The notes under the pieces were generated by a model. The model made no database searches. It saw only the letters and a program-made list of their open reading frames with translations, and was not told where the DNA came from. 64,000 nucleotides of DNA from Laspinema palackyanum D2a. Lineage in GTDB: Bacteria; Cyanobacteriota; Cyanobacteriia; Cyanobacteriales; Laspinemataceae. The translations under genes and the position numbers were made by a program. This document shows positions 1-64,000 of this stretch, one piece after another (the stretch's first letter is position 1; the number at the start of each line of letters is the position of its first letter). The stretch lies in the NCBI GenBank assembly GCA_025370845.1, contig JAMXFF010000021.1, positions 1 to 64,000 of the forward strand, written 5' to 3'.

Positions 1-137
1 CCCCCGCCGGATGACGCAACCCACCGACAACCCCCGCCGGATGACGCAACCCACCGACAACCCCCGCCGGATGACGCAACCCACCGACAACCCCTGCCGG
101 ATGACGCAATCAACCGACAACCCCCGCCGGATGACGC
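1..137. repeat. 30-bp direct tandem repeat
   Basis: Four complete 30-bp units (starting at 1, 31, 61 and 91) and a partial fifth unit at 121-137. Each begins cccccgccggatgacg. The first three are identical, the fourth differs at three positions, and the fifth diverges after its first 17 bases. The array probably continues left of the window. It lies a few bases past the stop codon of the helicase gene on the minus strand. There are no spacers, so it is not a CRISPR array. Confidence 0.95.
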
Positions 138-140
138 CAT

Positions 141-3100
141 CTAAATCAACTTTTTCGGAACCAAATAGGTAATCGCCAAGGGAAATAACCGGGGACTGGG
201 TTGGGCAAACCGTTGGCGAACTGCTGCGGTTTCCCGTTCAATTTCCTGGGGAATTTCTGCTAATCGCCCTTGCAAACTCTGGATATCCCGGTCAAATTGA
301 TGGCGTTCACTGTCACTTAAATTTAGCTTCAGTTCTAATTGCATAAACTCCGGTTCCATTAACTCTCGTTCAATGCTGGTTTTTAACTCCGTGAGAATCT
401 CCGTAATATCGGCAACTTCTTTATCACACCGTTCCTGCAATGCTTTTTCTAAGGATGCCGTGCGATCGCGCATTCGGTTCTCCAACTGTTTTAACAACGA
501 GTCTGCATAATTCGGCCAGAGTTCCACTAACTTTTGAGTCATCGTCTCTGGAACCGATTCCGCTTTCGCCGCTTCTATCAACTCCTGAAGTTTCAACACT
601 CCCAATTTTTCAAACTTGCCTTGTTTAATCACTCCCCCCGCCACAATCACTTCTTCATGCAACCGTTGGGAATCTCCCCCTAAAATCACTAACCGCCCAT
701 AGGCAACCACCACCGGAAATTCACTCGCATTAGAAGGCAGCACTTTAACCGCCACCCGATGTAAATTCTGATTGCTTTCTCGGGACCAAACCTCCGCCCG
801 CAACAGTCGCAAACACATCTGCACCAAGCGATGATTTAGATGCACCAACACCACATCATCCCGTCCCCGAGTCACATCTGGATCGAAGGTAATGGGCCGA
901 ATTTCTCCCGTATGGGGATGGGCCAATCCTGCACTACAAGTGGCCCAACTTCCACTCAAGGCAGGCAAACAATAAAGGTTCGTAGTCACCCCTTCAGGGG
1001 TTACCTCTTGAGAATGACTCCTGAAGGAGTCACTACGAACGGGAATTAATGGCGGTTGTTTGGCAATTTCTAACCCAATCTTCACCACTGCTTCAATATT
1101 CTCCGGGGTCAGTCTTAAATTCGTGCGCGTCTCCTCAAATTGCTCTTTTAACTTCTCAATTTGGTCCCGGACTTTCCGCTCAAATTTCAACATCTGGCGC
1201 ACAGGTTCCGAGTTCTTTTCCGCAACTGCCGTATCTAAACTCACCCGTTGCCCTAACATTGCTTCCTCAACCTGTTGGGCAATCACCGGACCGACTTTGC
1301 CCAAATCTTCCCGAATATTGTTGATTTTCAATGCCGCCCGCATCAAAAATTCTAAATCCCCTTCCAAATCTCCCGGACGGATGCCTGTGGTTGCTTGTTC
1401 TTGATAGCTTTTGCCCACAAAATGATAAATCATCACCTCGGGCGCTTTCTGTCCGTGGCGGTCAATCCGTCCATTCCGCTGTTCCATCCGGTTGGGATTC
1501 CAGGGGATTTCATAATGAATTAAATTAGAACAATGGTTTTGTAAATCCAACCCTTCCGAGGCCGCATCCGTCGCCAATAATATCCGCACATCGGAGACAT
1601 CTGCACTCGCCTGAAATGCCGCTTTAATCCGTTCTCGGTCTTCGGAATTCATCCCCCCATACAGGGTCATCAGGCGATCGCCCTCCGCCAATCCCGCCCC
1701 CGCTAACAAGTCATGTAACCATTTCTGAGTCGCCCGATACTCGGTAAAAATAATCACCCGTTGGGTGGACCATTTGCCATTGGGTCGAATCTGAGTGCCA
1801 ATCCAATTCAACAATTCCTGCGCCTTAGAATCCGGGCGACGGGAGGCAGTTTCTGCCCAGGTTTGTAGTTCATTCAGAATCTCCCGTTCCCGAGAACTCA
1901 ATGCTCTAAATAACCGAGTTGTTGTAACAATTGCATCCTCTGTGGATTCCTCATATAACGCATCATCGGCAAAATCTTCCTCCATTTCCTCTAACTGCCG
2001 TCGTAAAATTCCGGCGCTGGTTATCCCCAGGGTCCGACTACTCTGGCGCTGGGCATTTTGCAAGGAAATTTGATGCTGTTGTAAGGTACTCGAAAAAGCC
2101 GCAGGGCAAGAAAATAACCGCTTTTTCAACAGTTTTAAAACAAATTCTGTAGCCGATAATTCCATTTTATCCGTTGCATCTTTGCGCCGCAATCGGGTAT
2201 AATCATTTAATAACTGATTGGCGCGTTTCTCTTCAGGAGAATAGTCCACGGGAATTGCAGCTAATCGCCGTTCTGCAAACCGAGGAGTGCCATCCCACCG
2301 AGGCGGCAGTTCTCGTTTTAACCGGCGGACCATTACCACTTGCAACTGATTTCGGTCCGGGGTAATCCCACGGGCAAATCGTTGGGAATCGAGTAACTCT
2401 AATAACGCTGTAAAACTTTCCAAATAGCCATTGTGAGGGGTGGCAGTGAGAAATAACTTATGCTCAAAATGAGGTACTAATAAGCGAATCGCCGCAGTGC
2501 GTTGAGAATCCACCGCATAACGACCCCCACCGGACGGGGCAATATTGTGCGCTTCATCTACAATCAGTAAATCAAACCGCCGGGGATAGACAGATTCCCC
2601 TTCGGCGGGTAACGCTTCTCGCATCAACCTCAAAGGGCGATCGCGTTTTAGAAAATCAATGGAAGTAATCAAGCGGGGAAAATGCTGCCAGGGATTAATA
2701 TGTAATCCTCTCTGACGGCGCAATACTCGCATCAAATCGCTGTTGACAATGCGGAAATCCAGGCCAAATTTATCCCGCATTTGTTCCTGCCATTGCACCT
2801 GCAACGAAGAGGGACAGACAATCAAAATCCGCCGCGATCGCTGCCGCAAAATCAACTCCTGCGCCACCAAACCCGCCTCAATGGTTTTCCCCAATCCCAC
2901 ATCATCGGCAATCAACAAATTCACCCGAGGCATCTGAATCGCCCGAATCACCGGATCGAGTTGGTAATCTTCAATATCAATGCCACTTCTAAACGGAGAC
3001 TGAACCGATCGCAACTCCGCCTTAGAAGAGGCCCCCCAACGCACCGCATCTAAAAACGCCGTCAAACGTTCCGGGGTATCAAACCCACTGGGATAAGGCA

Positions 3101-3350
3101 ATTCCATCTTCTCATAAACAATCGCCCCAGGTTCCAACTCCCAAATTACCTGCAACTCTTCCCCCAAACCCTCATCCTCCAGGGAAGAGAGACTCACGAG
3201 ATGATGTAACTTCCGGGTAGGCGATCGTAAAACATCCACCGGCAAGGTAGAGGTTTGTACATCAGTCACCGCAAAGCGCCTTCCGCGAACTTCTACCAAT
3301 TGTCCCGGTTCAGGAATCGCGGCGATCGCCGTCGGATGAGTCATCACCAT
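141..3350 (-). CDS. drmD: DISARM-type SNF2 helicase DrmD
   Basis: Large SF2/SNF2-family ATPase of 1069 aa. Walker A DDVGLGKT is at residues 149-156 and DEAH at 265-268. The C-terminal helicase lobe, at about 590-635, carries DAASEGLDLQ and QRNGRIDRHGQ. The N-terminal 140 residues and overall length fit DrmD, the helicase of class 1 DISARM, where it acts with a methylase and DrmA/B/C against phage DNA. That assignment rests on remembered family similarity. In class 1 loci drmD is usually promoter-proximal, so partners would lie left of position 1, outside this window. The ATG at 3350 is the start. Residues 771-791 are encoded by an inserted palindromic repeat (978-1040) and are not expected in relatives. 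A generic RapA-like helicase is the alternative. Confidence 0.75.
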   Translation of the reverse strand: MVMTHPTAIAAIPEPGQLVEVRGRRFAVTDVQTSTLPVDVLRSPTRKLHHLVSLSSLEDEGLGEELQVIWELEPGAIVYEKMELPYPSGFDTPERLTAFLDAVRWGASSKAELRSVQSPFRSGIDIEDYQLDPVIRAIQMPRVNLLIADDVGLGKTIEAGLVAQELILRQRSRRILIVCPSSLQVQWQEQMRDKFGLDFRIVNSDLMRVLRRQRGLHINPWQHFPRLITSIDFLKRDRPLRLMREALPAEGESVYPRRFDLLIVDEAHNIAPSGGGRYAVDSQRTAAIRLLVPHFEHKLFLTATPHNGYLESFTALLELLDSQRFARGITPDRNQLQVVMVRRLKRELPPRWDGTPRFAERRLAAIPVDYSPEEKRANQLLNDYTRLRRKDATDKMELSATEFVLKLLKKRLFSCPAAFSSTLQQHQISLQNAQRQSSRTLGITSAGILRRQLEEMEEDFADDALYEESTEDAIVTTTRLFRALSSREREILNELQTWAETASRRPDSKAQELLNWIGTQIRPNGKWSTQRVIIFTEYRATQKWLHDLLAGAGLAEGDRLMTLYGGMNSEDRERIKAAFQASADVSDVRILLATDAASEGLDLQNHCSNLIHYEIPWNPNRMEQRNGRIDRHGQKAPEVMIYHFVGKSYQEQATTGIRPGDLEGDLEFLMRAALKINNIREDLGKVGPVIAQQVEEAMLGQRVSLDTAVAEKNSEPVRQMLKFERKVRDQIEKLKEQFEETRTNLRLTPENIEAVVKIGLEIAKQPPLIPVRSDSFRSHSQEVTPEGVTTNLYCLPALSGSWATCSAGLAHPHTGEIRPITFDPDVTRGRDDVVLVHLNHRLVQMCLRLLRAEVWSRESNQNLHRVAVKVLPSNASEFPVVVAYGRLVILGGDSQRLHEEVIVAGGVIKQGKFEKLGVLKLQELIEAAKAESVPETMTQKLVELWPNYADSLLKQLENRMRDRTASLEKALQERCDKEVADITEILTELKTSIERELMEPEFMQLELKLNLSDSERHQFDRDIQSLQGRLAEIPQEIERETAAVRQRFAQPSPRLFPLAITYLVPKKLI
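978..1040. repeat. 63-bp palindromic element inside drmD
   Basis: The element is bounded by gttcgtagt (978-986) and its reverse complement actacgaac (1032-1040). Inside are two hairpins, one with stem cccc/gggg and loop ttca, the other with stem gactcc/ggagtc and loop tgaa. It is 63 bp long, so it adds exactly 21 codons to the helicase without breaking the frame. The same termini and loops recur at 37071-37259 and 49831-49875. Confidence 0.85.
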
Positions 3351-3406
3351 TTATTCTCTCCTACCGTTTAATACCTTCGCCAAAACAAGGGAGAACCCAC
3401 ATAGTA

Positions 3407-3434
3407 CAATGGTTGTTTGGTATAACAACCATTG
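3407..3434. terminator. Hairpin between divergent drmD and sbcD
   Basis: Perfect 10-bp inverted repeat (caatggttgt/acaaccattg) with an 8-nt loop, in the divergent intergenic region. It has no U-run, so it may be an operator-like palindrome rather than a terminator. Confidence 0.35.
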
Positions 3435-3477
3435 AAATCTACATCAGGCCATAGAAGACATCTTACCACTGTTGCAA

Positions 3478-3550
3478 TAGACCTCTTGCAAAATAGCGGA
3501 TTGATCCCCCCACCCCCCCTTGGAAAGGGGGGCTTTAGAGAATAGCGAGT
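3478..3550. repeat. One-ended MITE-like repeat (tagacctcttgc type)
   Basis: Starts with tagacctcttgc at 3478-3489, followed by a C-rich/G-rich hairpin (ccccccctt...aaggggggc). Both ends and the same interior, in opposite orientation, occur at 44163-44243. No right-hand terminal repeat is visible here, so this looks like a decayed copy. Confidence 0.55.
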
Positions 3551-3639
3551 TCTCCTGGGTCCCGACTAGAAGTCAATAGAGAGGTTACCGGAAATGGTAT
3601 GATAGGAACGGCGATTGCACTGATTTGGGACTCCTCTCC

Positions 3640-4812
3640 ATGCGACTAATCCACACGGCAGATTGGCATCTGGGACGACGTTTAAAAGGGATAGACCGAA
3701 CAAGAGAAATTGCTGGAGTGTTACAGCAAATCCTCGCTTATGCCATTGAAAAGGAGGTGGATGCGGTCCTGATTGCCGGGGATATTTTTGATGTGCCCAA
3801 TCCCCCCGCTTATGCGGAACGGGTGGCATACGAGTTTTTTTGTGGATTACAATCTGCCGGAATTCCCGCAGTGGCGATCGCTGGAAATCATGACTCAGCA
3901 ACTCGCCTTGATGGACTGGCGACCTTACTCTCTTTAGCAGGAATTCGGGCATTAGGAAAACCCCGTCGCGGGGATGATGGTGGGGTGATTACCTTAGAGA
4001 CAAAAAGCGGTCTATTGTGCGTGGGGGCGATGCCATTTGCGTCAGAACGGAAGATGTTAAATGCTCACGCTCTTTGGACTCAAGATGAGGTGGTGCAACG
4101 GCAAAGCTATCGGGAAATTGTGGCGGATTTGTTTGCGGATTTGACCCAAGGATTTAGAGGCGATCGGGTGAATGTGCTGATGGGTCATTTAGCAATGGAT
4201 GGGGCGCGGTTAGCTCACTCGGAAGTTGCCTATTACACCCAGGATACTTATGCCTTGGGTGAGCAAATTTTACCCCCAGAAGCCCAATATATCGCCCTAG
4301 GACATATTCATATTCATCAACAAATTAAAGCCCGTTGTCCCACCTATTATTCCGGGTCTTTGATTCAAATTGATTTTGGCGAAGCGGAACAAGAAAAGGG
4401 ATTTTGTTTAATTACGGTAGAACCGGGAAGTCCAGCGACCGTAGAATTTATTCCCGTTGCCTGCCAGAAGCCTTTAAAAGTGATTTGGTGTCAGGGGGAT
4501 ACTTTGAATGATACCTTGGAATCCTATCAATATTATCCCGGATTTCTCAAGGTGATGGTTAAATTAGACAGTCCGCAGTTAGGACTCGCCGATCGCGTCC
4601 GGCAAATTTGTCCCCAAGCGTTACAAATTCAACCGCTTTATCCCGAGGCAACAGGTAATTTTGGGCAGCGGATTCGGGATAGCAATTCCTTTGACCCGGT
4701 AGAGGAATTTGGTCACTATTATCGGGAACGGCTGGAAACTACGCCGGACCCGTTAGTCGTTCAGGAGTTTCAGAATTTGTATCATAAATTGAAAGAGAAA
4801 AATCCGGGGTAA
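3640..4812 (+). CDS. sbcD: Nuclease SbcCD subunit D (Mre11-type)
   Basis: Metal-dependent exonuclease/endonuclease subunit of SbcCD, which cleaves hairpins and DNA ends during repair and replication. The calcineurin-like phosphoesterase motifs are all present: HTADWHLG at the N-terminus, then GDIFD, GNHD, GHLA and GHIH. The protein is about 390 aa, normal for the family. I take the ATG at 3640 because the family starts at MRLIHTADWH; an upstream in-frame TTG at 3625 only adds MGLLS. The gene sits upstream of sbcC in the same direction, with a hairpin terminator between them, so the two may be only partly co-transcribed. Confidence 0.95.
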   Translation: MRLIHTADWHLGRRLKGIDRTREIAGVLQQILAYAIEKEVDAVLIAGDIFDVPNPPAYAERVAYEFFCGLQSAGIPAVAIAGNHDSATRLDGLATLLSLAGIRALGKPRRGDDGGVITLETKSGLLCVGAMPFASERKMLNAHALWTQDEVVQRQSYREIVADLFADLTQGFRGDRVNVLMGHLAMDGARLAHSEVAYYTQDTYALGEQILPPEAQYIALGHIHIHQQIKARCPTYYSGSLIQIDFGEAEQEKGFCLITVEPGSPATVEFIPVACQKPLKVIWCQGDTLNDTLESYQYYPGFLKVMVKLDSPQLGLADRVRQICPQALQIQPLYPEATGNFGQRIRDSNSFDPVEEFGHYYRERLETTPDPLVVQEFQNLYHKLKEKNPG

Positions 4813-4817
4813 ATGGC

Positions 4818-4849
4818 AAAAACCCGCACCCTGAAGGGTGGGGTTTTTT
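4818..4849 (+). terminator. Rho-independent terminator after sbcD
   Basis: Stem aaaaaccc-caccct/gggtg-gggttttt with a GAA loop, running directly into a T-run. It lies 6 bases past the sbcD stop. Confidence 0.75.
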
Positions 4850-4875
4850 ACAAACTGGATAAACCTCAAATTGGG

Positions 4876-4881
4876 TATAAT
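4876..4881 (+). promoter_or_regulatory. Possible -10 box for sbcC
   Basis: A perfect tataat about 90 bases before the sbcC ATG and downstream of the sbcD terminator. No good -35 box is evident, so this is a suggestion only. Confidence 0.35.
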
Positions 4882-4971
4882 CATGGAATTGCCCCAATTT
4901 TAAGTGAACCTAGACCGCTCGTTAAACCACCTCCAAATTGTCCAAACTTACCATAAAATAACCCCCTGTTT

Positions 4972-7900
4972 ATGCGACCTCTTGAACTGTCTTTAGAAGG
5001 ATTTACCAGTTTTCGCCGGGAACAAACTTTGGACTTCTCGGAACTGGATTTGTTTGCCATTACTGGGGCAACTGGGGCGGGAAAATCTTCCTTGCTGGAT
5101 GCCATGACTTATGCCCTTTATGGGACAACCTCCCGGACCTCTCAAGCGGGGGAATTAGTCAGTCAGGGGGCGACGACTTTAAAGGTGCAATTGCGCTTTT
5201 CTGTGAGTTTGGGGGAATACCGAATTACCCGAACTTGGCGATATCGTCCCAGTACCCCCGTGACGCAAGTTTTATTAGAGCGATCGCAGGCAGATGGCAG
5301 TTGGGAAACCCTGGAAACGAAGGAACGGGAAAGCAAAAAGGCCATTACTGACATTCTAGGGATGGATTTCGATACCTTTACCCGGGTAATTTTGTTACCC
5401 CAAGGCCAATTTGATGAATTTTTAAAAGGAAATACCGGGAAGCGTCGGGAAATTTTGCGGCAATTGGCAGGGTTTGAAATTTTTGAGCGAATGAGGAAGG
5501 AAACCAATGATTTAGCCCGATTATTAAAGCAAGAATTGGCAACCATTGAGCGACAAATTGCGGATTTGGACGTGCCGGATGCGATCGCTATTCAAGAACA
5601 GCGATCGCAATTAGCCCGCTTAGAAACCGAGATTCCAGTCCTGAATCAAGGGGTGTTAAATGCCCAAACCTTGTTAGAGGCAGAAGAACGGCTATTTCAG
5701 CAGTTGGAACGTCTCACGAAGTTTCAGCGCCAATTTGCCGAACTCAACCAGAAACAGCCGGAAATCACCGCACTGAGTGAACGATTGGCCCGGTCCCAAG
5801 TCGCCGATCGCCTCCAAGGGGATTGGGCATTGGTTCAGGAATCCCGCACTCAAGATAAATTAGTCAGCAGTCAGGCTAAAAAAGCCGCCCTAGGCTTAAC
5901 CCAAGCGGAAACACAATTCCAAGCAGAACAACAAAAACTAGCAGAAGTGAGGGCAGAAGCAGCCGCCCTCGCCCCCCAAATTGCCGCCCGGGAGGAAGCC
6001 TTAGCCCAAGCGAAAGCCTACGAGGAACAGCGGCAACAGTTGGAACAGGAGGTGGCGATCGCCGCGACTCAATGCCAGCAAAAGCAGCAACAGCAACAAG
6101 CGGCACAGCAGGAACTCAGCCAAGCCGAAGCCCAAGTCAAGGCAGCAACGGTCCAAATTTCCCTCACAACCGATGCGCTGCAACAAAACCAGCCCGGAGG
6201 GGACCGTTTAGAACGCCTCACAACGGTAGCCCCGTTATTGGTGGAATGGACTCTGGGGGAAAAGCAACGGAAACAGCAAGCCAAAGCCCTGGATCAAGTG
6301 AGTCGGGACCGGGCAACAGGCGATCGCACCTATCAAACCGCCCTCACCCACTTACAACAGGCACAACAGGCGATCGGGCAAATCACCCAGGAAATTGCTG
6401 CCGGAGAAACTGCCAACGCCGAAGCCACGAAATCCAACCATGCTGCCGCCTTACGCCTCTCCCTGGAGGCGGGAGAGACTTGCCCGGTTTGTGGCGGCAT
6501 CCATCCCGACTCCGAAGCCGAATTACCCCCCTTACCGGCGATCGCCTGGGTGGATTTGACTGCCTTACAAACCCAAGCAGCAACGGCGACACAAGCCTTG
6601 CAAACCGCCCAACTGAATGCCACCAAAGCCGAAGCAGCCCTAGAAAATCTCACTCAGAAACAGCAAGAAATTCAGGAACAATTCGCCACCCTCACTCAGC
6701 AGCAACAGGGGTTAACCCAACAGATTGCCGAAGTCTTACAACAAAGTGAAGGTGAGGAACTGGATGCAATCGCCCGACAACAGGAACGAGAAGCCCTACA
6801 AAAGCGCGATCGGGCATACCGAGAAGCGGCAGCCGCCTATCAACAAGCCCTCACCCGCCTGGAAACCGCCCAACAAGCCCGAGAGTTTTGCGATCGCACC
6901 TATCAAACCGCCCTTACCGATGCCCAAACTGCCACCGAGGAACTCACCCGACGGCAGCAGAACCTCCAAGAAGTGCGAGAGAAACTGGCAGCAATGACAG
7001 AGGGATTATCCTATCAAGTCCTCGCCCAAACCTTAGCCCAACAAAAACAAACCCTCAGCAGCCGGATTTCCGCCGCAGAAACTGCCCATCAAACCGCCGA
7101 AAATCGGGTCATCCAAGCCCGAGAAACCGCCCACCAAACAAAGGTAGCTGCTGAAGCTGCCCAAGCCAAACAACAGCAATATCAGACTCGCTGGCAGCAG
7201 CAATTACAAGCCGCGAATTTAACCGAAGCCACCTTTCTCACAGCCCTAGCTTCCCAGGAGGAACAGGGGAAATGGCAACAGGCAATCACCCATCATCGCG
7301 AAACCACCATTGAACTCTCCACGCGCATCGCCGACTTACAAACCGAAATCGGCGATCGCACCACCGATGCCCGCCAATTGCAACAGCGCCAACAAGCCAA
7401 ACAAACCGCCGAACAGCAGTTAAAAACCGCCCAAGATAAACGAGTGGAATTATCCACCTGGATACAGTCTGCGGAACAGAAACAAGCGCAATCGGAAAAA
7501 CTCCTAACTGAGCAAGAAACCGTCAGCAAAAACTACGATGTTTATCATATTTTAGCGCAAAATCTCAAAACAAACGAATTCCAATCCTATATTTTAGAAC
7601 ATTTAGAATCGGAATTAGTAGCCCGGGCCACTTTACTATTAAAAGAACTCACCGAATCCCGCTACGCCTTGCAAATGCAAGAGGGAGAATACTGGGTGGA
7701 AGATAACTGGAATGGCGGCGAATTGCGACGAGTCCGCACCCTTTCGGGTGGAGAAACCTTTGCCACCTCCCTGTCAATGGCGATCGCCCTCTCGGAAAAA
7801 CTTTCAATGGGGGCAGAATTAGGCAGTTTATTCCTCGATGAAGGATTCGGAACCTTAGATTCAGAAACCCTAGAAAGTGTCACCCAAATCCTCGAATCCC

Positions 7901-8025
7901 TCCGCCAACAAAACCGCACCATCGGCGTGATTACTCACGTCAAATCATTAGGAGAACGCCTCCCCACCCAAGTCAAAGTCTTCAAATCTCCCCAAGGGTC
8001 TCGCTTGGAAGTGGAGGTGTTGTAA
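4972..8025 (+). CDS. sbcC: Nuclease SbcCD subunit C (Rad50-type ATPase)
   Basis: SMC-like ATPase partner of SbcD, 1017 aa. Walker A GATGAGKSS is at residues 32-40. The long Gln/Ala-rich arms (about 180-500 and 520-880) are predicted coiled coils. The zinc hook CPVC at 504-507 sits between them and mediates dimerisation. The signature LSGGE (924-928) and Walker B LFLDEG (about 955) complete the ATPase head. Length and architecture are those of bacterial SbcC. The ATG at 4972 gives the conserved MRPLELSLEGF start. The coiled-coil section has a biased Gln/Ala composition, which produces many spurious ORFs on both strands. Confidence 0.96.
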   Translation: MRPLELSLEGFTSFRREQTLDFSELDLFAITGATGAGKSSLLDAMTYALYGTTSRTSQAGELVSQGATTLKVQLRFSVSLGEYRITRTWRYRPSTPVTQVLLERSQADGSWETLETKERESKKAITDILGMDFDTFTRVILLPQGQFDEFLKGNTGKRREILRQLAGFEIFERMRKETNDLARLLKQELATIERQIADLDVPDAIAIQEQRSQLARLETEIPVLNQGVLNAQTLLEAEERLFQQLERLTKFQRQFAELNQKQPEITALSERLARSQVADRLQGDWALVQESRTQDKLVSSQAKKAALGLTQAETQFQAEQQKLAEVRAEAAALAPQIAAREEALAQAKAYEEQRQQLEQEVAIAATQCQQKQQQQQAAQQELSQAEAQVKAATVQISLTTDALQQNQPGGDRLERLTTVAPLLVEWTLGEKQRKQQAKALDQVSRDRATGDRTYQTALTHLQQAQQAIGQITQEIAAGETANAEATKSNHAAALRLSLEAGETCPVCGGIHPDSEAELPPLPAIAWVDLTALQTQAATATQALQTAQLNATKAEAALENLTQKQQEIQEQFATLTQQQQGLTQQIAEVLQQSEGEELDAIARQQEREALQKRDRAYREAAAAYQQALTRLETAQQAREFCDRTYQTALTDAQTATEELTRRQQNLQEVREKLAAMTEGLSYQVLAQTLAQQKQTLSSRISAAETAHQTAENRVIQARETAHQTKVAAEAAQAKQQQYQTRWQQQLQAANLTEATFLTALASQEEQGKWQQAITHHRETTIELSTRIADLQTEIGDRTTDARQLQQRQQAKQTAEQQLKTAQDKRVELSTWIQSAEQKQAQSEKLLTEQETVSKNYDVYHILAQNLKTNEFQSYILEHLESELVARATLLLKELTESRYALQMQEGEYWVEDNWNGGELRRVRTLSGGETFATSLSMAIALSEKLSMGAELGSLFLDEGFGTLDSETLESVTQILESLRQQNRTIGVITHVKSLGERLPTQVKVFKSPQGSRLEVEVL

Positions 8026-8086
8026 TTTTAAATCTGGGTATTACAAGCAACAACCGGCGGGGCAATAACCGGCGGGGGTTAACAAC

Positions 8087-8287
8087 AGGCGGGGGTTAAA
8101 ACCCCCGCCTAACAGCTCAAGTCGGTTGAAACCGACTGCAAATATTATGGGAGGGTGTTTGTATTTTTAACCAAATACAAGCTATTATCAAAGGCATTTA
8201 TTACCCAACGGGTGTTGACATATCCGATGGATTTTCTAGTCGGTTTTAACCGACTTTAGCTATTAGGCGGGGGTTTTAACCCCCGCC
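8087..8287. repeat. Composite palindromic repeat (two inverted hairpin pairs)
   Basis: Left half: hairpin aggcgggggtt/aacccccgcct (8087-8110), then agtcggtt/accgact (8120-8137). Right half: the same two hairpins in reverse order, agtcggttttaaccgact (8238-8255), then ggcgggggttttaacccccgcc (8266-8287). About 100 bp separates the halves. The arrangement suggests a small non-autonomous mobile element. Its right end overlaps the 3' end of the dehydratase pseudogene. Confidence 0.75.
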
Positions 8288-8854
8288 GGGTGTTTGGACA
8301 ATCGGTTAATCCCCCGAACATCCACATTCCCCCCAGAAATAATCACCCCCACCCGCCGCTTATCGCCCAGAGAAACAACACCTTCTAATAACGCTGCCGC
8401 CGCTAATGCACCAGTAGGTTCAACGACAATTTTCATCCGTTCCCAGAGAAAAAACATCGTCTGCAAAATAGCCGATTCCGAAACAGTTACCAAGTCATCC
8501 ACATAATGCAAAACCAAGGGAAAAGTTGACACCCCCAAAGAGGGAGTACGAGCACCATCAGCAATGGTATCCGGATTATGAACGCGATGCAATTCTTTAC
8601 TATGAAACGATCGCGCCGCATCATCGGCATTGGCAGGTTCAACCCCAATCACCCGACATCCGGGAGAGAGAGTTTTAGTGGCGATCGCACAACCGGAAAG
8701 CAATCCCCCTCCACCACAACAGACCAAAAGTGCGTCTAATTCTCCCACTTCTTCAATCAACTCTTTCGCCGTCGTGCCCTGTCCCGCAATCACTTCCGCG
8801 CAAGTGACCCGCCGCAGTTTCAATCAGGCTATAATTAACCGATAAATCACTCAT
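8263..8854 (-). pseudogene. Threonine/serine dehydratase, N-terminal half deleted
   Basis: The readable part (8263-8823) matches the C-terminal half of PLP-dependent threonine dehydratase/serine racemase: EVIAGQGTT, the PLP-phosphate loop CCGGGGLLSG, and near the end SGGNVD. The N-terminal domain of about 140 residues, with the catalytic lysine, is absent. An ATG at 8854 overlaps the thioesterase stop (ATGA) and opens a different frame reading MSDLSVNYSLIE, which looks like the original N-terminus. I infer an internal deletion with a frameshift. The last codons (PAGVKTPA) and the stop come from the palindromic repeat at 8266-8287. It cannot be a functional dehydratase as read. Confidence 0.75.
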
Positions 8855-9291
8855 GATTTCTCCTGATTTGATTCAATCCCAACTTGCTGATATTGCTCAT
8901 AAGCAATCACAAATTCCTTGGGAATGGCTTTAGGTCGCATCGTCACCGCATCCACCCAAACCCACAGCACTTCTGCCGTTACCACTAAATCCGACTCGCC
9001 TTTCTTGCGAATTTCATAATGGCGAGTAACCCGAGTCCCCCGCAACTTTTCCAACCAAGTGGTAATGGCTAAAATATCCCCCGCTACCGCTGGACGTAAA
9101 TAATCAATCGTAACTCGCCGCATGATAAAATAACCGCCCAGTTCTCGATAGCGGTTGAGGGAAAAACCCAGGTATTCTGAATGTTGAATTCCCACATCTT
9201 CTAAATAATGTTGGTAACTGGCATTATTGACATGACCCAAAGCATCCATTTCATAATGTCGCACCCGAATATCTGTAACAAATTTTTCCAT
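8851..9291 (-). CDS. Acyl-CoA thioesterase, hotdog fold (YbgC/4HBT family)
   Basis: Hydrolyses an acyl-CoA thioester; the substrate cannot be told from sequence. It has 146 aa and the 4HBT motif YEMDALGHVNN near residue 14, with the nucleophilic/activating Asp of the family, followed by a typical hotdog beta pattern. It lies 59 bp downstream of an acyl-CoA dehydrogenase-like gene on the same strand, and its TGA overlaps the former start of the dehydratase pseudogene by 4 nt. The three genes therefore look like an operon. In cyanobacteria this family includes thioesterases acting on dihydroxynaphthoyl-CoA, but nothing here proves that role. Confidence 0.85.
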   Translation of the reverse strand: MEKFVTDIRVRHYEMDALGHVNNASYQHYLEDVGIQHSEYLGFSLNRYRELGGYFIMRRVTIDYLRPAVAGDILAITTWLEKLRGTRVTRHYEIRKKGESDLVVTAEVLWVWVDAVTMRPKAIPKEFVIAYEQYQQVGIESNQEKS

Positions 9292-9350
9292 GATTAAGCC
9301 AGTTTAACTGAGTGAATTTATCTTAATTTTAAACAAATTTGCGCTCTAAT

Positions 9351-10439
9351 TCACGGCGATCGCATCAACTGGGCCAAAGTTGCCTCCATCACCCCTGAAG
9401 TTTGCCCAGATACCCCAAAAACCAGGGCCTCTCGATATACCCGTCCCGCGTCAGATTCCGCCAAATTGGACGCGCCACTCGCAACAGTAATCGCACCTTG
9501 GGCCGATCGATAGGCTAAATCAATCCCTTGCACCCGCAAGGATAACGCCTGGGAATACCAAGTATCCAGTTCCTCCCGGGATTGGTGGAACATTAACTGC
9601 TGGATTTGGTGGCGACAGGTTATCAGTTCGCGATTCAGGGCATGATAGGCAGCAGAGATAAAGGGGAGGGGTTTTTTCTGGGCGATCGCCTCAATAATAT
9701 CTAATCCGGCGCGGGCACATCCTAAGATTAAAGCACTATTATTCAACACACTTTTGCGATCGCTTTCATGAATCCCGAGTGCCGGTTGTATAAACAACAC
9801 CCGGTCCTCGGATAAAAACCACTGTTCCAGAACCCCGCTAACGGTTTGAGTCGATTGCATTGCCGCCAAAGACATCGGTGCATTCCAGGTAATTTTACCC
9901 CCATTGTCTTGGCAATTCACCAAGGGAATGATTCCATAAACTGCCCTGCGATCGGGCAATTCTGCTGCTAAAACCACCTCAGAAAAAATTCCAAATCCCG
10001 TCACCCAAGGCACAGTCCCCGAAAGCAGAAATCCCCCAGCAATAGGTAAGGCTTTGACTAAAGGATTACCCTGCCGTCGTAGATGAGAAAACCCAATCCC
10101 TAACAAGCGATTACCTGTAGCTAAATGGGGCAGATATTCCGCTTTCAATGCCTGATTCTGACTGCGACTAATCGCGCTTCCGGCGCTTTGATGCTGAGTT
10201 TGTAAAAATGCTAAAGCACCGGAGTAGCGGGCAGTCGCCTCCTGAATTTCCCAAGCCATTTGCGGATCCCCAGTTCCCCAGGGTTCGGGCAGTTTCAACC
10301 CCAATAACTCACGACTGCCTAATCCTTCCAAGGCAGTTCTCAGGGCCTCCGGGTCCTGGTCCAAAATAGTCGCATTCGGGGCTACAGCCTCTCGCAAATA
10401 AGACTCTGCCACCGCTAATCGGGTGTGCTGGCAATTCAT
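9351..10439 (-). CDS. Acyl-CoA dehydrogenase family flavoprotein
   Basis: 362 aa with the acyl-CoA dehydrogenase fold: an N-terminal helical domain (about 1-110), a middle beta domain containing GFSHLRRQGNP and GFLLSGTVPWVTGF (about 135-170), and a C-terminal helical bundle. The middle-domain motif fits flavin-dependent oxidation or monooxygenation. The substrate is unknown; several family members act on non-CoA compounds. The start is the ATG at 10439. It is the first gene of the minus-strand set with the thioesterase. Confidence 0.8.
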   Translation of the reverse strand: MNCQHTRLAVAESYLREAVAPNATILDQDPEALRTALEGLGSRELLGLKLPEPWGTGDPQMAWEIQEATARYSGALAFLQTQHQSAGSAISRSQNQALKAEYLPHLATGNRLLGIGFSHLRRQGNPLVKALPIAGGFLLSGTVPWVTGFGIFSEVVLAAELPDRRAVYGIIPLVNCQDNGGKITWNAPMSLAAMQSTQTVSGVLEQWFLSEDRVLFIQPALGIHESDRKSVLNNSALILGCARAGLDIIEAIAQKKPLPFISAAYHALNRELITCRHQIQQLMFHQSREELDTWYSQALSLRVQGIDLAYRSAQGAITVASGASNLAESDAGRVYREALVFGVSGQTSGVMEATLAQLMRSP

Positions 10440-10585
10440 TCGCTTGGTTTTTAAAATCCGATTCCGTCCGTTAATTTCCTGAATTATACGATACCCGCAT
10501 CTCTCAACACAAGTCCATCGGGATTCAGCAGCTTTCGAGCCAACCCGATAAAATAGAGAAGGATAAACGTTTATGAAATTAAATC

Positions 10586-10966
10586 ATGCTGACCCCAATT
10601 TATCGAATTATTCTCATTTTTGGATTAACTTTATTGCTGGTATTTACCGGAACATCGGCCCAAGGCTCAATTGCGGATGCGACTCGGATTGCGCGCTTAG
10701 AATCCGAAATTTTCAGCCTGCGATCGCAAATCAATCGCTTACAATCGGACGTTGCTAGATTGGGAAGACAACCTGCCGCTTCTCCCCCGATTTCTCGTCC
10801 CCAACCCCAGGAAGAGTCTCCGTCAGTGCTCACACCCAGACAACCGAATGACCCCTCCCTTGCCCAACAATTTGATAACCTCGCTATCTTGGCGATCGAA
10901 CTCAAACAACGCATCACGACAGTGGAAGAGAGACTCGCCGAAATCGAGGTCCAGATTAGCCCTTAA
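10586..10966 (+). CDS. Secreted or anchored coiled-coil protein, unknown function
   Basis: 126 aa. The N-terminus (residues 1-27) is a signal peptide or membrane anchor, IILIFGLTLLLVFTGTSAQG, with a plausible cleavage at the Ala-rich end. It is followed by a heptad-rich coiled coil (about 33-60), a Pro/Ser linker, and a second coiled coil (about 90-124). I recognise no enzymatic motif. It is probably a periplasmic or thylakoid-lumen structural protein; the function is unknown. The divergent partner is the acyl-CoA dehydrogenase gene. Confidence 0.75.
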   Translation: MLTPIYRIILIFGLTLLLVFTGTSAQGSIADATRIARLESEIFSLRSQINRLQSDVARLGRQPAASPPISRPQPQEESPSVLTPRQPNDPSLAQQFDNLAILAIELKQRITTVEERLAEIEVQISP

Positions 10967-11099
10967 CTGAGGAGGGAAAGGGACTGTTGTCATTCAATCC
11001 AAAATTGTTGCCGGTCATGCTTTCCCCCTGTCCCCAATTATGTCATAATTTAAAAAGAGATAAAATCAGTCTATTTCTCCGTCAAATAGAGGTTACCCT

Positions 11100-11510
11100 A
11101 TGCTATTATCGCCTTGGCCCAGTTTAGTCACCGTTGCTGCCTTAATTGTTTACTTTGTTGTCACGATTAATGTCGGTCGTGCCAGAGCTAAATACAAAAT
11201 TATGCCCCCAGCCATGTCAGGAAATCCCGACTTTGAAAGAGCGGTGCGGGTCCATGAAAATACCCTAGAACAACTGATTGCGTTCTTGCCTGCTTTATGG
11301 ATTTTTTCGGTGTTTGTCAGTCCAATTTGGGCGGCGGCGATCGGGGGAGTTTGGGTCCTAGGACGAATTATTTACGCCTGGGGATATTACCAAGCAGCGG
11401 AAAAACGAGGCATCGGCTTTGCCATTAGTTCCTTAACCTACATGATTCTGCTTCTCGGTTCCTTAGTCGGAATCATTTTAAATGTGACTCAATCTGGCAT
11501 TTTGAGCTAA
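11100..11510 (+). CDS. MAPEG family membrane protein
   Basis: 136 aa with four hydrophobic segments (about 7-25, 58-80, 80-95 and 112-130). The motif RVHENTLEQLIAFLP at about residue 50 is characteristic of the MAPEG family (membrane-associated proteins in eicosanoid and glutathione metabolism), which includes microsomal glutathione transferases. A glutathione-dependent detoxification role in the membrane is likely from the family, but the substrate is not known. It is followed by a hairpin terminator, so probably monocistronic. Confidence 0.88.
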   Translation: MLLSPWPSLVTVAALIVYFVVTINVGRARAKYKIMPPAMSGNPDFERAVRVHENTLEQLIAFLPALWIFSVFVSPIWAAAIGGVWVLGRIIYAWGYYQAAEKRGIGFAISSLTYMILLLGSLVGIILNVTQSGILS

Positions 11511-11537
11511 TTAAAGTCTAAAATTGCTCTTTAAATA

Positions 11538-11585
11538 GAGTGAGGGTAAAATTGGAAAAGTTTTTTCTGTAGTTTACCCTCGCTC
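11538..11585. terminator. Stem-loop after the MAPEG gene
   Basis: A 13-bp stem (gagtgagggtaaa/tttaccctcgctc, one G-T pair) encloses a loop with a T6 run. It lies 28 bases past the stop codon. Confidence 0.5.
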
Positions 11586-11662
11586 AGAAATTAAAAACCG
11601 TTTAATTGGGTCTTGATATCAATTTTTTATAATCTAAATTCTGGCTCAGATTTTGATAAAAT

Positions 11663-12592
11663 ATGATAAATCACTGTCCGGTTTGCGATACGGAATATTT
11701 AGAGGAAGAACATCAACGCTGTTCTCAGTGTGGATGGGATTTGACACCAGTTCCCGGCAGTCCCTCCAGCAAACTCAGAAAAGCATTTGTAGCCAAACAA
11801 CAAATCCAGATAGACTGGGCGAGAAAAATGTGGATGCGTCACCAAATGCAAGGGGAATTTAATCATCAGCATCCGGCAGGAAATGCGAGTCAGTCGGAGA
11901 GATTCTCCCAGTTAGAAAATCAGTTTAATGAACGGTTTAATCAAGTCACGACTCAATTACAAGAAGCCCGAGAAGAACGAGCCTATATCCAATCTCAGTT
12001 AGAATGGATTTCGACTTATTTACAGGGGGTTAATTTCCCGCAAATTGAAACCGTATTAGGGCAAGTTTCGGACTGGATGCAAGGGAGTGTAGTTCCCCCG
12101 ACTCCGGAAGAGACTGCGGAACCCTTTTATCCCAGTTCTGAGGTGGGAATTGATTACAGTCGGTTAATGAATTTACTCTCCAAAGAGAAATGGAGAAAAG
12201 CGGATGAAGAAACCTGGGCGATCGCCCTCAAGGCAGCAGTACGAGAAGAGGAAGGGTGGTTAAGCTTAGAAGACTTACAAAGGTTTCCTAAAACCGATTT
12301 AGCCACCCTCGATTGGATTTGGGATTACTATAGTCATGGTCAGTTCGGATTGAGAGTTCAACAGCAAATTTGGGAAACCGTCCAAGGGGATTACACCGAA
12401 TTTTGCGATCGCGTCCGTTGGCGGGTCCAGGAAAACTGGATTTACTATGATGAACTCGACTTTTCCTTAGAAGCAGTACCGGGTCATCTCCCGGCGATCG
12501 CATGGCGGAAACGCGCTTGCTATGGCGTCGGAAAATCCACCGCTCAAGAAGCCTTAATTACCTTATTTGATGCGCTTCAAAAGGTCCAATAG
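11663..12592 (+). CDS. Zinc-ribbon, coiled-coil, GUN4-domain protein
   Basis: 309 aa. The N-terminus has two CxxC pairs (CPVC at residues 5-8, CSQC at about 20-23) that form a zinc ribbon. The middle (about 75-125) is a coiled coil. The C-terminal 150 residues are a GUN4 domain (YSRLMNLLSKEKWRKADEET... with the FCDRVRWRV region). Canonical GUN4 binds porphyrins and stimulates Mg-chelatase. Cyanobacteria also carry several multidomain GUN4 proteins whose role is less clear, and this is one of those. Its C-terminal part departs from the usual GUN4 consensus, so porphyrin binding is uncertain. Confidence 0.88.
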   Translation: MINHCPVCDTEYLEEEHQRCSQCGWDLTPVPGSPSSKLRKAFVAKQQIQIDWARKMWMRHQMQGEFNHQHPAGNASQSERFSQLENQFNERFNQVTTQLQEAREERAYIQSQLEWISTYLQGVNFPQIETVLGQVSDWMQGSVVPPTPEETAEPFYPSSEVGIDYSRLMNLLSKEKWRKADEETWAIALKAAVREEEGWLSLEDLQRFPKTDLATLDWIWDYYSHGQFGLRVQQQIWETVQGDYTEFCDRVRWRVQENWIYYDELDFSLEAVPGHLPAIAWRKRACYGVGKSTAQEALITLFDALQKVQ

Positions 12593-12601
12593 TCTGACTG
12601 A

Positions 12602-12627
12602 ATTCCCCCTTTATCACAAGGGGGAAT
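12602..12627. terminator. Bidirectional terminator hairpin
   Basis: Perfect 10-bp stem attccccctt/aagggggaat with a 6-nt loop, between two convergent genes (the GUN4 protein and the prohibitin-like gene). T-rich sequence flanks it on both strands. Confidence 0.6.
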
Positions 12628-12646
12628 ATCGGCTATTTCTTAAAAA

Positions 12647-13492
12647 TTAAGAACCCCCTTCAACATTTCCAACATTAAACAGAAAAGGAACCCGGGGTGC
12701 ATCCTTTCCTAACACCAACACCTTCGGCATTTGAGCCCCTCCTTCTCGCCAAGCTTGAATCGCTTCTTTCTGTAGCACTAACTCACCCCCTTGGGCTTTT
12801 AAAGTTTCTGCTAACAATCTTTGTGCTTCCGATCGACCTTGAGCGCGATTAATATCGGCTTGCGCTTCTTGTTCCGCTTCCCGAGCAATATAAACCGCTC
12901 GTTGCGCCCGTTGTTCAGCAATTTGCTTCTCTTCAACCGCCTTAGCAAAGTCCGTTGAAAAATTCAAATCAATCACACTGGTATCAATGACAATCACCCC
13001 ATATTTTTCTAATCGACCGCTGAGAGCATTATCAAAATCTTCCTTCAAAGCACTCCGTTGAGTAATCGATTCTTCAGCGGTTTTTTTAGCCCCGGCTATT
13101 TTAAAAGATTCCTGAGTTTGAGGTGCAATAATTTTCGCCACAATATTCTCCAAAGACCCTTGAGTTCGGCGAATCGTCACCACTTCAGTGGGATCAAGAC
13201 GGAAGTTAATCGCAAACCGTCCCGTCAAATCCTGTAAATCGCGGGTGGCACTTTTAGCAGGCACTTCAAACTTTTGCACCGTCACATCATACACATCCAC
13301 CTTTGAAATCAAAGGCGGTTTGAGGTGAATTCCTTCGAGTAAAGCGCCATCGCGAGATTTACCCAGAATACTGAGAACACCTGCCTCACCAGGGTTGATA
13401 ATCACAAAAGAACTTGAGCCAAGCAGCAGAATTAATGCTAAGACAATTCCAATCACGATCGCTTGGATATTTTGCGCGTACTGATTTTTCAA
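12647..13492 (-). CDS. Prohibitin/SPFH-domain membrane protein
   Basis: 281 aa with one N-terminal membrane helix (about 9-31), then the SPFH/Band 7 domain beginning INPGEAGVLSILGK (about 35-200) and a charged Ala/Glu-rich coiled coil (about 180-235). The protein resembles cyanobacterial prohibitin homologues, which form large membrane rings and are implicated in membrane-protein quality control. The start is TTG at 13492, supported by an AGGAG ribosome site 8 nt upstream (13501-13505). No ATG lies near the membrane helix. Confidence 0.9.
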   Translation of the reverse strand: MKNQYAQNIQAIVIGIVLALILLLGSSSFVIINPGEAGVLSILGKSRDGALLEGIHLKPPLISKVDVYDVTVQKFEVPAKSATRDLQDLTGRFAINFRLDPTEVVTIRRTQGSLENIVAKIIAPQTQESFKIAGAKKTAEESITQRSALKEDFDNALSGRLEKYGVIVIDTSVIDLNFSTDFAKAVEEKQIAEQRAQRAVYIAREAEQEAQADINRAQGRSEAQRLLAETLKAQGGELVLQKEAIQAWREGGAQMPKVLVLGKDAPRVPFLFNVGNVEGGS

Positions 13493-13500
13493 ATCCTTAT

Positions 13501-13505
13501 CTCCT
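13501..13505 (-). promoter_or_regulatory. Ribosome binding site fixing a TTG start
   Basis: AGGAG on the minus strand, 8 nt before the TTG at 13492. It decides the start of the prohibitin-like gene. Confidence 0.6.
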
Positions 13506-13791
13506 GTGATGCCATCATCGGACTACACCTTATAGATTAGCAGAGTATCCTAGGAGTGGGAACGATATCCAGGAGTATTGCTGCTGCATGGGAGATTGCC
13601 TGATTGGGTTGGGTCACACTCCAGTCACACTTAGACACGGGCTTTTTGAACAGAATTGGGTCTCAAATTCCCGGAAATTTCGGTTACAAACCCGGTTATT
13701 TGTTGTTTAAAACTGGAGTTAATTCAAACTTTAATAAAGTTGTGGAAACAGACAATTGTGCAAGATTGAATGCACTTAGCTATTATTTATC

Positions 13792-14766
13792 TTAATCTTC
13801 CTCGACTAACTCATCACCATCATCATCGTATGTCGTATCTTCCACAGACATTAAAGCCGCAATTTCCTCTTCATCAATTGCATACTCAGACTCTCGATCT
13901 TCTCGGGACATTAAGCGCCCCGATGCTTCTAACCAGTCTAATAGAGAGGGTTCTTGACTCCGGGGCAGAACATCCGCTATTGTATAGCGAGATTCTTGAC
14001 GCAACGACGGATTTTCAATGGGTTTGGGTGGATTTTCCTGTAGAGGCACCGGATGACCTAAATCGTCGAAACAGTCTTTGCGAGTTCCGGGAAAAGCGTC
14101 GATTAACAGCTTTAACATCTCCGAATCTTCCTGAAACACTGTCATCCATACTGACCAAAAACCAATAGCCTTGGCAAGTTGGATTACGCTTTTTGTAGTA
14201 ATATTCTTATTGTTAAGATCGTCAAGCTGTTGTTTCGCTATATTCCACGCTTCCCGACGTTTCTGAGATCGCCGGTCTGTGACAGGTGGCGGGTCTTCGT
14301 CATTTCCGTCATACCGTTCTAACTTGGTTAAATCAAGAGTGATTTGCGCTTTTAGTTTTTGAGACGGATTTAAAGAAAGATTGATTTCAATGATTCCTCC
14401 TTCTCCATACTTAAAAATGCTGGCTGTATTGTCGCGATCCGGCCAATAGTACAGCGCCAAAACAGTCTTTTCACTTGGCAGGCTTTCGCCCTCCTTAAAT
14501 TTCCATCTTTTTTCCATAGACCATCGCTTATTCGTATTGCAATTGAGGCAAGTAGGTAAAAAATTATTCCACTTTTCTTGACAGCTAGGATACCATTTTT
14601 TCGGCAATAAATGTTCGATTGCTACATTGCTCAGGGGTCTTTCACAATAAGAACAATATTCACCCAGTCTGTTGATGATATCCTTCTGTGCTTTGGTATA
14701 AGGATGAAATTTTTTAGGTACACCACCCTCATCTATTGGACAAGACCCTCGGTCAACTGGTCTCAT
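13792..14766 (-). CDS. HNH nuclease of a Septu-like defence operon (PtuB-type)
   Basis: 324 aa. The HNH/zinc motif lies at about residues 38-80: CSYCER, then IEHLLPKK, then NNFLPTCLNCN. The C-terminus is strongly acidic (DDDGDELVEED). The start ATG overlaps the TAA of the ATPase gene by one base (TAATG), so translation is coupled. In Septu systems an ABC-type ATPase (PtuA) and an HNH nuclease (PtuB) form a complex that restricts phage, and both the order and the motifs fit. It is longer than typical PtuB because of the C-terminal extension, which I do not recognise. The function is inferred from family and context. Confidence 0.82.
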   Translation of the reverse strand: MRPVDRGSCPIDEGGVPKKFHPYTKAQKDIINRLGEYCSYCERPLSNVAIEHLLPKKWYPSCQEKWNNFLPTCLNCNTNKRWSMEKRWKFKEGESLPSEKTVLALYYWPDRDNTASIFKYGEGGIIEINLSLNPSQKLKAQITLDLTKLERYDGNDEDPPPVTDRRSQKRREAWNIAKQQLDDLNNKNITTKSVIQLAKAIGFWSVWMTVFQEDSEMLKLLIDAFPGTRKDCFDDLGHPVPLQENPPKPIENPSLRQESRYTIADVLPRSQEPSLLDWLEASGRLMSREDRESEYAIDEEEIAALMSVEDTTYDDDGDELVEED

Positions 14767-16067
14767 TATTCCTGCTCCTCGCTCATTCCTACTGCTTCCC
14801 TTTTGATTTCTAAATAAGCATGATAAGCTGGGTTATCACTATAGGGCATCTCTAGTTCATCCAGTTTAATTTTGAGTTGCTCTTTTCGTTCAGGCGAAGC
14901 ATCTTGAGATTCCTCTAAGACGGCATAGTATTCCTTAGCGGCTGCTTTCATTTTTAGAAAGCGTTCACTTTTTTGCGGTAATTCTACACCCATGACATTT
15001 TCCGTAATATCCTCAATACTTTGATCATAATATTCGCTGGTTTCTTGCGGATCTTCTAGGTTGAGCAGTTTTCCCTTCCGGAGAGACTGAACAATAAAGG
15101 GAGAATGAGTTGTAGCAATAAACTGGATTTCTGGAAAGGTCCGATGTAAATCCTCGACAATGTGCCGTTGCCAACTCGGATGCAGATGTAAATCAATTTC
15201 GTCAATTAAGACAATACCGGATGTTTTTTTGGCGGCATCTCTCCCAAAATGAGGATTCAGCATGGCTGCACGATAGGCGATATCTGCAACCATTGCCAGG
15301 ACATTGCGTACCCCATCACTGAGCATTCGCAGGGGTAACAAGCGTCCATCTTTCGCCTTAGCCAAAACATCCCCTTGTCCAGCTTCCCCAAATACATAGG
15401 AGATATCATTCCAGTCTTCTTCTTTCATGCAGTCATAAATGGCATTTTTAACCACTAAAAACAAATCGCTCTCCTGACCCGACTTGAGCGACTTTTCTGT
15501 TTCTTGCTTCAACCATTGAATGAGTTTTTTCACATTAGCGTCAGGATGCAGACAATTCAAATAGCCTTGGATTCGAGATGCGCTTACCCCTGGAGAATCA
15601 GATTTTTTAGGATTGGGAATCCACAGGCGATCGGTTCCATAATAAGCGACTAAGGGTAACCGAATATTTTCTCCATTATCCGCTTTTTCCCGAAGTTGTT
15701 TTGATAAATTTTCAATATTTTTATCCTTCGGAGGTCGGTTTCTCCCAGTTACGGATTGGGTCCAAACAATATCCTGTCCTTCAAAGACTCCTTCCCAAGT
15801 CACTGAAGCCGGATATTGGGGTTGAATATCCGGGGTTTCTCCCTGTTGATATTTTTGCTGGCGGACGTCATCATTCGTAATATTTCGGAAAGAGCCTTCT
15901 TCATGAAACCCTGACAATAAATCGCTAAGGCCAATCGCTAAGGCATCGAGGATGGCCGTTTTCCCCTTGCCGTTATCCCCAATGATCAGGGTAAAAGGAT
16001 CGGAAAGTTCAAAGGTTCTCTCGTCAAATCCTTTGAAGTTATGAGCGGTAATTTTGTAGACTTTCAT
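14766..16067 (-). CDS. AAA/ABC-type ATPase of a Septu-like operon (PtuA-type)
   Basis: 433 aa ATPase of the overcome-lysogenisation/RecF-like class. All motifs are present: Walker A GDNGKGKT (30-37), signature LSDG (249-252), Walker B LIDEIDLHLHP (287-297) and H-loop ATTHSP (His 321). About 110 further residues follow, with a charged C-terminal helix. It lies 56 bp downstream of a degenerate paralogue and is coupled to the HNH gene. Its expected job is to sense infection or nucleotide state and license the HNH nuclease. The ATG at 16067 begins MKVYKITAHNFKGF, as in related proteins. Confidence 0.85.
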   Translation of the reverse strand: MKVYKITAHNFKGFDERTFELSDPFTLIIGDNGKGKTAILDALAIGLSDLLSGFHEEGSFRNITNDDVRQQKYQQGETPDIQPQYPASVTWEGVFEGQDIVWTQSVTGRNRPPKDKNIENLSKQLREKADNGENIRLPLVAYYGTDRLWIPNPKKSDSPGVSASRIQGYLNCLHPDANVKKLIQWLKQETEKSLKSGQESDLFLVVKNAIYDCMKEEDWNDISYVFGEAGQGDVLAKAKDGRLLPLRMLSDGVRNVLAMVADIAYRAAMLNPHFGRDAAKKTSGIVLIDEIDLHLHPSWQRHIVEDLHRTFPEIQFIATTHSPFIVQSLRKGKLLNLEDPQETSEYYDQSIEDITENVMGVELPQKSERFLKMKAAAKEYYAVLEESQDASPERKEQLKIKLDELEMPYSDNPAYHAYLEIKREAVGMSEEQE

Positions 16068-16123
16068 GGTTTTATCAATTGAAAAAGGATAATATATGAA
16101 ATAATAGGTATTTGGCGTTTTTT

Positions 16124-17107
16124 TTAGCTTTTGAGTTGAACGATAGATAGGGATGGAAGGGAAGTAAATTCGGAGTTTAGCGGGGGGGTAGTTGCCGTAA
16201 ACTGGAGTGCAGGAAAAATACTGGTGAGATGTTTTAACAAGGATTCTACCACAGGTGCATCAAGATGTAAACCAATCTCATCAATAAGGACGATTCCTGG
16301 AGTATCTCTAATTGCGTGTTTTGTTAACCGAGGATTGAGGACAACCGCACGATAAGCAATATCGGCAACGAGGACCGCCAGATGGCGCTGGGCTAGATCC
16401 ATCTCGAATAAGCATTGACCATTGAGCAAGAGTTTATCTTGATTCAAGTCATACTGGATATTCTGCAAATCCAAACAGGAGGCTATCGCCTCTTGAACCG
16501 CTACAAAAATTTGCTTAGGATTATGGTCTTGTTGGCTAGTGAATTCCATTATTTTGAACCATTCTAATAATCGCCGTTCTGGAGATTTTGGGTTAAACCA
16601 GTGGCGGTTACCCAGGGTTCGGGTTTGGGGTTTCTTCGCTTTCACGGTTCTCACGGCTTTTTGATGCCATCCCTTGCGATTTTCTCCATAGTAGACCACC
16701 AGGGGTAAAATGACCCCAGAACCCTTACGCACTTGGGCTTGAAGTTCCTGAGAAATCTTTGATAAAGATCCCGGCCTGGTTGTTCCGCCCTTGGGTTGTT
16801 TAATGATTCTCTGCCACTCAATGCGCTGTTCTTGAATCATTCCTTGCGTGGAAATTCGCACGGGATATGCTTCCCTATTCTTTGTCATTTTCCCAGGGAG
16901 ACTGCGTATATCTTCTGTCCGGATATTGCGAGATTGAATGTCATCAAACCCTAAAAATAGAGAACCAGCAGCAATGGCAAGGGCCTCAATTAGGCTGGTT
17001 TTGCCACTGCCTTGGGTTCCTACAATTAGGGTCAATTTCTCGTCGAATTGACAGCTATAATGCTCAAATTTTCGGAAATTTTCAAGTTCAATGCGATGAA
17101 TTTTCAT
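16124..17107 (-). CDS. Degenerate paralogue of the Septu-like ATPase
   Basis: 327 aa from the ATG at 17107; a TTG at 17119 would add four residues. It aligns along its length with the next gene: MKIHRIELENFRKFE, Walker A GTQGSGKT, LPLVVYYGENR and VADIAYRAVVLNP all have counterparts. Walker B LIDEIGLHLD is kept. The signature LSDG is replaced by DLAQ, the H-loop His is replaced by Pro (ATTPPL), and the last ~110 residues are missing. This could be a non-hydrolysing regulatory subunit or an eroding gene. The frame is fully open and the gene leads the operon, which favours a retained function. A C7 run sits at the altered H-loop. Confidence 0.75.
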   Translation of the reverse strand: MKIHRIELENFRKFEHYSCQFDEKLTLIVGTQGSGKTSLIEALAIAAGSLFLGFDDIQSRNIRTEDIRSLPGKMTKNREAYPVRISTQGMIQEQRIEWQRIIKQPKGGTTRPGSLSKISQELQAQVRKGSGVILPLVVYYGENRKGWHQKAVRTVKAKKPQTRTLGNRHWFNPKSPERRLLEWFKIMEFTSQQDHNPKQIFVAVQEAIASCLDLQNIQYDLNQDKLLLNGQCLFEMDLAQRHLAVLVADIAYRAVVLNPRLTKHAIRDTPGIVLIDEIGLHLDAPVVESLLKHLTSIFPALQFTATTPPLNSEFTSLPSLSIVQLKS

Positions 17108-17163
17108 GATGATGAGCAATGATTGAATAAACGGGTCAAATCCGACGAGCGAGAGATTGATTT

Positions 17164-20100
17164 CTAGGTTACAACACCATAACCTCCGCCTCCTGGGGTT
17201 TGAATGGCGAAGATATCTCCGGGATTCATTTGAACTGCACTGGTGCTACCTAATTCTTCAATTGTACCATCAATGCGTTCCACTAAATTATGCCCGATCG
17301 CTCCGTCGCCGCCTTGATTTAATCCCGCAGGAGGAATGCGGCGATGATTGGATAAAATAGCTGCCGTCATTGGTTCCAAAAATCGCAAGCGGCGAATGAC
17401 TCCATTTCCTCCGGTATATTGCCCTTTTCCACCGCTATTTTCGCGAATGGCAAAGCTTTCTAATCGGACGGGGAATCGCCATTCTAAAACTTCAGGATCC
17501 GTGAGGCGGGAATTGGTCATGTGGGTTTGAATGGCGTCGGTTCCGTGGAAGTTGGGACCGGCACCAGAACCGCCACAAATGGTTTCGTAATATTGATGCC
17601 GATCGCTGCCAAAGGTGAAGTTATTCATGCTGCCTTGAGATGCTGCCATCACCCCCAAGGCGAGGTACAAGGCATCGACGATCGCCTGGGAAGTTTCAAC
17701 ATTTCCCGCCACCACTGCTGCTGGATAACAGGGGTTTAATAAGCTGCCTTTGGGAATAAGAATGTCTAGGGGTTTGAGACATCCGGCATTCAGCGGAATG
17801 TTATCGTCTACTAAGGTGCGAAACACATACAACACTGCCGCTTTACAAACCGCTGCGGGGGCGTTAAAATTGCTATTGAGTTGCTCCGATGTGCCGGTGA
17901 AATCAATGGTGGCACTGCGGCTATTTTTATCAATGCTGATTTTAACGTGGATTTCTCCGCCATCATCCATTAAGTAGGTAAAATCGCCATTTTTGAGTAC
18001 CGCAATCGCCCGTCGCACGGATTCCTCTGCATTGTCCTGGACATATCCCATATAGGATTCTACAGTTTTTAGACCATAGTATTCCACCATTTTTTTGAGT
18101 TCTTGCACACCTCGTTCATTGGCGGCAATTTGCGCTTGTAAATCGGCAATATTTTGGTCCGTATTTCGCGCTGGATATTCTGCGGTGGTGAGAATCTCTA
18201 ATAAATGGGATTCTTGGAATTTTCCAGATTTGACGATTTGGACGTTATCTAATAAAACCCCTTCTTCTACAACGGTTTTGCTATGGGGTGGCATGGAACC
18301 GGGGGTAATGCCGCCAATGTCCGCATGATGTCCCCGGGAGGCGACGTAAAATAAAATGTCTTTCCCGGCATTATCAAACACTGGGGTAATCACGGTAATA
18401 TCCGGGAGGTGAGTGCCGCCATTATAGGGATTATTGGAGACATAAACATCCCCGGATTTAACGCTTTTTCCTTTGTCGTTCATTAAGGATTCTACGCTTT
18501 CACTCATTGAGCCTAAATGCACGGGAATATGAGGAGCATTTGCCACCAATTGACCGGCGCGATCAAAGATGGCGCAGGAGAAATCAAGGCGTTCTTTGAT
18601 GTTGACAGAAGAGGAGGTATTTTGTAAGGTAATCCCCATTTGTTCGGCAATGGCACGGAACAAATTGTTGAAGATTTCTAGGAGAACCGGGTCTGGATTG
18701 GTAGCGGCGATCGCCTGAGTTTCTATCCGAGGCTGTTCGGCAGTGGAAACCCGGTTTAAGACTAAGTAATTCCGGTCCGTGATTTCCACTTGCCAACCGC
18801 AGGAAATGGCATTTGTGCCGGTTTGTTCTATGATTAAAGCCGGTCCAGTAATCGTATCTCCCGGTTGCAATGATTGGCGTTCAAATACCGGCGTTTCCTG
18901 CCAGGAACCGCCATCGTACATGGGGACGGTGGCAATCGAGGAGGGAACGGCTGACGATCGCCGGGGAACGGTGGGTTCCTCGGGGGGTGTCATCTGCTGG
19001 ACGACTTCAACGGAAACCGTTTCTACGATTAAGGATTTATCTTCTTTGATGAATCCATACCGTTGACGGTGTTCCGCTTCAAATGCTGCTTTTAGGGTGG
19101 CTGGATTGTCGGCAAAATCGATAATTAAGGTGGAGTCGATGCCTTGGTATTTCAGATGCAGTTTGGCAACGGAAACCAGTTCGGTTGTCCCCTGACTGTT
19201 CTGGCTTAATTCGGCTTTTCCGTCCGCTTCCAGTTGGGATAATTGAGTTTGCAACTGGGTCAGCAATTCATCGGTTAATGGCGCTTCTACGGCCCGTTGG
19301 CGGATGGTGCGAATGTCGGCTAATCCCATGCCATAGGCGGATAAAACTCCTGCAAAGGGATGAATAAATACCCGTTTCATGCCCAAGGTGTCGGCAATTT
19401 GACAGGCGTGTTGACCTCCGGCCCCGCCAAAGCAACAGAGGGTATATTCGGAGACATCATATCCCCGTTGCAGGGAGATTTTTTTAATGGCATTGGCCAT
19501 ATTTTCAACAGCGATCGCCAGGAATCCGGCAGCGACTTGTTCCGGGAGTCGGTCATCTCCCGTCCCTTGTTTAATCTGTTGGGACATTTGGTTGAACTTG
19601 TCCCGAACAATGTCAGAATCTAACGGTAAATTTCCATTAATTCCAAACACTTTCGGGAAAAATTGCGGTTGAATTTTCCCTAACATCACGTTACAATCGG
19701 TAACGGTTAATGGTCCCCCTTTGCGATAGGAAGCAGGACCGGGATTGGCCCTGGCAGACTCGGGACCAACGCGATAGCGTGACCCATCAAAAAACAGGAT
19801 TGACCCGCCACCGGCAGCAACGGTATGAATGGACATCATCGGAGTTCTTAATCGCACTCCGGCAATTTCCGTTTCAAATTCTCGTTCGTATTCGCCGTTA
19901 TAATGGGCAACATCGGTGGAAGTTCCGCCCATATCAAAGCTTATAATTTTCTCAAATCCAGCTTTTTTGCTGGTTTCTACCGCCCCAACAATCCCCCCAG
20001 CAGGACCGGATAAAATGCTATCTTTGCCTTGAAATTGTCGCGCATTGGTTAACCCGCCATTGGATTGCATGAACATCAACCGCTGATCTAAGGCATCGGG

Positions 20101-20814
20101 ATTGGAAGAAAGTTCTCCGGAAACGCGATCGACATAGCGACGCAAAATCGGGGAAAGATAGGCGTCTACAACGGTGGTATCCCCGCGACTGACAAGCTTC
20201 ATTAATGGACTGACTTCGTGGGAAACGGAGACTTGAGTAAATCCAATATTTTGGGCGAGTTGAGCAATGCGTTGTTCATGGTGAGGATAGCGATATCCAT
20301 GCATCAAAACGATCGCACAACTTCTAATTCCGCTATGATATGCCCCTTGTAATGCTTGAATTAAAGGCGGTTCGTTAACGGGTTGTAATTCTTCTCCCTG
20401 GGCGCTGTAGCGTTCTTCTACCTCGATGGTTTGTTCATAAAGCATTTCGGGTAACAATATTTCCCGGGCGAAGATATCCGGGCGGTTTTGATAGCCGATT
20501 CTGAGGGCATCTTTAAATCCTTTGGTAATCACCAAAACCGTGCGATCGCCTTTGCGTTCTAATAAAGCATTGGTGGCAACTGTTGTCCCCATTTTAATCG
20601 CCCCAATTTGGTCAATGGGGATGGGTTCATCCCCCGTAATCCCCATCAGTTCTCGTATTCCTTGGACTGGCGCATCTTTGTATCGTTCCGGATTTTCTGA
20701 TAGCACTTTATGCACAATCAATTGCCCGTCGGGACGCTTGGCGACTACATCCGTAAAAGTACCCCCGCGATCAATCCAAAATTCCCAGCGATTGTCAGAA
20801 TTGAGTAAAGTCAT
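17164..20814 (-). CDS. 5-oxoprolinase / hydantoinase A-B fusion
   Basis: 1216 aa. Residues 1 to about 690 are hydantoinase A (actin-like ATPase fold: [14 protein letters not shown] at the start, [12 protein letters not shown] in the middle). About 700-1216 are hydantoinase B ([23 protein letters not shown], and GGGGYG near the end). The fused arrangement matches ATP-dependent 5-oxoprolinase, which opens 5-oxoproline to glutamate in the glutathione cycle. N-methylhydantoinase or acetone carboxylase-like activities are less likely given the fusion. The ATG at 20814 is used. It lies 77 bp downstream of the GDPD gene on the same strand. Confidence 0.9.
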
Positions 20815-20891
20815 GCTAATTTTGTTGAAACTTGGAATAATTTGACTATTTTAAATCATCCAAAGTAAAATCCGCAAGGGTCCACAAAACC

Positions 20892-21632
20892 CTAGGGAAT
20901 TTTTAGCTCTAACATTTCTGGCACTAAGCAGTTGGTGGCGATTCTCACAACTCCTAACTCAAGCAATCTTTCTAAATCTTTAGGCTTATCCACAGTCCAA
21001 GCAACAATATCAACGCCTTGTGCCCGACTGAGGTTAATTAAGGCGGGATTTTTGATTAACAGTTTATACTTGCTCATCATGACGGTATTTCCCGCCTGGG
21101 CTGCTTTCGTTAATTGTCTGCGGAATGCAGTCCGATTGGCGACGAGATAAGCAAATGAAAAATTCTCACTCCGTTCCCGAACCCGGTCAATAAAAGAAGC
21201 ATTAAAAGAAGCAATAATACAGCGATTTCTAAATTGATATCTAATCAGCATTTCAATAAACTCATCTATCTTTGTATCAGTCCAATAAGAATGAGTTTTG
21301 ACTTCAATATAGATAAATTTTTTGATATTTTGCAAAGCAATTAAAGCTTCTTCTAAGGTGGGAATGGGTTCCCCTTTAAAGCGCCAATCAAACCACGAAC
21401 CGGCTTCTCGATGCTTAATTTGGTCTAAAGTTTTCTTCCTGACTTTGCCTCGAATTCCCGTGGTGCGTGTTAAAGTAGAATCATGAATCACCACCGGCAC
21501 TCCATCGGCACTTAACTGGACATCTAACTCGATGGAATCCGCCTGATGTTCGATCGCCGCCAAAAATGCCGCCAGAGTGTTTTCTGGGGCGATACTGGAG
21601 TATCCGCGATGGGCGATAATTTCTAGCTGCAT
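20892..21632 (-). CDS. Glycerophosphodiester phosphodiesterase
   Basis: 246 aa, complete GDPD TIM-barrel. The catalytic and metal residues are visible: HRGYSSIAPENT (residues 8-19), then ELDVQLSADGVPVVIHD (His about 50) and the EVKTHS strand. It hydrolyses glycerophosphodiesters to glycerol-3-phosphate and an alcohol and helps recycle lipid head groups. There is no signal peptide, so it is cytoplasmic. It is divergent from recQ with only 57 bp between the start codons, so the two promoters must overlap. Confidence 0.92.
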   Translation of the reverse strand: MQLEIIAHRGYSSIAPENTLAAFLAAIEHQADSIELDVQLSADGVPVVIHDSTLTRTTGIRGKVRKKTLDQIKHREAGSWFDWRFKGEPIPTLEEALIALQNIKKFIYIEVKTHSYWTDTKIDEFIEMLIRYQFRNRCIIASFNASFIDRVRERSENFSFAYLVANRTAFRRQLTKAAQAGNTVMMSKYKLLIKNPALINLSRAQGVDIVAWTVDKPKDLERLLELGVVRIATNCLVPEMLELKIP

Positions 21633-21689
21633 GATCTGAATCCGGTAAAATAAGTAACTGTCCTATCTTTAACATAACCTGTTTTGCAA

Positions 21690-23156
21690 ATGGACCACCA
21701 TCACAGTGCATCCTGGAATCAGGTCCGGGATACGTTCCGCCAAATCTGGGGATACGATGATTTTAGAAGTCCCCAGGGAGAAATCGTGCAAACTCTGTTG
21801 CAGGGGAAAGATGCGCTGATTGTCTTACCCACGGGTGGGGGAAAGTCGATTTGCTTTCAACTCCCGGCGTTACTGCAAACCGGATTAACCCTGGTGGTGT
21901 CGCCATTAGTAGCACTAATGGAAAATCAGGTACAAGAACTGCGCGATCGCCACTTAGATGCGGCACTCCTTCATGGGGAAGTTCCCACAAAACAGCGCAA
22001 AGCAACCCTAAAGGCCCTAGAAAACAATCAATTACGATTATTATATCTCTCCCCGGAAACCTTGCTGAGTCCCCCGGTTTGGCAGCGTTTATTAGCACCG
22101 GAATTACCGATTAATGGGATGATTTTAGATGAAGCACATTGTTTAGTGCAATGGGGGGATACCTTTCGACCCGCCTATCGCCGTTTGGGTGCCGTTCGTC
22201 CCGCCCTTTTGAAATCAAAACCAGCGGGTTCTAAACTGGCGATCGCAGCGTTTACGGCAACTGCTGACCCGACGGCTCAGAAAACGATTCAATCCGTGTT
22301 AAAATTACAGAAACCTAACCAATTTTTACTCAGTCCTTATCGTTCAAATCTCAATTTACAGATTCAAATTGCTTGGACTCCGCGAGGACGTCGGCAACGG
22401 ATGTTACAGTTTATCCAGTCTCAAGAGTTCCAGTCCGGTTTAGTCTATGTGAGGACTCGCCGGGATGCGGAAGAATTGGCAACTTGGTTAGGGCAACAAG
22501 GATGCAAAACCTCTGCCTATCATGGCGGTTTGAGTGGAGAGGAACGCCGCAGTATTGAAAGCAGTTGGATTGGCGATTCCCTGCAATTTGTGGTCTGTAC
22601 TTGTGCCTTTGGGATGGGAGTGAATAAACCCAATGTCCGGTGGGTTTTACATTATCAAACTCCGGCTTTACTATCAGAATATATTCAAGAAGTGGGCCGC
22701 GCTGGTCGAGATGGGAAACCGGCGACTGCTCTTTCTTTAATTAGCGAATGTACCGGATGGTTAGACCCTCAAGATGAGCATCAGCGTCAATTTGTGATAA
22801 CGCAACAACAAACCCTCTATCGCCGCGCTCAAAATTTGGTGAAAAAGTTACCAACCCAGGGGAATATTAATCAAATTTCCGAACAGTATCCCGATGGAGC
22901 AATTGCCTTATCTTTACTGCATAGTATGGGTCAGTTACAATGGCAGGACCCGTTTCATTACCGGATTACTCGTTCGGGTTTTTCTGCGGGTTCATCTGTA
23001 GCTCATCCGAGTCAACAGATGAAGCAATTCCTGTTGACTCGGGGATGTCGGTGGCAGTTTTTATTAGAAGCGTTTGGGTTTGGAGAGAAAGCTAAAAGGA
23101 TGCGATGTGGTCATTGCGATAACTGTTTAGGTAAGCGCTATTTGGGTTTTATTTAG
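21690..23156 (+). CDS. recQ: ATP-dependent DNA helicase RecQ
   Basis: 488 aa 3'-5' DNA helicase. Motif I PTGGGKS (about 50), motif II DEAH (about 150), and motif VI EYIQEVGRAGRDG (about 330) are present. A C-terminal zinc-binding element, CGHCDNC, lies close to the end. It is the short form: there is no HRDC domain and the RQC winged helix is reduced. I start at the ATG at 21690 (MDHHHSASW); an in-frame TTG at 21684 is also possible. It acts in recombination and replication repair. Confidence 0.93.
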   Translation: MDHHHSASWNQVRDTFRQIWGYDDFRSPQGEIVQTLLQGKDALIVLPTGGGKSICFQLPALLQTGLTLVVSPLVALMENQVQELRDRHLDAALLHGEVPTKQRKATLKALENNQLRLLYLSPETLLSPPVWQRLLAPELPINGMILDEAHCLVQWGDTFRPAYRRLGAVRPALLKSKPAGSKLAIAAFTATADPTAQKTIQSVLKLQKPNQFLLSPYRSNLNLQIQIAWTPRGRRQRMLQFIQSQEFQSGLVYVRTRRDAEELATWLGQQGCKTSAYHGGLSGEERRSIESSWIGDSLQFVVCTCAFGMGVNKPNVRWVLHYQTPALLSEYIQEVGRAGRDGKPATALSLISECTGWLDPQDEHQRQFVITQQQTLYRRAQNLVKKLPTQGNINQISEQYPDGAIALSLLHSMGQLQWQDPFHYRITRSGFSAGSSVAHPSQQMKQFLLTRGCRWQFLLEAFGFGEKAKRMRCGHCDNCLGKRYLGFI

Positions 23157-23201
23157 TTATAGTTATTGCGAGAGTTTCAGTCGGCAGATCCGCTGATTTT
23201 G

Positions 23202-23300
23202 CGTGACATGGCAGAGCCATGTCACGAGGTTTTGAGGGGTATCTGAACCCGCGCAGGAGAGGCTCTGTCCTGTGAGCCTCTACCCTTTAGGGTGCGGGTT
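23202..23300. repeat. Cluster of nested hairpins after recQ
   Basis: A perfect 11-bp hairpin (cgtgacatggc/gccatgtcacg, 23202-23226) is followed by a cloverleaf-like fold. Its outer stem aacccgc/gcgggtt (23246-23252 with 23294-23300) encloses agaggct/agcctct and accc/gggt hairpins. It lies between two convergent genes. It may terminate recQ transcription, but the layout looks like a short palindromic repeat element. Confidence 0.5.
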
Positions 23301-23319
23301 GAGGGGGGTTAGGAATGGG

Positions 23320-24024
23320 TTAGGGAATTCTGGGATTTGGGAAAGAATTTGGACCCGTTAAAGAGGGGTGATTGGGTAGATTAACGGGAGGAACCGTAGG
23401 CATAGCAGCGGGATTCACAATGGGTTCGCCGGGAAGACGATAAATTCCCCATTCTTGGATGCCTCTTCCGGTTAGGATTTCGTGTGCTCGTTCAATTTCA
23501 TAAACTGAGCCTTCAACGATTAGTAAATAGTGGCCTCGGGAGAGGCGCTCGTTATAGATTATGGCCTGTTCTTCCGGGATACCTAAACCGGCTAATGCTC
23601 CGACTAAACCGCCTGTAGCGGCCCCGATCGCACCTCCGGCTAGAGTATTCAGCAGGATTGTTGCCACAGTTCCTCCGGCGAGTACAGGTCCGATTCCGGG
23701 AATGGATAAGGCAGCTAGGGCTTGCAGCAAGCCGATAAAACCCCCCACAGTTCCCCCGGCTACGGCACCTGTGGCAGCCCCTTCTTCGGCAAGGGTTCCG
23801 GAGGCGTCGGTGGTGTGGCTACGGAGTGGGGGGCTGGCGGCGGCATCTCCCATTGTAAGGTGAGAGTTCATGTTAGATTCTCCTGGATTCCGGGACCGGT
23901 CCGGAGCAATAATTGAGAGGTGATTGAGGGAGAATCCTGCTTGTCGGAGTTGGTGGAATGCGACTTCGGCATCTTCATAACGCTCGAAGACGCCTACCGC
24001 GCGTCTAAGTTCATCTACAGTCAT
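23320..24024 (-). CDS. Stress-type protein with glycine-zipper core (paralogue 1)
   Basis: 234 aa. The N-terminal 45 residues (VGVFERYEDAEVAFHQLRQAG) match the heat-induced stress protein YflT-type alpha/beta fold. A hydrophobic Gly/Ala-rich zipper follows (about 80-150; AGGAIGAATGG), probably membrane-inserting. A second small alpha/beta unit (about 165-205) and a Pro-rich tail complete it. The ribosome site GGAGG lies just before the ATG at 24024. It is a tandem paralogue of the next gene upstream. The function is unknown, and a stress role is suggested only by the fold. Confidence 0.8.
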   Translation of the reverse strand: MTVDELRRAVGVFERYEDAEVAFHQLRQAGFSLNHLSIIAPDRSRNPGESNMNSHLTMGDAAASPPLRSHTTDASGTLAEEGAATGAVAGGTVGGFIGLLQALAALSIPGIGPVLAGGTVATILLNTLAGGAIGAATGGLVGALAGLGIPEEQAIIYNERLSRGHYLLIVEGSVYEIERAHEILTGRGIQEWGIYRLPGEPIVNPAAMPTVPPVNLPNHPSLTGPNSFPNPRIP

Positions 24025-24126
24025 GTTTGACCTCCATTTGGTGTTAAATATGGGTCAGTTTGCCGATCGCAAGGCAGGATTTCCGACGGATTTTGATCGC
24101 ACAACTGACCCCAGTGATAAAGTGAG

Positions 24127-24705
24127 TTACTCGGAAAGGAGATTACTTCTTCGGGGCGATCGCTCGTGGATTTCCCACTCTTGGATACCGCGAGCGTTTA
24201 AAATGCGACTAGCAAGGGCAATTTCGCGATCGCTGCCGGTGAGAATCAGCAAATAATCCCCCTGAACCACCCGTTCCCAATAGCGACGAGCGCGCTCATT
24301 AGACATCCCATAAGCCATCAAACGACCCACGATACCCCCAGTCGCGGCACCGATCGCCCCTCCGGCAAACAAAACCGTTCCTGCGCTTGCCACTTCAACC
24401 CCCGCCAGGAGGAGCGGTCCAATTCCAGAAAGTGCTAAGATGCTGAGGCCAACCAGCAACCCCAGAACCATCCCCAAACTTCCCCCGGTTAGAGCAGCGG
24501 CAAGTCCAGTGGCTGGCACGGGATTATCAAGGGTTGTTATTTCCAGTGAATTTGGAGTAATCGACCGAATCCGATTCCGTTTTCGGGCGATCGCTGAAAT
24601 ATTTTTCATCGGAAAGCCTGCGGATTTTAGGTCGCACAGAGCGATTGCGGCCTTTTCCATACTGGGGAATAATCCAACCGCTCGTTTCTGTGGATTGAAT
24701 ACCAT
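24127..24705 (-). CDS. Stress-type protein with glycine-zipper core (paralogue 2)
   Basis: 192 aa with the same plan as its neighbour: an N-terminal unit (VGLFPSMEKAAIALCDLKSAGF), a glycine-zipper hydrophobic core (about 75-130; AGGAIGAATGGIVG), and a C-terminal unit (GDYLLILTGSDREIA...RGIQEWEIHE). It lacks the Pro-rich tail. A GAGAGGA ribosome site precedes the ATG at 24705. The pair arose by tandem duplication. The function is unknown. Confidence 0.8.
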   Translation of the reverse strand: MVFNPQKRAVGLFPSMEKAAIALCDLKSAGFPMKNISAIARKRNRIRSITPNSLEITTLDNPVPATGLAAALTGGSLGMVLGLLVGLSILALSGIGPLLLAGVEVASAGTVLFAGGAIGAATGGIVGRLMAYGMSNERARRYWERVVQGDYLLILTGSDREIALASRILNARGIQEWEIHERSPRRSNLLSE

Positions 24706-24871
24706 GCTTCCTCTCTTTACAATTCATTAAAATTGACGGGATTTTTAGGGAAATTGTGGTAAAATAAAAGGGGTAAAAACGGGTTTATATCCTTCCTAGG
24801 ATAGCCAAACTCTCGGATAGAATCCCTCACTCTTTAGAATGACCTTTGGCTCTATCCGTAGAAAGATAAAA

Positions 24872-24899
24872 GCTGCATCGCCTTCTTGACTAATGCAGC
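24872..24899 (-). terminator. Terminator of the 24945-25235 gene
   Basis: Read on the minus strand, the stem gctgcat/atgcagc with a 14-nt loop is followed by ttttatcttt. It lies about 45 bases after that gene's stop. Confidence 0.6.
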
Positions 24900-24944
24900 A
24901 TGATCAGATGGGTAAGTCTCCCATTTTATGTGGATTTTTTGAAT

Positions 24945-25235
24945 TTAACTGTTGGTTTCTTCCACCGGGGGCGGGGGTTGAGTTAGGCCCCAACGATTCA
25001 AGAGATTAACCACGCCGATCGCCGCTACAACCCCAATGCTCAGGCCAATAACCAGTAAAATTATATACAGCCGTTTAAAGGCTTGTTTTGTTGCAGAAAC
25101 GTTAGAGTTGGGGAGATTTTCCGCCTGGTGGAGGTTCCCAACTTCTGGATGAGCAATGTCAACTCCATCGGCTGTAGGCGGTGGTAGTTCATGAGAGTTT
25201 AAAGGTGCAGGGGATGGATCGCTGGGTCGATTCAT
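24945..25235 (-). CDS. Small single-span membrane protein, unknown function
   Basis: 96 aa. It has a Pro/Asn-rich N-terminal half, one membrane helix at about 54-76 (LYIILLVIGLSIGVVAAIGVVNLL) and a short Pro-rich C-terminus. I do not recognise a family. Similar short anchor proteins are common in cyanobacteria. The start ATG at 25235 is the only in-frame choice near the end. Confidence 0.6.
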   Translation of the reverse strand: MNRPSDPSPAPLNSHELPPPTADGVDIAHPEVGNLHQAENLPNSNVSATKQAFKRLYIILLVIGLSIGVVAAIGVVNLLNRWGLTQPPPPVEETNS

Positions 25236-25309
25236 AATTTAATATTTATCAGCGTTTCTCTTAATATAGCAGACCGTCTGGATTCCCTGCTTGCTGAAAG
25301 ATTTTAGAG

Positions 25310-25393
25310 GCGGTTCACCGGATGCCTTGATTCAATGCATGGAAATTTATCCGATGACGAATGTTCCATCGTGACCCTTTCTCGGTGAACCGC
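25310..25393. repeat. Inverted repeat with 11-bp arms
   Basis: gcggttcaccg (25310-25320) and its exact reverse complement (25383-25393) flank 62 bp that includes attcaatgcatgg. It lies between two divergent genes. It may be a decayed small element or a long regulatory hairpin. Confidence 0.5.
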
Positions 25394-25504
25394 GTCACTG
25401 AATCAAATCCTGGGAAACCCAACTTTTACCCATAAGGGTTCAACTGCACCCCTTCGGGTTTAAAATTAGGGGAAACCCCTGCTATTGCTGAATTCCTGGT
25501 AACC

Positions 25505-27097
25505 ATGAGTAGAGATTTATTTGCCCAAACTGCGATCGCCCAAATTCCTAAAATCCTGACCCTGTGCGATCGCAACCCCCACAGTCCCACCTATGGCTGT
25601 TTTGACCGCAATTTCTGGCATTATAAAATTATCGATTTTCCCAGTGGCATGGCTCAAGAATTTGTTTGGCCCCTGGCTTTAGCCTACCAAACAAACTTAC
25701 CGGATAACCCATTTTATCAGCAAACCGCGCTCCAGGATTGGGTCGAAGCGGGAATCGTTTATGCCGCTCATTCTGCTCATCCAGATGGGTCTTGCGATGA
25801 TTATTTTCCCTACGAAAGAGCCAGTGGTGCTGCGGCTTTTTCCCTGTTGGCTTGTTTAGAAAGTTACACACTCCTCAATCTCAACAATTTTGAAGTCTTG
25901 AAATTTTTGGAACATCGCGCCACCGGGTTAGCCAATCATCATGAAAGTGGTCAACTCAGCAACCATCAAGCGTTAATTGCCTTATGTTTAGAACTGATAT
26001 CTCGTTTGTTAGAAACCAACCGTTGGGACCGGGCTAAAACTGAACGGATCGAACGGGTTTTATCCTGGCAAAGTTCCGAAGGCTGGTTTCAGGAATATGA
26101 AGGCTGTGACCCTGGTTATCATACCCTAACCATTGCTTGTTTAGCCCGACTTCATGAACTTTCTCCAGATCCGCGTCTCAAAGAATCCTTGATAAACGCG
26201 GTAGAACTTGCCACTCAATTTATCCATCCTGATGGGTCTTATGGGGGAGAATATGCGAGTCGAAATACTTATAATTTTTTCCCGCATGGCTTTGAATGGG
26301 TGGGTAAATGGATGCCGGAAGCGTTAGCCATTAATGACTTATTTCTAAAAGGCATCGCAGCAGGTTTAGTTCCCTGTTATGCCGATGACCATATTATTGG
26401 ACATCATACTTGGAGTTATTTATTAGCATGGCGCGATTATGTAGAAAAACGCCCTACTTTACAGCCTCGATCCGAAGGTAAAGTCTGGTTACAAGAAGCA
26501 CAGTTGTTGATAGACCGGAGAGAAAATACTGAAATTTATTTGGCTTTAAATAAAGGGGGAGTTTTTAAACTATTTAGGGAGGGAATTCTGGTGGCATCCG
26601 ATACCCAGTTTTCTCTTCAATTCTCCCAAGGAAGCCGAATAAAAAATGCCGTTGGACATTTAATTGACCGCTATGATTATCAAATTGAAAAAGATGAAAT
26701 TTTGATTCAAGGTCAATTGGGTTGGGCCAAGCAAAAACAAATGAACCCTTTGAACTTGTTGATTTTGCGGGTGGTCATGCTAACTGTAGGCCGATTTTTC
26801 CCTGATTTGATTCGGAAATTGTTGCAAAAAATGCTGATTACGGGAAAGGAAAAAGCCCCGTTTAAATTTATCCGGCGCTTGCAGTGGAAAGATGGAAAAT
26901 GGCAGATTACTGATGAATTAATAGCCGAGTCTTGGCGGAATGTTCAATCCGTGGGAATTGGAGGAGACCAAACCTCAATTTATGTGGTGATGAGTCGCAC
27001 CTTTCAGGTGGGTCAATTGCAACCGTGGCTGGATTTAAGCGATCGCCTCCCCACCCTAACTCATCAGGAACCCCTCAAAGTTGAACGCCAGTTCTAG
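25505..27097 (+). CDS. Alpha/alpha-toroid-like protein, possibly polysaccharide-related
   Basis: 530 aa, soluble, with no signal peptide. The first 310 residues are helical with repeated HPDGS motifs (near 95 and 240), as in alpha/alpha-barrel enzymes such as heparinase-like and terpenoid/glycan-processing proteins. The C-terminal part (about 320-510) is beta-rich, like the second domain of polysaccharide lyase-type folds. I cannot assign catalytic residues. It is followed within 120 bp by a membrane coiled-coil protein on the same strand. A role in surface polysaccharide synthesis is plausible but not shown. Confidence 0.7.
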   Translation: MSRDLFAQTAIAQIPKILTLCDRNPHSPTYGCFDRNFWHYKIIDFPSGMAQEFVWPLALAYQTNLPDNPFYQQTALQDWVEAGIVYAAHSAHPDGSCDDYFPYERASGAAAFSLLACLESYTLLNLNNFEVLKFLEHRATGLANHHESGQLSNHQALIALCLELISRLLETNRWDRAKTERIERVLSWQSSEGWFQEYEGCDPGYHTLTIACLARLHELSPDPRLKESLINAVELATQFIHPDGSYGGEYASRNTYNFFPHGFEWVGKWMPEALAINDLFLKGIAAGLVPCYADDHIIGHHTWSYLLAWRDYVEKRPTLQPRSEGKVWLQEAQLLIDRRENTEIYLALNKGGVFKLFREGILVASDTQFSLQFSQGSRIKNAVGHLIDRYDYQIEKDEILIQGQLGWAKQKQMNPLNLLILRVVMLTVGRFFPDLIRKLLQKMLITGKEKAPFKFIRRLQWKDGKWQITDELIAESWRNVQSVGIGGDQTSIYVVMSRTFQVGQLQPWLDLSDRLPTLTHQEPLKVERQF

Positions 27098-27214
27098 TTT
27101 CTCTTTGCTGTTTCAGGGCTTATGCCAATTTTTAGACTGTCACAGCCTACTAGAAAAATGAAGGCAAATTGTAGCCATACTAGAGGCAATCGACGCAAAC
27201 AAAGCCTGAGTTTT

Positions 27215-27988
27215 ATGAGAGTTAACTTTTTCGGTGGATTTTCTATCGGGTTGGTGGTTATCTTGCTGTTGGCATTTGGAATTTTAAATGGGTTAAATAT
27301 CCCGGCGGGAAATTTTTTAGATTGGGTAATTGGTGGGGCAAGTTTTTTATGGTTAGTGGTGATTGTGACGGTCCCTTGGAATATCTATTTTCAAGCGAAG
27401 GAAGTTGTCGCCGATGCCGAACAATCCGAAGAAAAAAATATTCCCATTGAAGCCAAGCAGTTAGGATATGTACAGCGAATTGCCAAGCGATCGCTGTGGA
27501 TTGCCATCGCCCTGCATATCATTTCTGCCCTTGTTTTATATGGGTTAGCCGCCACCGGAATTAGTGCGGTGGGATATATCAGTTCCGTGGCGGCATTGTT
27601 GCTAACCGGGTTACGTCCAGTGATTCGAGCTTATGAATATATTGCCACCCGCTTAAGCATGATTCGCCGAGAGTTTAAATATCCCCGGGAAGATGTTTTA
27701 GAATTGCGCGATCGCGTCTTAATTTTAGAGGAGCAAATTAAATATATCTCCGATAGCTTAGATGAAGATAAAGCGGATTCCTGGATTGCCAACAAAAACC
27801 GGCAAAGTGCGGCATTGCGCCAAGATTTAAGCCAATTAGCCGCCTCTGTGGAAAGCTTGCGATCGAGCAATCAGGCGGAACATGATGCGCTCAAAAAAGA
27901 GGCCCAGAATGCGATCGCTCAATTAACCAGCGATGGACAATTCCTCGATCATGTTCGAGAAATCATTCGCTTTTTCAAAACCGCTTAA
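27215..27988 (+). CDS. Membrane protein with C-terminal coiled coil, unknown function
   Basis: 257 aa from the ATG at 27215 (MRVNFFGGF). An upstream ATG at 27122 would add 31 polar residues that look non-native. Four hydrophobic segments lie in the first 130 residues (GLVVILLLAFGILNGL, FLWLVVIVTVPW, LWIAIALHIISALVLYGLAA, SVAALLLTGL). A long charged coiled coil follows (about 145-250). I do not recognise the family. A terminator follows directly. Confidence 0.7.
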   Translation: MRVNFFGGFSIGLVVILLLAFGILNGLNIPAGNFLDWVIGGASFLWLVVIVTVPWNIYFQAKEVVADAEQSEEKNIPIEAKQLGYVQRIAKRSLWIAIALHIISALVLYGLAATGISAVGYISSVAALLLTGLRPVIRAYEYIATRLSMIRREFKYPREDVLELRDRVLILEEQIKYISDSLDEDKADSWIANKNRQSAALRQDLSQLAASVESLRSSNQAEHDALKKEAQNAIAQLTSDGQFLDHVREIIRFFKTA

Positions 27989-28009
27989 CTGCAATGCTGC
28001 GGTTCTCTC

Positions 28010-28037
28010 AACCCCCAGAGATAAACTCGGGGGTTTT
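28010..28037 (+). terminator. Rho-independent terminator
   Basis: Stem aaccccc-agag/ctc-gggggtt with an ataaa loop, followed by ttctttgg. It lies 22 bases past the preceding stop codon. Confidence 0.7.
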
Positions 28038-28142
28038 CTTTGGCCCATAATCTATCTAAAGATGCGGTTAACTTCACCTAAAACTCACCTCCAGATAGAG
28101 TGACACCGTAAAATATATCTGTTATTTTCCAAATAATCGAGT

Positions 28143-29018
28143 TTGGAAACAGCAGTGACAAGACAACTATTTCGGCTATTAATTGGATTTGTAATTGGGC
28201 TAGTGGGGGTTTTGAGTTACTGTACAACCCAAGTAGAAAACCCGATTACCGGAGAACAGCAACGCATTCGCTTATCTCCCACGGAAGAGGTGCAACTCGG
28301 ATTGCAAACCCGAGGACAACTGGCGGAACAATTTGGGGGATTATACCCGGATGCCTCAGTTCAGGAATCAGTTCAGCGCATGGGTCAGCGAATTGTCCAA
28401 CAATCCGTCGTATCTCAATCGGAATATCCCTTTGAATTTCATGTGCTTCAAGATTCAAAAACCGTGAATGCGTTTGCACTCCCTGGAGGGCAGATTTTTA
28501 TTACCAATGGGTTACTGCAACGCCTGAATTCCCCATCGCAACTGGCGGGAATTTTAGGCCATGAAATTGGTCATGTAGTAGCGCGACATGGTGCAGAACA
28601 TTTAGCGAAACGGGAACTGGGTTCTACCCTAGTTACGGCAGTGGGAGTTGCCACCACCGACGACCAAGGAGGAGGGAGACAAACCGCTGCGATCGCCCGA
28701 GTTGCTAATGAAATGGTTGCCTTGCGATATGGACGAGAGGCGGAACTAGAAAGCGATCGCCTCGGGGTACAGTTCATGGCACAAGCGGGTTATGACCCCA
28801 GAGGCATGATTGAAGTCATGGAAATCCTCGGTTCAGCGCAATCCGGTTCTCCTTCCCCAGAATTTTTGAGTACACACCCCAATCCCGATAACCGAATTCA
28901 ACGCTTAGAAGAGGCGATTTCCGAAGATTTTCCCAATGGAATTCCCCCTCAATTAGAGAGTAAACATCAAAACTTGTCTCCCGTTGCACTGCTGCACCCT
29001 GTCCTAACAAAATATTAA
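28143..29018 (+). CDS. M48-family zinc metalloprotease (HtpX/Oma1/BepA-like)
   Basis: 291 aa. It has an N-terminal membrane segment (about 9-26) ending in LSYC, a possible lipobox. The protease domain has HEIGH at residues 140-144 and the third zinc ligand in the ELESDRLG motif (about 200). It probably degrades or matures envelope proteins at the membrane surface. The start is TTG at 28143; a GTG four codons later is equally possible, and no in-frame ATG fits. The C-terminus lacks the TPR repeats of BepA. Confidence 0.88.
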   Translation: METAVTRQLFRLLIGFVIGLVGVLSYCTTQVENPITGEQQRIRLSPTEEVQLGLQTRGQLAEQFGGLYPDASVQESVQRMGQRIVQQSVVSQSEYPFEFHVLQDSKTVNAFALPGGQIFITNGLLQRLNSPSQLAGILGHEIGHVVARHGAEHLAKRELGSTLVTAVGVATTDDQGGGRQTAAIARVANEMVALRYGREAELESDRLGVQFMAQAGYDPRGMIEVMEILGSAQSGSPSPEFLSTHPNPDNRIQRLEEAISEDFPNGIPPQLESKHQNLSPVALLHPVLTKY

Positions 29019-29027
29019 GATTGGGTA

Positions 29028-29213
29028 GCTGGACCGTGAAAAGTTCTGTATAAGTTCCATCCGATCAATGATGGGAAACGTAAAACAATGGAACAGCATA
29101 AAATCAAGAGTAGGGTAGGCAGTACCTTACCGTTGTCTTCACCTGATTAAACCCACTTCAAAACCGATAAGCAAAACCCTAGATTAGACAACAGAACTTT
29201 TCACGGTCCAGCG
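29028..29213. mobile_element. 186-bp MITE-like element with 22-bp perfect inverted ends
   Basis: The left end begins gctggaccgtga and the right end is its exact reverse complement, with 22 of 22 bases matching (29028-29049 and 29192-29213). The interior of about 140 bp has no ORF. I see no clear target-site duplication. It is a non-autonomous transposon-like sequence lying just after the M48 protease gene. Nothing notable is seen in 29214-29361 apart from a short direct ccggtttctg motif. Confidence 0.8.
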
Positions 29214-29361
29214 CTTTATTCAAATCCTTTAAAGTTTATTAAGCTTGCCAGATTTCCGAGGAGGATTTTATCTCCCTGTAACTGGGGGATTGAGACAGTA
29301 GCAAGCAACAAGGCGGGTCAGAAATCCGGTTTCTGGTGTTTTGATACAAGTATCAATCCCC

Positions 29362-30153
29362 TTAACCCAACACCCCCCTCAAGGCGATCGCCAGTCCAAT
29401 GGCGGCGATCGCCCCAATGGTGGTATTAATAATATTCACCACCTCATTCGTCATCCAACTCACTTGTTCCTGAATCGTCGCCCCAATCACACTCTCTAAA
29501 TTCGTGGCAATAAACGCCGCTATCACACATAACCCCACCCCCGTCAAATCAATCAAACCCACCACATACCCCACCAAGGCAACCGCCACGGATGCTACCA
29601 CCCCGGCGATCGTCCCCTCCAAGGAAACCGCCCCCTCGGTCCCCTTCGGCACAGGTTGCAAAGTCGTAATCAAAAACGTCCGCTTGCCGTAAACCTTCCC
29701 CACCTCACTCGCCGTGGTATCCGACAACTTCGTACTAAAACTCGCCACATACCCCAACAACAGCAACGGCACCACTTCCGCCCAATCCAACCCTTGCACC
29801 CCCAACACCCCCAAGGCACAAACTGCTGCTGTCAATGCCGAACCCCAGACATTTTCCGGTCCCCTGGCCCCCGATCGCTTCTCCGCAATTCCCTCCGCCT
29901 CCTTCTGCGCGATTCCAATCCGCGTCACTGCCGAACCCACAATAAAATAAAACCCCACCACCGCATATCCGGGCCAACCCAAGGCCCCCCAAATCAGCAC
30001 GCCCAAAATCCAAGCATGGATAATTCCTGCCGGAGTGAGCAACTTTTTGGGTAAAAAATAAACAATCGTTAACAAAACCGTATTTAATCCCACTGCCACC
30101 AGCCAAGGATTCAATAACGCGCCATAATTAAAAATAAATTCTTCTGTCTGCAT
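29362..30153 (-). CDS. DUF92 membrane protein, phytyl-phosphate kinase VTE6-like
   Basis: 263 aa, almost entirely hydrophobic with six to seven membrane helices. The conserved block GYVASFSTKLSDTTASEVGK (about 135-155) and the following GTEGAVSLEGT are typical of the DUF92/TIGR00297 family. The plant and Synechocystis members phosphorylate phytyl phosphate to the diphosphate for tocopherol and phylloquinone synthesis. That activity is inferred from the family. The ATG at 30153 is used. It is divergent from the VOC gene with 15 bp between starts. Confidence 0.88.
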   Translation of the reverse strand: MQTEEFIFNYGALLNPWLVAVGLNTVLLTIVYFLPKKLLTPAGIIHAWILGVLIWGALGWPGYAVVGFYFIVGSAVTRIGIAQKEAEGIAEKRSGARGPENVWGSALTAAVCALGVLGVQGLDWAEVVPLLLLGYVASFSTKLSDTTASEVGKVYGKRTFLITTLQPVPKGTEGAVSLEGTIAGVVASVAVALVGYVVGLIDLTGVGLCVIAAFIATNLESVIGATIQEQVSWMTNEVVNIINTTIGAIAAIGLAIALRGVLG

Positions 30154-30168
30154 CTTAAATTATCCCCC

Positions 30169-30600
30169 ATGAACAATGTCTTTTTTCATCTGGCTTTTCC
30201 CGTCACCGACATTCCCAAGACCAAAGAATTTTATGCTCAAGGTCTTGGTTGCCAAGTCGGACGCGAATCCCATACTGCTGTTATTTTAAACCTCTATGGC
30301 AATCAACTCGTTGCCCATGTCACCAAAGACCCCATCACCCCCCAAAAAAGCATTTATCCGCGTCACTTCGGTTTAGTGTTTGAAAATGAAGCCGATTGGG
30401 AAACCCTATTAGAACGCGCCCAAAAACATCAACTGCTGTTTCGCGAAGAACCGAAACGGCGCTTTCCCGGTTCTCCCTTAGAACATCGCACGTTCTTTTT
30501 AGAGGACCCATTTTATAATTTACTGGAGTTCAAGTATTACGCCCATCCAGACGCAATTTTTGGCAGCGCGGAATTCACCGAAATAGGCGATCGCACTTGA
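30169..30600 (+). CDS. VOC (glyoxalase/dioxygenase fold) protein
   Basis: 143 aa with two beta-alpha-beta-beta-beta units. It has the metal-ligand pattern HLAFPVTD near residue 7, RHFGLVF at about 65, and a glutamate in NLLEFKYY at about 121. It could be a metal-dependent lyase, isomerase or dioxygenase; the substrate is not evident. It is only 15 bp from the divergent DUF92 gene. Confidence 0.88.
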   Translation: MNNVFFHLAFPVTDIPKTKEFYAQGLGCQVGRESHTAVILNLYGNQLVAHVTKDPITPQKSIYPRHFGLVFENEADWETLLERAQKHQLLFREEPKRRFPGSPLEHRTFFLEDPFYNLLEFKYYAHPDAIFGSAEFTEIGDRT

Positions 30601-30698
30601 CCCGTCCCTCCATTGCCTCCTCTCTGCCTACCACAATCCACAGTCAGGGCAATTCATCACTTGCCCTGACTCTCTACCCAAAAATTAATTGAACTTAT

Positions 30699-31709
30699 TC
30701 ACTTATGGCTACCCACGATGAGAGAAATTACGTCCAATTCTGGTATTGAAAAGCGTCGGCACTCCGCAACGCTAATGGTGTAACGCACATCACCAACGCC
30801 ATTTCGCATATCGGCTTCAATAATTCTGGGAAAATCTCCCTCGACTTTGAAATAGTTAACTTCTCGTAGGGTATAGCCAATTTGTTCATAGTGGGGAATA
30901 TGTATATCCAGATAGCCAACTTCAAAAAGGAGCATTTCTAACTCTTCCTTGGCTGTAGGATCGGTTTCGAGAAGCAATCTAAGACTGGTGACGATCTCTG
31001 GTAGAGATTCACCTCGTTCTTGTCGAGCATCAAGGGATAAGTGCAGTAAAATCAGTGTGCCAGTGCCAGTATTATCTAGTTGCCGTTCGCTAGAAATCAT
31101 TAGTTTTTGATGCTGTTTGGTTGCAGTAGTTTTAACTTCAACTGCACAGTTTTGAAACTGGAAATCCTGCTGAGTTCCTTTTGCACCTGTCCAGCATTTA
31201 ACTCCTTGACGAGAGCCAATTTGAGGAATAACAATCTGCCGCAAAAACCAGAGTTCACCATATAGTCCTTGCTGTTCTGCTTGGCTGAGTCCTTCGGGGT
31301 TATGTTTTTCTAAAAATGCTTGCCATTGCCGCAGACGGTTAAAGAAGGCATCTACAGCCTTTTTTTCATCTGCTATCGGGCCAATTGCATCAACAATATC
31401 CTGTACTAATATTGTAAAGATATCGCTGTAACGCGAGTTAATGAGTACCAGTTGCAAGGCAACATAGGCATCATCATCACCTTGCAGGGCTACACGCCTA
31501 ACCTCAAAACACTTGGAGTTTGGAAAAACTGCACTTTTGCCGATTGATTTGTGCTTCACCCGCATCATCAGCAAACGTGCATTAGAAGGTCTCTCAATAG
31601 CAAGATAAACATCGTATGTAACCTCTAGCAATAAGCGGCGGGTGATATAGCCAGAAGGTACATTTGCAGTATCTTCATCCAGTAATTTCCAAGTATCTTG
31701 CACCATCAT
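30699..31709 (-). CDS. PD-(D/E)XK-type nuclease (DUF4420) of an R-M-like operon
   Basis: 336 aa from the ATG at 31709; a GTG at 31718 would add three residues. That ATG overlaps the Z1 stop as ATGA. The DUF4420/PD-(D/E)XK signature is QQDFQFQNCAVEVKTT at about 190-205, with the Asp and the Glu-x-Lys of the nuclease core. The family occurs almost only beside Z1 ATPases and DNA methyltransferases, and is taken as the restriction nuclease. It is the last gene of the operon. Actual cleavage activity is inference. Confidence 0.85.
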   Translation of the reverse strand: MMVQDTWKLLDEDTANVPSGYITRRLLLEVTYDVYLAIERPSNARLLMMRVKHKSIGKSAVFPNSKCFEVRRVALQGDDDAYVALQLVLINSRYSDIFTILVQDIVDAIGPIADEKKAVDAFFNRLRQWQAFLEKHNPEGLSQAEQQGLYGELWFLRQIVIPQIGSRQGVKCWTGAKGTQQDFQFQNCAVEVKTTATKQHQKLMISSERQLDNTGTGTLILLHLSLDARQERGESLPEIVTSLRLLLETDPTAKEELEMLLFEVGYLDIHIPHYEQIGYTLREVNYFKVEGDFPRIIEADMRNGVGDVRYTISVAECRRFSIPELDVISLIVGSHK

Positions 31710-34480
31710 AGCTGACACAATTCCTCTTCCGAGTACACCTCATTAACCGTATATTCAACCATCTTAGCTGTCTTGCTTTCGGGAAAACTTATCACAAAAC
31801 CGATGACAGGGATTTCAGAATTGATTGTTTCTGGATCTAGTGGATAAAGCAGCAGTAAACCGTTCTTTGGTGAACGCTTGGAACGCAATATTTTTCCATC
31901 AGGCGTCTTAATAGAACTGGGGTCTTTATCAGCTTTTGCTCGCTGCTTCCTCGTGATTTCGATAATTTCGTCACGAGTTTTTTGAGAGAGATCGATCCAT
32001 TCATCGGTTGGACTCAGGAGGCGAGATTTGACGAGTCGATATTCTAAAGAAGATTTAGGAGAAGCATCCTTACGCAAAGTTAAACCCACTTCATTACCGG
32101 CAATATTTTTTTTATTTTTGGATTGATTATTTGATATAATAACAATTGTCCAAGAAGTGAGTTCATGAGGTAGTTTAGCCTTGATGTATTTGACGAGAAG
32201 TGAAGTTTTTGCCAGTTTACAATCAGTATGAGACTGATAATCTAACAGAAAATCAATAACTCTTTCAGGAGGAACGTTCGACCAGATATAGTTATGCTTT
32301 TCTGGTGGGTTGGTATATGAGCTAAGGCTACTCAGGAGTTCTTCTGTGACTTTAAAATTTTGCTGATTTATATTCTCATCTTTGTGTAAAATTGTGGTCT
32401 CGCTGAGGGTTCTGGTATAAGACATCCGCATGACCGTACCAGTCTTCATCTTATTAGCCCCAGTAATTAGCAATCCCTGTGGGTGCCTGCGAACTTTTAG
32501 GCCGAACTCCCTAGGTGTCGCTCCGGCATCAGCCATATAGTCAAACTCCTGCCGGAGTTCCTCACTGGCAACAGTGATGTGTTCGTACCATTTAACCAAC
32601 TCATTAGTTGTGTACAAGCGGCAAAGGTCTAAATACCCCGGTCTGTACCCAAACCATCGACCCATCTGCATCAAAGTATCATACATCTTTGAGGCTCGGA
32701 GATAATAGCTGACGCTCAGACCTTCCAAGGTCAGACCACGAGACAATTTATCACCGCCGATCGCAATCACGTTCAGCCCATTCTTATCTTCCCAGTATTC
32801 TAGTACATCCTTTGCTGTGCCGTTGATTGTCTTAATCTGGATCTTAGAGGCAGCCCGATGTAGTATAGGTTTAACTTCTTCCCAAGAAACTGAAGTTAGT
32901 TTTGGATCAGCTATAGATGAAAGTATGAATGAAGTAGTGGGTACAAAGTCATCTTTCCATAACTGCTCAAATTCTTCCTCTAACTTGCCTGGTGCGTTGT
33001 TGTCGCCATATCGCAGTCGTTTTTGTAGAGAAGTCAACTCCTCTTTGACTTGCTTTACTACCTCAAATTGGACATCCCTCAAACGGGTGACATGAACTAG
33101 CATTGAGTTGTGTTCGTTCTCCTGTCCTCGCACAATTCTTGCAGCACAACAAAGAATAAATGCTTTAATTGCCTGCTTGAGAGACTCTGGAAGTTCACCC
33201 GGAACGTGGTCTTTTTTGTGTTTGTCTGGCATCCATTCTTTTTGGTCATCCACTGTTCGGATTATAGGCAAAGGTTCTGATGCTTCAAAACCAATTGCTG
33301 GATCAGTTTCCAGTCCAAATACCTGTACTGGACCGATATAGTTTGATGGTGCAGGTAAGTTGATAATAAAACTACGCGGAAAGATATCATCTCCAAATTT
33401 TTGATTTTTTTTCTCTTCATCTGGGGAGATGAAGATGTTTGCAAATGGTGTAGCTGTGTAACCCACATAAGCACTCTTTTCAAAACTTTGAAGCAGATTC
33501 CTGATGGAGCCATTGATGGCCGAAACATCATACTCTTCCCAAACTTTACCTTTTTCCTCTAATAGTGGGGGATTTGTGTTGATGGAGGCATTGTCTGCCT
33601 CGTCATCAATGATGAGTAACGGAACTCCTCTGACAATGCGTTTTCCTGATTTTTCATCTTTATCCCCATCACGCAAAGCCCACTGTAGGAGATTTTTGAG
33701 TACAGTTGTATTCTTTTTGACAACAAACAGTAGTGGATTTCCTCCCCCAGCAGATACGCCAAACTGACCTGCTACTTTTTTACTGAAATCACCATTATTG
33801 GCACTGCTTGTAGCTGAATCTGCAATCAGCCTCTTTCCAACAGGAATGAGCCCCGCTCCAATGGCGGGACTTTCTTGAGTCGAAGCTCTGTGTGCGTGTG
33901 AATCATATCCCAGAAAACCTTCATCCAAACGACGTTGCGTTTGGCTCCGCAAGCTGTTTTGGATACCAGCAAGTACAATAATCCGTTTATATCCTGCATC
34001 AACTGCCTTGCAGATCAGACCAGTATAGTTTGCTGTTTTTCCAGACTGAACCTGTCCAACAACCATCCCTCTTCGATCCCAAGCTCCTGAACGCAGGGGA
34101 TTCTCTAGGCGACCAAGAATCAAATTCGTCAAATCGTCTAAGCCCTGGATAGTCGCTGGTGCCCAGCCCTTTTCTTCCTCCAAATACCTTACATAACGAT
34201 TCCAGAAATCCCAATTTATTTGACTGTTGCGGTCAGCCAACCAAGGAAGATGACGCTTTTTATCTTCTATTACAGTACCTAGACCCATCCTGGTATTGAA
34301 AAGACTTTCGAGTTCCCGGACAAGTTTTTCCTGATCTACTTCAACGGCATGACCCTGTTGCCTAGTTATAATAGAATCAATGGCAATTTTGACTGTTTCT
34401 CGAATGGTTTGCTCTGTTGGTATCTGTTCACCCTTCAACAGAGCTTGAGCTACCAAACGAGTTCTATCATAATCGTTCAT
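31706..34480 (-). CDS. Z1-domain SF2-type ATPase/endonuclease of an R-M-like operon
   Basis: 924 aa. Walker A GQVQSGKT is at residues 142-149. A DEAD-like LLIIDDEADNAS follows (about 290), then GYTATPFANIF (about 340), the SF2 motif III, and SRGLTLEGLSVSYYLR with MQMGRWFGYRPGY (about 600-630), which holds motif VI. This is the full Z1 architecture. Z1 proteins are found in methyltransferase-linked defence loci and are thought to translocate on or remodel DNA for an associated nuclease. It lies 50 bp after the methyltransferase gene and is coupled to the DUF4420 gene. Confidence 0.9.
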   Translation of the reverse strand: MNDYDRTRLVAQALLKGEQIPTEQTIRETVKIAIDSIITRQQGHAVEVDQEKLVRELESLFNTRMGLGTVIEDKKRHLPWLADRNSQINWDFWNRYVRYLEEEKGWAPATIQGLDDLTNLILGRLENPLRSGAWDRRGMVVGQVQSGKTANYTGLICKAVDAGYKRIIVLAGIQNSLRSQTQRRLDEGFLGYDSHAHRASTQESPAIGAGLIPVGKRLIADSATSSANNGDFSKKVAGQFGVSAGGGNPLLFVVKKNTTVLKNLLQWALRDGDKDEKSGKRIVRGVPLLIIDDEADNASINTNPPLLEEKGKVWEEYDVSAINGSIRNLLQSFEKSAYVGYTATPFANIFISPDEEKKNQKFGDDIFPRSFIINLPAPSNYIGPVQVFGLETDPAIGFEASEPLPIIRTVDDQKEWMPDKHKKDHVPGELPESLKQAIKAFILCCAARIVRGQENEHNSMLVHVTRLRDVQFEVVKQVKEELTSLQKRLRYGDNNAPGKLEEEFEQLWKDDFVPTTSFILSSIADPKLTSVSWEEVKPILHRAASKIQIKTINGTAKDVLEYWEDKNGLNVIAIGGDKLSRGLTLEGLSVSYYLRASKMYDTLMQMGRWFGYRPGYLDLCRLYTTNELVKWYEHITVASEELRQEFDYMADAGATPREFGLKVRRHPQGLLITGANKMKTGTVMRMSYTRTLSETTILHKDENINQQNFKVTEELLSSLSSYTNPPEKHNYIWSNVPPERVIDFLLDYQSHTDCKLAKTSLLVKYIKAKLPHELTSWTIVIISNNQSKNKKNIAGNEVGLTLRKDASPKSSLEYRLVKSRLLSPTDEWIDLSQKTRDEIIEITRKQRAKADKDPSSIKTPDGKILRSKRSPKNGLLLLYPLDPETINSEIPVIGFVISFPESKTAKMVEYTVNEVYSEEELCQL

Positions 34481-34530
34481 TTTAGGTCTTCTCCATTTGT
34501 CTACTTTTAATTGTGAAATGCACTTGAGGT

Positions 34531-35763
34531 CTACCTGAAGCTAGGTTGACTCATTTCAGACTGAACCTCGTAGTAGGCTTGTACTTGTTTTACAATGGGT
34601 TTGGCGATCGCTTCAGCTAAAAGAGGTGGTACAGAATTTCCCACCAGCTCAAACATTCTCGTCATAGGTGCATCAAATACAAAATGATCTGGGAAGCTTT
34701 GAAGTCTAGCAGCCTCTCTTACAGAAATACTTCTAGTTTGTTTTGGATGGATATAGGCCAAACAATCTTTCTGCATATGTGCCGTTAGGGTCCATGAGGG
34801 CTGCTCCCAGTGCAAGCGTTTGTACTTATCTTCAAAAATCTGATCGCTGTAACGTTTTAATTCATCAGGGATATTTTTATATTTACCCCCTTGCGGCATG
34901 ATTTTAAATATATGTAAATCTTTATCATTGTGTGAGCGACAAAAATGATTCATTACCGTCTTTTCAAAATCACTTCTCATGAGTTTCTGATACTCAGACA
35001 GAGGCGCAGATTTGTAAGATTTAGGAGAGTCATTTTGCTTGGGTCCCGTGCTTTTCCTTTTCAAAGGTAAACACAGAGGCTCCAATTCTGGTAAATCTCC
35101 AATGGCTTCGCCTACTGAGATAGGAATAACTGTATTTGGTTCTGGAAAATCAAAAGCTAAATTTGTATCTTTTCGTCTGCCGACAATGAATAAACGTTTG
35201 CGAACTTGAGGAACACCGTAATCAGAAGCAGTTAAAATTTTATAGCTAATATCATACCCTGGATAATCCGTATTTTTTATATCCAAGCCATTTTCTAAAT
35301 CACTTATTAAAGTAGGAAATATCCAGTGATTTAGAAGATGATTTACATTTTCTATGACAAAAAATATGGGCTTATAATATTCAAGAAATCGGATGAACTC
35401 TTTGTACAAAAAGTTGCGGGTGTCCGTTTCAATATTTTTGCCTAATGACTTCATTTTGCCAATTCCTACTACTGAAAAAACTTGACAGGGTGGCCCTCCT
35501 ATTAAAATATCAATTTCTCCTGGCGCAAACCCCAACTGACTCAAATCAGTAATAGATTCGATAGGCCCAGCATCACACTTCACTTTACAGTCCGGAAAAT
35601 TTTTATGATGAGTTCTTATGGCATGAGGATTTTTATCAATTCCCCCTAATATTTCACAGCCAGCCTTCTGAAAGCCTAGAGTCATTCCACCTGCCCCGCA
35701 AAAAATATCAAGTACAGTAGGTAATTTTATATTTTTACTTACTGGCCTAACTTCTTGAATCAT
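34531..35763 (-). CDS. dcm: DNA (cytosine-5) methyltransferase
   Basis: 410 aa C5-MTase with all key motifs: I FCGAGG (21-26), IV PPCQ with the catalytic Cys (91-94), VI ENV (138-140), VIII RKRLFIVGRR (about 220), IX SVREAARLQSFPDHF and X LVGNSVPP (about 390). The target-recognition region lies between VIII and IX; I cannot read its specificity. It is the first gene of the operon with Z1 and DUF4420 and presumably protects self DNA. The flanks are AT-rich and noncoding compared with the neighbours, consistent with acquisition. Confidence 0.93.
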   Translation of the reverse strand: MIQEVRPVSKNIKLPTVLDIFCGAGGMTLGFQKAGCEILGGIDKNPHAIRTHHKNFPDCKVKCDAGPIESITDLSQLGFAPGEIDILIGGPPCQVFSVVGIGKMKSLGKNIETDTRNFLYKEFIRFLEYYKPIFFVIENVNHLLNHWIFPTLISDLENGLDIKNTDYPGYDISYKILTASDYGVPQVRKRLFIVGRRKDTNLAFDFPEPNTVIPISVGEAIGDLPELEPLCLPLKRKSTGPKQNDSPKSYKSAPLSEYQKLMRSDFEKTVMNHFCRSHNDKDLHIFKIMPQGGKYKNIPDELKRYSDQIFEDKYKRLHWEQPSWTLTAHMQKDCLAYIHPKQTRSISVREAARLQSFPDHFVFDAPMTRMFELVGNSVPPLLAEAIAKPIVKQVQAYYEVQSEMSQPSFR

Positions 35764-35953
35764 ATAAAAAACTGTACTGCCTTTAATAATATTGGTCGTA
35801 ACCGCTCAATCGCTGTAGGTTGACAATCGGTAATAAAAAAATCAAAACATCTATGGTCAAGAAGACTCTCTATAGAGCATAAGATTTTTTGAACAAAAAA
35901 ACAACCTGAACAACAATTGAAAACCAATAATCAATACTGTACAACAATCCCCT

Positions 35954-36230
35954 CATTTTGTCCAGATTGGCTTAAAACAATATCTTGAAGAGCTAGAAGG
36001 ATTCATACAAGGAGCAACTACTTTAGGGTCAGCAGTTCACGAAAAAATGGAATCTGGTCACGGCTTTTACAGATAGGGAATCAAGTCCTGAAGACGTTTT
36101 TGCGCTCATAGGCAACGGAGACTTGGGAGAAACTGTAACATGAACCACTGGGAGAGTCGTTGGCCGCGTAGATAAAACCCCTGAACGCGAATAACTTTTG
36201 GCTCTTTAGGGTTTGGGGTGATAAGATGCG
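35954..36230 (+). pseudogene. Degenerate transposase-like remnant (possibly ISKra4)
   Basis: Two overlapping broken frames read like the N-terminus of an ISKra4-type transposase. 35954-36076 gives LKQYLEELEGFIQGA and GSAVHEKMESG. 36069-36194 gives LIGNGDLGETVT then a stop and GRVVGRVDKTPE. The pattern (helix, HE motif, GDLGET) is the part I recognise; there is no intact catalytic domain. The rest of 35764-36392 holds no ORF that I can support. The match is from memory and should be taken as tentative. Confidence 0.35.
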
Positions 36231-36392
36231 CTTATGCTTCAACTAATAACCCTGCCAGACAACGCTTTCCGCTTGCAAGATTCCAATAGGGCAAATGCAA
36301 GACCCAAACGGGCTGCAAACCCTACAAACGCGCCCCAGCAAACACCAGAGCTTTATATTACAAAAACTTATCAGGGCTAACTCTATGATTGC

Positions 36393-37016
36393 TTAGGAGA
36401 CTTGAGAGTTAACACGCAGGGGTTCCGATAGGGTGTCTGCTATCACCTGCAAACAGCGGCGATCGCTCACCATCCATCGATGAACCAAAACCGGCAATAT
36501 CACTTCCTTCCCTACGGGCAGTTGGGAGCTTTTTGCCGGGATAATCATACTATCATAAGGTGTCCAAATTGAGGTAAAATTCACCCGTCCTAGCATCTCC
36601 ACCGCATCCCGATTCAAATCTTCCAAAAACGGGCTTTTCGGGCGCATTTGCAAACATCCAGGTAGGGGCAATGCGTAAGCGGTTACTGTGCCGTGATTGG
36701 GAGCAGAAATAGAAATAAATCGCTGCACCCGCTCAATGCCACCGAGTCGCTGGAGATAGTACCGGCTAACAATTCCCCCCATACTGAATCCGATTAAATC
36801 AAAGGGGCGATCGCCTCCTAATGTTTGGTCAATAAAATTGCTCAGTTGTTCTGCTAAACGGTCTAATCCAATCGAGCTATCATTGGGAATTAAATTTAAG
36901 CTATAAACTGACCATCCGAGTTCGGTTAAAACCGGAGAAATTTTACTAAAAATATCACTCGTGTCCCAAATTCCATGCACTAACATTACGGGGTTTTTTG
37001 GATTGTCTTGATTCAT
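36393..37016 (-). CDS. Alpha/beta hydrolase, lipase/esterase type
   Basis: 207 aa. MLVHGIWDTSD at the N-terminus is the oxyanion region, GFSMGG (about 75) carries the nucleophile Ser, and HRWMVSDRR near the end supplies the likely His. An APNHGT motif (about 106) is typical of triacylglycerol lipase-like and GPI-processing-like hydrolases. There is no signal peptide, so it is likely cytoplasmic. The natural substrate is unknown. The start ATG is at 37016. Confidence 0.88.
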   Translation of the reverse strand: MNQDNPKNPVMLVHGIWDTSDIFSKISPVLTELGWSVYSLNLIPNDSSIGLDRLAEQLSNFIDQTLGGDRPFDLIGFSMGGIVSRYYLQRLGGIERVQRFISISAPNHGTVTAYALPLPGCLQMRPKSPFLEDLNRDAVEMLGRVNFTSIWTPYDSMIIPAKSSQLPVGKEVILPVLVHRWMVSDRRCLQVIADTLSEPLRVNSQVS

Positions 37017-37070
37017 AGCTTTAGTGTTTTTAGGTCATTGATTATTGTAAAGGAATCCGCATGGAAAAAT

Positions 37071-37259
37071 GTTCGTAGTAACGACTTCAGTCGTTACCTC
37101 GTTACTTGGCTGAAGCCAAGTAACGCACCTATCTCCGGATCCTCCAGTTCCTTCCCAGGCGCTTAAGCCGGAAAGAGTGCTTGTCACGGCTTTAGCCGGA
37201 AACGACTGAAGTCGTTACTACGAACTAAGATAAGAACGACTGAAGTCGTTACTACGAAC
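37071..37259. repeat. Cluster of covarying hairpin repeats (gttcgtagt family)
   Basis: Begins gttcgtagt (37071-37079). Hairpin gtaacgac-ttca-gtcgttac spans 37078-37097 and hairpin gttacttggc-tgaa-gccaagtaac spans 37101-37124. Two inverted copies, aacgac-tgaa-gtcgtt plus actacgaac, end at 37225 and 37259. Stem sequences differ but pair perfectly, while the tetraloops ttca/tgaa and the outer gttcgtagt stay fixed. A 9-bp repeat (ccccatcct type) follows at 37262-37297. The rest of 37298-37571 is leader DNA with no ORF I can support. Confidence 0.85.
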
Positions 37260-37571
37260 ATTTCCCCATCCTCCCCATCTCCCCCATCTCCCATCGCCAA
37301 CTTACAATTTAATTCTGAAAATGTTTGTAGTTCTGTAAAGCAGTTCTCAGGGAAAACAGCCATTTCAGCGAATTTTGTAAAATTTTATTAAGATTTTTCT
37401 CGAAAAAGGGGGAGTTGGCTTATCAGAACTTCATAATTAAACCAAACAGTTTTCAGTTTTTGGGGGCCTTGAATAGAATTGGCTTGTCCGGATCCGTTGA
37501 CCGAGGCAGCCGCAAGCTGTTCAGGCTTGAACCCTTGGCGATTGAGAGTAAACATTCTAGGAGTAAGGACC

Positions 37572-37979
37572 ATGTTCGGTTTTATCAAAAAATTATTTGG
37601 CGGCATTTTCAGCTTCTTAGGGGGCTTATTTGGATCCAAAAAAGCTGGATACTACTTGGAACTCGAAGAGTCGAAAGGGTCTACTCCGGCGACTAAACCC
37701 GAAGCGGTTCAAGTCAAGAAACTAGAACCCCTGCCTACAGAGAAGCCTGAACCGGCAAAGGTGAGCAAATCTAAAACCACTCAGAAAAAGGCGGAACCGA
37801 AGCCAGCCGCGCCAGCACCTGCGCCTGCGGTGGCGATCGCCTCTTCAGAACCGGCGAAACCCGCTCCTGCTCCTAAACGGGAAGCCACCCCAGTGATGGT
37901 GACCCCCCGTCGTCGTCCCGGTGCGAATATGACTTCTTATCTGGATATGGCTCGGAATATGCAAACTTCGAGCCGCTAG
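37572..37979 (+). CDS. Small Pro/Ala-rich protein with amphipathic N-terminus
   Basis: 135 aa from the ATG at 37572, which has AGGAG 8 nt upstream (37559-37563); a longer in-frame reading from 37479 has no such site. The N-terminus (FGFIKKLFGGIFSFLGGLFG) is a Phe/Gly/Lys amphipathic helix suited to membrane association. A Lys/Pro/Ala-rich disordered middle and a conserved-looking end, MTSYLDMARNM, follow. I recognise no enzymatic motif. A similar plan occurs in cyanobacterial hypothetical proteins; the function is unknown. A strong terminator follows. Confidence 0.75.
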   Translation: MFGFIKKLFGGIFSFLGGLFGSKKAGYYLELEESKGSTPATKPEAVQVKKLEPLPTEKPEPAKVSKSKTTQKKAEPKPAAPAPAPAVAIASSEPAKPAPAPKREATPVMVTPRRRPGANMTSYLDMARNMQTSSR

Positions 37980-37987
37980 AAGTGCCA

Positions 37988-38015
37988 AAAAGAGACGCAA
38001 TTTTTGCGTCTCTTT
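37988..38015. terminator. Strong bidirectional terminator
   Basis: Perfect 12-bp stem aaagagacgcaa/ttgcgtctcttt with a ttt loop, followed by T-rich sequence, between convergent genes. Confidence 0.85.
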
Positions 38016-38022
38016 CTGCTTT

Positions 38023-38823
38023 TTAGGGTGAAACGCTCTGATTTGGGGTCGGATTCATTTCTAACGCTGCCGCAATCACAGACAAGGCAACGGCTGGTGC
38101 CGTGACGGCTCGGAGGATGCGACTGCCGAGAGACACGGGTTGAAAGTTGGAGGCGATCGCCTGTTCCACTTCCCCTGGGGTCCATCCCCCCTCGGGTCCG
38201 ATCGCAATTTCAAGGGGACTGAGTTGTAATCCGGCTGATGACCGTTGACTGGCTAAAACCTGAGCTAGTAAATGGGGGGCTTCGGTGCGAGTGACGCAAA
38301 TATAGCGCTCCAAGGGTGTTTCCGGCAGAGCGAGATAGTCCCGAAAGGTGACTGGATCCAGAATGGTCGGGAGGATTTGGCGTTCTGACTGTTCTGCCGC
38401 TTCTCGCGCAATGCGACGCCAGCGATCGAGCTTGTTGGGACTAGGTTTGAGGACTGTGCGATCGCTCAAAACCGGGACGAGGGTGGTTACACCGAGTTCA
38501 GTGGTTTGCCTGACGACTTCATCCCAGCCATTTTTGGGGAGTGCCAGGATTAAGGTGATGGAAACTGGTAATTCAGTCTGTACCGGGATTGACTCTAAAA
38601 CTGTGGCAAATTCAGGATTTTCTGACAATTGAGCGAGCCACCATTGTCCTTGTCCATCCATTGCAATAAAGCGATCGCCTTCTTTTAAGCGCAAGACGCG
38701 ACTGAGATAATGCTGTTGAGGGCGATCGAGGAAAATTCCCTCCGGTTGAAGTTGTTCCGGTGCGATCGCCACTCGTTGCAGTTGGCCTAACTGATGAGAA
38801 TTCCCGGTTTTAGCTGCGTTCAC
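38023..38823 (-). CDS. rsmE: 16S rRNA (uracil-1498-N3)-methyltransferase RsmE
   Basis: 266 aa. The N-terminal PUA-like domain (about 17-85, HYLSRVLRLKEGD) is followed by a SPOUT domain with GPEGGWTPGE (about 212-221) and the knot motif LRAVTAPAVALS (about 240). It methylates U1498 in the decoding centre of the small ribosomal subunit. The start codon is GTG at 38823. It lies 20 bp downstream of the DUF389 gene on the same strand. Confidence 0.93.
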   Translation of the reverse strand: MNAAKTGNSHQLGQLQRVAIAPEQLQPEGIFLDRPQQHYLSRVLRLKEGDRFIAMDGQGQWWLAQLSENPEFATVLESIPVQTELPVSITLILALPKNGWDEVVRQTTELGVTTLVPVLSDRTVLKPSPNKLDRWRRIAREAAEQSERQILPTILDPVTFRDYLALPETPLERYICVTRTEAPHLLAQVLASQRSSAGLQLSPLEIAIGPEGGWTPGEVEQAIASNFQPVSLGSRILRAVTAPAVALSVIAAALEMNPTPNQSVSP

Positions 38824-38843
38824 AAAACACCCTTATTCTAAAT

Positions 38844-39965
38844 TTAATTCTCCGGTTCTTGATTAATAAAATCTTCTTCCAAGTCTGGCTCTAAATTCGG
38901 GTCTATAGCGTCAGAGGGAGCCGTAAATTGTGTCAGAGGAATGATTTGAACATTTAACGAGATAGGTTTTTGCAGTCTTTCTTCTAAAAAATCGCGAACG
39001 AGCCTAACTTGGTTTTCTGAAATGGAGTTTTCGGCTGCGGCAACTTCTAGGTTGACAATCAGCGCTTCTCCTTGAGGTTCAACCTGTACCCGCCGGACAT
39101 CGGTTTTAGAAAAGGTCAGAGTTTCTTTATTAATTAAAACGGTAATACTGCGACGAATATTATCTCGCAGGACTAGATTCTTTAGAGAAAATCCTAAAGG
39201 GACCCCTAAAATAGTTAACGTAAACAGAGAGATTAAAAAACCTTCTTTTGCTCGTTTTAATGAGCCATACTCTTGGGATACAAAAACTATACCCCCACTA
39301 AAAATAATACCGATTAAGTTCGTTAAAAAAAGTAAGAAACTGCCGGTAAAAATTTCAGAAGACCGCAAAGAAATACCAATACCAATAACGCTTAACGGGG
39401 GAGCCAACGCTACAGCGATCGCCACCCCAGGCAAAGCATCGGCAACGTGGCGACGAGATTTAGCAAATGCCCCAGCGGTACCGGCGGCTAACGCCACGCC
39501 TAGGTCCAGTAATGTGGGCTGCGATCGCGCTAGAATTTCCCCTTGAACCGTTCTTAAGCCCACCAGATGAGAGATCAAAAAAGAAATAAAAATCGTTAAA
39601 CCCACTCCAGTCCAGAGGGTTAAATTCGATCGCTTTAACAAGCGTCGATTGCCCATGACCATTCCATAGGCGATTCCCAGAATCGGACCCATTAAAGGAG
39701 CGATAATCATCGCTCCGATAATAGTAGCGGCACTATTTGCCAGCAGTCCCAGAGTAGAAATGATGCCTGACAACCCTAGCAACACATAAAAGCTGCGGGA
39801 AGGAACCGAGGAGCGCCATAGCTGGCGGTTCAAGCCTTCCAGAGACATCGGTTTTTCCGCTACCCATTTCCATTCTCCGCTATTACTTTCCCACCAGGTT
39901 TTGAAAAATCGGAGGATTCGCAAATAGGTCAACCGTCCCTGTCGTTTGAACTTATAGCTCGCCAT
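38844..39965 (-). CDS. DUF389 family membrane protein
   Basis: 373 aa. Seven or so membrane helices lie between residues 55 and 270, including the DUF389 hallmark AATIIGAMIIAPLMGPILG (about 80-98). A soluble alpha/beta domain follows (about 275-350), with an acidic tail. The family is annotated as a hydrophobic-domain protein of unknown transport role. The start is ATG at 39965. It probably shares a transcript with rsmE (20-bp gap). Confidence 0.88.
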   Translation of the reverse strand: MASYKFKRQGRLTYLRILRFFKTWWESNSGEWKWVAEKPMSLEGLNRQLWRSSVPSRSFYVLLGLSGIISTLGLLANSAATIIGAMIIAPLMGPILGIAYGMVMGNRRLLKRSNLTLWTGVGLTIFISFLISHLVGLRTVQGEILARSQPTLLDLGVALAAGTAGAFAKSRRHVADALPGVAIAVALAPPLSVIGIGISLRSSEIFTGSFLLFLTNLIGIIFSGGIVFVSQEYGSLKRAKEGFLISLFTLTILGVPLGFSLKNLVLRDNIRRSITVLINKETLTFSKTDVRRVQVEPQGEALIVNLEVAAAENSISENQVRLVRDFLEERLQKPISLNVQIIPLTQFTAPSDAIDPNLEPDLEEDFINQEPEN

Positions 39966-40114
39966 TAAAACCTGCCAGGAATTTCAATACTCGGATACAA
40001 AGTCGCAGCCCCAACACTCATTAGGCTCGTTGTTCTGATTCCTTAATTTATCGAACTCCTGACAGATTTTTCTTCCTCTACAGGTAGATTAAACCGAGAC
40101 AATTAGTGATAAGT

Positions 40115-42307
40115 TCAGGCTTGTTCGGTCAAGCTTTTCAAGAAAGCATCGATCGCATCTCCAGCCAATTGACTCATCGGCTTACCCTGACGCTCTGCTT
40201 CCGTTTTAAGCTGGAGATAAATCTCATTGCTGACATTAATCCGGCGACGGGGAGGACGAGAAGAACCCGAGGCATCTTCACCTTCGCTGTCATCGCCACC
40301 ACCGCCACCGCCACTCGGGGGAGTTGGAGGAGTGGGAGGGACACCGGAATCCGCAGCAGCAGCAGCAGTCGCACCCGTGGGAGAATCGCTTCCGGAAGTT
40401 ACCGATACCGACGATTCGGAACTGGTAGCCGCAGCAATGGGTTCGGCACCCGAAGTCGTAACATTTTCCGAATTAACTGGAGAAGAGAATTGATTAACCA
40501 TTTCTTGAATTGAAGCGTTGGGAGTAGCAGAATATGTAGCAGCAAAGCGACGGAGGGCTTCAAACCCGACCCGATGGCAAAAATCACCAAAGCTCTCAGG
40601 TTCAACCCGATGAAGCTGTTCTTGTTTGAAATAAACAAACAACGGTTCTAGGGTAGCTTCCAAATTTTCGATCGCCAAACTCTCAATATAAGTTTGAGCC
40701 AACCTCGTTTGATTGGGATCCCCACCTAGCCAGATTTGATAAGAATCCGGTGATCTACCTACAAAGCCGAGTTCAGCCAAGTAGGGACGAGCACAACCAT
40801 TCGGGCAACCCGTCATCCGGACCACGAAGTGTTCTTCGGGTAAACCGACTTGATTCAACAGAGCGCGAATGCGAGCGAGGACACCGGGGATCCCGCGTTC
40901 GGCTTCAGCGATCGCTAAACCGCAAGTGGGCAAAGCAGGGCAAGCCATTGAATAGCGAACCAACGGATCGATATCGGTTTCCCGTTTAATCCCGCATTCT
41001 TGCAGAATTTGCTCGATTTCCCGTTGTTGTGCCGGTGCAATATCGTACAGTAGCACATTTTGATGGGGGGTCAGGAGCATCGGTAGGTTGAATGCCTCGA
41101 CAATCCGCCGCAAAGCCGTCTTAAGCTGCAACGAACCGCGATCGTGAATCCGACCATTTTCCACGGAAATTCCGTAGAACAGCTTGCCATCGCCCTGATC
41201 GTGCCAACCGAGGAAGTCGAGGTATTTGAACTCCGGTAAGGGTCTAAAGGGTTCAAATTTTTTCCCTAAATAGCCTTCGACGGTTTCCCGGAATTTTTCG
41301 ACCCCCCAGTCTTCGATGAGGTATTTCATCCGGGAAAGACGGCGTTCCACGCGATTGCCATAATCGCGTTGGGTCGCGACGATCGCCTTAACCGCATCGT
41401 AAATGTCGTCTTTTCTAACAAACCCGATGGGATCCGCTAGACGAGGGAAGGTTTCCTCTTTGTTATGGGTCCGTCCCAATCCACCTCCCGCAAGGACGTT
41501 AAATCCTTCCAGTTGGCCCGCCTCATCGAGAATCACGATGAGGCCCAGGTCTTGGGAGTAAATATCAACAGAATTGTCCCCTGGGACCGTGATGGCAATT
41601 TTGAACTTGCGTGGGAGAAACAGGGTTCCATAAATCGGGTCCGGGGAATCGTGGAAGATCGTCCCGTTGCCATTGCGCTGGCGCGCTTCTTTCACCTCGG
41701 GATTTTCTTCCCCACTGATGGCTTTTTCCCCATCCAGCCAAATCTCGTAATAGGCCCCACTCTGTGGGGTCAGCAAATCGGCGATATCGTTGGCATATCT
41801 ACGAACGCAATCGTAATCGAAACGGTTCGTAAATGGCGCTGGAGGTGCCATGACGTTGCGGTTAATGTCCCCGCAAGCGCCCAAGGTAGAACCCATGTTG
41901 TTGACAATTTCCTGGATTGCCGTCTTCAAGTTTTTCTTCAAGATTCCATGCATTTGGAAACCTTGACGGGTGGTGACTCGCAGGGTGTGATTGCCATAGT
42001 TTTCCGACAGCCGTTCTAAGGTCAGATACAGCTGGGGTGGAATGAATCCCCCGGGCGATCGCGTGCGGAGCATCATTTGGTAGTCTTTTTCCTGCCCTTT
42101 GACCCGATTTTCCCGGTTATCTTGCTGATATGAACCGTGAAATTTCAGAATCTGATAGGCATCATGGGAAAAATGAGTCGTATCTTCTAAAAGCTCGCTG
42201 GCCAAAGGTTCGCGCAAATAGTTGCTGCGTTCTTTGATGCCTTCGACTTTAGAAACTTTTTGACTGCTATCAGTCGTTGATGATGTCGTTGTAAAGGATT
42301 GAACCAT
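40115..42307 (-). CDS. sir: Ferredoxin-sulfite reductase with C-terminal RHH-like extension
   Basis: 730 aa from the ATG at 42307 (a GTG at 42313 is an alternative). It reduces sulfite to sulfide using ferredoxin. The siroheme/[4Fe-4S] ligands are CPALPTC (about 460) and GCPNGC (about 510), and the N-terminal SLR-type repeats are normal. After about residue 610 comes a Ser/Ala-rich linker and a Gly6-Asp/Glu stretch. The last 44 residues (from [14 protein letters not shown]) read as a ribbon-helix-helix fold: a basic strand, then two helices ([18 protein letters not shown] and AIDAFLKSL). Typical enzymes of this kind are about 640 aa and lack this end. Confidence 0.92.
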
Positions 42308-42899
42308 GAGCACATCTCGTGAAGATGGTAGAGGCTATTTCTCTCCGGTAATCCGGTCGGAATAGCGATGTTTTTCGATCTTATCACTGCCTTTCCTAAT
42401 TTAAGGGATCATTGGGCAAATTAGGATCCATTCCTTCCTTCAGAATGTTAAGTCTTGTTAATTTGGGCTTCCCAGTCGGGGGTTAACCCATCCCGCAAGA
42501 GAGCGTCAGACCGATTGACCTGACAGGATTTCACCGGGTTTTCGGTAACGCTTAAATCAGCGGTTTGCCGCGATCGCCGTCCCGATTGCACAATCCTGAG
42601 CAAAATGTGGAAAACAGTTTCCCATAGATTTTCACAAAGCCCGGTTGATTAGGTGTAGTTACTTACTCGCTTTCGGATACTCCTCTCCCCGGTTCTGGCG
42701 ATCGCGCAAATCCATCACAGCAGTTTCTCCCTCCCCAATTTTTGAATCCCTACTCTTTTCCCCGATCGCAATTTAACTCAAAATCCTTAAATATTTAATT
42801 CACTTTTGCCGGAATTCTGTAAATTTTCTCTAAATTTTCTGTAAACTTTCTCTATTTTTTAACCGAATCTGCTATAATACATCCCAATACGACGGAGAT
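42308..42899. other. Upstream region of the sulfite reductase gene
   Basis: No gene or RNA is supported here. It is AT-rich toward 42900 and contains a -10-like tataat at 42873-42878 facing right. A possible 92-aa ORF at 42900-43178 follows, but its sequence (Pro/Ser/Ile-rich, no motif) is not convincing. Confidence 0.4.
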
Positions 42900-43337
42900 A
42901 TGCATTACTCTACAATTTTCCGTTTGCGCTACGGTCAAGCACCAAGCGATCGATTCCTCAAAATTCGCCCAACCGCTCATCGGTCAAAAATTTTCCGCCG
43001 ATTCCCACCCGGATCACCCCCGCAATTCCGCCTCAATCCAGACTGGATTCTGACCCTAATTCCTCAAAATACAGCCCGGGTGAAAAATTCCACCTCAATC
43101 CCCATTCTCCCCCTTCCCTCCCTCATTTCCCCTAGCGCTATCATGAGGATATCCGGTGCAGGCAATGTCAAGACATAAAATCTCCCGTCTCTAAAGATCA
43201 TCAGGTTCAAACCCATATCGGTTTAGGGCGAATCAGAGCGGATTTCAGTCTAAGCGCAACCCATAGCCAGTTGAGCAACTGACACACTGCCTCCCCATTT
43301 TCTCTACCAGAATACAATAAATAGGAAGTCAGGACTC

Positions 43338-43455
43338 TCAGCAGCAGATTCCCCAATCCTCGCTCATGATGGTTAATTATACTCATGGGTACGAGGATGC
43401 TGTATGCTGATCCCGCACCCCTTCCGCAGGGTGGGAAGCTTGATGCCTCTTTTTT
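43338..43455 (+). ncRNA. Candidate structured RNA upstream of the GtrA-like gene
   Basis: A long interrupted stem pairs tcagca (43338-43343) with tgctga (43405-43410) and cag with ctg. It encloses atcctcg/cgaggat (43356-43362 with 43392-43398) and catga/tcatg. A separate hairpin caccc/gggtg (43416-43433) precedes a T6 run at 43450-43455. A tacaat box lies at 43313-43318. The shape resembles a leader RNA or small RNA with a terminator, but I match it to no known family. The rest of 43179-43337 shows no gene. Confidence 0.4.
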
Positions 43456-43469
43456 CGTGACTGGTGAAA

Positions 43470-43985
43470 ATGTTTAACCTGTCTGCGGATTCAACGGTAC
43501 GGTATTTATGCAATCAGAGACATAAGCGTGTAATGAGAGCGCTCATAGAACACATTCGAGATATTAGTAAAATGAGTGTTGCCTCTTGGCTGGCAACCAC
43601 CCTTGATTTTGTAGTCTTTACTCTCTTCAACCGAGGATTAGAGCTACCAATTTCCACCGCAGCCGCCCTCGGTTCCCTAGCCGGAGCACTGCTCCATTTT
43701 ACCATTTGCCGACTTTGGGTATTTCGTCATAGCAAGCAGCACGGTTTGGCCGAATCTCTAGGTCGTTATATCATCGTGTCTGGTGGGGCATTAATTTTAC
43801 ATTCCCTCGCCACCACCCTCCTAGCTAACTCTATTATTCCTCAGGAAGAATTAGCCTGGTTAATTTCTAAAAATACGGTTTTTCTCTTCTGGGTGTATCC
43901 CGGCACCAAATACATGGTTTTTGGGCCAGGTCAATCCTTAAAACGAAACTCACCTAATTTCCATGCCAACCCTAAACAGAGATAG
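43470..43985 (+). CDS. GtrA-like membrane protein
   Basis: 171 aa from the ATG at 43470 (a GTG at 43464 and an ATG at 43533 are also possible). Four membrane helices at about 36-165 match the GtrA/DPMS-associated family, with a conserved KNTVFLFWVYPGTKYMVF. The family flips or organises bactoprenol-linked sugars during surface polysaccharide synthesis. No glycosyltransferase partner sits next to it, so the pathway is unclear. The start is doubtful because the 60 N-terminal residues before the first helix are not typical. Confidence 0.8.
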   Translation: MFNLSADSTVRYLCNQRHKRVMRALIEHIRDISKMSVASWLATTLDFVVFTLFNRGLELPISTAAALGSLAGALLHFTICRLWVFRHSKQHGLAESLGRYIIVSGGALILHSLATTLLANSIIPQEELAWLISKNTVFLFWVYPGTKYMVFGPGQSLKRNSPNFHANPKQR

Positions 43986-44085
43986 GATATTATTGTCAGT
44001 TATTTAATATTTAAAAATATTTCAGGTTAAGGAATTAGATTTTTATCGTCAGGGTTGCGGGAAATTAAATTGAGTCCTAAAAAAG

Positions 44086-44125
44086 CATTCCGGTCCTCTT
44101 TAAACGGGAACCGGAATGTTTTTTT
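44086..44125 (+). terminator. Rho-independent terminator
   Basis: Stem cattccggt (44086-44094) pairs with accggaatg (44110-44118) and is followed by ttttttt. It lies about 100 bases past the GtrA-like gene. Confidence 0.75.
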
Positions 44126-44162
44126 ATATAAGCCTCTTACAGCAATTGAGTCCTAACATTAA

Positions 44163-44243
44163 TAGACCTCTTGCATAAATCTCTTAAGCCCCCCTTAGTA
44201 AGGGGGGTTGGGGGGATGAATTCGGAATTTGGCAAGAGGTCTA
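44163..44243. mobile_element. 81-bp MITE-like element (tagacctcttgc termini)
   Basis: Terminal inverted repeats tagacctcttgc (44163-44174) and gcaagaggtcta (44232-44243). The interior contains a C-rich/G-rich hairpin, agccccccttagtaaggggggtt. The same end and core occur at 3478, and the core alone in the 54464-54905 repeat array. There is no coding capacity. Confidence 0.7.
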
Positions 44244-44349
44244 ATCTGTTGGAGCAATAGGTCAATAGGGAGCAAGATGCTCCCACTCCTGTGCAGAATT
44301 GTTTGATTTCTAAGAGAACAGCTATCTCGGGATGGAATCAAACTCAAAA

Positions 44350-45198
44350 TTAAGGGGCGACAATCCGGAGGCGATGGGTAACCATTGTGATGCCATCTTT
44401 GCGAACAATAATGGCGGAAATCCAGCGATTATCTTCCGTGGATGGGGCTTGACCGATTTTAAAGAGACCTCCAGCGGAGAGGGGCTCTAATTTCAAATCT
44501 GAAGGGATTAAATATTGGGTCGGGCGAACGGGTTCTTCCTGTGCATAGCCGAGGATTAAATCATTTCGCAGGGGTTCAACAACGATCGCATCGAAGTTAT
44601 AACGCTCCCCGGTGCGGACTTCTTCCGGTAAATTAATTTGGAGAGTGGGGGGATTTTCGCCAGTGGTGATTTGATTGCGTTCGGCAAGAATATTTTGACG
44701 GACAATTTGCTGGTTACTATAATGCTGCTGCGATCGCACTGTTGCCGTTAACCTTAAATCGCGATCGTTTTGAGTCTCCACCCCAGTAATTTCGGTGACT
44801 GTTTCTACCTTAAATCCATTCCCATCCCGTTCCCAAGACTCGATTTCCGTGCGATAGCTCAGATTTGGATAACGTTGCCAGAGTTGGGTTAACCCTTCCC
44901 TTAAACTCTGATAATCTAATCCATCAGAATTGACAAAAGTTGGACTATAAAACTGCATCACGGCTTGAATATCTTGCCGATTGGCGGCAGCATCAATATC
45001 CTGGAGAATCCGGTTAAGTTCTGGGGGTGCAGTTTGAGCCGTAGCTGCGGCAACCCGGGTTGGTGTGGCCCCTCCGGCACACCAGAGGGTGAAACCAAGC
45101 ATCAAAGCAGCGATCGCCGAAGGTTCACGACTCGGGGTCCCGGTGGATTGCCGCGAAGGGCGGAAATGGGATTGCAGTAAGCTCAACGGATTAGTCAT
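44350..45198 (-). CDS. Secreted protein with NTF2-like domain, unknown function
   Basis: 282 aa from the ATG at 45198; a TTG at 45216 is an alternative. A signal-like hydrophobic segment is at about 28-50. An NTF2-like (SnoaL/DUF4440 type) fold at about 60-155 follows, with DIDAAANRQDIQAVMQFYSP and later SYRTEIESWERDG. The last 100 residues form a beta-rich part I do not recognise. A periplasmic or lumen role is inferred from the signal. It is divergent from murG. Confidence 0.75.
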   Translation of the reverse strand: MTNPLSLLQSHFRPSRQSTGTPSREPSAIAALMLGFTLWCAGGATPTRVAAATAQTAPPELNRILQDIDAAANRQDIQAVMQFYSPTFVNSDGLDYQSLREGLTQLWQRYPNLSYRTEIESWERDGNGFKVETVTEITGVETQNDRDLRLTATVRSQQHYSNQQIVRQNILAERNQITTGENPPTLQINLPEEVRTGERYNFDAIVVEPLRNDLILGYAQEEPVRPTQYLIPSDLKLEPLSAGGLFKIGQAPSTEDNRWISAIIVRKDGITMVTHRLRIVAP

Positions 45199-45410
45199 GG
45201 GGGAGGGCTTCAACAAGACACGACAGAACAGATCCTAATAGTAGTCTTCCAAACAGAACCGGGGATTTCCGCAGGGATGAACTGAATTCGGTGGTACAGA
45301 CTCTCGATATTGAGCGTTCAACCCGTTTAAATTTATAGTTTAGATGCGATCGCGATTGTTGCATCCAACCCAAAACTATCCCCAGGAAACCACAACCAGA
45401 GGCAACCGAC

Positions 45411-46475
45411 TTGGCAAATAAACCGATTCGACTACTGATTGCTGCGAGTGGCACAGGTGGGCATTTGTTCCCAGCACTCGCCACCGCAGAACAACTCCCA
45501 GACTATCAGATTGAATGGTTGGGGGTTCCCAACCGCATGGAAACTCAACTGATTGGCGATCGCTATCCGTTGCACACCGTGAACGTAGAAGGATTTCAAC
45601 AACGTCTCGGACTCGGCACCCTCAAAATCGCCTTCCGACTCGTCAGTTCCGTGTTTCAAGTGCGTCGCTTGCTCAAAACCGGACAATTTCACGGCGTCTT
45701 TACTACCGGAGGTTATATTGCCGCCCCAGCCATTTTAGCAGCCCGTTCTCTGGGATTACCGGCCATTCTCCATGAGTCTAACGCCCTGCCGGGGAAAGTC
45801 ACCCGCACCTTTAGTCCGTTTTGTACGGTGGTGGCAGTCGGGTTTGAGAAGGCGGCGCAATATTTACCCAAGGCAAACACCGCTGTTGTGGGAACTCCCG
45901 TGCGATCGCCCTTCCTCGCCACCCCGGAATTGGATTTACCCATTCCAGAAAATGTCCCTTTAATTGCGATCGCCGGAGGTTCTCAAGGCGCAGTTGCTGT
46001 TAACAAATTGGTGCGCGAATGCGCTCAAGCTTGGATTGATGCCGGTGCCTGGATTTTCCATCAAACCGGAGACAATGATCCGGAAGTCGATAGCTTTCAG
46101 CATCCGCACTACATTTCTATGCCATTCTATCCCAATATGGCGGGATTATTGCATCGCGCTACCCTTGTGATTAGTCGGGCGGGTGCAGGGACTCTAACCG
46201 AATTAGCGGTGACAAAAACTCCCTCTATTTTGATTCCTTATCCCTTTGCAGCAGAAGATCATCAAGCCTATAATGCAGCCGTCTTTGCCGATGCAGGGGC
46301 CGCCGTCCTGTATCGGCAAAAAGAGCTAACGGCGCAACAGTTGGAACAGCAAGTTTTAGACTGGCTCAAATCACCGGAATCCTTGCAGAAAATGGCAGAA
46401 GCAGCCGGTGGGTTAGCCGTTCCCGACAGTAGCGATCGGCTCGCTCAATTAGTCCGAAAATGGGTAGAAAAGTAA
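45411..46475 (+). CDS. murG: UDP-GlcNAc:undecaprenyl-PP-MurNAc-pentapeptide transferase MurG
   Basis: 354 aa, GT28 fold. The N-terminal loop SGTGGHLFPAL (from residue 13) and the C-terminal donor-site pattern SRAGAGTLTELA with PYPFAAEDHQ are intact. It adds GlcNAc to lipid I to make lipid II on the inner face of the membrane. The start codon is TTG at 45411, giving the family-typical MANKPIRLLIAASGTGG; no ATG is available nearby. Confidence 0.96.
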   Translation: MANKPIRLLIAASGTGGHLFPALATAEQLPDYQIEWLGVPNRMETQLIGDRYPLHTVNVEGFQQRLGLGTLKIAFRLVSSVFQVRRLLKTGQFHGVFTTGGYIAAPAILAARSLGLPAILHESNALPGKVTRTFSPFCTVVAVGFEKAAQYLPKANTAVVGTPVRSPFLATPELDLPIPENVPLIAIAGGSQGAVAVNKLVRECAQAWIDAGAWIFHQTGDNDPEVDSFQHPHYISMPFYPNMAGLLHRATLVISRAGAGTLTELAVTKTPSILIPYPFAAEDHQAYNAAVFADAGAAVLYRQKELTAQQLEQQVLDWLKSPESLQKMAEAAGGLAVPDSSDRLAQLVRKWVEK

Positions 46476-46692
46476 GGGTTAATTCTTGGATTTTGAGGTA
46501 ACTTCAAGGGTTGGAAACCGGGGGTTTTTAGAAAATTGCTGTCAATTTATCACAAATTTAGGCAAAAACCCGGTTTCTGCTCCTGGGGAGATAATCCTGT
46601 ACCGATGCTTGAGGAGTGCGAGCAAGATGCTCGTTTTCTCTCTACTAAACAAACATCTTAGTTTCTCCAATTTTACCCCCATTATCAAACCC

Positions 46693-47274
46693 TTAATTCA
46701 CAACTTGAGCGCTATGACTGCGGGGGTCAGTTTTACTCGCATTTTTCGGGACTGCCGCACTATTCAATACTGAACTTTGACCTTTAGCCTTGGCATGAGG
46801 TAACGGATTTCCAGCAATTAAGGCTTCGATATTTTCCGCCATCACACCTTGAGGAATTTCCCCGATCGCCTCTGCGATCGCCTCTCCATCTCCACCTAAA
46901 AACACAAAATGAGGAATGCCATCAACCCGATATTTAGTCAACTCCGGTAACCACTTGGTATTGTCCACATTCAACATTACAAAATTAACGCTTTCTGCAT
47001 ATTCCGTTTCCAGTTCTTTCATGGACGGTGCCATTGCCATACAGCTCGTGCACCAATTAGCATAAAATTCCATCAAAGTCGGTTTGCCATTCTCCAGTGC
47101 TACCTCATAAGGGATAGAATCCGTCTCCAGATCCGTTAAGGAAACCGTACTCGATTCCGTCCGTAATCCCAGAAAAATTCCCACCGCCAGGACCGTAGCA
47201 GTCAGGACAATAATCAGATTTCTGAGTTGATTCAGGAATGAAGCCGGGGGTTTTTCAGGTAAATTCGCAGTCAT
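46693..47274 (-). CDS. Membrane-anchored thioredoxin-like protein (TxlA/HCF164-like)
   Basis: 193 aa from the ATG at 47274. The anchor helix LIIVLTATVLAVGIFLGL is at about 19-36. The thioredoxin fold follows with active site NWCTSC (about 73-78) and the cis-Pro IPH motif (about 114). This matches cyanobacterial TxlA and plastid HCF164, which reduce apocytochromes on the lumen/periplasmic side for cytochrome b6f and c assembly. The C-terminal tail is Ser/Lys-rich. A further in-frame ATG at 47292 would add six residues. Confidence 0.88.
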   Translation of the reverse strand: MTANLPEKPPASFLNQLRNLIIVLTATVLAVGIFLGLRTESSTVSLTDLETDSIPYEVALENGKPTLMEFYANWCTSCMAMAPSMKELETEYAESVNFVMLNVDNTKWLPELTKYRVDGIPHFVFLGGDGEAIAEAIGEIPQGVMAENIEALIAGNPLPHAKAKGQSSVLNSAAVPKNASKTDPRSHSAQVVN

Positions 47275-47519
47275 CGCCTCTTTGATTACCAATTATTACA
47301 AGTTGTTTCTAGTTTAGCGAACGATCGCCGATTACGAGGGATGAGGCGACGGGGAGGGGATTCTGCGTTAGGGTCGGGGTGGTGGAGTGGGCGCGAACTG
47401 CATTTTGTAGAGAAGCCGCGCTAGAATAAGATTCGGGAATCTTGATAAGAATTCGTCAGTCAATTCCCCACCCCGTTTTACCCCTTTCCTCATCCCCAGC
47501 AATTCATTCAAAGTAAACC

Positions 47520-47924
47520 GTGAAAAAACGAGTTACCCTAACCTTTCCTAAACGGTCAGTGCAAATGCCAATTACTTATCGATTGGCGAAAGATTTTAAC
47601 GTTGCTGCTAATATTATTCGGGCCCAGGTTGCCCCCAACCAAGTGGGTACTCTCGTCGTTGAATTATCCGGAGATATAGATCAACTGGATGCGGCAATGG
47701 ATTGGATGCGCGCCCATGATATTACCATTTCCTTGGCCTCGCGGGAGATATCAATTGATGAAGAAATTTGTGTTCACTGCGGACTTTGTACCGGAGTTTG
47801 TCCAACGGAAGCACTGCATCTCAACCGAGAGAGTTTTCAACTGAATTTCACGCGATCGCGTTGTGTCGTTTGTGAACAATGTATTCCCACCTGTCCCGTC
47901 CAAGCTATTTCCACAAATCTTTAA
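47520..47924 (+). CDS. NIL-domain 4Fe-4S ferredoxin
   Basis: 134 aa. An N-terminal NIL (ACT-like) domain occupies about 1-78. Two [4Fe-4S] cysteine motifs follow: CVHCGLCTGVCP (about 88-99) and CVVCEQCIPTCP (about 119-130). The NIL domain is a small-ligand or methionine-linked regulatory fold, and the rest is an electron carrier. The start is GTG at 47520. Its redox partner is unknown. Confidence 0.9.
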   Translation: MKKRVTLTFPKRSVQMPITYRLAKDFNVAANIIRAQVAPNQVGTLVVELSGDIDQLDAAMDWMRAHDITISLASREISIDEEICVHCGLCTGVCPTEALHLNRESFQLNFTRSRCVVCEQCIPTCPVQAISTNL

Positions 47925-47986
47925 GGTCCCGAGGATGGGGTAAACCCTCCAGGCGTGGGTTTGTAACAAGTGTCCGAGGAGATTCC

Positions 47987-48412
47987 ATGTTGTTTTTCAA
48001 AAACCTGCCCCGGCTGTCTCTGCTCCTGCTGGCGCTGACTTATTTTAACTTTGGCTGGAGATTAGCCACCACCCAATCCCCCTTGTGGGTGTGGGTTTTA
48101 TCTGTTATTTTGACCTTTCTGATGGCCGAGGCTTTAGCAGCACCTTGGTCAATTATCCGCACGTTTTCAGTGCGTTGGTTAAAATCCGATTACCGGACAT
48201 TTTTTACAGTCATGTCCGGTGCTTTTTTTCTCGTGGTTTTCCTGTCTTGGTTGCATATTTCCGCTTACGGATTAGCGTTATTTGTCTCCGCCGCGATGGC
48301 TAGACTGGACCTGCAAACCGGTCCGTTCCGTCCCTGGCAAGATTTTTTAATTTTATTTGTCGTAGCAACCCTGGGGTTGAGTCTAGGTTGGGGCCTCTAC
48401 TTCATCTTCTAA
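47987..48412 (+). CDS. Small multi-span membrane protein, unknown function
   Basis: 141 aa from the ATG at 47987, which has GAGGAGATT just upstream; an upstream in-frame ATG at 47879 falls inside the ferredoxin gene and is rejected. Four hydrophobic segments are visible (LSLLLLALTYFNFGW, VWVLSVILTFLMAEALA, GAFFLVVFLSWLHI, ILFVVATLGLSLGW). A conserved hypothetical cyanobacterial protein is likely. The function is unknown. Confidence 0.75.
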   Translation: MLFFKNLPRLSLLLLALTYFNFGWRLATTQSPLWVWVLSVILTFLMAEALAAPWSIIRTFSVRWLKSDYRTFFTVMSGAFFLVVFLSWLHISAYGLALFVSAAMARLDLQTGPFRPWQDFLILFVVATLGLSLGWGLYFIF

Positions 48413-48583
48413 ATCGCTTGAGCCATCAATCGGGACTCTCAGAGTTGAGTCCCCGGTTAGATGCTAGGGCGGGTAGGATGTAAGATAAAAAGACACAAGC
48501 AAACATCGAGATGCCTGCGGATCTGGAACGGATGCCAGAAGTAAAGCGGGCAGATCTGGCCTCATGGGAGAAGGGAACTGGAG

Positions 48584-49165
48584 ATGACCTCTGAGAAAAC
48601 GGAATTAAAAACAACAGACCCCATCGAATCAAGCGGGTGGAAGCAGTTGCGAGACAACGTGCAAATTTTGGCGATCGCCTTGATTTTAGCCCTAGGGATT
48701 CGAGCTTTTGTCGCCGAACCGCGATATATTCCCTCCGTCTCTATGGTTCCGACCCTAGAAGTCGGCGATCGCATCGTCGTCGAAAAACTCTCCTATCACT
48801 GGCGATCGCCCACCACCGGAGATATCATCGTCTTCGACCCGCCAGCAGCCCTTCAACAGTACGGTTACACCAAAAACCAAGCCTTTATCAAACGAGTCAT
48901 TGCCACCGAAGGTCAGTTTGTCCGCATTCACAACGGCCAACTCTACCTCAATGACGAACCCTTACAAGAAGAATATATCGCCGAACCCCCAGACTATGAG
49001 TGGGGTCCCCAACAAGTCCCCAAGGACACCGTATTTGTCATGGGAGATAACCGTAATAACAGTAACGATTCCCATGTTTGGGGGTTTTTACCCAAAACCA
49101 ACATCATTGGCCGCGCAGTCGGGCGATTTTGGCCCGTCAATCGGATCGGTTTCCTCGACAATTAA
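48584..49165 (+). CDS. lepB: Signal peptidase I
   Basis: 193 aa. One N-terminal membrane helix (about 27-44) is followed by the catalytic Ser53 in VSMVPT and the general-base Lys103 in FIKRVIA. The box GDNRNNSNDSHVWG (about 153-166) closes the family signature. It cleaves signal peptides from exported proteins at the periplasmic or lumenal face. The start ATG at 48584 has GGGAACTGGAG ahead. The size and single anchor fit cyanobacterial type I signal peptidases. Confidence 0.95.
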   Translation: MTSEKTELKTTDPIESSGWKQLRDNVQILAIALILALGIRAFVAEPRYIPSVSMVPTLEVGDRIVVEKLSYHWRSPTTGDIIVFDPPAALQQYGYTKNQAFIKRVIATEGQFVRIHNGQLYLNDEPLQEEYIAEPPDYEWGPQQVPKDTVFVMGDNRNNSNDSHVWGFLPKTNIIGRAVGRFWPVNRIGFLDN

Positions 49166-49303
49166 CGGCAAATTTCCCTCAAAAACCCGGTAGAAATCTA
49201 TTCTGGACTAAAACCATTTTCCACCACTGCACTAAAATAATAAGATAGAGGGTGGGAACTCCCACCGACCGGGGAAACGAGTATAAGAGAAACTGGGAAA
49301 ACA

Positions 49304-49627
49304 ATGGGTTTTTTTGATTCTGAAATCGTTCAGCAAGAAGCCAAAGAGCTGTTTGAAGATTATCGTTCTTTGATCCAACTGGGCAGCAATTACGGAAAAT
49401 TTGATAGAGAAGGGAAAAAGCTCTATATCGAACGCATGGAAGCCATGATGGATCGGTACAGCATTTTTATGAAACGCTTTGAACTTTCCGAAGACTTCAT
49501 GGCCCAAATGACCGTTGAACAGCTTAAGACCCAACTGGGTCAATTTGGCATGACACCGCAGCAAATGTTTCAACAAATGCACCAAACCCTAGAGCGCATG
49601 AAAAAGCAATTAGAACAAGAGACTTAA
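49304..49627 (+). CDS. DUF1825 family protein
   Basis: 107 aa, all-helical and soluble. The sequence MGFFDSEIVQQEAKELFEDY and the EAMMDRYSIFMKRFELSEDF block identify DUF1825, a family restricted to cyanobacteria and their relatives. The function is unknown. It stands alone between lepB and a minisatellite region. The ATG at 49304 is preceded by GAGAAACTGGG. Confidence 0.88.
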   Translation: MGFFDSEIVQQEAKELFEDYRSLIQLGSNYGKFDREGKKLYIERMEAMMDRYSIFMKRFELSEDFMAQMTVEQLKTQLGQFGMTPQQMFQQMHQTLERMKKQLEQET

Positions 49628-49679
49628 AAACTCACCACCAAGTCAACATCCATATCGCCCAGGGACTCTTTTACCCCTA

Positions 49680-51895
<2,216 letters not shown>

Positions 51896-52500
51896 GGCGA
51901 TTTTACTTCCTCTCTAATCAAAGCTCAATAGGATGAAAGGGGGACCGGGCAACTGGGGATACAGGCGAGGTCAAGTCATTTGGGAGCAATTTTAGCGCGA
52001 TCGCAGAACAATTGGTGGAAGCGATTTTACCGATGCAGTTTATCATCCCTGGTCCATTTCTGCCGGAGTGCCAAACGCTTCCTCCCATAATTCCCTAAAT
52101 TCCATAACTAGATCGACAAGTTGCAACCCGAACAATCCGGATCCCCCGATCGCAATCTCAGTGTAGTCCTTGGAACTGAAGTTTGGTGTTTGGGGGCGAT
52201 CGCGCCCTTGGAAATTCCCCGACGGTGACCGGATTGCAGGGGGCCTGAACACAGCACGTTATCCATGAAACACTCGACAGCAATACTGCCTAACTTGTTA
52301 GCACTGATTTTTAGCACTAATTTTGGCAATTATAGTACGCTTCACTCCGTCAACCCCTGATTACGTTCCCGACCCCCGGATCCGAGATCAACCTTATTTA
52401 GACTAGGTAGAGTGAGGGGTTACCCAATTTTTCGGTACACTTGTAAGTCACCAAGCAAAGTCAAGCAGTTGTACAATCTGGCATTAGAAGATTAAAACCC
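51896..52500. other. Intergenic region upstream of tyrS
   Basis: 605 bp between the divergent PBP and tyrS genes. Two weak overlapping minus-strand readings (about 52043-52329) lie in different frames and are not supported as genes. A tacaat at 52472-52477 could be the -10 box of tyrS. I see no RNA or terminator here. Confidence 0.4.
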
Positions 52501-53712
52501 TTGAATCAAAGTTTATCCTGGCTGCACCGTGGTGTCAGCGAAATTTTTCCCAATCAACCTGAATCTCAGGACCCCAATGAGTCCTTGGTTGCCCGTCTGC
52601 ACCGTGCAGACCGCCCCTTGCGGGTTAAGTTAGGCATCGACCCCACGGGGGCCGATATCCACCTGGGTCACAGCATCCCGGTGCGAAAAATGCGGGCGTT
52701 TCAAGATGCCGGTCATACAGCAGTTTTGATTATTGGGGACTTTACTGCCCAGATTGGCGACCCCACGGGCAAATCAGAAGTCCGTCGCCAACTCACCGCA
52801 GAAGATGTCCAACGCAATGCCCAAACCTATCTCGACCAAGTTCGTTCCATTTTAGATTTCGATACCCCCGGACGTCTCGAAATTCGCTACAACTCCGAGT
52901 GGTTGTCAAAACTGAATTTAGCCAAAATTCAGGAACTTCTAACCACAATGACTGTGGGACAAATGTTAGCGAAAGAGGGATTCGCCGATCGCTACGAGAA
53001 AGGCAACCCCATCTACCTCCATGAGTTTCTCTATCCCCTGATGCAGGGGTATGATTCGGTGGCGGTTCAGTCCGATGTGGAACTCGGAGGTACTGACCAA
53101 AAGTTTAATATCGCCGTGGGACGGGATTTACAGCGTTATTTCGGCCAAGTGCCTCAGTTTGGCCTCCTCATGCCGATTTTGCTGGGGACCGATGGCACCC
53201 AGAAGATGTCTAAATCCCTGAATAATTATGTGGGTTTAGCAGAAGAACCCTTATCCATGTATTCCAAGTTGGAGAAGATTCCCGATTCCCTGATTGAGGA
53301 ATATTTTGAACTGTTAACCCCGTTAGCATTGGACGAGTTACCGGAAAACCCCCGCGATCGCCAAAAATTACTAGCAACCACTGTGGTGGCGCATCAACAT
53401 GGGGAAGAGGCGGCAAGGGAGGCCCGACGCGCAGCAGAAACCCTGGTCCAAGGCGATGCTACCCAAGCTGAAGCGGTCCCGGAATTTTCCTTAGCGGGGG
53501 TGGAATTTCCCGCCAAACTGTTTTATATCCTCAATCTGAGTGGATTATGCGCCAGTAGTTCTGATGCGCGACGCCAGATTAAAGGGGGGGCAGTGCGTTT
53601 AGATGGCGATCGCATTGCTGACGAAAATCTCTCCTTTGAATCCGCTGCTGACCTGAATCATAAGGTTTTACAAGTCGGTAAAAAGAAATTCGTGCGCCTA
53701 GTCCAGTCCTAA
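52501..53712 (+). CDS. tyrS: Tyrosyl-tRNA synthetase
   Basis: 403 aa class I synthetase. The HIGH-type motif HLGH is at 54-57 and KMSKS at 235-239, inside a Rossmann fold (about 40-260). An S4-type RNA-binding domain closes the protein (about 340-400, [18 protein letters not shown]). It charges tRNA-Tyr. The start codon is TTG at 52501. pyrF follows in the same direction after 26 bp, so a shared transcript is likely. Confidence 0.96.
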
Positions 53713-53738
53713 CGTTTGTCCCCCTCTCTGCTGCAATT

Positions 53739-54443
53739 ATGTCTATTTGCGATCGCATTATCGTTCCTCTGGATGTCCCCACTCAGGCCGATGCCCTCAC
53801 CCTGATTGATGCCCTCCCCGAAGTCTCATTCTGGAAAGTGGGACTAGAACTATTTGTCAGTTCCGGTCCTAGCATTCTCTCTGAACTGAAAACTCGGCAA
53901 AAACGGATTTTTCTCGACCTGAAATTTCACGATATCCCCAACACCGTGGCCGGGGCCTGTCGGTCTGCGGCCCAGTATCAGGTCGATTTGCTGACCATTC
54001 ACGCCACCTGTGGACGCAGAGGGCTCAAAGATGCTCAAACGGCATTAGTCGAAACCGCTGGAGAGCAAGCGCCTAAACTGATTGCGATTACCCTGTTAAC
54101 CAGTCTTAGCTCACGGGATTTAGCGTTTGACCTCAAAATTCCCGTGGAACTGCCTGAATATGCCTTAGAGATGGCTTTACTTGCGAAAGAGAGTGGGTTG
54201 CCTGGGGCGGTTTGTTCTCCTCACGAAGCGGCACAATTGCGATCGGTTTGTGGGTCTGAGTTTCTGTTAGTCTGTCCCGGAGTTCGTCCCGCTTGGTCAG
54301 AAGCGGGAGATCAACGACGGGCGATGACTCCTGGGGAGGCGATGAAAGCTGGGGCTGATTATTTGGTCATTGGGCGACCCATCACCGCCTCGGAGGACCC
54401 GGGGGCGGCATTTCAGCGGATTTGTGAAGAAATAGAGGCATGA
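53739..54443 (+). CDS. pyrF: Orotidine-5'-phosphate decarboxylase
   Basis: 234 aa TIM-barrel, type 1. The catalytic motif [10 protein letters not shown] is at residues 60-69, and the phosphate-binding VIGRPIT is near the end. It makes UMP from OMP in pyrimidine synthesis. The TGA overlaps the ATG of the following repeat-fused ORF by 4 nt. Confidence 0.96.
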
Positions 54444-55486
54444 TGCAGGACTGGGTAAAAGAGGGACCCCACCCTAACCCTCCCCTTGGTAAGGGGAGGG
54501 GACCGGAAACGCGGATATTTCAAAAGCCCCCCCTTAGCAAGGGGGGGTTGGGGGGGGTTCTTCTCCAGGACCAAGAGGGACCCCACCCTAACCCTCCCCT
54601 TGGTAAGGGGAGGGGACCGGAAACCCGGATTTCTGAAAAGCCCCCCCTTAGCAAGGGGGGGTTGGGGGGGGTTCTTCCGATCGCCAAAGAAGAACCCCAC
54701 CCTAACCCTCCCCTTGCCAAGGGGAGGGGACCGGAAACCGGGATTTCTGAAAAGCCCCCCCTTAGTAAGGGGGGGTTGGGGGGGTCTCTTCCGATCGCCC
54801 AAGAAGAACCCCACCCTAACCCTCCCCTTGCTAAGGGGAGGGGACCGGAAACCCGGATTTCTAAAAAGCCCCCCCTTACTAAGGGGGGGTTGGGGGGGTC
54901 TCTTCAGAGAATTGCCCGGGTTCTGCTGTGCTTTTGCGCGGGGTCTCTCTTCCCCGTGGGGGTTAGGGCCGGGATACCGGAGCCGATCGCCCAAGTTTCT
55001 CCTGCTGGACCCAGGGTTCGCGGGGTCTGTCCGACGGATTTAGACCTATTAATGAGTCAATTGCTGCCTGATTTGCCCGGTTATGTCAATCGCACGATTC
55101 AACGCAGTAGCCAAGATTATGTGCCTCGGTTCGTGATTCTCGCGGGTCGTCCGGAGTTTCAACCGTTGCCTCAAGGTCCCGGGGTGAATCATCCTCCGGT
55201 TTCTCGGTTACCGGGAGATTTAGAAATTGAAGGGTCAAATCCGGCGATCGCCCAAGTCTTTTTTACAACTTTAGAACGTCATTATACCGCCACTCAATCC
55301 ATAGAATATCAGCAATATCATTGGCTATTTTTATCCCAAACTGATGAAGGGTGGCGAGTCAATCAAATGTTTTCTCGCACTGCCTATCCAGAAGGAGCAA
55401 TTCCCACTCCTCCACGAGATAGTAGTGAGAGCGAAATGGCTCAAGCGGTTCGTTTATGGTTGCGAGATTGTCGGTACAGGGGTTAG
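54440..55486 (+). CDS. Secreted cyanobacterial protein with repeat-derived N-terminus
   Basis: 348 codons from an ATG overlapping the pyrF stop. Codons 9 to about 155 are four repeat units of 38 residues ([16 protein letters not shown] ... [11 protein letters not shown]). The genuine part starts about codon 156: a signal-like segment ([19 protein letters not shown]), then a soluble domain with [21 protein letters not shown] and [20 protein letters not shown]. That part looks like a conserved cyanobacterial protein of unknown function. I infer that repeats were inserted at its 5' end; the true start may lie near 54905, without an obvious ATG. Translation of the repeat section is doubtful. Confidence 0.6.
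54464..54905. repeat. 114-bp tandem repeat, four copies
   Basis: Units begin at 54464, 54578, 54692 and 54806, the last slightly shortened. Each contains two hairpin cores: ccctccccttggtaaggggaggg and ccccccttagcaagggggggtt. Because the period is a multiple of three, frames stay open on both strands. The same core sequence is found in the MITE at 44163-44243 and near 3505-3535. Confidence 0.95.
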
Positions 55487-55503
55487 GATGTTTAGTCCCC
55501 TGT

Positions 55504-56205
55504 CTATTTCAGTCCGAGTTCTTCTAATTTGGCATTTACCGTTTGGACATCTTGCCACATCAACCATTTAGGTGAACCTTTTTCTCGGGATGGATTGCGG
55601 AGGAGATAGGCGGGATGAAAGATGGGCATACAGAGTTTTCCTTGCCATTCAAACCATTGACCCCGAATTTTAGTAATCCCTCTTTTTTCTTTGAGTAATC
55701 CTTTAACTGCTGTTGCTCCCGTTAATAAAATAATCGCCGGATTGACTAGACGAATTTGTTCTAAAAGATAGGGTTTACAGGCTTCCATTTCGTCTGGAGT
55801 GGGGGCGCGATTTCCCGGGGGACGGCATTTATTGACATTGCAGATGTAAACGTCTTTTTCAGTGGAAAGTTTGACGGAGGCGAGGATTTTTTCTAATAAC
55901 TCTCCACTTTTGCCGACAAAGGGTAATCCGGTTTCATCTTCGGTTTGACCCGGGGCTTCCCCAATAATCATAATCGGGGCATGAGGATTTCCTCTGCCAA
56001 TAACAGCATGGGTCCGATTCGCGCCTAATCCACATCGGTGGCATTGGTTACAGGGGATGGACAGTTCATCAACGCTGGTATAAGTCCCGGGGGGAATGGG
56101 AATATCGGCACGGGTTGGAATCAGTTCGGGATTAAAGGATGGGGGTTCGGGAGGTGCATCAAAAGGGGTAATGTCAAATAGATTAAGTTGGTTCTCGTCG
56201 GTCAT
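55504..56205 (-). CDS. Type-4 uracil-DNA glycosylase
   Basis: 233 aa. The family-4 hallmarks are present: iron-sulfur Cys residues CNQCHRC (52-58) and CNVNKCRPPGN (about 120), motif 1 GEAPGQTED (about 83), and HPAYLLRN (about 197). It removes uracil from DNA. The short Pro-rich N-terminal tail (about 1-45) is not part of the catalytic fold. The ATG at 56205 is the start. It is convergent with the gene on its left. Confidence 0.92.
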   Translation of the reverse strand: MTDENQLNLFDITPFDAPPEPPSFNPELIPTRADIPIPPGTYTSVDELSIPCNQCHRCGLGANRTHAVIGRGNPHAPIMIIGEAPGQTEDETGLPFVGKSGELLEKILASVKLSTEKDVYICNVNKCRPPGNRAPTPDEMEACKPYLLEQIRLVNPAIILLTGATAVKGLLKEKRGITKIRGQWFEWQGKLCMPIFHPAYLLRNPSREKGSPKWLMWQDVQTVNAKLEELGLK

Positions 56206-56468
56206 TTTGTATCCTTATTTTGGTTTATTTTAAATTATAGACGGGTTACAAAAGGCTTGAAATTCTTGGCAAAATTGAGATTTTTTCCGGGGTCTTGTCG
56301 GTTTTAGACTTAAAACCCGAGAGGTAAATTATATCAGCCGGTTAAATGATTTAAACCCAGGTTTAAGCCGGTTTAGGCTAATTTTAGGCTACCAGAAAAA
56401 GGGAGAAAGTGACCCCTTACCCATCAGGGTCGGAAAAAATCAGCCATCATAGAGGCAACTGAAGTGCT

Positions 56469-57140
56469 ATGTGGCTGGAGGGGATGATGATACCTGCCCC
56501 ATTATTTCGCGATCGCGCTGATGCCGGACAACAACTGGCTGAGGCGGTGATTCAACAACTGACTGAAATCGATCCAGACTTGAAGCGGATGAAACCGATT
56601 GTGTATGCCTTGCCGCGAGGGGGATTGCCGATCGCCGCCCCTCTGGCGCAGCGGTTGGGTTGTCCTTTGGATATCATTGTGGCTAAAAAAATTACGCGCC
56701 CAGAGAACCCCGAATTGGCCCTGGGTGCGGTAACGGCGGATGGAGAGGTCCTCTGGGGGAGGCAGCGTTTGTTACGATATCAGGTCCGCAAAACGGCTCA
56801 ACAGGAGGCTCAAGCGAAAGCTCAGGGGCAGTGGAGTCAAATGGCATCGGCTTGTCCCCAGGTGGATCCGACTGGGGCTTTGGCCCTGGTGGTGGATGAT
56901 GGAATTGCTACGGGGATGACGATGGCGGTGGCGGTACAGGCGTTACGACAGCGAAATCTCGCCCAAATTTGGATCTGTGTGCCGGTGGCCCCGGAGGAGT
57001 TGGTGGATGAAATAAGCCGGTGGTGCGATCGCCTCCTGGTATTAGCAACTCCCCATCCGTTTATGAGTGTCAGCCGGTTTTATGAGGCGTTTCCCCAGGT
57101 GGAGATGTCTGAGGCGATCGCCTACTTATCCGGCCAATAA
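56469..57140 (+). CDS. Phosphoribosyltransferase-fold protein
   Basis: 223 aa PRTase domain. The PRPP-binding motif is LVVDDGIATGMTM (about 138-150), and PRGGLPIAAPLA is at about 50. The family (ComF/TrmPs-like phosphoribosyltransferases) may act in nucleotide salvage or be regulatory; the exact substrate is unknown. The ATG at 56469 is used, although the ATG at 56484 gives an N-terminus closer to relatives. Confidence 0.85.
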   Translation: MWLEGMMIPAPLFRDRADAGQQLAEAVIQQLTEIDPDLKRMKPIVYALPRGGLPIAAPLAQRLGCPLDIIVAKKITRPENPELALGAVTADGEVLWGRQRLLRYQVRKTAQQEAQAKAQGQWSQMASACPQVDPTGALALVVDDGIATGMTMAVAVQALRQRNLAQIWICVPVAPEELVDEISRWCDRLLVLATPHPFMSVSRFYEAFPQVEMSEAIAYLSGQ

Positions 57141-57300
57141 TTGCCCGGTTCCTGTCCAAAATCCGTGGCTAAGGGTTGACTATTCCTTGTGGAATAGACC
57201 TTTGCCTAACATCCTCTATCCCCAGGTGGCGGCTCACGGGATAAATTTAAGGTTAATCTTAGATTAAAATAAAAAACACGCTCTTAAATTTTTAATCAAA

Positions 57301-57597
57301 ATGCGACGTATGCAATTTTGGGGGGATACCCTGATTAATTATATTCAGCAGAATCCTCCCCTATGTACCGAACTGGTGATGCTTTCGGCAGCCATTGTTT
57401 TACTGGGATTTTGGGGGGTGACTCTGGACTGGCCTTATTTGGTCCTGAGTCTGAGTTATGCAGTGGGCTCGTCCTGTTCCTGTTTAGTTCGCGGTGCGAT
57501 CGCCCCTTCCCCAAGCTTTAGGCTGCCGCAATTGACCGCGATTTTGTTATTAGTGGTCAGTTTCTTTAGTTTTGCTGATTTACTGGGTTATTTATAA
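57301..57597 (+). CDS. Small membrane protein, unknown function
   Basis: 98 aa with three hydrophobic segments (about 24-43, 46-63 and 76-95). I recognise no family. It overlaps the 3' end of the convergent VOC gene by six bases. Confidence 0.6.
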   Translation: MRRMQFWGDTLINYIQQNPPLCTELVMLSAAIVLLGFWGVTLDWPYLVLSLSYAVGSSCSCLVRGAIAPSPSFRLPQLTAILLLVVSFFSFADLLGYL

Positions 57598-57990
57598 TTT
57601 ACTGGGGAAAGGCTCAATCGATTGATGAAAAATCAAGCGATTTCCTAAAGGGTCATAAGCGTAAATTTCCCGTCCGTGAGAGGCGATGAGAATTTCTCCT
57701 GGGGGTGGATATCCTAACTGACTCAGATGGCCGATCGCCACCTCCAAATTGGTCACTTCAAAACATAAACTCATACTCCCCGAACCCTGGGTCAAAAACT
57801 CCGATTCATGACTGGCTTTGGGCTTAAAAATCCCTAATCTCAACCCTGCCGCAGAAAACTCAGCATAGACCCCTGGACGATAGGGATTGGGGGCGATCGC
57901 CAAGAGTTGCTCATAAAATTCCACAATTTCTTCAAAATTAGCAGCCGCCAACGTCACCAAGGCGGCTTGATATTCAACATTGATTCCCAA
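57592..57990 (-). CDS. VOC (glyoxalase-fold) protein
   Basis: 132 aa with two beta-alpha-beta units typical of the VOC superfamily: FEEIVEFYEQLLAIAP near residue 19 and MSLCFEVTNLEVAIGHL at about 73. The C-terminus has the usual YDPLGNRLIFHQ. The metal-binding residues are only partly conserved, so it may be a binding or resistance-type protein. The start is TTG at 57990; there is no in-frame ATG. Confidence 0.8.
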   Translation of the reverse strand: MGINVEYQAALVTLAAANFEEIVEFYEQLLAIAPNPYRPGVYAEFSAAGLRLGIFKPKASHESEFLTQGSGSMSLCFEVTNLEVAIGHLSQLGYPPPGEILIASHGREIYAYDPLGNRLIFHQSIEPFPSKL

Positions 57991-58396
57991 AACAGGCGAC
58001 TCCGGGTGAGATGCGATCGCTTAAATCATACCGAAATCACCAACTCCCACTCCAGGTCCGCATGGCCCTACCCTCACGGGTCTCAGGCCAGGTTTTTCAC
58101 CCCAATCCCCAACCCATCCCCAATGATTTTCTTAAAACCCGTTGGTCCGAAGGGGCGCACCTGGACTAGAGTAAGAGGGGAAGAGCGGAATTCTATCCGC
58201 TCATGGTAAATTAAGTGGGACTTATTAATCCCTTAAGTAGCAGTTATTGAAGCTCATCCCCTTTGCAGTCCAAGCAGCGATGGGGCATAGGCCATAGGTT
58301 GTCACTGGTGAGGGGGACGGCACACCCACCCTCTACTCCCCGGTTGACCCTATGTAACGTCCTTTGTAAGCACGATCGCAGAATTCAATAAAAAAT
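57991..58396. other. Divergent intergenic region upstream of dxs
   Basis: 406 bp, no ORF supported. A hairpin gagcgga/tccgctc lies at about 58183-58202 and a small palindrome near 58215. It may hold the dxs promoter and leader; no riboswitch family is recognised. Confidence 0.4.
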
Positions 58397-60304
58397 ATGA
58401 TGCATCTGAGTGAACTGTCTCACCCAAACCAGTTGCACGGTTTATCCATCCATCAACTTGAGCAAATTGCTCGCCAAATTCGGGAAAAGCATCTGGAAAC
58501 GATCGCCGCCTCTGGTGGTCACCTCGGCCCTGGATTGGGGGTGGTCGAACTCACCCTGGCCCTCTACCAAACCCTCGACCTCGATCACGATAAGGTCATC
58601 TGGGATGTGGGTCACCAAGCCTACCCCCATAAACTCATTACCGGACGGTACAACAATTTCCACACCCTGCGCCAAAAAAATGGCGTTGCCGGATACCTCA
58701 AACGCAGCGAAAGCAAATTTGACCATTTTGGCGCGGGTCACGCCTCCACGAGCATTTCGGCGGGATTAGGCATGGCTTTAGCCCGGGATATGAGAGGGGA
58801 AAAATTCAAAGTTGTGGCAGTGATTGGCGATGGTGCACTCACTGGCGGCATGGCATTGGAAGCGATTAACCATGCGGGTCATTTGCCTCACACCAATTTG
58901 ATGGTGGTCCTAAATGATAACGAAATGTCGATTTCTCCCAATGTGGGGGCAATTCCTCGTTATCTGAATAAAATGCGCCTGAGTCCCCCGGTTCAGTTCC
59001 TCAAAGACAATTTAGAGGAACAGTTCAAGCATCTCCCCTTTGTCGGGGAAACCTTCACCCCAGAAATGCAACGCATCAAGGAAGGGATGAAGCGGTTGGC
59101 GGTTCCTAAAGTGGGGGCAGTCTTTGAAGAGTTGGGCTTTACCTATATCGGACCCATCGATGGGCATAATCTGGAAGAGTTAATCACCACCTTCAATCAA
59201 GCGCATCAAATGCCGGGTCCGGTCCTGGTTCATGTTGCCACGGTGAAGGGGAAAGGCTATGCGATCGCCGAAAAAGACCAAGTGGGTTACCATGCCCAAA
59301 ATCCCTTTAATCTGGCAACCGGGAAAGCTATTCCCTCCAATAAACCCAAACCCCCCAGCTATTCCAAAGTTTTTGCCGAAACTCTGATTAAACTGGCGGA
59401 AGAAAACCCAAAAATTGTGGGAATTACCGCCGCAATGGCCACGGGAACGGGTTTAGATAAACTCCAGGCCAAACTTCCTAATCAGTACATTGATGTGGGG
59501 ATTGCTGAACAACACGCCGCGACTCTAGCAGCGGGTTTAGCTTGTGAGGGAATTCGCCCAGTTTGCGCGATTTATTCGACCTTCCTGCAACGGGCTTATG
59601 ACCAAATCATTCACGATATCTGCATTCAAAAATTACCCGTGTTTTTCTGTCTGGATCGGGCGGGAATTGTCGGGGCGGATGGGCCGACTCACCAAGGGTT
59701 ATATGATATCGCTTCTCTGCGTTGCGTTCCCAATTTGGTGCTGATGGCACCGAAGGATGAAGCGGAACTGCAACGGATGTTAGTCACAGGAATTGACTAC
59801 ACCGATGGGGCGATCGCCATGCGCTATCCCCGAGGCAATGGTTATGGTGTTCCCCTGATGGAAGAAGGATGGGAACCCCTGGAAATTGGCAAAGGGGAAA
59901 TCCTCCGCAGCGGTGATGATTTGTTAATCCTCGGCTATGGTTCAATGGTCTATCCCGCCTTACAAACAGCGGAAATTCTCAACGAACATGGCATTGAGGC
60001 AACAGTGGTGAATGCGCGATTTGTCAAACCCTTGGATACCGAGTTAATTTTGCCCCTGGCTCAACGCATTGGTAAAGTAGTGACGATGGAAGAAGGTTGC
60101 CTGATGGGTGGTTTTGGTTCGGCAGTGGCAGAAGCCTGCATGGATCATAATATCCCGGTGTCCATGTTGCGTCTGGGTGTGCCGGATCAGTTGGTGGATC
60201 ATGCCACACCGGAACAATCCTTCGCGGACTTGGGTTTAACTCCCTCTCAAATGGCCGATCGCGTTTTACAAACGTTTAAATCGCCCGTCTCTGTTGCTCA
60301 TTAA
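58397..60304 (+). CDS. dxs: 1-deoxy-D-xylulose-5-phosphate synthase
   Basis: 635 aa TPP enzyme that commits pyruvate and glyceraldehyde-3-phosphate to the MEP isoprenoid pathway. The TPP-binding motif [13 protein letters not shown] is at about residue 145, with N in NDNEMS. The catalytic Glu lies in DVGIAEQHA (about 365) and HASTSIS is in the N-terminal domain. Length is normal. Two adjacent ATGs occur (58397 and 58400). A strong terminator follows. Confidence 0.97.
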
Positions 60305-60355
60305 TTCACAACCTGAGCAATTCTCCCTTTAAAATTATCCCTAGAACTCAGGAAT

Positions 60356-60393
60356 AGAGAACGCAGAGAAAATAGGATTTCTCTGCGTTCTCT
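60356..60393 (+). terminator. Perfect 16-bp terminator after dxs
   Basis: Arms 60356-60371 and 60378-60393 pair in all 16 positions (agagaacgcag.../...ctgcgttctct) with a 6-nt loop and T-rich tail. Confidence 0.85.
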
Positions 60394-60441
60394 TTGTCTG
60401 AACAATCATGGCTGTATTTCAGGACTAAATTGGGTGATATC

Positions 60442-61680
60442 ATGAAAAGTTTTGATGTGATTATTGTGGGTGCTGGCCCAGCCGGAGGGCATTGTGCAAG
60501 GCAATTAGCCGGTGCTGGCATCTCAGTTTTATTGGTGGAACAACATCAAACCTTTGAGGCGAATAATTTTTCAAGCGCTGTTACTCCAATGGAAACCTTG
60601 GCTCAATTTGAGTTATCCGAATCCGTGGTGGGGAGTTTTTGGAATCAGCTTGTAATAGTTAGTACCCAGGTTCGCAAACAGTGGGAGTCGTCCACCGCTT
60701 TAGGTGCGGTGTTGAATTTTGCTAAACTTCGGGAATTTTTGGCCGGGGAAGTAACGAGAAATGGGGGTGAGGTGTGGTTGGGTCATCGCTACCTGAGTCA
60801 CTCTTCCCAGGATGGCGAAACGGTGGTGATGCTTAAACCCCAGGGGAAAGAACCCATCGCCCTTCGGACTCGGGTTTTAGTCGATGCTACAGGGTCCGCG
60901 CGATCGCTGCTGTCCCCTCACCGCCAAAAGCGCCCTGATTTTTTCTCCGGGACTGGCATCGAATATTTAATTAAAGTCGATGACTCGACTTACCAATCTT
61001 GTGCTGAGTCTCTGATTTTTTTCCTCGGCCATCACTGGATGCCTCAAGGGTATTCCTGGATTTTTCCGATGGAACGCAATATTCTCAAGGTAGGGGCGGC
61101 TCGTTATTACGGTCAACATCAAATTCTTAAGGACAACTATCCGGCGATTAAACAGTCGATTGAGTTGTTGATTAAAGACTACCTTCAGATTGATGATTAT
61201 CACCGCTTAGAAACCCACGGTTCGACCCTGCACTACAGTCGAGGACTGCAAGATATTTACTACCGAGATAATTTAATCGCCATTGGGGATGCGGTTTCAT
61301 CGGTGAATTGTTTGGGGGGAGAAGGGATTCGGCATGGCATGGCCTCGGGCCAGATTGCCAGCGAGTATATCCAGGAGTATCTGGCCGATCGCACCAGGGA
61401 TTTCGCGGCCTATCAACACCACCTCCACCAGCATTTTAAGCGGTCCTGGGATATTTCAGAGCGGATCGCTAGAAAAGTTTATCTGGAGTATAGCGATCGC
61501 CGGATTGATCAAGGGTTGGCCTATTTAGGAAACCTGGAAGTCTCGGAGGTGATCGAGCTTTTATTCTCCTATCGATTTGAAAATATGACGAAAGGGGTCG
61601 GGCGCATCCTCCTGAGCAAACTGACTGAATTTTGGCAAAAAATTGGGCAAAGATTGGGCCTATCTAGTACAATCGGTTAG
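60442..61680 (+). CDS. FAD-dependent geranylgeranyl reductase-type oxidoreductase
   Basis: 412 aa from the ATG at 60442; the longer in-frame reading from 60394 starts inside the terminator and is rejected. The FAD dinucleotide motif [12 protein letters not shown] is at the N-terminus, DATGSARS at about 150 and the second FAD motif [12 protein letters not shown] at about 290. The family reduces isoprenoid double bonds (geranylgeranyl reductase) or oxidises aromatics. It is a relative rather than canonical ChlP, so the substrate is unknown. It lies just after dxs. Confidence 0.8.
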
Positions 61681-61712
61681 AGCCAATTCACCTAGTTTTC
61701 ACCGGATTGATT

Positions 61713-62771
61713 ATGTCTGGAAATCCTCCTGTTTATCCCGTTTTGTGGAAAGAAGACCATGTAGCGCTCATTGACCAAACTCGTCTGCCGACGGAGTATG
61801 CCGTGGTAGAAATTCGCCGCTATGACGATATGGCAAGGGCCATTCAAACCATGATCGTGCGCGGTGCTCCAGCAATTGGAGTGGCGGCAGCTTATGGAAT
61901 GTATTTAGGGGCTAGAGATATCCAAACGGAGGAACGGGGGGAGTTTTTGACTCAGTTAGAAACCGTGGCGGAAACGTTACGCCAGACTCGTCCGACGGCG
62001 GTGAATTTGTTTTGGGCGATCGCCCGAATGCAAACGGTAGCAAGACAGACGTTGGGCCCGGTGAGTTATCTGAAGAAAGTCTTGCTAGAAACCGCCCAGG
62101 GGATTCAATCAGAAGATTTAAAAACCTGTCAGGCGATCGGGGATTACGGTTTGGAGGTGCTGCCGAGTACACCGCAAAAGCTGCGAATTCTCACCCATTG
62201 TAATGCGGGGGCGTTAGCGACGGCAGGATATGGGACGGCATTGGGGGTGGTGCGATCGGCGTGGAAATGCGATCGCCTCGAACGAGTCTATGCCGATGAA
62301 ACCCGTCCGCGTTTACAAGGGGCGAAACTGACCACTTGGGAATGTGTGCAGGAAGGAATTCCCGTGACGGCGATCGCCGATAATATGGCCGCACACTGCA
62401 TGAAACAGGGATTGATTGATGCCGTGGTGGTGGGTGCCGATCGCATTGCTGCAAATGGGGATACGGCTAACAAAATCGGCACTTATCATTTAGCCATTGT
62501 TGCTAACGCCCATTCAATTCCTTTCTTCGTAGCCGCCCCCTTATCTACGATTGATTTTACCTTAGTTGAAGGCAGCGCCATTCCCATCGAAATTCGGGAT
62601 GCGGAAGAACTGTATCAAATTGGCTCAACCCGAATTTATCCCCTCGGCGTGGAATTTTACAATCCCGCCTTTGATGTCACTCCGGCGGAATTAATTACCG
62701 CCATTATCACCGAATATGGAGCCGTAAAACCCTCGGAATTGCATCAATTGCAAAGCCAGCAGGTGGGTTAG
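61713..62771 (+). CDS. mtnA: S-methyl-5-thioribose-1-phosphate isomerase
   Basis: 352 aa from the ATG at 61713. It belongs to the eIF2B-alpha-like isomerases: [13 protein letters not shown] at about 50, the catalytic Cys in [10 protein letters not shown] (about 163) and Asp in [18 protein letters not shown] (about 243). It converts methylthioribose-1-phosphate to methylthioribulose-1-phosphate in methionine salvage. It lies 32 bp after the FAD oxidoreductase. No other salvage genes are nearby. Confidence 0.95.
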
Positions 62772-62814
62772 TGGAATCCAAAAACCGGGTAGGTTTTAAC
62801 GGTTCAACCGGGTG

Positions 62815-64000
62815 TTAAGAGTGCGGTTCACCAAACAAAATTAGGGAACATTTCAACTCTTCAATCACCTTCGTGGTAACATTGCTAACGGTTAACCCCC
62901 CGGCAGTTCGACGACGAATTGAGCGCAGGATCACCATATCCACGGATTGCGCTGCCTTCATAATGACTTTGACCACATCATCATCAGGAATGGTGGTAAT
63001 GGCGATTTTTACCGAAGAGTTATCCCGCTGGACCAGTCGGGCCAACTCGGATTCAAACTGATGAATTTGTCCGACAGGAGTCCTGCGAGCACAAACGTGC
63101 AATAGGGTAATTTCTCCGGCATTAGCATCAGCAAATAATTGAGCAAATCGCACAGTCCGTAAGGTCTGGGGGGATAAATTTTTGACCGGCACTAAGAGAC
63201 GATGAATATTAACGGGTTCATCGATCAGGCGCATGACGGCAACGGGACAGTGGGAGGACCAAAAGACATCATTAATCAGGTTGCCAAATAATCGCGATCG
63301 CAAGCGCGTTGTCGGACTCCATCCCATCACGATTAAGTTAGATTCCCATTCCCGGGCAGTTCGGCTAATGGCGCGGGATATCTCATCATCAATCCGCAGT
63401 TCAGGTTTGGCTTTGACCTCAAATTCCGCTAACATTTGGACCGAGCGATCGAGCGATCGGCGACTTTCTTTGAGGGCAATATCGAGTTGGGGTTCATCCA
63501 TGTGAACATGAGCGATCGCCACGGATAAGGGAATAATTTGCCCAGACTCATGACGGGCTAAAAGGGCCGCCATTTGAATTAAATACCGTTGGGTCAAGGG
63601 ATTAGAAATCGGCACCACAATGGTAAACAAATCGTTCGGACTTCCTAGGGTAGGATTTACCTTCATCTCCCCTCCGTGGGTTTCCCACCAGATCGACATA
63701 TTATTTGACCCGATCTGGACTTTCGGGACCGGCAGTTTGCTGGCAAATCTTGCCGTCATCACAGGTCCGAGAATGGAAGTCACCAACATCAAGACAATCA
63801 CGGTGTTGAAGACTTCCGGGGTAATCACACCCTGTTGCACCCCCACCAGGGCTGCGGCCAAAGTCGCCGCCACTTGGGGCACCGAAAGCGACCACATGGT
63901 TAAGGTTTCAATCCATTGATAACGATACAAAATTTTGGCAACCAAGGCGGCGATAAATTTGCTCCCGAGTAAGCCAAAAACAATGGCTAAGGTCAATCCC
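62815..64000 (-). CDS. Cation:proton antiporter with UspA-like domain, 5' truncated by window
   Basis: Partial: the gene runs off the right edge. The visible part begins in the last membrane helices of a CPA2/KefB-type antiporter (FGLLGSKFIAALVAKILY, then PQVAATLAAALVGVQQGV). A cytoplasmic universal-stress-protein-like region follows: LFTIVVPISNPLTQRYLIQMA and, further on, a second UspA-like unit with RLLVPVKNLSPQTLRTV. Such fusions regulate Na+/H+ or K+/H+ exchange. The true start lies beyond 64000. Confidence 0.85.
   Translation of the reverse strand, partial: GLTLAIVFGLLGSKFIAALVAKILYRYQWIETLTMWSLSVPQVAATLAAALVGVQQGVITPEVFNTVIVLMLVTSILGPVMTARFASKLPVPKVQIGSNNMSIWWETHGGEMKVNPTLGSPNDLFTIVVPISNPLTQRYLIQMAALLARHESGQIIPLSVAIAHVHMDEPQLDIALKESRRSLDRSVQMLAEFEVKAKPELRIDDEISRAISRTAREWESNLIVMGWSPTTRLRSRLFGNLINDVFWSSHCPVAVMRLIDEPVNIHRLLVPVKNLSPQTLRTVRFAQLFADANAGEITLLHVCARRTPVGQIHQFESELARLVQRDNSSVKIAITTIPDDDVVKVIMKAAQSVDMVILRSIRRRTAGGLTVSNVTTKVIEELKCSLILFGEPHS

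Follow-up and report, generated by a model that had tools for sequence, protein, structure and literature searches.

Classical Septu consists of one ptuA gene and one ptuB gene. What, then, could additional PtuA-like ATPases contribute to an operon of this type, and what is a copy of a cyanobacterial protein doing on the end of its nuclease? The locus that raises these questions lies in the window, the whole 64,000-nucleotide stretch of Laspinema palackyanum D2a DNA analysed here, as three minus-strand genes in the order A1, A2 and HNH protein (Table 1). Judged from sequence, A2 is a full PtuA, A1 is a truncated PtuA paralogue that is conserved, and the HNH protein is a PtuB-type nuclease joined to a DUF3134 domain.

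A truncated PtuA paralogue in a Septu-type operon

The gene coordinates agree with the layout given in a first-pass annotation of two ATPases and an HNH protein. A1 starts with ATG and is separated from A2 by 56 bp, and A2 and the HNH gene overlap in TAATG, with one base common to both. PtuA1 was the best PADLOC match of both ATPases and PtuB1 that of the HNH protein. A2 aligned with a solved PtuA (8ee4, E 9.3e-53) and has complete ABC/OLD-like motifs (Walker A, LSDG, Walker B and H-loop), while the CxxC...H...N...CxxCN residues were invariant across seven PtuB. These matches, together with the motif losses in A1 described below, support an operon of the PtuAB type in which an additional ATPase is catalytically altered. 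The annotation missed the three ATPases found in tandem in two Planktothricoides-type relatives (G011 and G012); there are two in the window genome (G000) and in G006. As the count is two or three per locus, we filed the locus as a Septu variant and not as classical Septu. It is a multi-paralogue variant assembled from known parts, with a presumed anti-phage function.

Table 1. Features of the operon, in window positions
Feature	Position	Strand	Basis
A1: truncated PtuA paralogue, predicted pseudo-ATPase, 327 aa	16124..17107	-	PADLOC PtuA1 6.9e-80; five-member A1 clade 100/100
A2: full PtuA, all motifs examined present, 433 aa	14766..16067	-	PADLOC PtuA1 2.4e-139; solved PtuA 8ee4
PtuB-DUF3134 fusion, 324 aa	13792..14766	-	PADLOC PtuB1 5e-70; Pfam DUF3134 9.9e-25
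HNH (PtuB) part of fusion	14032..14766	-	Pfam, PADLOC, relatives
DUF3134 domain of fusion	13810..14013	-	Pfam match
A1 Walker A GTQGSGKTS, kept	16994..17020	-	motif alignment
A1 degenerate signature MDLAQR (A2: LSDGVR)	16385..16402	-	motif alignment
A1 Walker B and following residues LIDEIGLHLDA (A2: LIDEIDLHLHP)	16256..16288	-	motif alignment
A1 H-loop region TTPP, His lost (A2: TTHSP)	16181..16192	-	motif alignment

A1 is homologous to A2 (31% identity over 325 columns, E 3e-48, far beyond chance) and shorter by 106 residues. Walker A is present in all five A1 genes that we found, and the LIDE of Walker B is kept in the window A1. None of the five has LSDG, which all six A2/A3 carry; their signatures are MDLAQR, MNLSQR, LDKQNR (twice) and LNDGDR, the last and least altered belonging to G013. 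The H-loop His is absent from all five (TTPPL in the window A1, TTHSPF in A2), and the LHLHP of A2 is replaced by L(H/R)LD(A/S). At the catalytic Glu site, the residue after the Walker B Asp, the window A1 alone has Glu and the other four have Asp. The C-terminal end is alike in all five, in both genera (V(Q/N)LKS or LKSL). The earlier description of A1, with DLAQ for LSDG, Pro for the H-loop His and a loss of about 110 residues, therefore stands.

In ABC-type dimers each ATP site is built from both partners. When the motifs of an A1:A2 pair are read on this composite-site model, each of the two sites is short of an element. Both look impaired, because the A2 site would face the lost signature of A1 and the A1 site is without the H-loop His. 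The intact LSDG of A2 would not rescue the A1 site, since the His is lost in all five A1 and Asp replaces the catalytic Glu in four. A heterodimer with one active and one inactive site, as first suggested, thus seems too generous by the motifs. A1 may be able to hold ATP but is probably a non-working ATPase copy.

Among 148 relatives, A1-like short frames were found in G006 (82% identity), G011 and G012 (50%) and G013 (46%), with identities across genera of 45-50%. A profile of four A1 run against 368 genomes of the order, with five candidates scored per genome, recovered the same five A1, window included (E 1e-176 to 1e-189); the next-best match was a full-length frame at 2e-98. Five members of the genus gave no A1 match, and in G005 the contig breaks off 17 residues into the start of A1. 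A contig scan with a single A1 as query found nothing, and with four A1 it returned five loci: two with A1 (L109, L110), one with its first 17 residues only (L113) and two remote. A1 matched nine plasmid records, none of which reached 60% identity; in the eight best it was 23-26% or 35% over short stretches. None of 39 PtuA loci in IMG/VR had a tandem full PtuA pair.

Whether the ATPases stay adjacent, and whether stops or frameshifts in relatives mark A1 as eroding, were points raised by the first-pass annotation. A1 adjoins PtuA in G006, G011 and G012 and a PtuA remnant in G013, and all five genes, from two genera, are intact, with neither a stop nor a frameshift. In a tree of 24 ATPases, built without four more (G256, G261, G264 and G266) that the Walker A pattern missed, the five A1 form one clade (100/100) and the six A2/A3 another (100/100). 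Because each forms its own clade across both genera, the tree places the A1/A2 split before the two genera. The dN/dS of A1 was 0.47 and 0.48 within genera, and 0.19-0.26 between genera, where dS is near saturation. Compared to 0.19 for A2, the within-genus values indicate that A1 is less constrained than A2, yet not free.

Could A1 be a duplicate in decay, and the fusion to DUF3134 no more than a functionless read-through accident? We consider this combination unlikely, and the least likely of the readings weighed here. The faster evolution of A1 and its absence from five genus members are in line with it, as is the state of the G013 locus, where A2 is an 84-codon fragment and ptuB gave no match. 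Against it, the five A1 are free of stops although 108 of 327 codons lie one step from one, and sequence and C-terminal end are kept across genera. For A1 itself, erosion is ruled out by the five intact genes, their single clade and their shared end; the G013 locus has nonetheless decayed around an intact A1.

Every A1 lies directly behind the same hydantoinase/oxoprolinase gene (~1216-1278 aa), which is present in all 14 family genomes and flanks the operon together with a Band_7 gene. In G001, G002 and G008 the hydantoinase gene is followed by one whose protein shares 61-75% identity with a PDC-M30A-like protein of G012, with DUF5131 further on; G003 has DUF5131 at this site, and in G004 the Band_7 gene comes next. 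Past its Septu genes, G012 carries PDC-M30A/B-like genes. The site looks like a small defence hotspot. An ordinary Septu pair (PtuA 448 aa, PtuB 232 aa) is also encoded by the window genome, on a different contig.

DUF3134 joined to PtuB

Residues 252-319 of the HNH protein match Pfam DUF3134 (PF11332), and the fusions of the window (87.2 bits) and of G012 (81.7 bits) are both well above the gathering cut-off of 25 bits. A chance acidic tail is ruled out by this match. The first-pass annotation had remarked on an unusual acidic C-terminus; acidic it is, but it is a copy of a cyanobacterial protein and not merely an acidic tail. As no Met opens the DUF3134 part, it looks like a true fusion to PtuB and not a separate product.

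All four multi-ATPase loci with a retained ptuB carry the fusion, although one of them had to be joined across two contigs; the ten single-ATPase relatives lack it. The 14 close PtuB matches (E 1e-91 or better) in the 368 genomes divide into these four fused proteins and ten frames of 226-264 aa, one of which contains an internal stop; each of the ten genomes with an unfused PtuB had one ATPase match. The G012 protein is a single 713-aa frame of PtuB, an acidic Ser/Glu repeat linker (a 90-bp repeat array of 8.3 copies) and DUF3134 at 640-707. In G011 the N-terminal part stops at a contig end inside the linker and the C-terminal part opens another contig, and we infer that the two are one gene. 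Fused cases are confined to one family and one locus, that is, to two events at most. The 39 IMG/VR PtuA loci are without DUF3134, with HNH partners of 209-254 aa, and the fused PtuB had no match in plasmids. While the ten unfused relatives would suit a read-through accident, both joins, in two genera, lie in frame and exactly at the native N-terminus of DUF3134, which does not.

The charge of the fused part suggests a further possibility, namely that the DUF3134 tail, with the acidic linker in G012, imitates nucleic acid and shields the HNH site or a PtuA surface until activation, its likeness to a host protein being a matter of origin only. In the window, the fused 79-residue C-terminal part has a net charge of -17 and the HNH part +2; in G012 the repeat linker has -136 and the tail -19. 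The G012 HNH part is itself at -12, however, and the conserved NPSL...SLLDWLE..GRL of the domain is not simply acidic. Moreover, an acid tail need not track the host protein, yet 22 alignment columns do so (see below). We therefore think self-inhibition of this kind unlikely.

Divergence is uneven along the locus. Amino acid identity between G000 and G006 is lowest in the HNH part (73.5%), followed by A1 (82.0%), A2 (91.6%), the DUF3134 part (93.7%) and the hydantoinase (96.7%). As dS is not raised in the HNH part, its divergence points to faster amino-acid change. The 93.7% identity of the DUF3134 part comes with a low dS (0.039) and so is not clean evidence of purifying selection; it suggests that this part, too, was recently exchanged between the two genomes. 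Between G011 and G012, DNA identity is 99-100% in the end of the hydantoinase gene, A1 and A2, and 91-100% in A3, but only 83-85% over the initial part of ptuB. There dS is 0.21, whereas A1 and A2 have 0, a pattern that suggests recombinational exchange.

The stand-alone DUF3134 protein and the origin of the fused copy

Of the 148 relatives, 146 have DUF3134, usually as a small protein that stands alone. Among the matches listed, frames of at least 150 aa came from the four fused loci only (346 aa in G000, 348 in G006, 736 in G012 and 273, at a contig end, in G011). We examined the neighbourhood of 146 stand-alone genes from 141 of the 146 genomes, leaving out the four fused rows. On the same strand and at most 2.5 kb downstream, mraY (identified by TIGR00445) was present in 114 of the 141 genomes and absent in 27. 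This link, and the resemblance of the fused domain to the stand-alone protein, would fit a domain with no sensing role that simply anchors the Septu complex, be it to the cell envelope or to some other complex of the host. As DUF3134 matched no other Pfam family and no membrane domain was seen in it, we regard a pure anchor as improbable.

All four genomes with a fusion keep the stand-alone gene, and the fused copy resembles it closely. Identity between the two within a genome is 81% (window) and 85% (G012), compared to 51% between fused copies and 56% between stand-alone proteins across genera. A tree of 26 DUF3134 domains needs two origins, and the AU test rejects a single fused clade (p-AU 1.58e-9), on a short alignment of 76 columns with four fused rows from two genera. 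Twenty-two columns follow genus (two of them by gap). One column, the Met in GRLM, is exclusive to the fused copies and is the sole hint of a common fused ancestor. One fused ancestor without later adjustment is ruled out by the AU test; there may have been one origin followed by protein-level concerted evolution. The dS between fused and own stand-alone domain is about 1.2-2.0, which makes the captures, or else the latest exchange, old; these are not recent copies. The alignment thus indicates either two captures of DUF3134 or a fused copy that has been kept in step with the host protein. Either way, the original gene is retained by the host and its fused counterpart remains similar to it, as in an integrated decoy.

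A tblastn search for DUF3134 in 50,697 phage records gave no match and an alignment search of IMG/VR none that was confirmed, so a phage copy or ligand is not in sight. Among solved structures there was no DUF3134 relative (best E 0.27), and the literature searched gave no paper on it, and no function or partner.

Possible working of the locus and comparison with known systems

What could A1 and DUF3134 do together? We favour, tentatively and as possible rather than probable, a structural A1 combined with a DUF3134 domain that serves as mimic or anchor-as-bait. A1 and A2, with A3 in the Planktothricoides-type genomes, would co-assemble within the PtuA oligomer, where A1 would bind ATP without effective turnover and act as a fixed capping or brake subunit. 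ATP reportedly inhibits the PtuA-PtuB complex, and its three PtuA dimers are said to differ. A1 may hard-wire an asymmetry that a one-ATPase Septu must reach with identical subunits. The DUF3134 domain would engage whatever the stand-alone protein engages, possibly at the MraY/peptidoglycan step, which we propose because the stand-alone gene usually lies beside mraY. As bait or anchor, it would bring the nuclease to a host site prone to disturbance by phages, and such disturbance would free or trigger PtuB to cleave DNA or tRNA, like other PtuABs. Septu EcB88 cleaves tRNA-Tyr and depends on both Walker and HNH residues (PMC13096335), retron-Eco7 PtuAB degrades tRNA-Tyr and E. coli Septu is reported to target DNA (both PMC11555353); a review table has a PtuA hexamer recruiting two PtuB (PMC12198126).

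A more specific version, which we hold to be doubtful, is integrated-decoy immunity. Here the Septu nuclease would have twice captured DUF3134 as bait for phage proteins that attack a cell-wall step, alongside a heteromeric PtuA with its asymmetry built into partly pseudo-enzymatic paralogues. If correct, the asymmetry would be a natural dissection of the oligomer into ATP-hydrolysing and nuclease-holding subunits, and the fusion would give a first handle on DUF3134. The locus itself is real, conserved and more unusual than the first-pass annotation had it.

The locus shares with Septu (PtuAB; 8ee4) a PtuA-type ATPase with complete motifs and a PtuB HNH protein in an operon with overlapping genes. 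It differs in having more than one ATPase gene (two or three), of which the first encodes a predicted pseudo-ATPase without the last ~106 residues, and in a PtuB that ends in a DUF3134 copy. In the literature searched on PtuA/PtuB structure, fused PtuB and cyanobacterial Septu, no tandem PtuA or DUF3134-type fusion appeared in the titles and abstract openings of the matches listed. The PtuA-PtuB effectors of Retron I-A (Ec78/Eco7) are a similar ATPase-HNH pair, and their NCBIfam models matched here under the curated cut-offs (PtuA 4.5e-63, PtuB 6.7e-12). The window operon, however, has no reverse transcriptase gene within it and has hydantoinase/oxoprolinase and Band_7 flanks. CFTR and TAP are heteromeric ABC ATPases with one degenerate half and, like A1 and A2, pair paralogues with motifs degenerate in one partner; one consensus site remains in them, whereas both A1:A2 composite sites look impaired. 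In the integrated decoys of plant NLR receptors, a copy of a host protein is joined to an immune protein and the original is retained by the host. Here the immune machinery is of the HNH-ATPase and not the NLR kind, no effector is known to target DUF3134, and phage searches gave no DUF3134 homologue; a host-protein copy is again carried by an immune protein with the original retained. If the decoy reading is true, a bacterial defence nuclease would carry a host-protein copy in the manner chiefly familiar from the immune receptors of plants.

Divergence and repeats within the fused PtuB

Within the operon, divergence was highest in the HNH core of ptuB, as seen in both sister pairs with a multi-ATPase operon (the window's genome, G000, with G006, and G011 with G012), and in the G011/G012 pair this core bears signs of recombination. 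The linker that joins PtuB to DUF3134 in G012 is an acidic tandem repeat (90-bp unit, 8.3 copies).

The site behind the hydantoinase gene, and other Septu genes

The site behind the hydantoinase/oxoprolinase gene is apparently a small hotspot, where the defence candidates (PDC-M30A/B-like, DUF5131) vary by species.

G000 also encodes an ordinary Septu pair, with a PtuA of 448 residues and a PtuB of 232 residues; a PtuA resembling that of this second pair is present in G001–G004, G006 and G007. Among other relatives, G085 has a PtuA shortened to 383 residues, with LSDG and the H-loop intact and no PtuB adjoining it at this locus, and in G028 two overlapping frames make up a split ptuB behind a full PtuA.

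Stand-alone DUF3134

The stand-alone DUF3134 gene has a conserved neighbour, mraY, just downstream (114 of 141 genomes), and encodes a candidate cell-wall-linked protein. In the window's genome its other flank is occupied by a divergently oriented PAP_fibrillin gene.

Coordinates of the features described, by locus (L) and genome (G)
Feature	Location	Genome
Divergent HNH core	mid-ptuB, window 14100-14590; ptuB start, L028/L029	
Acidic tandem repeat linker	L029 3946-4684	G012
Variable defence site	L029 1370-3305; also L081, L084, L085, L090	
Second Septu pair	L036 6824-8837	G000:C57
Shortened PtuA	L031 5962-7113	G085
Split ptuB	L041 5456-6101	G028
Stand-alone DUF3134 neighbourhood	L053 4178-6875
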